Source: Rhodanobacter sp. C06 | GTDB taxonomy: Bacteria > Pseudomonadota > Gammaproteobacteria > Xanthomonadales > Rhodanobacteraceae | Assembly (NCBI RefSeq): GCF_002001105.1 | Contig: NZ_MUNP01000024.1 | Span: 1 to 44,505, forward strand | Length of the DNA: 44,505 nucleotides | Direction of reading: 5' to 3' | Shown here: one piece after another, positions 1 to 44,505 of the stretch | How the letters are laid out: every line of letters starts with the position of its first letter | How positions within the stretch are numbered: position 1 is the stretch's first letter | Position numbers and translations under genes: made by a program | Notes under the pieces: model-generated | The model's database searches: none | What the model saw: only the letters and a program-made list of their open reading frames with translations | What the model was told of the DNA's origin: nothing

Positions 1-1
1 C

Positions 2-94
2 GCAGTGCGCGGTTGGGTGACCTGGACGTTTGCCGCCTACAACCTGATCCGCCTCGGTGGCATCGGCGAGTGGTGGGAACCGTCGCCGACATGA
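2..94 (+). CDS. IS transposase, C-terminal fragment
   Basis: Thirty codons are open from the window edge to TGA at 92-94. The peptide contains WTFAAYNLIRLGGI. The pattern 'AAYNLIRL' near the C-terminus is typical of DDE transposases of the IS5 and related groups, where it closes the catalytic fold after the last acidic residue. The gene starts outside the window, so length and catalytic residues cannot be assessed. It is the 3' end of the element whose terminal repeat lies at 202-215. The transposase start at the right edge (44451-44505) may belong to a second copy of the same element. Confidence 0.7.
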   Translation, partial: AVRGWVTWTFAAYNLIRLGGIGEWWEPSPT

Positions 95-201
95 GCAACG
101 GTGGGAGACGTGCGTCCGCAGGGCGGGGAAACGCGCCATGCGCCCACCATCACGACCGTCATGCATAGATCGCGGCTATCGAGAGTGGCGCGAGACGGTG
201 C

Positions 202-215
202 TTCTCAACAGCCTG
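202..215. repeat. IS right terminal inverted repeat (IR-R)
   Basis: TTCTCAACAGCCTG is the exact 14-bp reverse complement of the sequence at 44382-44395. Beyond these 14 bp the two ends diverge. The adjacent CTAG (216-219) is a plausible 4-bp target site. Confidence 0.75.
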
Positions 216-300
216 CTAGACCCAGCTTTCGCAAGGGATGGTGGTTTCGCCAAAGTTCAACTCAAGCGTCAGGCTTTCAGCCTTTTCAGGGAGGCGTGAG

Positions 301-600
301 ATGACTCTTCCACCGGTATTCAAACGCCCGAGTGCGTTCATGCCACTGGCCATGTCCGTCGCCGCGCTGGTCGTGGTGCTTGCTCATGTCGCGATCGTGG
401 GTGCAGGTGCGGCTCATCAAGCCGACGAGGGGACTGCCGCGCACGTCTTTCAGCTTCTCATCGCCGGGCAGGTGCCGGTCGTGGCGTTCTTTGCCATCAA
501 GTGGCTGCCGCGCGCTCCGCGTTTTTCACTGCCAGTCCTGGCGCTCCAAGCCATGGCGGTCATCGCGGCACTGGCGCCGGTGTACTTCTTCAAGCTGTAG
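301..600 (+). CDS. Small hypothetical membrane protein (99 aa)
   Basis: I do not recognise this family. The start at 301 is chosen because GGGAGG sits at a good distance upstream (about 290-295); the open frame extends further upstream without such a site. The protein has three hydrophobic stretches: about residues 13-37 (MPLAMSVAALVVVLAHVAIVG), 50-65 and 77-97 (ending VYFFKL). It therefore looks like a three-helix inner-membrane protein without catalytic motifs. It lies 85 bp after the IS end and 92 bp before another small membrane-protein gene on the same strand. The two could be one transcript, and both may have arrived with mobile DNA. Confidence 0.6.
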   Translation: MTLPPVFKRPSAFMPLAMSVAALVVVLAHVAIVGAGAAHQADEGTAAHVFQLLIAGQVPVVAFFAIKWLPRAPRFSLPVLALQAMAVIAALAPVYFFKL

Positions 601-692
601 CGCAGGACTGATATCTCGTTCAACGCGGACCGCTTCGCCAGCGCTTGACCTCCGCGTCAGGTGAAGGGAAGCATCACCGAAACGGAGGAATC

Positions 693-1076
693 ATGAAAAA
701 GCCTGGTTGGGGACTTGCCGTCGCACGTTGGATTTTCGCCGCATGTTTTGCCGTTGTTGCCGCATTGCGACTGACGTTTACCGAAACAGCACATTGGGCC
801 AACCCGACGGCGGATGCTTTTTATTCTGCCTTGCGCGACACGCACTTTTTGAATCCGCTTCTTGACGTTGCGTTGCTCGTTGGCAGCCTCCTGCTTGTAT
901 TTCACCGGACAGCACCGCTTGGCATCATTGTCTTTGCTCCCATGTTCCTGGTTTTTTTCGGCTTTCACGTCTTTCTCAACGGCACGTGGTTGGTCGGTAC
1001 CGTCGAACTTGCGTCCTTGCTCGGACTTGCGTGGGCGTACCGCCGTGCATTTGTCCCCTTGTGGAACTACCAGTAA
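693..1076 (+). CDS. Small four-helix membrane protein (127 aa), function unknown
   Basis: The start at 693 is set by a strong Shine-Dalgarno ACGGAGGAA ending 2 nt before ATG; an upstream in-frame start lacks one. The protein has about four membrane segments: residues about 9-25, 55-72, 77-98 and 102-118. The layout (short N-terminal helix, a loop with conserved-looking Leu-Asn-Pro, then three helices) resembles DoxX/DoxD-like small membrane proteins, but I see no diagnostic motif and do not assign it. Base composition is odd: sampled lines are about 50-57% GC against about 62-67% for the core genes nearby, suggesting recent acquisition. It lies between an IS end and a pseudogene. Confidence 0.65.
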   Translation: MKKPGWGLAVARWIFAACFAVVAALRLTFTETAHWANPTADAFYSALRDTHFLNPLLDVALLVGSLLLVFHRTAPLGIIVFAPMFLVFFGFHVFLNGTWLVGTVELASLLGLAWAYRRAFVPLWNYQ

Positions 1077-1175
1077 AAGCCACCTGCCAGTGGTTCGAGG
1101 CGGGCGCCAAAGGCCGCAGGTGGCTGGCCCACCCGCGCCGCTGATTTCCCACGTCAAGTCCGGAGCCAGGCATCG

Positions 1176-1494
1176 ATGAGCGAAGACGCCACGCGGTTAC
1201 GCTTCAGCGCAAGGCTGCTGCGCCCCGCCGCGTCGGCCGGGGATGACTCGTGGACGTTTCTAGTGTTGCCAAAATCGAGCAGTGAAAAGCTCCCAAGGCG
1301 CGGCAGAACGAGCGTAGAGGGCAGCATGAATGGCCATGAATTCAGGGCCACGCTGGAGCCGGATGGCCAGTTGAGTCACTGGCTGAAGGTGAGCAACGAG
1401 CTGCGTGAGGCATCCGGCGCCGTGGTCGGTGCACCGTCACACTGGACATCGCGTCTGTCGCCCAAGAGCCGGAACTAGCGCTGCCGCCTGACCA
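1176..1494 (+). pseudogene. DUF1905 (YdeI/OmpD-associated-type) gene remnant, frameshifted and truncated
   Basis: Residues 1-85 read as a clean DUF1905 domain, with WTFLVLP, LPRRGRTSVEG, a NGHEF segment and LEPDGQLSHWLKV. After VVG (about 1430) the frame turns to unrelated sequence and stops at 1476-1478. In the +1-shifted frame from 1433 the reading continues as TVTLDIASVAQEPELALPPD, which is how DUF1905 proteins normally proceed into their C-terminal region. A single-base loss around 1431-1432 therefore explains the break. The restored frame then runs into the tandem repeat at 1496-1570, so the C-terminal domain is also missing. DUF1905 is a small beta-barrel-like domain of unknown function. 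Confidence 0.7.
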
Positions 1495-1495
1495 A

Positions 1496-1570
1496 GAACG
1501 GGGTCAAAAACGGGGTCAGGTTCACTTACGTGCTCCCCAAAAACGGGGTCAGGTTCACTTATGTGCTCCC
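1496..1570. repeat. Tandem 32-bp direct repeat (two full copies plus a partial one)
   Basis: Copies at 1506-1537 and 1539-1570 are identical except for one base (ACG/ATG), each built around AACGGGGTCAGGTTCACTTA. A partial copy (GAACGGGGTC) precedes them at 1496-1505. The same 'GGGGTCAGGTTCACTT' phrase is familiar from dispersed intergenic repeats in xanthomonads, often next to REP-associated transposases; that link is from memory, not tested. The repeat sits exactly where the DUF1905 remnant is cut off, and it contains the last codons and stop of the convergent lipoprotein gene. Confidence 0.75.
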
Positions 1571-2169
1571 TGCTGCTCCCGAAACACCCGCCTCACCTCT
1601 GGATCCAGCGCATCCACCTGCCGCTTCGGCTGCAACATCGCCCGCTCCCCTGCCCCCAGCTGGCAATTCCGCGACAACGTATCCGCCCCTTCCGACGTGG
1701 TCGCCGTCATGTCCTGCATGTTGACCACCACGGCCAGCGTGTCGCCCAGCGGTTCCAACGCGAGACAGATGCGGTCGATCATCGCCATGCTGCGGTACTG
1801 GGCACCGCCCACCAGCACCATGAGATTGCCGCGGTCGATCCACACGCTGGAGCGCACGCCTGGCAGCGGACGCAGGGCGGCGCGGGCGGCTTCGTGGTCG
1901 ATGGTGCGCGAGGGGTCGGCCAAGCGCATGGAGCGCATCATGTCGTGGTGCATCGCTTCGACATGCGCCTGCACGGCGCGCTGGTCACCGGTCAGGGCAG
2001 CAGCCTCCGCACCAGCGAGATGGCCGGCGGTCACCAGCGGATTCGTGCCCTGACCGGCCTGCTGCGGCCGGCGTGCGGTGGGTGCGGTATTCCCGCCTGG
2101 CGCTTCGCTGCAGCCTGCAGCGGCTACACAGCTCACGGCGGCGGCAATCAGCCAGCGCTGCATGGTCAT
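1555..2169 (-). CDS. Putative lipoprotein of unknown function (204 aa)
   Basis: The N-terminus is a bacterial lipoprotein signal: MTMQRWLIAAAVSCVAAAGC, with lipobox VAAAGC and Cys20 as the acylation site. It should be exported and membrane-anchored. The start is supported by a purine-rich GGGGGAAAGGG just upstream (about 2171-2181 on the minus strand). The mature part (about residues 60-185) is mixed alpha/beta with no motif I recognise; a Ser/Thr/Pro/Gln-rich spacer follows the Cys. The last seven residues and the stop codon lie inside the 32-bp tandem repeat, so the present C-terminus may be repeat-derived. It diverges from the MFS transporter gene across 281 bp with no other gene. Confidence 0.7.
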   Translation of the reverse strand: MTMQRWLIAAAVSCVAAAGCSEAPGGNTAPTARRPQQAGQGTNPLVTAGHLAGAEAAALTGDQRAVQAHVEAMHHDMMRSMRLADPSRTIDHEAARAALRPLPGVRSSVWIDRGNLMVLVGGAQYRSMAMIDRICLALEPLGDTLAVVVNMQDMTATTSEGADTLSRNCQLGAGERAMLQPKRQVDALDPEVRRVFREQQGAHK

Positions 2170-2450
2170 CCCTTTCCCCCGAAAGTCCCTGCGAGCATAA
2201 CGCAGTCATGCCTGGGCGATGCACGGCGGGAACGCGCCCGCGCTCCGCATCATCCATCTGAACGGCAACCGGACGCCCCTGCCGAAGCCGGCCCTGTTCG
2301 CCCTTGGTCGCACTTGTCGCGGCCATGACAACGGTGGACAATTCGCATTGCTGCAGCGCACCACCCCATGCGCTGCGGCATTCGCATGTTCCCGCATGCC
2401 GGCCACCCCAGCCGGTGAGGGCTGTCTGCGCCTGTTTCCAGGAACCTTCC

Positions 2451-3914
2451 GTGAGTCTGCTTGCCGAGGAAAAGGTGGACGCCACGGCCCTCCCCCGGCC
2501 GGCGTTTCCCGATTACCGCGTGATCTCCCTGATCGTGGCCTGCGCCATCTTCATGGAGCAGATGGACGCGACCGTGCTCGCCACGGCGCTGCCCACGATG
2601 GCCCGCGATTTCCAGGTGCGCGCCCCGGCCATGAGTATCGCCATGACCAGCTACCTGCTGGCGCTGGCCGTGCTCATCCCGATCAGCGGCAAGGTGGCCG
2701 ACCGCTTCGGCACCAAGCGCGTGTTCAGCGGGTCGATCATCGTGTTCGTGCTGGGCTCGATCCTGTGTTCGCTGACCCACAGCCTGCCGATGATGGTGGC
2801 GGCGCGCCTGTTGCAAGGCGCGGGCGGCGCGATGATGGCGCCGATCGGGCGACTGGTGCTGCTCAGCGCGGTGGAACGCAGGCATTTCGTGTCGGCCATG
2901 TCGTGGACCCTGGTGCCCGCCTTCCTGGGGCCGCTGATCGGTCCGCCACTGGGCGGCTTCATCGTGCAGTACCTCGACTGGCGCTGGATCTTCTACATCA
3001 ACGTGCCGATCGGCCTGCTCGGATTCTGGCTGGTGCGCCGCTTCATTCCGTACATCCCCAGCGCCGCGCAACCATCGCGCTTCGACCTGGGCGGGTTCGC
3101 GCTGTGCAGCGTGGGCCTGGGCTGCCTGCTGTTCGGTTTCGAGGAAGTGGGCCAGAGCGCCAACCTGCCGCATGCGCTGAGCCTGATGGCGGTCGGGGCG
3201 CTGGCCTGCATGGGTTACCTGTGGCATGCCCGGCACCGCAGCGATCCGTTGATCGATCTTTCACTGCTGCGCGTCGATTCGTTCCGGCTGTCGGTGATTT
3301 CCGGCGCACTGATGCGCATCACCCAGGGCGCGCAGCCGTTCCTGTTGCCGCTGATGTTCCAGATTGGTTTCGGCATGTCGGCCGTGCGCAGCGGCCAGCT
3401 GATCCTGGCGACGTCGCTGGGTGCCTTGCTGATCCGCAGCGCCACGCCCGCCTTGCTCAAGCGCACCGGCTTCCGGCGCGGCATGGTGATCAACGGCGTG
3501 CTGTCCAGCATGAGTTATGCCGTGTGCGCGTTCTTCCAGCCGGACTGGCCGTTCGCGCTGATGTTCGTGCTGCTGATGGTGTGTGGTGCGTCGATGTCGT
3601 TCCAGTTCGGCGCCTACAACACGGTGGCCTACGAGGCGGTGCCGGCCGAGCGCATGAGCGCGGCCAACAGCTTCTACACCACGTTGCAGCAGCTGATGCT
3701 GTCGGTCGGCGTGTGCAGCGGCGCGATGATCCTCAAGCTGAGCATGGCGACCGAACACCACAGCCAGCTCGGCCAGCGCGACTTTGCCATCGCCTTCCTG
3801 GTCGTCACCCTGATCTCGCTGTGCGCCACGCGCTGGCACCTCAAGTTCGCCCACGATGCCGGCAGCGAGATGAGCGGGCATCGCGGACGTGGCACGGCGC
3901 AGGAAGCGGCCTGA
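2451..3914 (+). CDS. MFS multidrug efflux transporter, DHA2 (EmrB/QacA) type
   Basis: This is a proton-driven drug/H+ antiporter of the inner membrane, 487 aa with about 14 membrane helices. Visible signatures are the N-terminal block with MEQMDATVLATALP (acidic residue in helix 1, typical of DHA2), motif A as GKVADRFGTKR (about residues 77-87), and antiporter motif C as GPLIGPPLGG in helix 5 (about 163-172). The GTG at 2451 is preferred: AGGA lies 8 nt upstream and the protein then begins just before helix 1. An upstream ATG at 2304 would add an unconvincing 49-residue extension. No periplasmic adaptor (EmrA) gene is adjacent, so it may work alone. A convergent gene starts 51 bp after its stop. 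Confidence 0.88.
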   Translation: MSLLAEEKVDATALPRPAFPDYRVISLIVACAIFMEQMDATVLATALPTMARDFQVRAPAMSIAMTSYLLALAVLIPISGKVADRFGTKRVFSGSIIVFVLGSILCSLTHSLPMMVAARLLQGAGGAMMAPIGRLVLLSAVERRHFVSAMSWTLVPAFLGPLIGPPLGGFIVQYLDWRWIFYINVPIGLLGFWLVRRFIPYIPSAAQPSRFDLGGFALCSVGLGCLLFGFEEVGQSANLPHALSLMAVGALACMGYLWHARHRSDPLIDLSLLRVDSFRLSVISGALMRITQGAQPFLLPLMFQIGFGMSAVRSGQLILATSLGALLIRSATPALLKRTGFRRGMVINGVLSSMSYAVCAFFQPDWPFALMFVLLMVCGASMSFQFGAYNTVAYEAVPAERMSAANSFYTTLQQLMLSVGVCSGAMILKLSMATEHHSQLGQRDFAIAFLVVTLISLCATRWHLKFAHDAGSEMSGHRGRGTAQEAA

Positions 3915-3965
3915 GCGGGTGCGTGGTGGCTCGCGCCCGCTCCTTGCATGATTTTGCCGAGTGCC

Positions 3966-5150
3966 TCAGTCGCGCCGCAGCTTGCCCACGAGGCGCTTCC
4001 ACAGCGACGGCTTGGCCTGCTCCGCTGGTGCCTTCGGCGGCACGTAGCCAGGCTGCAGCGCTTGGCAATCCGTCAGGAAGGGTTGCGTGAGTTTTTCTGC
4101 CGCTGACGGCGCGAGCCAGAAGCCCAGCCGCACGGGGCTGCCGGTGATCTCGATCCAGGCGGCCAGCGAGCCGGCGCGCAGGATGTTCTCGAGTTGCGCG
4201 AACGGCATCCGGCGCTCGAACACCAGCGCGTCGCCATCGGCCTGCGGGCGCTTGCCCAGCCGCGGTTGCCAGGCCTGCCCGCCGATCTCGAAGTAGGCGT
4301 ACATCGCGCGTGCAGCCAGGTTCGGGGCGCGTTCGCTGCCCACGGTGTAATGGGCGATCAGGGAGACCTCGCCGGGCGCGCATTGCAGGGTGACCTGATT
4401 CTGCTGGCCGCGCACGGTCTGCGAGAGCACCAGGCTGGGAGCATCGCCGGGGGTCTTCTGATAGGAGGCCGTGATCGGCAGCCGCCCGTTGTTGGCGACC
4501 TCGGCGGGAAGCAGTTGTTCCGTCTTCCACCAGGCGACGCCGTTCACGACCAGGCTGCCGACCTTCACGACCTGCTCGGGGCGCACGTCCATCGCGGTGA
4601 TGTAGTCGCGCAGCTCCGCCGGCGAGGGTGTGCCGGGCGCAGCGGTGGCGCGGTTCGGCAGCAGGTTTTCGTGCAGGCCGATGCGGTCGGCGCCGCTGGG
4701 CGACCAGCGGTACAGGCCGCCCAGCCAGGCGTAGGCGCAGGCATCCAGGCAGGTGGCCGGGCGCGCCGGCGGCCCCGCCGTGCGCCAGCTTCCGGTGCGC
4801 CAGGTGCCCAGATGCGTGCTGAAGCGCGCGGCGCGGAACAGCTTGCCTAGCGCCATGCCCGCGGCGGCATCGCCGGCGGAGGAGTCGAGGTAGATGTCCG
4901 TGCCCGGGGGCACCTTGCCCGACTGCAGCAGCTGCCGCACCTGCTCCACCGCGGCGGCGTCGATGGTGCCGGCCAGGTAAAGCTGCGGCGCCTTGGCCAT
5001 GCGCAGCGTGATGCTGTCGCTGCGCAGGTGCACGGTGAGCGGGCCGTCGAAACCGGGGGGCGATTTCGCCATCGCCGGCATCGCCAGCACACAGCCTGCC
5101 GCGGCCAGCAACATCGCGCCGCGGGAAAGAAGGGAATCGGGCAAGATCAC
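3966..5150 (-). CDS. Predicted periplasmic protein with ClpP/crotonase-like fold (COG3904-like)
   Basis: Residues about 1-28 form a signal peptide ending MPAMA. After it comes a pattern typical of the COG3904 group: a strand with YLAGTID, a helix, DIYLDSSAGDAAAGMALG, a strand with STHLG, then CLDACAYAWLGG. In ClpP-like serine proteases the Gly-Gly oxyanion segment and the Ser in the second block are catalytic. Here the first position reads SSAGD and the second has Cys-x-x-Ala-Cys-Ala, so proteolytic activity is uncertain. A C-terminal region of about 180 residues is not recognisable. The GTG at 5150 is chosen because ACGAGG precedes it and the signal peptide then starts correctly; the frame is open to 5240. 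It is convergent with the MFS gene. Confidence 0.65.
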   Translation of the reverse strand: MILPDSLLSRGAMLLAAAGCVLAMPAMAKSPPGFDGPLTVHLRSDSITLRMAKAPQLYLAGTIDAAAVEQVRQLLQSGKVPPGTDIYLDSSAGDAAAGMALGKLFRAARFSTHLGTWRTGSWRTAGPPARPATCLDACAYAWLGGLYRWSPSGADRIGLHENLLPNRATAAPGTPSPAELRDYITAMDVRPEQVVKVGSLVVNGVAWWKTEQLLPAEVANNGRLPITASYQKTPGDAPSLVLSQTVRGQQNQVTLQCAPGEVSLIAHYTVGSERAPNLAARAMYAYFEIGGQAWQPRLGKRPQADGDALVFERRMPFAQLENILRAGSLAAWIEITGSPVRLGFWLAPSAAEKLTQPFLTDCQALQPGYVPPKAPAEQAKPSLWKRLVGKLRRD

Positions 5151-5322
5151 GCGCCTCGTGGGGAGCCAAGCCGCGAAGTGTCGCGCACTCGCGCTGGGCC
5201 TTGCATGAATGCCCCCGGGAAACCCGGTTTTGCTCGTCATCCCGGCGAGGCGCTTTTCAACAGCCGACGGCGGATCAACCCGGGATCTGGCGCCTTCAAA
5301 TCACTGAACACAAAAGACACTG

Positions 5323-5344
5323 GATTCCTGCCTTCGCAGGAATC
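5323..5344. repeat. Perfect palindrome, dispersed-repeat-like, possible terminator
   Basis: GATTCCTGC-CTTC-GCAGGAATC forms a 9-bp stem with a 4-nt loop. The core 'CCTTCGCAGGAAT' with 'TGTCTTTTG' beside it on the minus strand resembles a common intergenic repeat of xanthomonads. It lies 32 bp after the stop of the minus-strand DksA-like gene and is followed on that strand by CAGTGTCTTTTGTG. It could therefore also act as that gene's terminator. A related phrase, CGTCATCCCGGCGAGG, occurs at 5236-5251. Confidence 0.5.
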
Positions 5345-5375
5345 ACGAGCAAGAAGCCGATTGATCGGACATTCC

Positions 5376-5639
5376 CTAGCGCAGCTGGCTGTCCTTGCTG
5401 CCGCGGCGGTTGTAGAGGCCGGCGGCGCGTTCGGCGTCTTGCGCTTCCTGGCACGCCACGCACAGGCGCACGCCGGGCACGGCCTTGCGCCGCGCCTCGG
5501 GAATCGGCGCGTCGCATTCCTCGCAGCGGGCCAGGCCCGGGCCGTGCTTCAATTGCTTGCGTGCACGCTGCACCGCATCGGCGACGGTGGCGTCGATCTG
5601 GTCCTGCACGGCGCCGTCGCCGGCCCATCCGGTAGCCAT
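5376..5639 (-). CDS. DksA/TraR-family C4 zinc-finger protein (87 aa)
   Basis: This is a small relative of the RNA-polymerase secondary-channel protein DksA. The C-terminal zinc finger is clear: CEECDAPIPEARRKAVPGVRLCVACQ, i.e. CxxC...CxxC with the typical 'IPEARR.A.PG...C..CQ' spacing (residues about 39-64). The N-terminal half is a short helix that lacks the long coiled coil of true DksA, so it matches the YbiI/TraR-like short class of unclear role. Met at 5639 is preferred to the in-frame ATG at 5651, since GGAGG stands 6 nt upstream. It is transcribed away from the flavodoxin gene across a 146-bp gap. Confidence 0.85.
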   Translation of the reverse strand: MATGWAGDGAVQDQIDATVADAVQRARKQLKHGPGLARCEECDAPIPEARRKAVPGVRLCVACQEAQDAERAAGLYNRRGSKDSQLR

Positions 5640-5785
5640 GGGAACCTCCACGCGCTATGGCTGAGGTCCGAATATGCGGCCGCATGGCCGGGATTTCCAG
5701 CGCGGGCGGCGCTTGATCCACATCAGCGCACTCCGGACGCCAATGGCTAGGATGCATCGCAGGCAGCAGGAGTAGCGCAGGCTTC

Positions 5786-6370
5786 ATGGGCATGTTTCGA
5801 CTCGCGTGGCTGCGGGAACTGATCGGCGAACCGGCCAACGGCCGCACGATGCAGCCACCCGAACTCGCCGGCATGCGTTTCGCGCCGGGCCCGGTGTTGA
5901 TCGCCTACGCCTCGCAGACCGGCGTGGCCGAGGATCTGGCCGCGGCCGCCCGTGAACAGTTGCGCGGCGCGGGCGTCACGTCGCGGGTGGCGGATTTCGA
6001 GGCACTGGACCGGGCCATGCTGGAAACCGCCAGCCAGGCACTGTTCCTCGCCAGCACCACGTACGACGGCGATCCGCCGGAGATGGCGAACACCTTCAGT
6101 CGCATGACGATGGCGCAACCCGCGTCGCTCGCGCACTTGCGCTACGGCCTGCTGGCGCTGGGCGACCACGGCTACGCGGACTTCCGCGCCTTCGGCCGCG
6201 CGCTTGATGCGTGGCTGGCCGCCAGTGGTGCGCAAGCCTGGTTTCCGCGCATCGAAGTGGACGACGAAGACGCCGCCGCGCTGGAACGCTGGCATGCGCA
6301 GGTCGCGGCGCTGGCCGCTACCGTCGCGATGCAAGGTGACAACAGTTTCCCCACGGAAAGACCCGCATGA
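5786..6370 (+). CDS. Flavodoxin-domain protein
   Basis: This 194-aa protein has one flavodoxin-like FMN-binding domain. The phosphate-binding loop is IAYASQTGVAED (about residues 39-50). The second FMN loop is STTYDGDPPEMA (about 92-103) and the third LLALGDHGYADF (about 122-133). These match the FMN domains of sulfite reductase and P450-reductase-type flavoproteins more than short-chain flavodoxins. A 30-residue N-terminal extension precedes the domain and no FAD/NADPH reductase domain follows. It should shuttle electrons in the cytoplasm, with the partner unknown. Its stop overlaps the ATG of the next membrane-protein gene by 4 bp, which implies translational coupling and perhaps a functional pair. 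Confidence 0.85.
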   Translation: MGMFRLAWLRELIGEPANGRTMQPPELAGMRFAPGPVLIAYASQTGVAEDLAAAAREQLRGAGVTSRVADFEALDRAMLETASQALFLASTTYDGDPPEMANTFSRMTMAQPASLAHLRYGLLALGDHGYADFRAFGRALDAWLAASGAQAWFPRIEVDDEDAAALERWHAQVAALAATVAMQGDNSFPTERPA

Positions 6371-6849
6371 ACACCTCGCTGCCTTACGAACTGCGCGAAC
6401 GCCTGCGCGCGGCGCGGCCGTTCCTGCTCACGGCCCTGCTCGCGTTGCTGTTCGCCGGCTTCGTGGCGGCTGTGATCGCGCACGCGCCGACCCGGCCGCT
6501 GGTATGGATGGTGGCCTACCTGGTGTTGGTGGCCGGCGTGGCGCAAGGCGTGCTGGGGCTGGGCCAGGCGCTGCTGCCGGGGCAGCCGCCCGCGTCGCGT
6601 TGGCGGGCCGGCGAATGGCTGCTGTTCAACGGCGGCAACGTGGGCGTGATCGCCGGCACCTTGCTGGTCGCGCCGGCCCTGGTCGCCGCCGGCACGGCTC
6701 TGTTCGTGGCCGCGCTGGCGGCCTTCCTGCTCGGCGTGCGCGGTGCCGGCGGCGGCTGGCTGCTGCAGCTGTTCCGCGCCGTGCTGGCGATCACCGGCCT
6801 CGGCGCCTGCGTGGGGCTGGTGCTGACGCTTAGCGGGATCACGCGCTGA
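6367..6849 (+). CDS. Hypothetical integral membrane protein coupled to flavodoxin gene (160 aa)
   Basis: The family is not recognised. The protein is almost entirely hydrophobic, with about five membrane segments: residues about 18-40, 43-68, 80-103, 105-122 and 132-155. It has Gly-rich helix faces, for example AGVAQGVLGLGQALLPG. No heme-ligating His pairs or metal-binding motifs are visible. Its start is embedded in the flavodoxin stop (ATGA), so the two are almost certainly co-expressed. A role as membrane anchor or redox partner for the flavodoxin is inference from context only. Confidence 0.7.
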   Translation: MNTSLPYELRERLRAARPFLLTALLALLFAGFVAAVIAHAPTRPLVWMVAYLVLVAGVAQGVLGLGQALLPGQPPASRWRAGEWLLFNGGNVGVIAGTLLVAPALVAAGTALFVAALAAFLLGVRGAGGGWLLQLFRAVLAITGLGACVGLVLTLSGITR

Positions 6850-6943
6850 GATCCACGGCGGAAACAATCCGTTCGCGGTGCGCCGGTTCTCCCGCGGCGC
6901 GTTCGCCCTCATGCTGTGCGCATACACCGATGAGGACATTCCC

Positions 6944-7645
6944 ATGATCGAACGCAGGCCTTTCGACCGCCTCGGCGGCGCCGACCACGGCTGGCTGGAT
7001 GCGAAGCACCACTTCTCGTTCGCCGGCTACCACGACCCCGCGCGCATGGGCTGGGGCGCACTGCGCGTGTGGAACGACGACACCATCGCGCCACACACCG
7101 GCTTCCCGCCGCACCCGCATGCGGACATGGAGATCATCACCTACGTGCGCGAGGGGGCGATCAGCCACCAGGACAGCCTCGGCAACCAGGGCCGCACGGT
7201 GGCCGGCGACGTGCAGGTGATGAGCGCGGGCAGCGGCATCACGCATGCCGAATACAACAAGGAAGACGCGGCCACGCGCATCTTCCAGATCTGGATCATC
7301 CCGGACACGCACGGCCAACCGCCGACCTGGGGCACCCGGCCGTTCCCCAAGGGCGAACGCAGCGGACGTTTCGTGGCGCTGGCCAGCGGCATCCCGGGCG
7401 ACGCCGACGCCCTGCCCCTGCGCACCGACGCCCGCGTGCTGGGCGCCACGTTGCAGGCCGGCGAGACGGCGGAATACGCGATGGCGCCGGGACGTTACGG
7501 CTACCTGGTGCCGGCGCGCGGCACGGTGGAATTGAATGGCGTGCCGCTGGACGCACGCGATGGCGCAGCGATCCGCGACGAGCGTACGCTGCGCGTCACC
7601 GCGCTGGAGGATGCCGAGCTGGTGCTGGTGGACGTGGCCGCCTGA
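6944..7645 (+). CDS. Pirin-family bicupin protein (YhhW-like)
   Basis: This is a 233-aa pirin. The N-terminal cupin carries the pirin metal-site signature: FPPHPHADMEIITYVREG (His pair at about residues 56 and 58, later His and Glu), followed by HQDSLGN and MSAGSGITHAEYN. In E. coli YhhW and human pirin these residues bind Fe/Ni/Cu and support quercetin 2,3-dioxygenase activity in vitro. The second cupin (about 130-225) lacks the metal ligands, as usual. The start at 6944 is preferred: a TGAGGA element lies upstream and the family normally begins MIERRPFDRLG. The physiological role of bacterial pirins is unsettled. Confidence 0.9.
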   Translation: MIERRPFDRLGGADHGWLDAKHHFSFAGYHDPARMGWGALRVWNDDTIAPHTGFPPHPHADMEIITYVREGAISHQDSLGNQGRTVAGDVQVMSAGSGITHAEYNKEDAATRIFQIWIIPDTHGQPPTWGTRPFPKGERSGRFVALASGIPGDADALPLRTDARVLGATLQAGETAEYAMAPGRYGYLVPARGTVELNGVPLDARDGAAIRDERTLRVTALEDAELVLVDVAA

Positions 7646-7751
7646 AACCGCGCCCGGTTGCCGCGACGGCGACCGGGCCGGACACCGGGCGTGTCGATTC
7701 CGGCCGCCCCCGTTCGTCGTCTCCAGGAACCCACCCGCCTGGAGAGGAACG

Positions 7752-8540
7752 ATGTCGCACCTGCCCGCCATTGCCAGCCGCGAAACGTGGCTGGCCGCCC
7801 GCAAGGAACTGCTGGCCGCCGAGAAGGACGCCACCCGCATGCTGGACCGGCTGAACGCGCAACGCCGCGCCTTGCCGATGGTGCCGGTGGACAAGCCCTA
7901 CCGCTTCGACACGCCGGAAGGCGAAGCCAGCCTGCTCGGCCTGTTCGAGGGCCGGCGCCAGCTGATCGTGTACCACTTCATGTTCCATCGCGATCGCGGC
8001 GAAGGTTGCCCGGGCTGCTCCTTCCTGGTGGACAACCTCGGCCACCTCGCCCACCTGCACGCGCGCGACACCACGCTGGCGCTGGTCTCGCGCGCACCGC
8101 TGGCGGAGCTGCAACGCTTCCAGGCGCGCATGGGCTGGACGCTGCCGTGGTATTCGTCCTGGGGCAGCGACTTCAACCACGACTTCCACGTCACCCAGGA
8201 CGCGGCGGTGGCACCGCTGGAATACAACTACCGCGACGAGGGCGAGATGCGCGCGCGCGGCGAGCACGGCAACCTCACGGGCGAACTGCCCGGCGTCAGC
8301 GTGTTCCTGCGCGATGGCGAACGCGTGTTCCACAGCTATTCCAGTTACGCCCGCGGGCTGGACATGCTGCTGACCACCCACCACTACCTGGATCTCACCC
8401 CGTTCGGCCGCGGCGAGGGCTGGGGCGGCATGCCCGATCTCGACGGCAAGGGCATGCACTGGCAACGCCTGCACGACCGCTACGACGACGCCGAAGCGCC
8501 CACGCCGCTGGCCACTGCCTGCTGCGGGGACACGCCTTGA
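7752..8540 (+). CDS. DUF899 family thioredoxin-fold protein
   Basis: This 262-aa protein is of the DUF899 ('thioredoxin family' or 'AhpC/TSA-like') group. Typical segments are RKELLAAEKDATRMLDRL near the N-terminus, YHFMFHRD, EGCPGCSFLVDNLGHL (CPGC at about residues 91-94), the ALVSRAPLAEL strand, and GWTLPWYSSWGSDFNHDF. It ends with the family's C-terminal YLDLTPFGRGE. The CPGC resembles a redox-active pair, though no activity has been firmly established for the family. The Shine-Dalgarno GGAGAGGAAC at 7741-7750 fixes the start. It lies between pirin and DUF1428 genes on the same strand, probably in one transcription unit. Confidence 0.88.
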   Translation: MSHLPAIASRETWLAARKELLAAEKDATRMLDRLNAQRRALPMVPVDKPYRFDTPEGEASLLGLFEGRRQLIVYHFMFHRDRGEGCPGCSFLVDNLGHLAHLHARDTTLALVSRAPLAELQRFQARMGWTLPWYSSWGSDFNHDFHVTQDAAVAPLEYNYRDEGEMRARGEHGNLTGELPGVSVFLRDGERVFHSYSSYARGLDMLLTTHHYLDLTPFGRGEGWGGMPDLDGKGMHWQRLHDRYDDAEAPTPLATACCGDTP

Positions 8541-8598
8541 ACGCTCCCGCTTCGGCCGCATCGCACGAATCGCCCCCACTCCAACCCGCGGAGGAGTC

Positions 8599-8955
8599 AT
8601 GAACTACGTCGATGGTTTCGTGTTGCCCGTGCCGAAAGCGAACCTCGCCACTTACCGACGCCTCGCGCGCAAGATGGGCAACATCTGGAAGGAATACGGC
8701 GCACTCGAATACGTCGAGTGCGTCGCCGACGACGTGAGGCCCGGCAAGCTCACCTCGTTCCCGCAGAGCGTGAAACTGAAACCGGACGAGGTGGTGGTGT
8801 TCTCGTGGATCAGCTACCGCTCGCGCGCCCACCGCGACCGCGTGATGGCCAAGGTGCTGGCCGACCCGCGCCTGTCCGGCATGTCGCCGGCGTCGATGCC
8901 GTTCGACGGCAGGCGGATGTTCTTCGGCGGCTTCAAGCCGATGCTGAAACTCTGA
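8599..8955 (+). CDS. DUF1428 (YbaA-like) family protein
   Basis: This is a 118-aa full-length DUF1428 protein. Hallmarks are the start MNYVDGFVLPVPK, the helix YRRLARKMGNIWKEYGALEYVECV, a segment with VVVFSWISYRSRAHRD, and the C-terminal MPFDGRRMFFGGFKPML. The family has a dimeric alpha/beta (ferredoxin-like) barrel fold and no known function. It is often found near DUF899 and other stress or glyoxalase-type genes, as here. GCGGAGGAG just before the ATG supports the start. It follows the DUF899 gene by 58 bp on the same strand. Confidence 0.9.
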   Translation: MNYVDGFVLPVPKANLATYRRLARKMGNIWKEYGALEYVECVADDVRPGKLTSFPQSVKLKPDEVVVFSWISYRSRAHRDRVMAKVLADPRLSGMSPASMPFDGRRMFFGGFKPMLKL

Positions 8956-9031
8956 GCATCGCAAGATCCGGAGTGTGCCCGGCGCAGCCGCGGGGCACGC
9001 TGCACGAACCGCCACGGACGAAGAACACCGA

Positions 9032-9766
9032 GTGAATCGCACCCCTGCGTTCGACACGACTGCCCTGGAGCAGCGCCTGCACGCCTGCGACTGGACCGCC
9101 GCGTTGGGCGAGCTCGACACACAGGGCCATGCACGGCTGCCGTCGCTGCTGCCACCTGCCGCCTGCCGCGAACTGGCCGCGCTGTATGTGGACGACGCCG
9201 TGTTCCGCAGCCGCGTGACGATGGAGCGCCACGGTTTCGGGCGCGGCGAATACCGCTACTTCGCCTACCCCCTCCCGATGCTGGTGGAAACCCTGCGTCG
9301 CGCGGCATGGCCCTATCTTGCACCGCTGGCCAATCGCTGGAACGAGGCGCTGAGTCTGGCCACACGCTATCCCGCCACCCACACGGACTATCTCGCGCAA
9401 TGCCACGCCGCCGGCCAGTGGCGATCCACGCCCTTGCTGCTGCAGTATGGCGCCGACGACTACAACTGCCTGCATCAGGATGTCTACGGCGAGCATGTGT
9501 TTCCGCTCCAACTGGCGGTGCTGTTGTCCGTGCCGGGCGTGGATTTCGAGGGCGGCGAGTTCGTGCTGACCGAGCAGCGCCCGCGCATGCAGTCGCGAGT
9601 GCTGGTGGTGCCGCTGCAACAGGGTGATGCGGTGGTCTTCGCGGTGAACCAGCGCCCGGTACGCGGCCAGCGCGGAAACCACGGGGTGCGCATGCGCCAC
9701 GGCGTCAGTACGGTGCGTACGGGGCGACGTCACGTGCTGGGCGTGATCTTCCACGATGCCGAATGA
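9032..9766 (+). CDS. 2OG-Fe(II) oxygenase, Oxygenase-NA (COG3826) type
   Basis: This 244-aa protein matches the COG3826/Oxygenase-NA group of 2-oxoglutarate/Fe(II) dioxygenases, predicted in the literature to modify nucleic acids or associated proteins. Iron ligands are visible: HQD at residues 148-150 (His148, Asp150) and His223 in MRHGVSTVR. The 2OG-binding Arg is probably in the same segment. Family-specific blocks are MERHGFGRGEYRYFAYPLP, LQYGADDYNCLHQD, YGEHVFPLQ and GGEFVLTEQRPRMQSR. The GTG at 9032 is preferred on family N-terminus grounds, although the Shine-Dalgarno is weak (GAAGAA); a GTG at 8975 is the alternative. The substrate is unknown. Confidence 0.85.
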   Translation: MNRTPAFDTTALEQRLHACDWTAALGELDTQGHARLPSLLPPAACRELAALYVDDAVFRSRVTMERHGFGRGEYRYFAYPLPMLVETLRRAAWPYLAPLANRWNEALSLATRYPATHTDYLAQCHAAGQWRSTPLLLQYGADDYNCLHQDVYGEHVFPLQLAVLLSVPGVDFEGGEFVLTEQRPRMQSRVLVVPLQQGDAVVFAVNQRPVRGQRGNHGVRMRHGVSTVRTGRRHVLGVIFHDAE

Positions 9767-9774
9767 GGCAACCC

Positions 9775-9801
9775 TTGCACCGGTAGGTCATCGCCTACAC
9801 T
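9775..9801 (+). promoter_or_regulatory. Candidate promoter for the quinone oxidoreductase gene
   Basis: TTGCAC (9775-9780) and TACACT (9796-9801) are separated by 15 bp, shorter than ideal. They lie 29 bp before the ATG at 9830. This is suggestive only. Confidence 0.35.
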
Positions 9802-9829
9802 GAAGCACCTCGTCGCCGCAGGAATCGCC

Positions 9830-10846
9830 ATGTCCAGCATGCATGCCGTCGAGATCATCCGCCACGGCGCGCCCGAGGTGTTGCAGCTCGCCCAGCGGCC
9901 GGCGCCCAAGCCCGGTCCCCGCGAGGTGCTGATCAAGGTGGCGGCCTCCGGCGTGAACCGGCCGGACGTGCTGCAGCGGCAAGGCAAGTACGCGCCGCCG
10001 CCCGGTGCCTCCGACCTGCCCGGGCTGGAAGTGGCCGGCACCCTGGTCGAGGGCGATTTCGGCGGCGACAACCCGTTCGGCCTGCAGCTAGGCGACGCGG
10101 TGTGCGCCTTGCTCGCGGGCGGTGGCTACGCGGAGTACGCGGTGGCGCCGTTGGCGCAATGCCTGCCTGTGCCCGCGGGCCTCTCGCCGGTCGAGGCGGC
10201 GGCGCTGCCCGAGAATTTCTTCACCGTGTGGAGCAACGTGTTCGTGCGTGGCCGGCTCGGCCAAGGCGAGGGCGGCGCGCAGGAGAGCCTGCTGGTGCAA
10301 GGCGGTTCCGACGGCATCGGCGTCACCGCGATCCAGCTGGCGCACGCGCTCGGCCACCGCGTGTTTGCCACCGCCGGCAACGCGGAGAAATGCGCCGCTT
10401 GCGAGCGGCTGGGCGCGGAGCGGGCGATCAACTACCGCACGGAGGACTTCGTGGCCGTCGTGAAGCAGGCCGCCGGCGACCGCGGCGTGGACGTGATCCT
10501 CGACAACGTGGCCGGCGACTACGTGCCACGCGAACTGGACGCGCTGGCCGAAGGCGGCCGGCTGGTGCTGATCGCCACCATGGGCGGCAGTCGGGCCACC
10601 ATCGGTGCCGGCCAGCTGATGCGGTGCCGGCTCACCCTCACCGGCTCCACCTTGCGCAACCGGCCGGTCGCGTTCAAGGCCGAGCTGGCCCGCCAGCTGC
10701 ACCGCGAAGTGTGGCCGCTGCTGGAATCCGGCCAGGTACGGCCGGTGATCCACACGGTGCTGCCTGCACGCGAGGCCGCCCGTGCGCACGCGCTGATGGA
10801 AAGCAGCGCGCACATCGGCAAGATCATGCTGGCTTGGGACAACTGA
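9830..10846 (+). CDS. NAD(P)H quinone oxidoreductase, MDR family (PIG3-like)
   Basis: This is a 338-aa zinc-independent medium-chain dehydrogenase/reductase. The N-terminal GroES-like domain has [20 protein letters not shown] (residues about 31-50), typical of quinone oxidoreductases, and no catalytic zinc Cys. The cofactor-binding domain shows [20 protein letters not shown] (about 155-175), then [10 protein letters not shown] and [18 protein letters not shown]-dependent reduction of quinones is expected from the family (TIGR02824 quinone_pig3). The nucleotide-binding loop reads GGSDGIG, where many homologs have GG(A/S)SGIG, a mild deviation. The methyltransferase gene starts 13 bp after its stop, so they are probably co-transcribed. 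Confidence 0.92.
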
Positions 10847-10859
10847 AGGGGCGCGACCG

Positions 10860-11534
10860 ATGCAGGCGGAATTCTGGCTGGAACGCTGGCGCGAAGGCCG
10901 TACCGGTTTCCATCGCGACGCGCCGATGCCGCTGCTGCTGCAGCACTGGCCCGCGCTGGCGCTGCCACCAGGCAGCCGCGTGCTGGTGCCCCTGTGCGGC
11001 AAGACGCTGGACATGCGCTGGCTCGCCGAACAAGGCCATCGCGTGCTGGGCGTGGAGCTGTCGCCGCTGGCGGTGGCGCAGTTCTTCGCCGAGCAGGGCC
11101 TGACGCCCGAGCGGCACGAGTCGCCGCTTGGCGTGCACCACGTGGCCGGCAATATCGAGATCATCGAGGGCGACGTGTTCGCGCTGGACGACGCCACCTT
11201 GGCCGGCTGCGCCGCGGTCTACGATCGCGCCGCGGTGATCGCGCTGCCCCCGCCGCTGCGTGCGCGCTATGCGCGCGAGGTCTACGGCCGCCTGCCTGCC
11301 GGTAGTCGCGGCCTGATGATCACGCTGGAATACCCGCCGCACGAGATGGACGGACCGCCCTTCTCCGTCGACGCCGACGAGGTCGCCGCGCTGTTCGGCG
11401 AGCGCTGGGACGTGGATCTGCTGGAGCACAGCGACATCCTCGCCGCCCAGCCCACGTTCCGGGAGAACGGCGTGACGGCGCTGCACACCGGCGTCCATCG
11501 CCTGCAGCGCAAGCCCGCAGCGGCGCGGCGCTGA
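10860..11534 (+). CDS. tpm: Thiopurine S-methyltransferase (TPMT)
   Basis: This is a 224-aa SAM-dependent methyltransferase. It starts [18 protein letters not shown], the TPMT signature. The SAM-binding site follows as [29 protein letters not shown] (about residues 40-68), then DVFALDD, and [18 protein letters not shown], the family's third motif. In Pseudomonas and relatives bacterial TPMT (tpm) methylates selenium and tellurium oxyanions and thiopurines. Which of these matters here cannot be read from sequence. It follows the quinone oxidoreductase gene by 13 bp. A GC-rich hairpin spans the stop region, after which the convergent sulfotransferase gene ends. Confidence 0.93.
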
Positions 11535-11597
11535 CGGCGCCGCTGTGGAAGACGACGCGAACTCGCCGGGCCACCTGCCGTGGCCGGCGCATGCACC

Positions 11598-12500
11598 TCA
11601 GCGCGACAGGTAGCGGACCTTGTCGCGCTCGACGTGCCGCTCGGCGCCCTTGCAGCTGCAACGCAGCTCCTCGTAAGGCGTCAGCTGTCGGCGCAGCCAC
11701 TCCCGCACCTGCGGCCCGAACATGCTTTCGGCCTTGCGCCGCGTCTGGCCTGGCTGGCCACTGAGCGCGTCGCGTTTCCACGGCTCGCTCTGCAGGTCGG
11801 CGATCGGCTGGTCGCAGCTGGCATCGAGCTCGGCCGCGGCGTCGATCTGCAGGAAGGCGCAGAGGCGAAGCCATTCGCGATGCTTGTCGCGGGTCAGGTC
11901 GTCGAGAAAGACGAAATGGTGATGGGGCTGCCGTGCGTGCTCGCGGTGGATCTGCGCGGCGCGGTTCCAGCGCCTCGACCAGTGCACGGTGCCTCCGCCG
12001 AAGGCGTTGTTGTTCTCGTAGCGCAGGTTCGCGTCCGCGATCGAGGCCAACACGTCCTCGCCGGGACGGATCACGTGCACGAAGCGCGCGTTCGGCACGT
12101 GGTACTCGATTTCGGGGATGTAGAGCAGGTGATACGGCGTCTTCTCGATCCAGGCCGTGCGCCCTTCGGCGTGCGCACGGGCGTCGAGCAGGTCGACGAA
12201 ACGGCGCGCGCAACTTTCGGTGCGCAGCGGCCAAGGCAGCCGCGCGGCCTCGTTCGACAGGCGGCGCTGCAGCATTCCCAGGGCCGCGTGCGCCCGCTTG
12301 CGCGCGAACCCCAGCCGCTGCCGCAGGCGCCGCCGCTGTGGCCGGACATCGCGATCGCCCCAGCGCCACTTCAGGTCGCCGCACAGATGCTCGAAGAACG
12401 CCGTTTCCGGCAACGTCAGCACGGCGGGATGGCGCGCGAGCATCGCCTGTACCAGTGTGGTCCCGGAACGCGGACAACCGACGATGAAGATGCGCTGCAT
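11598..12500 (-). CDS. Sulfotransferase family protein
   Basis: This 300-aa protein belongs to the P-loop sulfotransferase family. The PAPS 5'-phosphosulfate loop is IFIVGCPRSGTTLVQAML (about residues 4-21). The 3'-phosphate-binding region is probably RFVHVIRPGEDVLASIAD (about 138-155, Arg and Ser). It therefore likely moves sulfate from PAPS to a carbohydrate, lipid or peptide acceptor; the acceptor is unknown. The ATG at 12500 is chosen because it opens directly with MQRIFIVGCPRSG and has GCGAGG upstream; the frame is open to 12629. No sulfate-activation genes are nearby. It diverges from the metallo-hydrolase gene over 182 bp. Confidence 0.85.
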   Translation of the reverse strand: MQRIFIVGCPRSGTTLVQAMLARHPAVLTLPETAFFEHLCGDLKWRWGDRDVRPQRRRLRQRLGFARKRAHAALGMLQRRLSNEAARLPWPLRTESCARRFVDLLDARAHAEGRTAWIEKTPYHLLYIPEIEYHVPNARFVHVIRPGEDVLASIADANLRYENNNAFGGGTVHWSRRWNRAAQIHREHARQPHHHFVFLDDLTRDKHREWLRLCAFLQIDAAAELDASCDQPIADLQSEPWKRDALSGQPGQTRRKAESMFGPQVREWLRRQLTPYEELRCSCKGAERHVERDKVRYLSR

Positions 12501-12682
12501 GCTGGCCTCGCTGCACTCGACTACACAAACTTGCGACCGCCGGGAACGTACCAGATCATCGACGGCCGACCGCGCGGCATTACATAACTTTACAAACCCG
12601 TCGGCCGGATGCCGGCCACGGCCCGGCACGACGCGGAATGCGCATTTGCTACGCTGGGAATCCCCCGAAGGCGGAACCGGCT

Positions 12683-13603
12683 ATGACGACACATGGCATC
12701 CACACCATCGACACCGGCTTCGTGCGGCCGCGTTTCGACGCGGCCTACCTCGTCGTGGAGAACGGCCGCGGCGCCTTCGTCGACTGCGGCACCAACCACG
12801 CGGTGCCGCGCATGCTCGCCGCGCTGGGCGATGCCGGCCTCGCGCCCGCGGACGTGGACTGGCTGATCCTCACCCACGTGCACCTGGACCATGCCGGCGG
12901 CGCAGGCGAGCTGATCGCGCGCCTGCCGAACGCGAAACTGGTGGTGCATCCGCATGGCGCGCGGCACATGATCGATCCCGCGAAACTGTGGGCCGGCGCC
13001 AGCGCGGTCTACGGCGAGAGCGTGATGGAATCGACCTATGGCCGCCTGCGCCCGGTGCCCGCCGAGCGCGTGGTCGAGGCGCCGGACGGCCACATTGTCG
13101 ACCTTGCCGGGCGTGCCCTGCACTGCCTGGACACGCCCGGCCACGCGAGGCACCACCTCGCGGTGCACGACGTGCGCAGCAACACCTGCTTCACCGGCGA
13201 CGTGTTCGGCCTGTCCTACCGCGACTTCGACACCGCGAACGGCCCGTTCATCCTGCCCACCACCTCGCCGGTGCAGTTCGATCCCGCGGCGCTGCACGCC
13301 TCGATCCACCGCCTCGTCGCGCTGCAGCCCGCGGCGATGCATCTCACCCACTACGGCCGCGTCGAGGACGTGACCCGGCTCGCCGATGATTTGCATGCGC
13401 AGATCGACGCGATGGTGGCGATCGCGCACGCCGCGCACGGCAAGCCCGACCGCCACGCCGTGCTGATCGAGGCGTTGACCGACCTGTACGCGAAACGCGC
13501 CGTTGCGCATGGCTGGATGCAGGGGCGCGCGGCGCTGGTCGCCTTGCTGGGGATGGATATCGAGTTGAATGCGCAGGGGTTGGCGGTGTGGCTGGATCGT
13601 TGA
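12683..13603 (+). CDS. Metallo-beta-lactamase-fold hydrolase
   Basis: This 306-aa MBL-fold enzyme has the metal-binding motif THVHLDHAGG (HxHxDH, about residues 72-81). The other ligands are probably the His in the block DTPGHARHHLAVHD (about 152-165), Asp in FTGDVFGLSYRD (about 177-188) and the late His in AMHLTHYGR. The pattern resembles stand-alone glyoxalase II or quorum-lactonase-like hydrolases, but the C-terminal 80 residues are helical and different. The substrate is not predictable. ATG at 12683 is preferred over the longer frame because GGCGGAACC lies upstream and family proteins start with a short strand (IHTIDTGFVRPRF). It is convergent with the cupin gene, 45 bp apart. Confidence 0.88.
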   Translation: MTTHGIHTIDTGFVRPRFDAAYLVVENGRGAFVDCGTNHAVPRMLAALGDAGLAPADVDWLILTHVHLDHAGGAGELIARLPNAKLVVHPHGARHMIDPAKLWAGASAVYGESVMESTYGRLRPVPAERVVEAPDGHIVDLAGRALHCLDTPGHARHHLAVHDVRSNTCFTGDVFGLSYRDFDTANGPFILPTTSPVQFDPAALHASIHRLVALQPAAMHLTHYGRVEDVTRLADDLHAQIDAMVAIAHAAHGKPDRHAVLIEALTDLYAKRAVAHGWMQGRAALVALLGMDIELNAQGLAVWLDR

Positions 13604-13648
13604 AAGCCGCCTGATTTCCCGCCGACAGCCGTGATTCCCGGGCGCGGG

Positions 13649-13978
13649 CTAGTCGACCACGAACAGGCGCGCACCCATCGTGGTGCTGGAACGATGCGGT
13701 TCCGCATGATCGGCCACTTGGTAGCTCATGCCGGGCGTGAGCGTGAACGTGCGCCCGTCCTCGAGTTCAGTGTGCAACTCGCCTTCGAGGCAGAACAGGA
13801 TGTGCCCCTTCACGCACCAGTGGTCGGCGAGATAACCCGGCGTGTACTCGATCATGCGCACGCGCAGGCCATTGAACTCCTGCGTGCGCCAATAGGCCGC
13901 ACCAGTCTCACCCTTGTGCTCGACGGATTCGATCTGCGACCAGTCGGTAGTGCCGAATGGAATGCCGGTCATTTGCAT
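13649..13978 (-). CDS. DHCW-motif cupin-fold protein (109 aa)
   Basis: This is a single small cupin. Sequence blocks MQMTGIPFGTTDWSQIE, EHKGETGAAYWRTQEFN and YTPGYLADHWCVKGHILFCLEGE match the group that databases call 'DHCW motif cupin fold protein'. Here the motif reads DHWC. The second cupin block is GRTFTLTPGMSYQVADHAEPHRSST, providing further His residues. The metal and activity are unknown. Starting at Met 13978 gives the normal family N-terminus; the longer frame overlaps the GNAT gene. It is the last gene of the minus-strand run after the GNAT (31-bp gap) and is convergent with the MBL-fold gene. Confidence 0.85.
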   Translation of the reverse strand: MQMTGIPFGTTDWSQIESVEHKGETGAAYWRTQEFNGLRVRMIEYTPGYLADHWCVKGHILFCLEGELHTELEDGRTFTLTPGMSYQVADHAEPHRSSTTMGARLFVVD

Positions 13979-14009
13979 GGCTAGGCCCCTGGTGTATTTC
14001 GCGTGTATC

Positions 14010-14453
14010 TCAGTGGTCCGCGACGAGCGGCTTGCGATAAGCGTGCTGGGTCTTGACGCGCACGTAGTCCAGTCGCTCATAGAACGGGTGCGATTCGGCA
14101 CGCGTCACGTTGGAACGCACCGCAATGGCGTCGAAGCCTTGCTCACGCGCCCAGCGCTCCGCATCCGCCACCAGTGCGCGGCCGACGCCGCTGCCGCGTG
14201 CCGCGGCATCCACCACCAGTCCCACGATCTCGATGCGTTCGCCCGACTCCAGCGTGGGCCGGCGCTCGACCGCGATCCAGCCGAGCAGGCCGTCGCGTTC
14301 GCCCGGTGCCACCACGATGCGATGCTGCGTCAAGGGCAGCAGTATGCGCAACCGCGCCTGCATCGTGTCGACGTCCACCGGATAGCCCAGCTCACCGGCC
14401 AGTCGCGCGACCTCGGCGGCGTCCTCGACGCGTGCCGTGCGCAACGTGATCAT
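14010..14453 (-). CDS. GNAT family N-acetyltransferase
   Basis: This is a 147-aa acetyl-CoA-dependent acetyltransferase. The N-terminus MITLRTARVEDAAEVARLAGELGYPVD is the usual first strand and helix. The acetyl-CoA pyrophosphate loop is VDAAARGSGVGRALVADAERWA (RGSGVG, about residues 85-90). The terminal block reads SHPFYERLDYVRVKTQHAYRK, typical of the broad acetyltransf_1 group. The substrate could be an amino acid, a small amine or a protein and cannot be chosen. It starts 1 bp after the csaA stop (TGAGATG), so translation is likely coupled. Confidence 0.9.
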   Translation of the reverse strand: MITLRTARVEDAAEVARLAGELGYPVDVDTMQARLRILLPLTQHRIVVAPGERDGLLGWIAVERRPTLESGERIEIVGLVVDAAARGSGVGRALVADAERWAREQGFDAIAVRSNVTRAESHPFYERLDYVRVKTQHAYRKPLVADH

Positions 14454-14454
14454 C

Positions 14455-14814
14455 TCAGGCCAGCCGCGTGCCGTTGGGCACCGGGCGTTCGATGGCGGTG
14501 AGCACCACGCCTTCCGGCGTGGGGAAGCCCGTGAGCAGGAACTGCGAGCGGAACGGGCCGATCTGCTTCTCGGGGAAGTTGATCACGCCCACGATCTGCC
14601 GGCCGAGCAGCTCCTCGGCCGAATACAGCGCGGCGATCTGCGCGCTGGTCTTCTTCTCGCCATACGGACCGAAATCCACCCATACCTTCCACGCGGGCTT
14701 GCGCGCCTCGGGGAAGGCCTCCACCCGGGTGACCGTACCGGCCACGACCAGCACCTTCTCGAAGTCGGCCCAGCCGATCTCGCTCGCCTGGGTTGTTTCC
14801 GTCGTCTCGCTCAT
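14455..14814 (-). CDS. csaA: tRNA-binding-domain protein CsaA-like
   Basis: This 119-aa protein has a single OB-fold tRNA-binding domain of the CsaA type. It contains [36 protein letters not shown] (residues about 14-49), then TSAQI, and [29 protein letters not shown]. CsaA proteins form dimers, bind tRNA and have been described as export-related chaperones. The gene begins at 14814, where its ATG overlaps the stop of the upstream FAD oxidase by 4 bp. Its own stop is 1 bp before the GNAT start. The longer frame upstream lies wholly inside the oxidase gene and is rejected. The context gives no obvious tRNA role. Confidence 0.9.
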
Positions 14815-16109
14815 CCTTCCAGCCTCGTCTTGAAACCGTCGCGTGCCTGTTGCCACCAGTAGTTGAGCTGGGCGGCGAGTAGACCGAACGGCTTGTGCAC
14901 GCTTGCCAAACCATAGTCGTCGAATTGTTTCCAGCCCTCGTCGCCATCGGCGATCGCCGCGGCGAGCAGCTCGCCCGCGGCGCAGGTGGGCGCGAGTCCA
15001 TGGCCGCCGAAAGCCTGCGCCCACCACAGGCCGGCGTCCTCGCCTTCGCCGCGGCCGAGTTGCGGCATCTGGTGGCGCGCATAGCTCATCAGGCCCGACC
15101 AGGCGTAGTCGATCTTCGCATCCTTGAGCTGCGGGAACACCCGCAACAAGTCATGCCTGAGCAGGCGTTGTACCGCTTGCGGCTGGCGATTCCGGATCGA
15201 GATGCGGCCGCCCCAGAGCAGGCGCGTGTCCGGCAGCGGGCGGTAGTAGTCGAAGGCAAAGCGCGTGTCGTAGACCGCGGCGCGGGTCTGCAGGCACTCG
15301 GCGAGACGATCGCCCAGCGGCTCGGTGGCCATCACGTAGGTGGCGATCGGCAGCACCGCGCGATCGATGGGTTTGCGCAGCCCGGCGAGGTAGCCGCCGC
15401 AGGCCAGCACCACCTGCTCGGCCACCAGTTCGCCGTGCGGCGTGCTCAGCAGCCAGCACGAGCCTTCGCGCTGCAGGCGCCACACCTCGCTCTCCTCGTG
15501 GATGCGCACGCCCTGCCCGCTGACCGCGGTCGCTAGGCCGATCGCGTAGTTCAACGGATGCAGGTGCAGCGCATTGCGCTCGTACAAGCCGTCGTAATAG
15601 CGGTCGCTGCGCACGCGCTCGCGCATTTCCTCCCACGGCAGCCAGTCCCAGTGCGCGTCGTAATGTTCGGCCAGCAAGGCCTGGCGCCGGCGCAGCACCT
15701 CGGGGTCGCGGAACCAGTTCGCCCAGATCACGCCCTCGTCCACCGCATCGCAGGCGATGGCGTAGTTCGCCACGCGTTCGCGGATGCGCTGCACCGCCGC
15801 CGTGGTGAGCCCGAACAGCGCACGGGCGCGCGCCTCGCCGAGCTGAGCCAGCAGGGCCTGTTCGCCCAGCGAATAGCCGGCGAACACGAAGCCGCCGTTG
15901 CGGCCCGAGGCACCGAAGCCGATCTGCTCGCGCTCCAGCAGCACCACGTCGCGCACGCCGCGTTCGGCGAGACCCAGCGCAGTGTTCAATCCCGCGTAAC
16001 CGCCACCGACGATGGCGATGCGCGTTTCCTGTCGTCCTTGCAGCGGCGCATGCGCCTCGTACGGCGTGGCGGTGGCGCGGTAGTACGACGGAACCGGTGC
16101 TTGCTTCAT
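14811..16109 (-). CDS. FAD-dependent amine/amino-acid oxidoreductase (DAO family, PuuB-like)
   Basis: This 432-aa DAO-family flavoenzyme has its dinucleotide-binding motif at [22 protein letters not shown] (about residues 31-52, GxGxxG). This is followed by [20 protein letters not shown], the pattern of gamma-glutamylputrescine oxidases and related amine oxidases. The later blocks LWGGRISI and [19 protein letters not shown] are also as in that group, and the FAD-binding C-terminal [16 protein letters not shown] is complete. It oxidises a primary or secondary amine, producing H2O2 and an aldehyde. Without other puu genes nearby the polyamine link is only inferred. It lies 42 bp after pbpC on the same strand and overlaps csaA. 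Confidence 0.88.
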
Positions 16110-16151
16110 GCGCGGACGCCCCTGTGCGACTGCGAAGCGTCCGAGCGTACA

Positions 16152-18518
16152 TCACTGCACCAGTGTCACCGCAAGTGTGCGTTCGTCGCTGCGGCCGTGG
16201 TCGTCCACTACGCGCACACGATAGCTGCCGGCGTTGCGCGGCTGCCAGAACAGGCTGTTGCCGGGCGTGCCCTGCCCCACGTAGGCGTCGTCGACGAACC
16301 AGTACAGCGCATGCGCGTCGGCATCGGCGGTGGCACTGAAGGCGATCGGCGTGGGCTGATCCTGATGCAAGCGCATCGCATAGGTGCTGGCGCGCAGCGG
16401 CGAAGTGATCTGCGGCGAATCGCCATCGGGTCGACCGGCGTCGCGGCAAGCCGGATTCTGCGGCGGCTTGCGGCGCGGGATGCCGGCCTGCGCGAACACA
16501 TGGGCGAGGTCGGAGGGCCAGAACTCGAATACCTCCACGTGCGTGCGCTTGTCCGCATACGGCGGACAAGCCGGCAAGCCGCTGGCGTCGTCCATCACCA
16601 GCGGGCGATAGATGTTGCCCACGCGGATCGGCGACTTGCCGGGGATGAACCAGGTCCAGCCACGCTGCGGGCACCATTGGCTGGGCAGATCGCCGCTGGC
16701 GAGGCAGATCTCGACGCGCTTCAGGTTCGCCGGCATGTGGCGGATCGGCTCGTGCATGCGCGGGCGTTCGGCGCGCAGCGCATCGACGATCTGGAAGAAC
16801 AAGGGCGCGGCCGCCTCCACGCCCACGAAGGCGGGATTCGCCGTGCCGTCGAAATTGCCCACCCACACCACCAGCACGTAGGGACCGAAACTGCCGGCGG
16901 TCCAGGCATCGTGGAACGCCCACGAGGTTCCGGTCTTCCACGCCACCGGCAGCTGCGTGCGCTCGCTGCCGAAGGCGGCATCGGGGCGCGGGTTTTGCCG
17001 CAGCATGTCCATCACCATGAAGCTGGCCGCGTCGCTGAGCAGACGCGTACCGGCGACTTGCGGATCGTCCGCGCGCAGGCGCAAGGGCTGCAGCATGCCG
17101 CGGTTCGCCAGCATGGCGTAGAGGTCGCCCAACTCCTGCATGGTGACTTCGCCGCCGCCCAGCACCAGGGCCAGGCCGTAATGCTGCTCGCTGGCCATGC
17201 GGCCCACGCCCGCCTCGCGCAGGAAGTCATACAGGCTGGGCTGGTGCAGTTGCGAAGCCACCCACACGGCGGGGATGTTGCGGCTGCGGATCAAGGCCTG
17301 GGTGGCGGTGATCGGCCCGAGGAAATGTCCGTCGAAATTCTCCGGCGTGTATGGGCCGAACGAGCTGGGCACGTCGCGCAGCACGGTCTGCGGATGCAGC
17401 ACGCCCTGGTCGAAACCCAACGCGTAGATGAAGGGTTTGAGCGTGGAGCCGGGCGAGCGTTTCGCGTCGGTGCCATTGACTTGGCCCTCGATGCCGGCAT
17501 CGAAGTAATTGGCCGAACCCACCATCGCCTTGATGCCCATGTCGCGGGTGTCGATGAGCAACGCCGCTGCGTTCTTGATACCGCGCGGCGCGTTGCGCCG
17601 CACGTAGTTCGCCACCTGCCGTTCCAGCGCGTGCTGCAGGCCGAGGTCGATCGTGGTGGTTACGATGGGCGACAGCACATCGCCGCTCGTGCGCTGCGCG
17701 GCCAGCAGCTGATCGACCGCATGCGGCGCCTCGAACGGCAGCGTGGCCAGCGGGCGCAGCATCAATGGCAGCGCGAACAGCGGCTTCAGTGAGGCATCGC
17801 GTGGATGCTTGCGCAGCCACTGCGAATACAGGCGATTGCGCGCCTGCGCCAGGGCGGGATTGATGAGCACGCCGTTCGATTGCAACGGCCGCGAAGGCTC
17901 CTGCGGAATCACCGCCAGCGTGAGCGCCTCCGGCAAGGTGAGTGCGCCGGACGGCTTGCCGAAATACGCGAGGCTGGCCGCGCCCACGCCCTGCACGTTG
18001 CCGCCGTAGGGCGCGTCGTTGAGATAGGTCTCCAGGATGTCGTGCTTCGAGTAGAACAACTCCAGCTGCAACGCGCGCGCGACCTGGCGCAGCTTGCCCA
18101 GCGGCGTGCGCGTATCCAGCTGCCACAGCAGGCGCGCCAGCTGCATGGTGATGGTGGAACCGCCCTGCGGATGGCGATGCCGCACATAGGTAACCCAGGC
18201 GCCGCGCGCGAGGCCCCAGGGGTTGAAGCCGGGGTGCCAGCGGAACCAGCGATCCTCGTGCAGCAGCACGCCCTCGACGAGCTGGGGCGAGATGGCACTC
18301 AGCGGCACCCACAGGCGGTATTGCTGGTCGCTGGCCAGGGTCAGCCGCAGCAGATGGCCGCTGTCGTCGTAGAACGCGGTGGAGCTGGGCAGGCGTTCGC
18401 GCAGGGGTTCGTGCGGCCACAGGCGGCAGCCCACCAGCAAGGCGGCGAGCAGCGCGAGGGCGGCCAGCCAGTTTTGCCAGCGGACGAGGTGCTCCTTCAG
18501 AAAGCTCGCGACGGACAC
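16152..18518 (-). CDS. pbpC: Penicillin-binding protein 1C
   Basis: This 788-aa bifunctional class A PBP is anchored in the inner membrane by one N-terminal helix (about residues 12-28). The transglycosylase domain shows LHEDRWFRWHPGFNPWG and QGGSTITMQLARLL. The transpeptidase domain has STLK (catalytic Ser358), SRN and KTGTS. The C-terminal PBP_C (BiPBP) domain ends the protein. The length is typical of E. coli PBP1C (770 aa). GTG at 18518 is preferred, with GAGGGGC before it; the open frame extends to 18728 into the upstream macroglobulin gene and its REP spacer. Location next to an alpha-2-macroglobulin gene is conserved in proteobacteria. There PBP1C is proposed to mend peptidoglycan when the macroglobulin traps invading proteases. 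Confidence 0.95.
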   Translation of the reverse strand: MSVASFLKEHLVRWQNWLAALALLAALLVGCRLWPHEPLRERLPSSTAFYDDSGHLLRLTLASDQQYRLWVPLSAISPQLVEGVLLHEDRWFRWHPGFNPWGLARGAWVTYVRHRHPQGGSTITMQLARLLWQLDTRTPLGKLRQVARALQLELFYSKHDILETYLNDAPYGGNVQGVGAASLAYFGKPSGALTLPEALTLAVIPQEPSRPLQSNGVLINPALAQARNRLYSQWLRKHPRDASLKPLFALPLMLRPLATLPFEAPHAVDQLLAAQRTSGDVLSPIVTTTIDLGLQHALERQVANYVRRNAPRGIKNAAALLIDTRDMGIKAMVGSANYFDAGIEGQVNGTDAKRSPGSTLKPFIYALGFDQGVLHPQTVLRDVPSSFGPYTPENFDGHFLGPITATQALIRSRNIPAVWVASQLHQPSLYDFLREAGVGRMASEQHYGLALVLGGGEVTMQELGDLYAMLANRGMLQPLRLRADDPQVAGTRLLSDAASFMVMDMLRQNPRPDAAFGSERTQLPVAWKTGTSWAFHDAWTAGSFGPYVLVVWVGNFDGTANPAFVGVEAAAPLFFQIVDALRAERPRMHEPIRHMPANLKRVEICLASGDLPSQWCPQRGWTWFIPGKSPIRVGNIYRPLVMDDASGLPACPPYADKRTHVEVFEFWPSDLAHVFAQAGIPRRKPPQNPACRDAGRPDGDSPQITSPLRASTYAMRLHQDQPTPIAFSATADADAHALYWFVDDAYVGQGTPGNSLFWQPRNAGSYRVRVVDDHGRSDERTLAVTLVQ

Positions 18519-18546
18519 ACGCCCCTCACCCCGGCACGCACAACCC

Positions 18547-18605
18547 GTAGGTCGGGCTTCAGCCCGACATGCAGGGGACACTTGTCGGGATGAATCCCGA
18601 CCCAC
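18547..18605. repeat. Convergent REP pair (BIME-like)
   Basis: The two units are GTAGGTCGGGCTTCAGCCC... at 18547-18569 and TGTCGGGATGAATCCCGAC... at 18583-18605. Each has its own short stem (GTCGGGCT/AGCCCGAC, 8 bp; GTCGGGA/TCCCGAC, 7 bp). The second unit is essentially an inverted, slightly diverged copy of the first, so they form a head-to-head pair separated by 13 bp. Such elements are dispersed in xanthomonad and pseudomonad genomes and mobilised by REP-associated transposases. It sits between the macroglobulin stop and pbpC start and may lower downstream expression. Confidence 0.8.
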
Positions 18606-18648
18606 GTCGTCGCTTGCCGTTCTCGGCAGCTGGGCGATGCGGCTCTGG

Positions 18649-21600
18649 TCATGGCTTCTGCACCACGGTGAGCACCGCGCCGCCGGGGGCCTGCGCCTGG
18701 ATCGCGCGGTCGTACATGGACTCCGCATAGGCCGGGGGCACCTGGAACTTGCCGGCGTTGGTGGCCTTGATGCGGTAGACGAACTCGCGCACGTCCGGCG
18801 TGGCGGTGCCGTAGATCACCACGCGATCCTCGCGGATGTCCGCGTAGTCGGGCGTCCAGGTGGAACTGGCCAGGCCAATCGGCGAGCGCCACGAGGAGGC
18901 TGCCGCTTGGCTGCCATCGGACGCGCCGCTGTCCTCGCCCGCCGGCGCGGCGGCCGGCGGCGTCTGCAGCACCGGATCGAAACCGCCCGGCAGCAGATCC
19001 ACGATCGCCACATTGCCCACGCCCGCATCACCGGTGGCGCGGATCTTCAGGTGCACGTCGATCTCCTCGCCCACCGTGACCTGGTCCAGCGGCTTGCCCT
19101 TGGTGTCGGTGTAATCGCGCACGATCTCGATGCCGTGCCTGATCGCCTCCTTCGACGTGCCGCGGTCGTAGCCGCCCTGGGTGGCGATGCGCCAGGCCGG
19201 CAAGTCGCCGTGATTGGTGAAGCGCAGGGCCTGCGCCGCACTGCTCCACGTGCCGCCCTGCAGCATGCCGCCCTGGGGCTGGGCGATGGACTTCACGCTG
19301 CCGCTGGCGAGCACCTCGTCGATGCCGAGCTTGTCGAGGTTGGCGGCGGTCTGCTTCGCATAACTGTCCAGCGCCAGTACCGTCATCGCCGAGGACAAGG
19401 TGTTGTAGTCGCCGTGCGCCAGGGGCCACGCGAGGTTCTCGAACACGCGCGGCGGCAGCGCCTTCGCTTCCAGCGGGAAGTGTTCGGCGACGAGGTACAG
19501 CACGCTGGCGTCGCGGGTCAGCGGGTCGTAGTAGTAGCCGTAGCTGAAGTCCTCGGCGGCCTTGGCGCGCGTCAACGCCTTCAACGGACCGGCCATCAGC
19601 CGGTTCGCCTCGGCATCCTGCTTCAGCAGCTTGTACGAAGCGCCCAGCCAGGCGGCGGCAAGATCGTTCTTCCATTCCTTCGGATACAGCTCGTCGAGGC
19701 GCTTCTGCACCGCGGCAAGATCGTTGGTGGTGACGTTGCCCTGCCGGGTCAGCAGGTACACCGCGTAGGCGCGCTGGCGCAGTTCGTCCAGCGTGTCCAT
19801 GCCGTCGTTCGCCGCCAACTGCTTCAAGTACTGGTTGCCGGCATCGAGCATGTCCCGCGGCACGGCCACGCCGCGTTCGCGCGCCTCGATCAGGAAGTTC
19901 ATCGCATAGTCGGAGACGAAAGGTTCCGCATCGGGCGTGGCCGACCACAGGCCGAAGCCGCCCGCGCCGTTCTGCCGCGCGTGCAGCACGTCGAGGAACT
20001 TCGCCAGCGCCGCATCGTTGCTTATCGTCTTGTCGCCCAAGGCGGGCTGCAGCGCGTGCGCGAACACCGACACCACCGGCCACTTCGACACCACCAGCCG
20101 TGGCATCGCCGAGCTGATGATCTGCTCGCTGCAGTAGTGCTGGTAGTTCACCAGATAGCTGGTGATGCCTTGCGCCAGCACCACCGGCAGCGAGGAGATC
20201 GCCGCATCGCGAGAGGCATAGGCGTCGTACAGCGGGCGCAGCGGTTTCAGCTCGGCCTGGCTGTTCGATTCCACCCGGCCCACGTCGACCTGGGTGCGAT
20301 AAGCCGCAGCTGGGCGCACCGACACGTCGATGCCCTGCTTCGCCGACTTGCCACCGTAGCCGGCGGCAAAAGCCAGATGACCGGAGCCCAGTTGGTCCGT
20401 CGCCTTGACGCGGAAGCGCACGACGCCCTCGCGCATCGAGGCCAGGCTGACGTCCTGCGTGGCCGGGCCCAGCACTTGCAACTGCGGCCCGGTCTGCAGC
20501 GTCACCGCCACCGGCACGGCCTTGCTGCCGATGTCGGTGAGGTTGTTCGCCACGCCCACGCTGACCTCGGCCTCGTCGCCGGGCGCCAGCGTGGTGGGCA
20601 CGTTCGGCGAAAGCACAAAGTCGCCGCGCACCGTGGTGGCGCCCTCGAACGTGCCGATGCGCTGTGGTGATACCGCCACCGCCATCACGCGCAGCCGGCC
20701 GTTGAAATAGTCCGGCACGGTGTAGCTCAGATCCTTCTCGCCATCGACGTCGACGATGCCCGACCAGTACGCCACCGGCTTGTCGCGCTTGCGCTTGAAC
20801 GGGTTCAGCTGCCGGCCGATCGCGGCATCGGCGTCGCCACCTGGCGCGGCCGCCAGCGACATCAGCTTCTCGAAGTCGGGCAGGATCAGGTCGAGGATCT
20901 GCGCGGTGCGCACTTCCAGCATCTTCTTCCGGAAGAAGAACTGCAGCGGATCGCCCAGCTTGTAGCGCGCCACCTGCAGGATGCCTTCGTCCACCGCGAA
21001 CACCACGGCCTTGGTCGGTTGCGCGGCGTGCAGCTTGAAGGTCACCGTGTCTCCGGGCTTCACCAGCGCGGGCGTATCCACCGTGAGCGCGTTGCGCCGC
21101 ACGTCGAGGTTCACCGAGAACGGCACCACGCCGTAGCTGAGCGGGCTCATGAAGATCTCGTCCGAAGACGGATCGCGCACGAACTGCACGTTGACGTAGC
21201 CGTTGCCCTCGAAGCCCTTGGGCACGGTGATGCTCTGCACCGAACTGGTGGTGTCGGCGTGGAACCAGGCGTGCGCGTAGACCTTGTCGCGCTCGATGGT
21301 GATGAGGCCGCTGCCGGTGTAGGGCGCACGAATCGCCACGTGGATGGTGTCCCCGGGCTGGTAGTCGCTCTTGTCAAGGCTCAGCTGCAGCTCGGCGTTG
21401 CGCTCCAGCGAGCGCGACAGGTTCGCGTTGCCGGCCACCGAGTAGGTCACCCGGTTGACCTCCTTGCGGTCACTGCCGCGCAGGATCACCAGCGCGTAAT
21501 CACCGGGTTTGTCGGTGGCGAGCGTGTAATCCTGGCCGCCGGCGGGGATCGCCAGCGCCTTCTCGTCGACCGGGATCTCCTTGAGCTTGGACTCGTACTT

Positions 21601-24600
21601 GTAGACACCCGAGCCTTGTTTGGTGAGCACCGAGACGTAGCGGCGCTCGACCAACTGCGCCTTGAGGCCATCCAGCGCGATGGATTTCGCATCCGGGGCT
21701 ATCGCCACCAGATGCACCTTGCGCACCGCGTTGCGGCTCACGTAGCCGAGGTCATCCTCGCTCTTGTAGCCCACCAGCCAGTCGTTGGCGGAAACGAGGG
21801 TCTGCGTGGCGGCGGCCACGCTGCGGCCGCCGTCGGCCTCATGCACCTTGGCGAGGAAATAGAGCTGGTAGGTGGCGTCGGCGTACTTCTTGAGGTCGAG
21901 GTCGAACTCGGCGTGGCCCTGGTCGTCGGTCCTGCCGTCGGCAAGGTTCTCCTCGTAGCCCTCCTTCGCGCGGCGGATGTCGTAGAAGTGGTAATCGGGC
22001 CAGCTGTGGAAGGCCGGCCACGCCGGGCGCAGGGTGAGCGAGGCTTCGACAACGCGATTGGCTGCCGGCGTGCCGAACAGGTTCTGCGCGTCGACCAGGC
22101 CCTTGAGTTGGTCGGGCTTCACCCAACCCTCGGCGACGGCCTGCGAGAACTTGGCGGCCACCTTCAGGCGGTCGGGCAGGAACTCCTTTACCTGCACCGT
22201 GGTGCTGCCGATCTGGGTGTCGGCCTTGCCGCCGCGCATGATGTAGAGATTCACCGCCCAGGTGCCGGTGGGCGCGGTTTCGGCGGGCGTGTAGGAAAGC
22301 TCGCCGAAGCCGGTGGCGTCCATCGCCAGCGGCACCTGCTTCACCGTGGTGCCGCGCGGGTCGACGATGTCGGCCTCCAGCGGAATGCCGGCCACGTTGC
22401 GCGCCCAGTCGGCGGCGCGCACGATCAGACCGATGTGAAAGGTGTCGCCGGGGCGGTAGATGCCGCGGTCGGAGAACAGGTAGCCGCTGAGCTGGCCCGC
22501 GTTCGCCGCGTTCGCCTCGCCGCCGATGTCGAAGCGCGAGAAATCGAGCTGGCGGTCGTAGCTGCCGATGGGCAGGAAGGAGAGATCCTCGCCCTTGGAG
22601 ACCACGTACATCGCGGGCTTCTTCTCGCGCTCCAGTCCCTTGAGGCTGGGAAAATGCACCACGCCATCGGCGCCGGTAGCTTGCGTGTACAGCGTCTGGC
22701 CGTTCACCGCGAGCACGGAGACACTGGCGCCCGCCACCGGCTGGCCGCTGGCAATGGATTGCACGAACACGTCCTGGCTGCCGTCCAACGCGCGTTTCAC
22801 CAGCATGCCCAGGTCGGTGACCACGATCAGGCGGTTGTCGCCAGGGGCGTCGCTGCCGTCGCCCTCACCGTTGCCGCTGTTGTCGTCGCCACTGTCGTTG
22901 CTGCCGTCGGCAGCGTCGCCGCTGGCCAGCGTCGCCGAACTCGCCGCGGCTGGCATGCCTGCCGACTGCCCCGGCGCGGGAGCCAGCCCCTGCCGCGCCA
23001 GTGCGCGAGCCTTCGCGGCGGCGGCGGCCTTCCGCGCTGCTGCTGCCGGGTCGTAGCCCGACAGGTGCAACCAGAACACACCACGCTTGCCGGGTTTCAG
23101 GTACTGGCCGAGATCCACGCCCTCGTAATGCGCCTGGCCCGGCGCACCCTTTGGAAAGCCACGCTTGATCTCGTAGCGCTCGACGATATGGCTCTCGTCG
23201 AAGTCGTACGGCAATTGCGGGTGGCTGTAGTCGCCCTGGTTGAGGCTCACCAGGTGCTGCAACTGGTCCGGCAGCACGCGGCCGATTTCCACCTGCATGC
23301 CCGGCAGGTTACGCGACACCACCGAGACGCGCTTGCTGCCACCCAGCGACAGCAGCGAACCGCTACCCACGAAGCGCAGCAGCTTCGGGTAGTCGGGCAC
23401 GGTGAACACTTGCGCCACCGGTTTGCCCAGCACGTAGCCGCCGAAGGATTTGATGCCCTTGCCGATACGCACGTAGACGCGATGCCCCGGCACGGCGTGG
23501 TACTTGAAGCTCTGCAGCGCCTGGTAGTCGTTCTCGGTAGGCACCAGGACGAGCTGGAGCGGCTGCGCCTTGCGCAGCACATTTTCGCCCACCTCGGACA
23601 CGCCCCAGTCGTAGGGCGTGCCATCGTCGGCTGGCTGCTCCCCCGGCTTCTGCGCAGGCAGCACCCAGGCGCGGATCGCATCGGCCACGTCGCTGCCGCG
23701 CACCGCGCCGCCGAAGTTCGCCACCAGCACCTGCTCGGGTTCGTACTTGTCGTTGTCGACCAGGGTGGGCGAAAGATCATCCACGGTGAGGCTGTACAGG
23801 CCGGGGATGCGCACGCTGGCCTTCAGCGCATCCTTGCTGCCCTCGCCGCCGCGCGAACTGCGCACACCGCTGTCGACGTCCACCGCCACTGCGCCGTCGT
23901 CGTGCGGCAGCGCCAATGGCTGCGAGTGGATCCACGCATGCAGGCGGGTCGCGTCGTAGGTCACCGTGTACTTCAGCACCGGGCCACGCTTGCCGTCCTT
24001 GTCGACCAATGCCAGCGCGATGCGCCGCTCGAACTGCGCGGCATCGATTGGGTAGTCGAAATCCACCGGCACGATCACCTGCTTGGCGGTGGCGTCCTGC
24101 GGGTCCTGGTAGAACTCGCCCTTGCCCAGCGCGGCGGTGAACGGCGCAGTATCGAACTCGAATGCGTCGTCGGCCATCAGTACCTGCGGTGCGAAAGCCT
24201 TGCGCACGTCGAAGCGCACCTTGTAGTGCTGGCCCACCGGCCAGTCTGCGGCGGGCGTGAAGCGCAGGGTGTGGTCATCCACCCAGATCCACTGACCCTT
24301 GGTAGCCGGGCGCATGTCGATGCCGGTTGTTACCGGCTTGCCCACCAACTCGATAGGCGCGGCCGAGCCGGAGAACTGCAGCTCCAGCGGGTGCACCACG
24401 ATGGGCGGCTTGCTGTAGTCGGTGACGGCGGGCGCCACCACCTTCCAGCTGATGCGCTGCGGTTCGGGCGGGCGCGGGCGGTTCTTGTACCACTGCCAGC
24501 CGAACCAGCCCCCAGCCACCAGCAGCAAGGCGGCGAACAGGATACCGGCCGAACGCAGCGGGCGTCGTTGCACCGCGTGCATCCAGCCGGGAGCCGACCA

Positions 24601-24702
24601 GCTCACGTCGCCAAGCAGCGGCCGCAACAGCAGGCCAAGCACGAGTCCAATGGCGCGCAGCAGACGCACCGGCAGCAGGAACAGGAACCGCAGCAAATCC
24701 AT
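18649..24702 (-). CDS. Alpha-2-macroglobulin family protein (YfhM-like), 2017 aa
   Basis: This is a large periplasm-facing bacterial alpha-2-macroglobulin, thought to trap foreign proteases that breach the outer membrane. Residues 1-75 contain two hydrophobic stretches (1-30 and about 52-70), suggesting a membrane anchor rather than the lipobox of E. coli YfhM. Macroglobulin domains follow; SDRGIYRPGDTFHIG marks the MG3-MG4 region. The thioester tetrapeptide CSEQ is at Cys1524-Gln1527 (in NYQHYCSEQIISS); the usual preceding Gly is Tyr. The alpha-helical C-terminal repeats with GLWSATPDAEPFVSDYA are present. A low-complexity Ala/Lys then Asp/Gly/Ser/Asn-rich linker occupies about residues 550-625. 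GAGGGAA before the ATG supports the start. pbpC follows after 130 bp. Confidence 0.93.
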   Translation of the reverse strand: MDLLRFLFLLPVRLLRAIGLVLGLLLRPLLGDVSWSAPGWMHAVQRRPLRSAGILFAALLLVAGGWFGWQWYKNRPRPPEPQRISWKVVAPAVTDYSKPPIVVHPLELQFSGSAAPIELVGKPVTTGIDMRPATKGQWIWVDDHTLRFTPAADWPVGQHYKVRFDVRKAFAPQVLMADDAFEFDTAPFTAALGKGEFYQDPQDATAKQVIVPVDFDYPIDAAQFERRIALALVDKDGKRGPVLKYTVTYDATRLHAWIHSQPLALPHDDGAVAVDVDSGVRSSRGGEGSKDALKASVRIPGLYSLTVDDLSPTLVDNDKYEPEQVLVANFGGAVRGSDVADAIRAWVLPAQKPGEQPADDGTPYDWGVSEVGENVLRKAQPLQLVLVPTENDYQALQSFKYHAVPGHRVYVRIGKGIKSFGGYVLGKPVAQVFTVPDYPKLLRFVGSGSLLSLGGSKRVSVVSRNLPGMQVEIGRVLPDQLQHLVSLNQGDYSHPQLPYDFDESHIVERYEIKRGFPKGAPGQAHYEGVDLGQYLKPGKRGVFWLHLSGYDPAAAARKAAAAAKARALARQGLAPAPGQSAGMPAAASSATLASGDAADGSNDSGDDNSGNGEGDGSDAPGDNRLIVVTDLGMLVKRALDGSQDVFVQSIASGQPVAGASVSVLAVNGQTLYTQATGADGVVHFPSLKGLEREKKPAMYVVSKGEDLSFLPIGSYDRQLDFSRFDIGGEANAANAGQLSGYLFSDRGIYRPGDTFHIGLIVRAADWARNVAGIPLEADIVDPRGTTVKQVPLAMDATGFGELSYTPAETAPTGTWAVNLYIMRGGKADTQIGSTTVQVKEFLPDRLKVAAKFSQAVAEGWVKPDQLKGLVDAQNLFGTPAANRVVEASLTLRPAWPAFHSWPDYHFYDIRRAKEGYEENLADGRTDDQGHAEFDLDLKKYADATYQLYFLAKVHEADGGRSVAAATQTLVSANDWLVGYKSEDDLGYVSRNAVRKVHLVAIAPDAKSIALDGLKAQLVERRYVSVLTKQGSGVYKYESKLKEIPVDEKALAIPAGGQDYTLATDKPGDYALVILRGSDRKEVNRVTYSVAGNANLSRSLERNAELQLSLDKSDYQPGDTIHVAIRAPYTGSGLITIERDKVYAHAWFHADTTSSVQSITVPKGFEGNGYVNVQFVRDPSSDEIFMSPLSYGVVPFSVNLDVRRNALTVDTPALVKPGDTVTFKLHAAQPTKAVVFAVDEGILQVARYKLGDPLQFFFRKKMLEVRTAQILDLILPDFEKLMSLAAAPGGDADAAIGRQLNPFKRKRDKPVAYWSGIVDVDGEKDLSYTVPDYFNGRLRVMAVAVSPQRIGTFEGATTVRGDFVLSPNVPTTLAPGDEAEVSVGVANNLTDIGSKAVPVAVTLQTGPQLQVLGPATQDVSLASMREGVVRFRVKATDQLGSGHLAFAAGYGGKSAKQGIDVSVRPAAAYRTQVDVGRVESNSQAELKPLRPLYDAYASRDAAISSLPVVLAQGITSYLVNYQHYCSEQIISSAMPRLVVSKWPVVSVFAHALQPALGDKTISNDAALAKFLDVLHARQNGAGGFGLWSATPDAEPFVSDYAMNFLIEARERGVAVPRDMLDAGNQYLKQLAANDGMDTLDELRQRAYAVYLLTRQGNVTTNDLAAVQKRLDELYPKEWKNDLAAAWLGASYKLLKQDAEANRLMAGPLKALTRAKAAEDFSYGYYYDPLTRDASVLYLVAEHFPLEAKALPPRVFENLAWPLAHGDYNTLSSAMTVLALDSYAKQTAANLDKLGIDEVLASGSVKSIAQPQGGMLQGGTWSSAAQALRFTNHGDLPAWRIATQGGYDRGTSKEAIRHGIEIVRDYTDTKGKPLDQVTVGEEIDVHLKIRATGDAGVGNVAIVDLLPGGFDPVLQTPPAAAPAGEDSGASDGSQAAASSWRSPIGLASSTWTPDYADIREDRVVIYGTATPDVREFVYRIKATNAGKFQVPPAYAESMYDRAIQAQAPGGAVLTVVQKP

Positions 24703-24774
24703 GGTGCTTCCCTCGCTTCATCCATTGCACGGCTTCGGCGCCATGCCGAAACCGGGAGCATGCAGGTGCAACAA

Positions 24775-24797
24775 GGCCCCGCACGACATGCGAGGCC
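24775..24797 (-). terminator. Possible terminator after galU
   Basis: On the minus strand GGCCTCGCA-TGTCG-TGCGGGGCC forms a 9-bp stem with one mismatch, followed by TTGTTG. It lies about 100 bp downstream of the galU stop and before the macroglobulin start. The weak T tract makes this tentative. Confidence 0.4.
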
Positions 24798-24897
24798 TGA
24801 TTCTTCGAGTTTCCCCTTGCGTATCCTGCGCCGCGAACATGGCGGGATACGGTCGCGATTCTGGCACGGCGATGCCGTGTCAGTCAGCGGCGCGACA

Positions 24898-25773
24898 TCA
24901 CAATGTGGCGGCGATCTCGCGCACCACCGGCGCCAGCGCCGGGTCCTGCAGCGCCATGTGCATGGTGGCGCGTACCAGGCCGGCCTTGTTGCCGCAGTCG
25001 AAGCGGGTGCCTTCGAAGCGGTACGCCAGCACCTTGCCCTGCTCTTTCAGCAACGCCTCGATCGCGTCGGTGAGCTGGATCTCGCCGCCGGCGCCCGGCG
25101 TGGTGCGCTCCAGCAACTCGAAGATGCGGCCGGGCAGCACGTAGCGACCCACCACCGCGAGGTTGGACGGCGCGTCGGCGGGCTTGGGCTTTTCCACCAT
25201 GTGGCGGATGCGCGCGCTGCGTCCGTCCACCGGCACGGCGTCGACGATGCCGTACTTGTCGGTCTGTTCGTGCGGCACTTCCTCCACCGCGATCACGCCG
25301 GCGCCTTCCTTGTCGCCCACCTCGGCCATCTGCCGCAACGCGCCTTTGCCGGCGCCATTCCAGATCAAGTCGTCGGGCAGCATCACGCCGAACGGCTCGT
25401 CGCCCACCACGGGCTTCGCGCACAGCACTGCGTGGCCCAGGCCCAGCGCCTCGGGCTGGGTGACGAAGATCGCGCGCACGTGCTTCGGCAGCGTGCCCTG
25501 CACCAGCGCGAGCAGCGCGCCCTTGCCCTTCTCGTGCAGCTTGGCTTCCAGCTCGTAGGCCTTGTCGAAGTAGTCGGCGATGGCGTGCTTGTAGCGGTTG
25601 GTGACGAAGATCAGCGTGTCGGCGCCGGCGTCGACGGCTTCATCCACCGCGTACTGGATCAGCGGCTTGTCCAGCACCGGCAGCATTTCCTTGGCCACCA
25701 CCTTGGTGGCGGGCAGGAAACGCGTGCCCAGCCCGGCCACGGGGAACACCACCTTGCGCAACGGCTTGCTCAC
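24898..25773 (-). CDS. galU: UTP-glucose-1-phosphate uridylyltransferase
   Basis: This 291-aa enzyme makes UDP-glucose from UTP and glucose-1-phosphate, for LPS, exopolysaccharide and trehalose pathways. The nucleotidyltransferase signature is VFPVAGLGTRFLPATKVVAKEMLP (about residues 9-32). It continues with KPLIQYAVDEA, the conserved LGLGHAVLCAKP (about 106-117), DDLIW and the substrate block VEKPKP. The length is normal for bacterial GalU. The start is GTG at 25773, directly abutting the TGA of the upstream wbpM-like gene, with CAGGAGAGA placed inside that gene's last codons; the two are thus translationally linked. Confidence 0.96.
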   Translation of the reverse strand: MSKPLRKVVFPVAGLGTRFLPATKVVAKEMLPVLDKPLIQYAVDEAVDAGADTLIFVTNRYKHAIADYFDKAYELEAKLHEKGKGALLALVQGTLPKHVRAIFVTQPEALGLGHAVLCAKPVVGDEPFGVMLPDDLIWNGAGKGALRQMAEVGDKEGAGVIAVEEVPHEQTDKYGIVDAVPVDGRSARIRHMVEKPKPADAPSNLAVVGRYVLPGRIFELLERTTPGAGGEIQLTDAIEALLKEQGKVLAYRFEGTRFDCGNKAGLVRATMHMALQDPALAPVVREIAATL

Positions 25774-27669
25774 TCACTTCTCTCCTGTTTCCTGGCGACG
25801 GATCGAGACCACGTTGTCCGGCTGCGCCGTTTCGCTCCAGCGGAAGGAGGGCAACAGGCTGGACACGCAGCGCCGCAGCTCCTCGTCGTTGTCCACGGCG
25901 ACCATCTCGCCCGCCTTGTGCATCATGGCTTGCAACAGCTCCCACGACACCTGGCGATGCTGGGCCAGGAAGATCTTCGCGTGAGTGGTGGCGCTGTACT
26001 GCTCCAGCGGATGGAACAGTTCCTCGAACAGTTTCTCGCCGGCGCGCAGGCCGGTGTAGACGATAGCGATCTCGCTGCCGGGCTTCTTGCCGGCCAGCCG
26101 GATCATCTGCTCGGCGAGGTCGCGGATCTTCATCGGCTCGCCCATGTCCAGCGCGAAGATCTCGCCGCCCTTGCCCAGGCTGGCCGCCTGCAGGATCAGC
26201 TGGCAGGCCTCGGGGATGGTCATGAAGTAGCGCGAGATCTCCGGGTGGGTCACGGTGACCGGCCCGCCTGCGCGGATCTGCTGGCGGAACAGCGGCACCA
26301 CCGAACCGGCCGAATCGAGCACGTTGCCGAACCGCACCGTCATGTAGCGGGTGTCGGCGTGTGCGTCGAGGTTCTGGCACCAGATCTCGGCGATGCGCTT
26401 GCAGGCGCCCATCACGCTGGTGGGATTGACCGCCTTGTCGGTGGAGATCAGCACGAAGCACTCGACCCCTGCGTCGCGCGCGAGGTCGGCCATGGTGCGG
26501 GTGCCCAGCACGTTGTTGAGAAAGGCCGCGCGCAGCTGGCCTTGCAGCATCGGCACGTGCTTGTAGGCCGCGGCATGGAACACCACCTGCGGCTGCGATT
26601 CGGCCAACACCTTGCGCATCAGTACGCTGTCGCCGCAGCTGGCCAGCACGCCTTCGAGCAGCAATTCCGGATAGTTCGCCCGCAGTTCGCGGGTGATCAG
26701 GTAGAGGTTGTATTCGCTGTGGTCGACCACCACCAGCGATTGCGCGCCCAGCCGCGCCACCTGGCGGCACAGCTCCGAACCGATCGAGCCGCCGCCGCCG
26801 GTGACCAGCACCCGGCGGCCGCCGATCGTCTCGCGGATCGCCGTCCAGTCCAGCTCCACCGCATCGCGGCCGAGCAGGTCCTCGATCGCCACTTCCTTGA
26901 TCTCGTTGAACTGGGCGCGGCCGGCGACCACGTCGTCCAGCCGCGGGATCGTGCGGTACGGCAGGTCGCTGGCGTCGCACAGTGCCACCACCCGGCGCAT
27001 CTCGCTGACCGAAGCGTTCGGCAAGGCGATCAGCAGCATCTCCACCGCCGCTTCGCGGGCGATCTCCGGCAATTGCTCGAACTGGCCCAGTACCGGATGC
27101 CCGTTGATGCTCGCCCCGCGCAACGCGGGGCGATCGTCGAGGAAACCCACCACGGCGTAGCCGCCATCGCGATGGAGATCGCGCGACAGCACCTCGCCGG
27201 CACGATCCGCGCCCAGGATGAGCACCCGCCGCATCGAGCGTTCCCCGGTCACGCCAAGGCGACTGTCCTTCCAGTAGCGGTAGGCCAGCCGCGGCACGCC
27301 CAGCACCACCGCCAGCACCACCGGGTACAGCAGCAGCATCGAACGCGGCACGCCCTGCAGCCGGTTGAACATCGACAGCAGCAACCAGACCGCCGTCGAC
27401 CCGAGCACGGCGGCACGCAGTATGTTCCACAGGTCCGGCAGGCTGGCGAAACGCCAGACGCCCTTGTACAGGCCGGTCCAGCGGAAGATCAGCCCCTGCG
27501 CCAGCAGCACCACCGGGAACTCGAACCAGCGGAAGTGCACGACATCTTCCGGCCGTACCGCATAGCGCAGCAGCTTGGCGACCCACCAAGCCAGCGCGGC
27601 CATGGCCAAGTCATGCAGCATGACCGCCACGCGGGGATGGATGATGCCGACTAGCCTACGCAGCGACAT
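25774..27669 (-). CDS. UDP-N-acetylglucosamine 4,6-dehydratase-type nucleotide-sugar enzyme (WbpM/CapD-like)
   Basis: This 631-aa polysaccharide-biosynthesis protein is membrane-anchored by about four N-terminal helices (residues about 12-110). It then has two Rossmann modules. The first has VLILGADRAGEVLSRDL; the catalytic short-chain dehydrogenase module has VLVTGGGGSIGSELCRQ (about residues 289-305). The active-site region reads ISTDKAVNPTSVMGACKR. The usual Tyr of the YxxxK pair is Met, as in WbpM and PglF-type dehydratases (Ser-Met-Lys triad), so UDP-GlcNAc 4,6-dehydration to a QuiNAc/FucNAc precursor is expected. ATG at 27669 overlaps the preceding wbpL-like gene by 14 bp. Confidence 0.92.
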   Translation of the reverse strand: MSLRRLVGIIHPRVAVMLHDLAMAALAWWVAKLLRYAVRPEDVVHFRWFEFPVVLLAQGLIFRWTGLYKGVWRFASLPDLWNILRAAVLGSTAVWLLLSMFNRLQGVPRSMLLLYPVVLAVVLGVPRLAYRYWKDSRLGVTGERSMRRVLILGADRAGEVLSRDLHRDGGYAVVGFLDDRPALRGASINGHPVLGQFEQLPEIAREAAVEMLLIALPNASVSEMRRVVALCDASDLPYRTIPRLDDVVAGRAQFNEIKEVAIEDLLGRDAVELDWTAIRETIGGRRVLVTGGGGSIGSELCRQVARLGAQSLVVVDHSEYNLYLITRELRANYPELLLEGVLASCGDSVLMRKVLAESQPQVVFHAAAYKHVPMLQGQLRAAFLNNVLGTRTMADLARDAGVECFVLISTDKAVNPTSVMGACKRIAEIWCQNLDAHADTRYMTVRFGNVLDSAGSVVPLFRQQIRAGGPVTVTHPEISRYFMTIPEACQLILQAASLGKGGEIFALDMGEPMKIRDLAEQMIRLAGKKPGSEIAIVYTGLRAGEKLFEELFHPLEQYSATTHAKIFLAQHRQVSWELLQAMMHKAGEMVAVDNDEELRRCVSSLLPSFRWSETAQPDNVVSIRRQETGEK

Positions 27670-28672
27670 GGCGGTCCTTGGGCGAATGGCGACGCAGACA
27701 ACGCCGCTTGAGCAGCAGCCACAGCACCGCCGCGGCCAGATAAGTGCCCATGGTAGTCGGCAAGGCCCATCGTGGATGACTGAAGGCCAACCAGGCCAGC
27801 GGCGCGGCAAGCAGCACGTTCCATGTCATGTAGATCACGCCTCCCCCGGCATGCGTGAAACCGCACCGGACCAGCCACTGGTACAGATGCTCGCGGTGCG
27901 CAGTGTACCAGCGCCGCCCGCGACAGAACCGTGACAGCAAGGTCAGGCTGGCATCGGCGACGAAGGCCGAGGACAGGATCAGCGCCGGCCACAGCAGTCG
28001 TGTCTCGACCCGCCACAGCATCGCCGTAAACGCGAAGATCAGCAGCCCCACGCTGCCGCTGCCCACGTCGCCCATGAAGATGCGCGCCGGCGAGCGGTTC
28101 AGGCACCAGAAGCCGAGGCTGGCCGTGGCCAGGCAGCCTGCGGCCAGCGCCAGCGCCTGCTGTCCGGCGACCCAAGCCAATAGCGCCAGTCCGGCCCCCA
28201 CGAACATCGCCTGCTGAGCCAGCAGGCCGTCGATGCCGTCCATGAAATTGTGCAGGTTGACGCTCCAGGCGCCGGCCAGCAGCAGCACGGGCAACCACCA
28301 CCACGACAGCCCGTCCACCGCCAGGGCAGCAGCGAACAGCAGCACCGCCAGCAGCTGCGCCCCGAAGCGCGGCAGGATCGGCAGCGAGCGGTGGTCGTCC
28401 CACCAGCCGGCCAACGCCACCAGCAGCAGCGCTGCCAGCAGGCCGGCCACCAGCAGCGGCGACCACGATGCCACAGTGCCGAGCAGGACCCCGGGCAAGC
28501 AGGCGAGTGCCGCGATGACGATGCCGATGCCGCCACCACGCGGCGTGGGGTTGCTGTGCGAACGCCGCTGGCCGGGACGGTCGAGCATGCCGCGACGGTG
28601 CGCATAGGCGATCGCCGCGCGCGCCGACAGCCACGCGATCAGGAAGGACAGCAGCAACCATCCGATGGTCAT
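27656..28672 (-). CDS. Undecaprenyl-phosphate sugar-1-phosphate transferase, WecA/WbpL family
   Basis: This 338-aa multi-pass enzyme of the MraY/WecA (GT4) family starts O-antigen-type glycan assembly on undecaprenyl phosphate. Visible motifs are RRSHSNPTPRGGGIGI (about residues 38-53), AGWWDDHRSLP with the Asp pair (about 89-99), NLHNFMDGIDGLLA (about 142-155), and FMGDVGSGSVGLLI. A late His-containing loop, AHREHLYQWLV, matches the carbohydrate-recognition HxxH-type region. It has about ten membrane helices. The start at 28672 follows the lapB stop by 11 bp. The neighbouring wbpM-like gene suggests a FucNAc/QuiNAc-type first sugar, as with WbpL. Confidence 0.92.
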   Translation of the reverse strand: MTIGWLLLSFLIAWLSARAAIAYAHRRGMLDRPGQRRSHSNPTPRGGGIGIVIAALACLPGVLLGTVASWSPLLVAGLLAALLLVALAGWWDDHRSLPILPRFGAQLLAVLLFAAALAVDGLSWWWLPVLLLAGAWSVNLHNFMDGIDGLLAQQAMFVGAGLALLAWVAGQQALALAAGCLATASLGFWCLNRSPARIFMGDVGSGSVGLLIFAFTAMLWRVETRLLWPALILSSAFVADASLTLLSRFCRGRRWYTAHREHLYQWLVRCGFTHAGGGVIYMTWNVLLAAPLAWLAFSHPRWALPTTMGTYLAAAVLWLLLKRRCLRRHSPKDRHVAA

Positions 28673-28683
28673 GGCAGAACGTA

Positions 28684-29856
28684 TCACTCGTTGGCGACGC
28701 CGTGGATGGGCCGGATCGTGCTCCAGCTCTTGCAGCTGGGGCACTGCCAGTGGTGCGCCTTGGCGCCGAAGCCGCAGCGGCTGCAGCGGTACATCGCCTG
28801 CCCCTCCAGCAGCTTCCGGGTGAGGTCGCGCAGGATCAGGAAGTTCTCGCGTGCCTCGCCCTCGACCCGGTCCATGGTGGCGTCGATCAGCGCCATCAGG
28901 CCGCGCACCGAAGGGCGCTGGCGCAGTTGGGCGGTAAGGAAATCCACGCCCGCCCGCTGGCCGTCGCGCTGCTGATACAGGCGGGTCAACGCCAGCACCG
29001 GCGAGATGCCGTGGTAACGCCCCAGCATGTCGCGCAGGAAATGCTCGGCGCGATCCATCTGCTGCGAGCAGGCATAGCTGTTCAGCAGCGGCGGCAGGAT
29101 CTCGGGCACGAAGGCGATGTCCGCGCCGATCGCCGCCTCGTAGGCCTGCACGGCCTCGGCATGCTGCCCTTCCTCGGCATGCAACCGCCCGGTCAGCATC
29201 CAGGCGCGCACGCAATCGGGCTGGCAGCGGAAGGCCTGTTCCAGATAGTCGCGCGCCTCGACCCGCGCGCCGTGCTGGCGCGAACGCTCGGCCAGCTCGC
29301 AGTAGAACTGCGCGATCATCGGTGCCTCGTCCTCGCCGGTCATCACTTCCAGACGGCGTGCGTGTTCGATCGCCTTGTTCCAGTCGCGCTCGTGCTGGTA
29401 GATCGCGATCAGGTGGCGCAGCGCCGAAGGTGCATGGGCGTTCATCGCCACCAGGTCGGCGAAGAGCGCCTCGGCGCGATCGAGCAGGCCCGCGCGCATG
29501 TAGTCCTCGCCCAGTTCCAGCAGGGCCACCGTCTTCATCGGCTCGGACAGATTCGGCCGCGAGACCAGATGCTGGTGCAGGCGGATCGCCCGGTCCACCT
29601 CGCCACGGCGGCGGAACAGATTGCCCAGCGCCAGATGCGTCTCGACCGTGTCGCGGTTGTATTCGGCCAGCTTGAGGAAGACCTCGATCGCCTTGTCCTG
29701 CTCCTCGTTGAGCAGGTAGTTCAGGCCGCGGAAATAGTCCGAGGACAGCTCATTGACTGCCGCGCCGGAACGCCGCGCGCTGGCACGACGGGACGCCCAC
29801 CAACCCAGCACGAAGGCGACGGCCGCCAGCGGCAGCAAGGCGTACCAGGACATCAT
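28684..29856 (-). CDS. lapB: Lipopolysaccharide assembly protein LapB (YciM)
   Basis: This 390-aa protein has one N-terminal membrane helix (residues about 4-20), about six to nine TPR helical hairpins in the cytoplasm, and a C-terminal rubredoxin-like metal site: YRCSRCGFGAK...WQCPSCKSW (two CxxC pairs, about residues 357-375). In E. coli LapB promotes FtsH-mediated degradation of LpxC and so balances LPS synthesis. It is preceded by lapA with a 4-bp ATGA overlap and followed after 11 bp by a glycan-initiating transferase gene. The whole group is therefore likely one envelope-polysaccharide operon. The length equals E. coli LapB (389 aa). Confidence 0.95.
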   Translation of the reverse strand: MMSWYALLPLAAVAFVLGWWASRRASARRSGAAVNELSSDYFRGLNYLLNEEQDKAIEVFLKLAEYNRDTVETHLALGNLFRRRGEVDRAIRLHQHLVSRPNLSEPMKTVALLELGEDYMRAGLLDRAEALFADLVAMNAHAPSALRHLIAIYQHERDWNKAIEHARRLEVMTGEDEAPMIAQFYCELAERSRQHGARVEARDYLEQAFRCQPDCVRAWMLTGRLHAEEGQHAEAVQAYEAAIGADIAFVPEILPPLLNSYACSQQMDRAEHFLRDMLGRYHGISPVLALTRLYQQRDGQRAGVDFLTAQLRQRPSVRGLMALIDATMDRVEGEARENFLILRDLTRKLLEGQAMYRCSRCGFGAKAHHWQCPSCKSWSTIRPIHGVANE

Positions 29857-30110
29857 GCGTCGGCCGTCTTCTTGCCGGCTTCCTTGCGGCGCTGCCGCTG
29901 CAGTCGCTGTTGCCGCAGGCTCACGCCCAGCCAGGCAGTGAGCCCGCCCAGCAGCCAGCCCAGCACCAGCGCGGCCAGCAGGGCCGCCCCCTTGGGCAGC
30001 CGCACGCGAGCAAACGCGAAGTCGTAGCCGACCAGGTCGGCATTGAGCGCGCCCACCACCACGCCGGCGGCGACGAAGAACACGAGGATGAGGATCACGA
30101 TCAAGCGCAT
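29853..30110 (-). CDS. lapA: Lipopolysaccharide assembly protein LapA (YciS)
   Basis: This is an 85-aa small inner-membrane protein of the LapA domain family. It has two membrane segments (residues about 2-21, RLIVILILVFFVAAGVVVGA, and about 40-62, ALLAALVLGWLLGGLTAWLGV), flanking the LNADLVGYDFAFARVRLP loop. A basic, Gln/Arg-rich cytoplasmic tail follows. It works with LapB in LPS homeostasis. Its stop overlaps the lapB start by 4 bp. About 286 bp without another gene separate it from ihfB; this space holds the ihfB terminator and presumably the lapAB promoter. Confidence 0.92.
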   Translation of the reverse strand: MRLIVILILVFFVAAGVVVGALNADLVGYDFAFARVRLPKGAALLAALVLGWLLGGLTAWLGVSLRQQRLQRQRRKEAGKKTADA

Positions 30111-30334
30111 CCGGCGACTTTACCCGATCGTCCGCGCATGGCGCAGCAGGCGGACCTGGCCATGCGGGCGCGATTCAGCGGTGCCCGTGCGGGCCGAGGA
30201 CGGCTTGTCACGACAAGGACGCCGGTGCCTCATCGGCGCCGGACCCATTCATCGCGAATGGATGGGGACAGCCGAGGGGTGCGAGCCGGAGCCGCCGACT
30301 CGAAGACCGCCAGGACGGCGATTTTCGAGATTCC

Positions 30335-30371
30335 AAAAAACAAAGGCAGGACCGGCTCGCGCCGCCTGCCT
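30335..30371 (-). terminator. Rho-independent terminator of ihfB
   Basis: On the minus strand AGGCAGG pairs with CCTGCCT (30365-30371 with 30344-30350). An inner CGG/CCG extends the stem, and TTTGTTTTTT follows (30335-30343). It is placed 26 bp after the ihfB stop and separates ihfB from the lapA operon. Confidence 0.8.
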
Positions 30372-30396
30372 CGGTACATTCCTTGCGCGTGCGGCC

Positions 30397-30699
30397 TCAG
30401 CCGGCCACGGCCTCTTCCAGCCGCTGGTTGACGCGTTCGCGCAGTTCCTTGCCGGGCTTGAAGTGCGGCACGTGCTTGCCGGGCAGCGCCACCGAGTCGC
30501 CGGTCTTGGGATTGCGCCCCATGCGCGGCGGCCGGTAATGCAAGGCGAAGCTGCCGAAGCCGCGCACCTCGATGCGCTCGCCCTGGGACAGCGCCTGGCT
30601 CATCTGCTCGACCACGCTCTTGACCGCGAGCTCGACATCGGCAAACGCAAGATGGGTCTGACGCCTGGCCAGCGCCTCGATCAATTCGGATTTGGTCAT
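30397..30699 (-). CDS. ihfB: Integration host factor, beta subunit
   Basis: This 100-aa DNA-bending HU/IHF-family protein is the IHF beta subunit; the alpha subunit is encoded elsewhere. It starts [27 protein letters not shown], exactly in IHF-beta style. The DNA-intercalating arm includes the [28 protein letters not shown] region, with the Pro in the NPKTG loop (about residues 63-67). ATG at 30699 gives the standard length; the upstream extension is rejected. It lies 81 bp downstream of rpsA, the usual rpsA-ihfB order, with a strong hairpin between them. It has its own terminator. Confidence 0.97.
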
Positions 30700-30736
30700 G
30701 GTCCCCGTGTCCGCGACGTGTGACTCCGCGCTGCGT

Positions 30737-30767
30737 GGTGCGGGGCGGCTTCTGGCCGCCCCGCACC
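30737..30767 (-). promoter_or_regulatory. Perfect 13-bp stem-loop between rpsA and ihfB
   Basis: Arms 30737-30749 and 30755-30767 are exact inverted repeats (GGTGCGGGGCGGC and complement) with a 5-nt loop. There is no T run on either side. It may be a transcript-processing or 3'-stabilising element for rpsA rather than an intrinsic terminator. Confidence 0.6.
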
Positions 30768-30780
30768 GGTGTCGCAACGC

Positions 30781-32454
30781 TTACTCGGCCTTGTTCAACT
30801 GCTCCTTGAGCAGCGCGCCGAGCTTGGTGGTGCCGCCGGCAGCCGAGGAGTACTCGGCCATCGCCTCCTGCACGTCTTCCTCGTCCTTGGCGCGGATCGA
30901 CAGCGACAGCTGACGGCCCTTGCGGTCCATGCCGGTGAACTTGGCCTCGACCTTGTCGCCCACCTTGAGGTGCTGGGTGGCGTCGTCGATGCGCTCCTTG
31001 GCGATGTCGTTGGCGCGCAGGTAACCCTCCACGCCCTCGCCCAGGTCGATCACCGCACCCTTGGCGTCCACTTCCTTCACCGTGCCGGTGACGATGCTGC
31101 CGCGCGTGTGGTTGGCCATGAACTGGCCGAACGGATCCTGCTCCATCTGCTTGATGCCGAGCGAGATGCGCTCGCGCTCCGGATCCACCGCCAGCACCAC
31201 GGCCTCGATCTCGTCGCCCTTCTTGAAGTTGCGCACGAGGTCTTCGCCGGACATCTGCCAGGAGATGTCGGACAGGTGCACCAAGCCGTCGATGCCGCCG
31301 TCCAGGCCGATGAACACGCCGAAGTCAGTGATCGACTTGATCTGGCCGGAGACCTTGTCGCCCTTCTTGTGCATGGCGGCGAAGGCTTCCCACGGGTTCG
31401 AGCGGGTCTGCTTGATGCCGAGCGAGATGCGGCGACGCTCTTCATCCACGTCCAGCACCATCACCTCGGTCTCGTCGCCGACCTGCACCACCTTGGCCGG
31501 ATTGACGTTCTTGTTGGTCCAGTCCATCTCGGACACGTGGACCAGACCCTCGACGCCCGGCTCGATCTCGACGAAGCAGCCGTAATCGGTGACGTTGGAG
31601 ACCTTGCCGAACAGGCGCGAGCCGACCGGGTAGCGACGCGAGATGTTCACCCACGGATCGTCGCCCAGTTGCTTCAGGCCCAGCGAGACGCGGTTGCGCT
31701 CCTTGTCGAACTTCAGCACACGCACTTCCAGCTCGTCGCCGACGTTGACGACTTCGCTCGGATGACGCACGCGCTTCCACGCCATGTCGGTGATGTGCAG
31801 CAGGCCGTCGATGCCGCCCAGGTCCACGAACGCGCCGTAGTCGGTGAGGTTCTTCACCACGCCCTTGATCACGGCGCCCTCGACCAGGCGCTCCAGCAGC
31901 TGCTCGCGCTCGGCGGAGAACTCGGTCTCGACGACGGCGCGGCGGCTGACCACCACGTTGTTGCGCTTGCGGTCGAGCTTGATGATCTTGAACTCGAGTT
32001 CCTTGCCCTCGAGGTAGGTCGGCTCGCGCACCGGGCGCACGTCGACCAGCGAGCCCGGCAGGAACGCGCGGACGTCCTTGATGTCGACGGTGAAGCCGCC
32101 CTTGACCTTGCCGGAGATCATGCCCTTGATGGTCTCCTCCTTGTCGAACGCCTCTTCGAGGTCGTCCCACACCATCGAGCGCTTGGCCTTCTCGCGCGAC
32201 AGCTTGGTTTCGCCGAAACCGTCTTCCAGGGCTTCGAGAGCCACCTTCACGGGATCGCCGACGCTCACCTCGAGGGTGCCGTCCTCGCCCTTGAACTGCT
32301 CGATCGGGACGATGCCTTCGCTCTTCAGGCCCGCGTTGATCACGACGACGTCGTTGCGGATCTCCACCACGATGCCGGTGACGATGGCACCGGGCTTCAG
32401 CTTGGCGATGGCCTGCTGGCTCTGTTCAAACAGTTCGGCAAAACTTTCGGTCAT
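30781..32454 (-). CDS. rpsA: 30S ribosomal protein S1
   Basis: This 557-aa protein has six S1 (OB-fold) RNA-binding repeats, the E. coli-type length. The N-terminal ribosome-binding repeats (residues about 1-170) are followed by four mRNA-binding repeats with the recurring signature 'G.V..(I/V)TDYG.FV.(I/L)..G..GL.H.S.(M/I)', e.g. [25 protein letters not shown]. It brings mRNAs to the 30S subunit. The ATG has only a weak GGAATC upstream. This is typical, since S1 controls its own translation through a structured leader without a strong Shine-Dalgarno. The 169-bp gap after cmk probably holds that leader and promoter. Confidence 0.98.
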
Positions 32455-32623
32455 GTTGATTCCAGAATGGGAAAGGACGGCTGCGATGCCCCGTGCGGGA
32501 CTTGCACCGGCAGCGATCCACCGGTCGGGGTGTCTTCGGAACGGCCTTGCGGCACGCCCGTCGCCACCATGGTTGAATCCACGGCCACCATGGCCGGGGA
32601 ACGGAAACCGCCGCGCCGCCCGG

Positions 32624-33304
32624 TCAGGGCTGCACGACGGCGAGAACCTTTGTGACTACCTGGTCAATGTCCATGCCGGTGGTATCCACCAGCACGGCCT
32701 CCGGCGCGGGCTTCAGTGGCGCGACCGTCCGCGACGCATCGCGGTGGTCACGCGCCTCGATCTCGCGCTGCAGACTCGATAGTGTAACGTTGAGTCCCTT
32801 TTCCTTCAACTGCTTATAGCGCCTTTTCGCCCGTTCGGCAGCGCTGGCGGTGAGGAACACCTTGAACGGCGCATCCGGGAAGATCACCGTGCCCATGTCG
32901 CGCCCGTCGGCCACCAGGCCGGGCGCCTTGCGGAAACCCAGCTGCAGCTCCACCAACGCCTGCCGTACCGGAGCGATCGAGGCGATCGCCGAGGCCGCCG
33001 CACCGGCGGTCTCGGTGCGCAGTTCGTCGGTGGCGTCGTGGCCGTTGACCAGGATGCGGGTGTCGCTGCCGTCGGTGCTGGCTTGGAAGCGGATCTTCGT
33101 GGCCTGCGCGCAGCGGGTCACCGCTTCGGCGTCGGAAAGATCCAGCCCCGCTGCCCCGGCGGCGTAGCCCACCGCCCGGTACAGGGCGCCCGAGTCCAGC
33201 AGCCGCCAGCCCAGGTGCTCGGCCACCCGCCGGCTGATCGTGCCCTTGCCGGAGCCCGAGGGGCCGTCGATGGTCAGCACGGGGACGACGGCGGTTCGGC
33301 TCAT
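32624..33304 (-). CDS. cmk: Cytidylate kinase
   Basis: This 226-aa kinase phosphorylates CMP and dCMP. The P-loop is [23 protein letters not shown] (GPSGSGKGT, about residues 13-21), followed by [15 protein letters not shown], the CMP-binding region. Then come [25 protein letters not shown] (about 129-153) and the basic segment [12 protein letters not shown]. The order cmk-rpsA-ihfB is conserved across gammaproteobacteria. The start at 33304 matches the family. Its promoter would lie in 33305-33406, facing the acyl-CoA-binding protein gene. Confidence 0.96.
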
Positions 33305-33306
33305 GA

Positions 33307-35754
<2,448 letters not shown>

Positions 35755-35789
35755 GCGTAGACAAAGGCAAGAAAACCGCAAAAGAAAAC

Positions 35790-35862
35790 GCCTCGCGAAG
35801 CGACGCATCGATAGGGCCCGGGGGGGGAGTGGCCAGTATCGTGTCTAGCGTCGCTGCGAGGC
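35790..35862. repeat. Long-range inverted repeat downstream of fadH (possible terminator or structured RNA)
   Basis: GCCTCGCGAAGCGACGC (35790-35806) and GCGTCGCTGCGAGGC (35848-35862) pair over 15 bp with a 2-nt bulge. They enclose a 41-nt loop with a G-rich run (CCCGGGGGGGG). No T tract follows. Another G-rich stretch lies at 35879-35908. The role is unknown. Confidence 0.5.
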
Positions 35863-35934
35863 GAGGGTCACCACCATCGGGGGAGGGGGGTAGATGGTGG
35901 GACGGGAGGCATTTTATGAGCGACGCGTTCAAGT

Positions 35935-35953
35935 ATCTAATATATATTTAGAT
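35935..35953 (+). promoter_or_regulatory. AT-rich palindrome upstream of lysR-type gene (candidate operator/promoter)
   Basis: ATCTAA-N7-TTAGAT (35935-35953) is a hyphenated palindrome with TATATAT in the centre, in an AT-rich patch (35930-35975) unlike the surrounding GC-rich DNA. It ends 23 bp before the LysR start. It could be the autoregulatory LysR box, the promoter, or both. Confidence 0.5.
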
Positions 35954-35976
35954 CGTTCCTTATATGTATTTCGACT

Positions 35977-36888
35977 ATGTTTGACTTCCGCCAATTGCGC
36001 TACTTCATCGCGGTCGCCGAGGAGTTGAGCTTCACTCGCGCCGCGATCCGCCTGCACATCTCCCAGCCACCGCTTTCCCAGCAGATCCAGGCGCTGGAAC
36101 GGGACCTCGGCGTATTGCTGCTTGAACGCAGCAAGCGCCGGGTCGCCCTGACCGAGCCTGGACGGGTCTTCCTGGAACAGGCACGGCAGGTCCTGGCACA
36201 GGCCGAACTGGCACGCAGTCGCGCCACGGCGGCTGCGGCCGGCCACAGCGGCCAATTGCGGCTGGCCTACACGCTGTCGGTATCGTTCCACCCCGCCCTG
36301 CCGCACGCCCTGCTGCGTCACCGGCAGGTGGCGCCCGAGGTGAACGTCCAGTTGTGCGAGATGTACACCGAGCCGCAATTCGCGGCCTTGCTGGCCAACG
36401 AGATCGACGTGGGCTTCGTGCGCGACCGGCCCAGCCACATCCAGGCTGCGCGCCAGTTGCAATTGCGCGTGCTCGACCGCGAGCCCCTGCTGCTCGCCCT
36501 GCCCTCCAGCCACCCGCTGGCCGCACGCGAGGAACTGCGCATGGGCGAGGTGGCCGACGAAGCCTTCGTCACCCAGCCGCGCGAATTGGCCGCCACCTTG
36601 CACGACCGCCTGCGGACGCTGGCGGCCGAGGCCGGCTTCCAGCCCCGCATCGTGCAGCAGGCCCAGCAGATCAACGGCCTGCTGGCGCTGGTGGCCGCCG
36701 GCCTCGGCATGGCACTGGTGCCGGCGACGATGCGCGCGGTGCGCCTCGACGGCGTCAGTTATGTGCCATTGGCCGACCACGAGGCCCACCTGCTGCTGGC
36801 CGTGGCCAGCCGGGTCGGCGACCCGTCGCCGGTGTTGGCACAATTCCTCGCCACCGTGACGGAGTCCGCCGGCGGCGCCGACGACTGA
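35977..36888 (+). CDS. LysR-family transcriptional regulator
   Basis: This is a 303-aa LysR regulator. The N-terminal winged helix-turn-helix is [39 protein letters not shown] (residues about 6-44), closest in style to the CatR/BenM/CynR branch ('QPPLSQQI'). The co-inducer-binding domain starts near residue 90 ([17 protein letters not shown]). Key features are [30 protein letters not shown] and a [17 protein letters not shown] segment. No Shine-Dalgarno is visible before the ATG. The target is unclear. LysR genes are usually divergent from their targets, but here the upstream neighbour fadH is on the same strand, so an unlinked target or autoregulation is likely. Confidence 0.92.
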
Positions 36889-36897
36889 CGGGGCGAC

Positions 36898-36926
36898 TTG
36901 TGGCTGGCGATTCAGCAAGTTATACT
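36898..36926 (+). promoter_or_regulatory. Sigma70-type promoter for the L36 gene
   Basis: TTGTGG (36898-36903), a 17-bp spacer and TATACT (36921-36926) form a good sigma70 promoter. It lies 39 bp before the GTG start of rpmJ and 10 bp after the lysR stop. Confidence 0.75.
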
Positions 36927-36965
36927 TGCGCGCTAGATTTTTTCGTTTGGTATCAGGAGCTCGCC

Positions 36966-37091
36966 GTGAAGGTGCTTAACTCGTTGAAGTCCGCCAAGGC
37001 GCGGCACCGCGACTGCAAGATCGTGCGTCGTCGCGGCAAGGTGTTCGTGATCTGCAAGAGCAACCCGCGTTTCAAGGCCCGCCAGCGCTGA
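36966..37091 (+). CDS. rpmJ: 50S ribosomal protein L36, type B (YkgO-like)
   Basis: This 41-aa protein is too short to appear as its own long open frame. The sequence [18 protein letters not shown]...[21 protein letters not shown] is the type-B (YkgO) L36 of gammaproteobacteria. It has an insertion and lacks the full CCCH zinc site of the 38-aa type (C+), leaving only Cys17 and Cys30. The start is GTG at 36966 with CAGGAG 7 nt upstream. It has its own promoter (36898-36926) and terminator (37119-37141). In bacteria with both forms the zinc-free one is induced by zinc limitation. Here the vegetative-looking promoter and lack of a visible Zur box suggest constitutive use. Confidence 0.95.
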
Positions 37092-37118
37092 TTCCGGCGC
37101 GGCTTGTGCCGACGAAAG

Positions 37119-37141
37119 GCCGCGCCATGCGCGGCTTTTTT
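37119..37141 (+). terminator. Rho-independent terminator of rpmJ
   Basis: GCCGCGC-CAT-GCGCGGC followed by TTTTTT: a 7-bp GC-rich stem, 3-nt loop and T tract, 27 bp after the L36 stop. Confidence 0.9.
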
Positions 37142-37172
37142 GTTGCCCGTCGCGCAGGCTGCACGCAAGCAG

Positions 37173-37205
37173 GAAAAACAAAGGCCCCGCACGAGCGGGG
37201 CCTTT
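37173..37205 (-). terminator. Rho-independent terminator of carAB-greA
   Basis: On the minus strand AAAGGCCCCGC-TCGT-GCGGGGCCTTT (37205-37180) is a perfect 11-bp stem with a 4-nt loop. It is followed by GTTTTTCC. It lies 21 bp after the greA stop and is convergent with the rpmJ terminator. Confidence 0.9.
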
Positions 37206-37226
37206 GCATGCAACCTGACCGCCAGC

Positions 37227-37702
37227 TCACGCGTAGCGCACGCCGGTGATCTCGTAGCGCTTCACGCCGTTTGGCGCGTTGAACTCGAAGCTGTCGCCCT
37301 CGAGCTTGCCGATCAGCGCGCGCGCGATCGGCGAGGAGACCGCGATCAGGCCCTGCTTGATGTCGGCCTCGAGGTCGCCCACGATCTGGTAGGTCACCTC
37401 GGTGCCGCTGTCCTCGTCCGCCAGGTCCACGATCGCGCCGAACACCACCTTGCTGCCGGGGTTGAGTCGCGAAACGTCGATCACCTGGGCGGTGGAGAGC
37501 AGCGCCTCCAACTGGGCGATGCGGCCCTCGATGAAGCTCTGCAGCTCGCGCGCGGCGTGGTACTCGGCGTTCTCCTTGAGGTCGCCGTGAGCGCGGGCCT
37601 CGGCGATCGCCGCGATGATGCGCGGACGCTCCGTCGACTTCAGCCGCTCCAGCTCCGCGCGCAGCCGTTCCGAACCGGACTTGGTGATGGGGGCACGCGC
37701 GC

Positions 37703-37706
<4 letters not shown>
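37227..37706 (-). CDS. greA: Transcription elongation factor GreA
   Basis: This 159-aa GreA has an N-terminal coiled coil (residues about 6-80) containing [35 protein letters not shown]. The acidic Asp-Leu-Lys-Glu-Asn-x-Glu tip inserts in the RNA polymerase secondary channel and drives transcript cleavage of backtracked complexes. The C-terminal FKBP-like domain follows ([29 protein letters not shown]). The order carA-carB-greA is conserved in many gammaproteobacteria. Its start overlaps the carB stop by 4 bp (ATGA), and a strong terminator follows the stop. Confidence 0.97.
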
Positions 37707-40930
<3,224 letters not shown>

Positions 40931-40931
40931 C

Positions 40932-42059
40932 TCAGCGGGCCTCCTGCATCAGCTTGGCAAACCGGTCGAACAAGTAACCGATGTCGTGGGGGCCGGGCGA
41001 GGCTTCCGGGTGGCCCTGGAAGCAGAACGCGGGGCGGTCGGTGAGCGCGAAGCCCTGCAACGTGCCGTCGAACAGCGAGCTGTGGGTGATGCGCACGTTC
41101 GCCGGCAGCGTGGCCGGGTCCACCGCGAAGCCGTGGTTCTGGCTGGTGATCAGCACGCGGCCGTCGTCGCGGTCCTTCACCGGGTGATTCGCACCGTGGT
41201 GGCCGAACTTCATCTTCAGCGTCTTCGCGCCCAGCGCGAGCCCCATGATCTGGTGGCCAAGGCAGATGCCGAACAGCGGGATCTTCGCGTCGAGGAAGGC
41301 CTTGGTGGCGGTGATCGCGTAGTCGCAGGCCGCCGGATCACCGGGGCCGTTGGACAGGAACACGCCGTCCGGCTGCATCGCCAGCACTTCGGCAGCCGGG
41401 GTCTGCGCCGGCACCACGGTGATGTCGCAGCCCTGCTCGGCGAGCAGGCGCAGGATGTTGTGCTTCACGCCGAAGTCGTAGGCGACGACCTTGAAGCGCT
41501 TTGCCGGCTGGTTGAAGGCCTGGGCGTCGAGGTCGTAGACGCCCGCGTTCCACGCATAAGCCTTGCCGGTGCACACCACCTTGGCCAGGTCCATGCCGTT
41601 CAAGCCCGGGAAGGCGCGTGCCTTGGCCAGCGCGGCGGCCTCGTCCACGGTTTCGCCGGCCACGATGCAGCCGGCCAGCGCGCCCTTGTCGCGCAGGATG
41701 CGGGTGAGGCGGCGGGTATCGATGCCGGCGATCGCCACCACGCCGTGGCGCTTCAGGTAATCGGGCAGGCTTTCGGTGCTGCGCCAGTTGCTCGCCCGGC
41801 GTGGCACGTCGCGCACGATCAGGCCGGCGGCATGCACCCGGTCGGACTCGGCATCCTCGGCGTTGCAGCCGGTGTTGCCGATGTGGGGATAGGTCAGGGT
41901 GACGATCTGCCGGCTGTACGAGGGATCGGTGAGGATCTCCTGGTAGCCGGTCATGGCGGTGTTGAAGACCACCTCGCCGACGGTTTCGCCAGTCGCGCCG
42001 ACGGCGTGGCCGTGGAACACGCTGCCGTCTTCGAGGGCAAGCAGAGCAGGGAGAGACAT
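40932..42059 (-). CDS. carA: Carbamoyl-phosphate synthase, small (glutaminase) subunit
   Basis: This 375-aa subunit hydrolyses glutamine and channels ammonia to CarB. The N-terminal domain starts [46 protein letters not shown]. The class I glutamine amidotransferase domain has the nucleophile elbow [18 protein letters not shown] (catalytic Cys), preceded by [11 protein letters not shown]. It ends with the His-x-Glu pair in [25 protein letters not shown] at 42059 is chosen because it gives the family N-terminus; the open frame to 42134 lies in the leader. A sigma70 promoter stands at 42149-42177, giving an untranslated leader of about 80 nt. Confidence 0.98.
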
Positions 42060-42148
42060 GGGAACCGCCTTTCGGGTGCAGCAAAGTCCGCAAGCCGCAC
42101 GAGGCAGGCTTGAGAACCTTGGAAGGGAGGGCATTCGGGCGGGTCACA

Positions 42149-42177
42149 ATGATAGGCGCGACGACGCTGGCTGTCCA
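42149..42177 (-). promoter_or_regulatory. Sigma70 promoter of carAB-greA
   Basis: On the minus strand TGGACA (42177-42172), a 17-bp spacer and TATCAT (42154-42149) match the consensus at 5/6 and 4/6 positions with ideal spacing. Transcription would start near 42142. I see no clear ArgR or PurR-type palindrome next to it. Confidence 0.75.
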
Positions 42178-42270
42178 CTTCGATCGAGGCAAAGACGTTG
42201 CTTCCGTCAGCCAGCGTATCGCCGCGCGGCGCTACACTGCGCATCGTTTCCAACGGAGTGAAGTCGGTTC

Positions 42271-42966
42271 ATGAGTCCGGACGCCCTGCTCGATCCTGCC
42301 CGTCTCGAACGCCCGGACACCTTGGTGCGGCAGGCACCGTTCCCGTTCATGGTCGCCCACGGCCAGTTGCCGGACGAGGCGCGCGGCGACCTGGACCGCG
42401 ACTTCCCGCGTTACCCCAGCGCCGGCTTCTTCCCCTGGGACCCGGCCGATTGCGGCCCCTCGGTGAATGCACTGGTGGAACAACTCACCGCGCCGGCCTT
42501 CGCCGGGCTGATCGGCCAGCGGCTGGGCATCGCCGACCTCGGCCAGTACCCCACCCTGGTGACGCTGTGCCGCCTGCTGAACAAGCGCCACGGCACCATC
42601 CACACCGACAGCAAGTCCAAGGTGGCCACCGCCCTGCTCTACCTCAACCCGCAATGGCCCGACACCAGCGACGGCTGCCTGCGTTTCCTCGACAAGATCG
42701 ACGACATCGACGCCACCGTGACGCCGGAGCTGCCGCCGCTGTACGGCGAGTTCGCGGTGTTCAAGCGCTGCGACAACTCCTTCCACGGCCACCTGCCCTA
42801 CGAAGGTGAGCGCCGGGTGATCCAGGTGGCTTGGCTCACCAGCGAGGAGGAGAAGCTGCGCAAGACCAAACGCGGCAAGTTCTCCCGCCTGTTCAAGAAG
42901 CTGTTCGGCAAGCTGGACACGCGCTACGGCGCCGATCGCGATCGCAACGCCGCACATCCGGACTGA
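42271..42966 (+). CDS. 2OG-Fe(II) oxygenase family protein
   Basis: This 231-aa protein has the double-stranded beta-helix signature of prolyl-4-hydroxylase-like 2OG-Fe(II) dioxygenases. His and Asp ligands are in TIHTDSKSKVATALLYLN (HTD, about residues 110-113). The distal His is probably in NSFHGHLPYEGERRVIQVAWL (about 169-189), where the Arg should bind 2-oxoglutarate. The C-terminus carries a basic helix (KLRKTKRGKFSRLFKKLFGK), possibly a membrane- or nucleic-acid-contacting tail. The substrate is unknown. It diverges from carA and its stop is 1 bp from the end of the convergent cation exchanger gene. Confidence 0.85.
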   Translation: MSPDALLDPARLERPDTLVRQAPFPFMVAHGQLPDEARGDLDRDFPRYPSAGFFPWDPADCGPSVNALVEQLTAPAFAGLIGQRLGIADLGQYPTLVTLCRLLNKRHGTIHTDSKSKVATALLYLNPQWPDTSDGCLRFLDKIDDIDATVTPELPPLYGEFAVFKRCDNSFHGHLPYEGERRVIQVAWLTSEEEKLRKTKRGKFSRLFKKLFGKLDTRYGADRDRNAAHPD

Positions 42967-42967
42967 A

Positions 42968-43972
42968 CTAGCGGATGAAGTGCCAGCCGACGTAGGCGGC
43001 AAACACGCCGTACAGCAGACCCACCGGCAACAGCCAGCGCGCATCCACCCGGCCGCGGCGGAACAGCCACCACAGGTAGACGATGGCGGCCGCTGTGAGC
43101 GCGCCGGACACGATCAGCGGCGTGTCGAACAACCACGGCGTGGCGAAGATCGCCAGTGCGCTGGGAATCGTCGCCTGGATCATCATCGCGCCGGAGATGT
43201 TGGCCAGCGCCAGCCGCTCCTTGCCCTGACGCACCCAGATCAGCGCATTCAGCGTCTCCGGCAGTTCGGTCGCCACCGGACTCAGCACCAGCGCCACCAG
43301 GTGCGGCGGCAGGGCAAGCGCCAAGCCGATTGCCTCCAGTTGCCCCACGAACACCCGCGAGGCCACGGCGATCACCACCAGTGCTGCCACAGTCTGCGCC
43401 GCCACCCAGCGCATCGCCGGCTCGGCTTGGTGCGGGCGCAGCTTCAGCGGCTCCAGCGACTCCTCCGCGGGTGCAGTGTCGACGCTGCGCATCTCGCGCC
43501 ACACATACAGCGCGTAGGCCAGCAGGAACAGCACACCCAGCCACGGCTTGAGCGCGAACGCCACCAGCCCCAGGCCCACCTTCACCGCGAAGATCGCCAG
43601 AAACCACGCCTGGTCGCGGGCCAGCCGTTGATGGTCGACCCGCACCTGCATGTCTGCGCGCCGCAAGCGGGCGCGGTTGCGCCACAGCGCGATGCCCACC
43701 ACCGCATAGGCGATCGTGGCCAGCACCAGCGGGCCACCCATCGCCGCGCCCACGCCGATGTCGCGCGCCTCGGGCGTCTTGCCGAAGATCACCGCCACGA
43801 AGGTCACCGCGCTTTCCGGCAGCGCCGTACCGAATGCAGCGAGCACGGTGCCGGTGGCGGTGGCACCCAGGCTGAGCTTGCGGCCCAGCCATTCGATGCC
43901 GTTGACGAAGTATTCGCAGGCGAGATAGATCGCGCCGGCCGAGACGAGGAACAGGCAGAGGGTGAGCAGCAT
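42968..43972 (-). CDS. CaCA-family cation exchanger under a Mn riboswitch (YrbG-like)
   Basis: This 334-aa inner-membrane cation/proton (or cation/Na+) exchanger has about ten helices. The two alpha repeats are present: GATATGTVLAAFGTALPESAVTFVA (residues about 36-60) and LVALVLSPVATELPETLNALIW (about 222-243). Each has a PE pair, the Glu being the cation ligand. A cytoplasmic basic/charged loop lies between the halves. The second repeat continues GKERLALANISGAMMIQATIPSAL. By family it could move Ca2+; the yybP-ykoY riboswitch in its leader argues for Mn2+ efflux. ATG at 43972 gives the expected first helix. No Shine-Dalgarno is visible, and a strong hairpin ends 10 nt upstream. Confidence 0.9.
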   Translation of the reverse strand: MLLTLCLFLVSAGAIYLACEYFVNGIEWLGRKLSLGATATGTVLAAFGTALPESAVTFVAVIFGKTPEARDIGVGAAMGGPLVLATIAYAVVGIALWRNRARLRRADMQVRVDHQRLARDQAWFLAIFAVKVGLGLVAFALKPWLGVLFLLAYALYVWREMRSVDTAPAEESLEPLKLRPHQAEPAMRWVAAQTVAALVVIAVASRVFVGQLEAIGLALALPPHLVALVLSPVATELPETLNALIWVRQGKERLALANISGAMMIQATIPSALAIFATPWLFDTPLIVSGALTAAAIVYLWWLFRRGRVDARWLLPVGLLYGVFAAYVGWHFIR

Positions 43973-43982
43973 GGGGGCACGG

Positions 43983-44032
43983 GGCCGGGCGAACGGATGG
44001 ACCGATGGCACAGCGACACCGTTCGCCCGGCC
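43983..44032 (-). promoter_or_regulatory. 14-bp-stem hairpin before the exchanger start (expression-platform candidate)
   Basis: Arms 44019-44032 and 43983-43996 are exact inverted repeats (GGCCGGGCGAACGG and its complement) around a 22-nt loop. The 3' arm ends 10 nt before the ATG at 43972. No T tract follows. It probably controls ribosome access or transcription elongation in response to the riboswitch. Confidence 0.7.
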
Positions 44033-44044
44033 GGGTGAACACGT

Positions 44045-44183
44045 CGCTGGCCAAAGGTCTCGCCGGGCAAGACACCACCGGGTGGCGATGTCTGCTGTCC
44101 GCACCATGGCGCCGGGAAACGGCGACCAAGTCTGTTGATGCGAACGCCTCGGGGGACGAGGCTGGCTACTCCCCAATGACAGG
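44045..44183 (-). promoter_or_regulatory. yybP-ykoY manganese riboswitch
   Basis: Read on the minus strand, the conserved blocks occur in the right order: GGGGAGTAGCC (44174-44164), ATCAACAGACTT about 30 nt later (44138-44127), and GGCGAGACCTTTGG (44064-44051). GGGGAGUAGC, the 'UCAACA-ACU' loop and GAGACCUUUG are hallmarks of this Mn2+-sensing class, known from E. coli alx and mntP. In that class the first and middle blocks form the docked loops that hold Mn2+. The middle loop is AUCAACAGACUU, close to GUCAACAUACU. The P1 closing pairs look weaker than in E. coli. A promoter lies immediately upstream and a strong hairpin downstream. Confidence 0.88.
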
Positions 44184-44189
44184 CTGGCG

Positions 44190-44218
44190 ATGGTAGCGGC
44201 CGGCCACAACGCGGGCAA
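44190..44218 (-). promoter_or_regulatory. Promoter of the riboswitch-exchanger transcript
   Basis: On the minus strand TTGCCC (44218-44213), a 17-bp spacer and TACCAT (44195-44190). The predicted start is near 44183, a few nucleotides before the riboswitch GGGGAGTAGCC block. Confidence 0.65.
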
Positions 44219-44381
44219 GCCGGGGCTGGGATGGCAGTGGCCGTGTGCCGCACCCTTCCCCGACGGCGCGAAGTCTGAGGCGCCCGAGCAGCAACCATGC
44301 CAGCACGACAGGCCGCGGGGCATCGAATCCGCCCCACCTAGCCGCCTGAACGGCCTGCCCCGTGGCGTTACCCCGCATTAG

Positions 44382-44395
44382 CAGGCTGTTGAGAA
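44382..44395. repeat. IS left terminal inverted repeat (IR-L)
   Basis: CAGGCTGTTGAGAA is the exact complement of the repeat at 202-215. TTAG (44378-44381) immediately before it fits a YTAR target and differs from the CTAG at the left element. Confidence 0.75.
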
Positions 44396-44450
44396 ACCTC
44401 CGCGCGCCGCCGCGGTCATAGACGTTCTCAATCACTGACCGCCCGATCCG

Positions 44451-44505
44451 ATGCGCAGCCCCGACGTCCAGCAGCTTGGCATGTTCTCGTATGTATCGGT
44501 CGAAG
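44451..44505 (+). CDS. IS transposase, N-terminal fragment
   Basis: Eighteen codons from ATG at 44451 to the window edge read MRSPDVQQLGMFSYVSVE. 'GMFSYVS.E' near the N-terminus is a familiar opening of IS5-like DDE transposases in proteobacteria, normally followed by a 'RVP.DHPLR' segment that lies outside the window. No Shine-Dalgarno is evident. It is probably the same transposase whose C-terminus is at 2-94, from another copy of the element. Confidence 0.75.
   Translation, partial: MRSPDVQQLGMFSYVSVE

Follow-up and report, generated by a model that had tools for sequence, protein, structure and literature searches.

What does an exchanger of the CaCA superfamily carry when its gene stands directly behind a manganese riboswitch? 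The question is raised by a 44,505-nucleotide stretch of DNA from Rhodanobacter sp. C06 (the window in what follows), for which a first-pass annotation had proposed a yybP-ykoY riboswitch in front of the gene of a "YrbG/CaCA exchanger" and had predicted that the protein exports Mn2+. Comparison with related bacteria suggests that the exchanger pumps out excess manganese, and we regard it as very probable that the locus as a whole is best explained by an Mn2+-responsive leader RNA controlling a CaCA-fold antiporter that exports Mn2+.

A riboswitch and its leader RNA

The riboswitch in front of the CaCA exchanger gene is confirmed. When the whole window was searched with cmscan, the yybP-ykoY model RF00080 gave the sole match above a gathering score, at 52.0 bits (gathering score 45 bits; E 4.4e-11), so that the covariance-model check proposed in the first-pass annotation bears out the class it had assigned. 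Across the whole genome, the site in the window is the one RF00080 match at E <= 0.001. Both the conserved loop blocks and the aptamer helices of the class are present there (sequence; RNAalifold). The three blocks lie on the minus strand where they had been placed (Table 1), and the third falls immediately 3' of the Rfam match and contributes the 3' strand of P1. The 17-bp-spaced promoter described earlier is likewise found directly upstream, though its boxes match the consensus at only 8 of 12 positions and a promoter scan at a threshold of 9 of 12 found none; similar boxes can be seen by eye at the same position in several relatives. Transcription would be expected to start at about 44183, with the mRNA beginning at or just before element A. 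As for the surroundings, an open frame upstream of the leader that runs to the contig end (44169-44504, minus strand) has no Pfam match, and behind the exchanger lies a convergent gene (42271-42966, plus strand) with a 2OG-Fe(II) oxygenase domain.

Table 1. Features of the riboswitch-exchanger locus, in window coordinates
Feature	Position	Strand	Basis or remark
Promoter-like boxes TTGCCC (44218-44213) and TACCAT (44195-44190), 17 nt apart	44190..44218	-	sequence
yybP-ykoY (Mn2+) riboswitch aptamer	44066..44186	-	RF00080; helices with both-side changes in 47 leaders
Element A, 5' strand of P1, GUCAUUGG	44173..44180	-	A/B helix, RNAalifold
Conserved block 1, GGGGAGTAGCC	44174-44164	-	sequence
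Conserved block 2, ATCAACAGACTT	44139-44128	-	sequence
Conserved block 3, GGCGAGACCTTTGG	44064-44051	-	sequence
Element B, 3' strand of P1, CCUUUGGC	44050..44057	-	can pair with A or D
C'/C hairpin, proposed ligand-free fold	44013..44047	-	covariation, fold calculations
Element C, GGCCGGGCGAACGG	44019..44032	-	can pair with C' or E
Element D, anti-P1, GCCAUCGG	44002..44009	-	competes with A for B; fold calculations
Element E, CCGUUCGCCCGGCC	43983..43996	-	can pair with C; ends 10 nt before start codon
CaCA-superfamily exchanger, 334 aa + stop, predicted Mn2+ exporter	42968..43972	-	PF01699, AlphaFold model, switch association

Two folds are open to the leader, each supported by covariation and each excluding the other; one of them is compatible with the ligand-bound aptamer. 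In an alignment of 47 leaders, 96.4% of cells are paired in the A/B helix and 86.8% in the B/D helix, and all or nearly all pairs of the C'/C helices show changes on both sides or on one side. The C/E helix has both-side changes in 6 of 11 aligned pairs. In the window it is 14 bp long, a length reached by none of 60 dinucleotide shuffles; of 49 leaders, 46 have a C/E helix of at least 9 bp and 41 have one that none of 60 shuffles equalled (mean z 5.0), while three leaders (L164, L169 and L290) failed the shuffle test. When each complete structure is scored over the 47 leaders, 95.1% of cells are paired for A/B+C/E, with both-side changes in 7 pairs, and 88.8% for B/D+C'/C, with such changes in 13; slid controls of both reach 30-54% paired cells, a comparison biased against the slid versions since both tested structures were drawn from one row (L127) that is itself among the aligned leaders. 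Left unaided, RNAalifold returned the aptamer helices and P1 from the 47 leaders, with the C-E pairing shifted by four columns (six pairs), and did not return the B/D helix.

Fold calculations were also made for individual leaders. Unforced lowest-energy folds of 19 leaders contain B/D in 12 and C/E in 5, and a clean split into two states is thus not seen in every leader; once P1 is imposed, 17 of the 19 form C/E. By ensemble energy, 35 of 39 leaders prefer B/D to the P1 state (mean -7.7 kcal/mol across the 39), which means that ligand binding would need to overcome a preference for B/D.

These folds suggest a mechanism. Without Mn2+, B would pair with D and enclose the C'/C hairpin; in many relatives a short U stretch follows directly on the resulting long hairpin, which probably halts transcription. 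Mn2+ on the aptamer would close P1 (A/B) and free D, after which C could pair with E. Because C/E is incompatible with B/D, the exchanger gene would be expressed at high Mn2+. U-rich tails after the leader hairpin are visible in a number of relatives; in the window itself no intrinsic terminator passes the scan, and D is followed by only a poor U stretch. Exposure of the start codon was considered as another way of switching and is unsupported: forming P1 leaves the stretch ahead of the start more accessible in just 13 of 39 leaders. The A-E platform is probably not confined to exchanger genes, since some UPF0016 and MntP leaders of the same family resemble the exchanger leader by eye.

A CaCA fold with an altered ion site

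The exchanger contains two Na_Ca_ex stretches matched by PF01699 (100.4 bits against a cut-off of 24.9; E 1.2e-28). Its AlphaFold model (mean pLDDT 84.6) finds NCX_Mj chains as its best structural matches (3v5u, TM 0.72/0.80), followed by CAX, VCX1, NCLX and YfkE. Its nearest named relatives are mostly from Rhodanobacter. The CaCA half of the name given in the first-pass annotation thus holds, with both domain and NCX-like fold behind it; the YrbG half does not, the protein scoring 38.1 bits against a cut-off of 432 with the YrbG model (NF008005 / PRK10734.1). Identity with the calcium/sodium antiporters of TIGR00367 was also rejected (73.2 bits against 179.65).

The ion site was compared at positions that we take to have their familiar roles in NCX_Mj, using computed alignment columns. 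Both catalytic glutamates are kept (E53 and E239). Four site serines of NCX_Mj are replaced: S51 by A50, S77 by G80, S210 by E236 and S236 by A262. Two further positions, N81 and D240, adjoin a two-residue gap and correspond to T86 and T268 as aligned or, with the gap shifted, to L84 and Q266; neither placement restores the original residue. Across the exchanger clade the motif SGAMMIQAT is almost invariant. As most of the compared Na+-site residues are replaced, the counter-ion is probably H+ rather than Na+, and we infer that Na+ coupling has been lost. The exchanger would then remove Mn2+, probably in exchange for H+. Most of the same changes occur in more distant relatives (~30% identity) without switch linkage and are therefore, by themselves, no proof of selectivity for Mn.

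Linkage, exporter replacement and rival readings

The association between switch and exchanger was surveyed in 147 genomes, the set for the Rhodanobacteraceae family of the window, by comparing RF00080 sites with exchanger homologues. At least one RF00080 match was found in 136 of the 147 genomes (145 listed sites altogether) and an exchanger homologue in 77. Among close homologues (at least 57% identity), 77 of 78 start 2-119 nt behind an RF00080 site. The single unlinked one (G017, locus L154) has no RF00080 match at E <= 0.01, and a paralogue at 33% identity (G107) is not switch-linked. The remaining 68 of the 145 sites precede UPF0016 (56), MntP (7) or TerC (3) genes, apart from one with no recognised gene and one that was not fetched, these last two scoring 23.8 bits; the UPF0016 calls were made by motif with PF01169 placements, six of them verified by Pfam, and one TerC call was verified.

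Different exporter families stand behind the same switch, and they tend to replace one another. By genome (n = 147), 70 have only the exchanger, 67 only UPF0016 or MntP, 7 both and 3 neither; more finely, 61 have UPF0016 only, 6 MntP only, 4 the exchanger with UPF0016 and 3 the exchanger with MntP, counts from which weak PF01169 hits in two genomes (G054 and G069, the latter barely above the cut-off) were left out. A Fisher test on such per-genome counts ignores relatedness, and contrasts within a genus accordingly weigh more. Four genera contain both kinds of exporter: six exchanger-only and four MntP-only genomes in g19, one MntP-only genome among exchanger carriers in g6, seven UPF0016-only, one exchanger-only and two with both in g24, and nine UPF0016-only and one exchanger-only in g26.

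The unit also occurs beyond the family. The three-block pattern was found in 76 of 80 named homologous loci by a test that did not fix its position (it is absent from L182, L250, L251 and L258). For 20 of the 80, cmscan placed a switch ahead of the exchanger gene in 17, including loci from Chromobacterium (L257) and Acinetobacter (L259), and the pattern test agreed for all 20. In a plasmid collection, 11 records held exchanger relatives and 9 regions were opened: a switch precedes the exchanger in Massilia (L290, 101 bits), Azospirillum (L292), Novosphingobium (L293 and L294) and Aeromonas (L297), and in a second Massilia region (L291) an IS256 transposase gene (L291:912-2501) lies between switch and exchanger. 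The opened regions from Legionella (L295) and Enterobacter (L298, 30% identity) had no RF00080 match, and that from Streptomyces (L296) had one of just 23.4 bits. In the family to which a MAG titled Burkholderiaceae belongs, the exchanger was found in 4 of 250 genomes, with a switch 8-106 nt ahead of it in 3, two of the three scoring 34-35 bits and thus under the Rfam cut-off; among the best 30 switch loci of that family, the 27 that could be classified all precede UPF0016 and 3 were unclassified. Sampling 274 genomes of the class added 26 further carriers of remote exchanger relatives, none beside a listed switch, the switch listing there having used stricter filters by which weak matches can be lost. 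Viral contigs yielded one relative at 30% identity. In a quick tree of 74 rows, a single branch (SH-aLRT 100) of 46 rows holds all 39 labelled as linked and 7 unlinked ones, the Streptomyces row being labelled as lacking a switch despite its 23.4 bits and the second Massilia row as having one despite the intervening IS gene.

The two Massilia regions come from two plasmids of one strain from mine tailing; on one (L291) the transposase gene intervenes, and on the other (L290) the riboswitch is directly before the exchanger. The Aeromonas caviae record (L297) is labelled a plasmid and, at 4.9 Mb, is chromosome-like by size. Some 80 nt ahead of the exchanger (at 1501), the leader in a Nitrosomonadales MAG (L258) seemingly keeps elements B to E with no recognisable aptamer. 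No riboswitch was found before the stop-free exchanger frames of L182 and L154, which could reflect either leader deletions or, in the MAG L182, assembly faults. Acinetobacter seifertii (L303) and Chromobacterium (L304) have a second Mn riboswitch, before UPF0016 (by Pfam in L303, by eye in L304).

Three other readings of the locus can be weighed against these data. In the first, the protein is a broad exporter of divalent metals (Mn, Co, Ni) belonging to metal-resistance islands, with Mn2+ merely the inducer. The neighbourhoods of some copies point this way: the Massilia plasmid copies (L290 and L291) adjoin dmeF and a metal-sensitive repressor, the Azospirillum copy (L292) is near dmeF, a Co/Ni exporter gene, and an Acinetobacter copy (L301) adjoins a CDF-like frame identified by eye. 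However, metal-rich sites could select for co-localisation with dmeF anyway, and the near-complete linkage of close homologues in the family genomes is to a Mn switch, which makes this reading unlikely. In the second, the protein is mainly a Ca2+ antiporter (or one for Ca2+ and Mn2+) whose synthesis follows Mn2+ since Ca2+ is thrown out of balance under Mn stress, and Mn2+ export is secondary. The superfamily annotation and fold would fit this, as would the two retained glutamates, and some Mn exporters do handle both ions: a review footnote gives MgtA as exporting Ca2+ and Mn2+ (PMC9936198). Yet the exchanger substitutes for UPF0016 or MntP in most genomes (70 against 67 of 147), and BP3410 of Bordetella pertussis argues the same way: calcium had no effect on its expression (reported as data not shown), and about five times more Mn was present in cells lacking a functional copy (PMC8546581). 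We consider a primarily Ca2+-directed function quite improbable. The third, that the riboswitch is a relic or its adjacency one ancestor's accident, is already disfavoured and very improbable, since the aptamer and platform helices are maintained by both-side changes and the switch-exchanger unit occurs in several families and classes, even though most counted cases come from one family and a few leaders have been lost (L154, L182 and L250).

Manganese export thus remains the preferred reading, and the substrate predicted by the first-pass annotation draws support from the linkage, the replacement of one exporter by another, the recurrence in other families and classes and the Bordetella precedent, all of which would fit an exporter of Mn2+. 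A wider proposal can be made: that a distinct, mobile CaCA clade has had its Na+ site dismantled (Glu for Ser210, Gln or Thr for Asp240 depending on gap placement, with two adjacent Met residues nearby) and is dedicated to Mn2+/H+ export. It would make up a sixth family of widespread Mn exporters, taking the place of UPF0016, MntP and TerC behind one and the same kind of two-state leader. We lean only slightly towards this wider proposal.

Precedents and known systems

The prediction of Mn2+ export already has a published precedent. Capek et al. (2021) described BP3410 of B. pertussis as a calcium:cation antiporter that is under a yybP-ykoY switch, is induced by Mn and exports Mn2+, and they inferred that transcription stops inside its switch without Mn (PMC8546581). 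The B/D+C'/C structure proposed above as the stopping fold fits that inference. Most B. pertussis strains carry a duplication that disrupts BP3410, and in B. parapertussis isolates the gene is disrupted by a frameshift (PMC8546581; PMC9936198). A table in a 2023 review classes BP3410 under YRBG, and its row for Ca2+:cation exchangers lists Bordetella proteins only (PMC9936198). RegPrecise places yrbG under the switch in Vibrio vulnificus, as cited in a 2026 paper (PMC13274385), and a screen reported a UPF0016 member under a yybP-ykoY switch in 328 of the 333 strains that have one (PMC7380456). The lists of Mn exporters given in 2022 (PMC9334652) and 2026 (PMC13274385) name MntP, CDF, P-type ATPase, UPF0016 and TerC. 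A literature search drawing mostly on freely available papers found none on the exchanger clade in Rhodanobacter or Dyella; for Rhodanobacter with manganese and riboswitch no paper was found, and the titles and abstract openings of most of the Dyella papers found offered nothing on point. What is new here is the breadth of the association, the swapping of exporters, the anatomy of the leader and the altered ion site. If the clade exports Mn2+, many "sodium:calcium antiporter" proteins of soil bacteria, including those on mine-tailing plasmids, would be Mn-resistance genes, and the natural exporter swaps would allow direct complementation tests in laboratory strains.

The closest known system is that of B. 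pertussis BP3410 and B. parapertussis BPP3560, YRBG-type Ca2+:cation exchangers and, like the protein in the window, members of the CaCA group. BP3410 stands behind a yybP-ykoY switch, and the CaCA gene in the window is likewise directly behind one; the organisms differ, and the likeness is drawn from published description rather than from sequence. E. coli YrbG shares the superfamily with the exchanger, but the best local alignment between them covers only 87 residues at 30% identity and the exchanger fails the YrbG model cut-off. NCX_Mj (MJ0091) and the CAX/YfkE exchangers share its fold and two catalytic glutamates, whereas identity in fold alignments is 12-19% and several positions of the Na+/Ca2+ site are replaced. 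Finally, the yybP-ykoY switches before mntP, alx/TerC, UPF0016/MneA and P-type ATPase genes are of the same RNA class and also precede Mn export genes, but the genes they control come from other transporter superfamilies.
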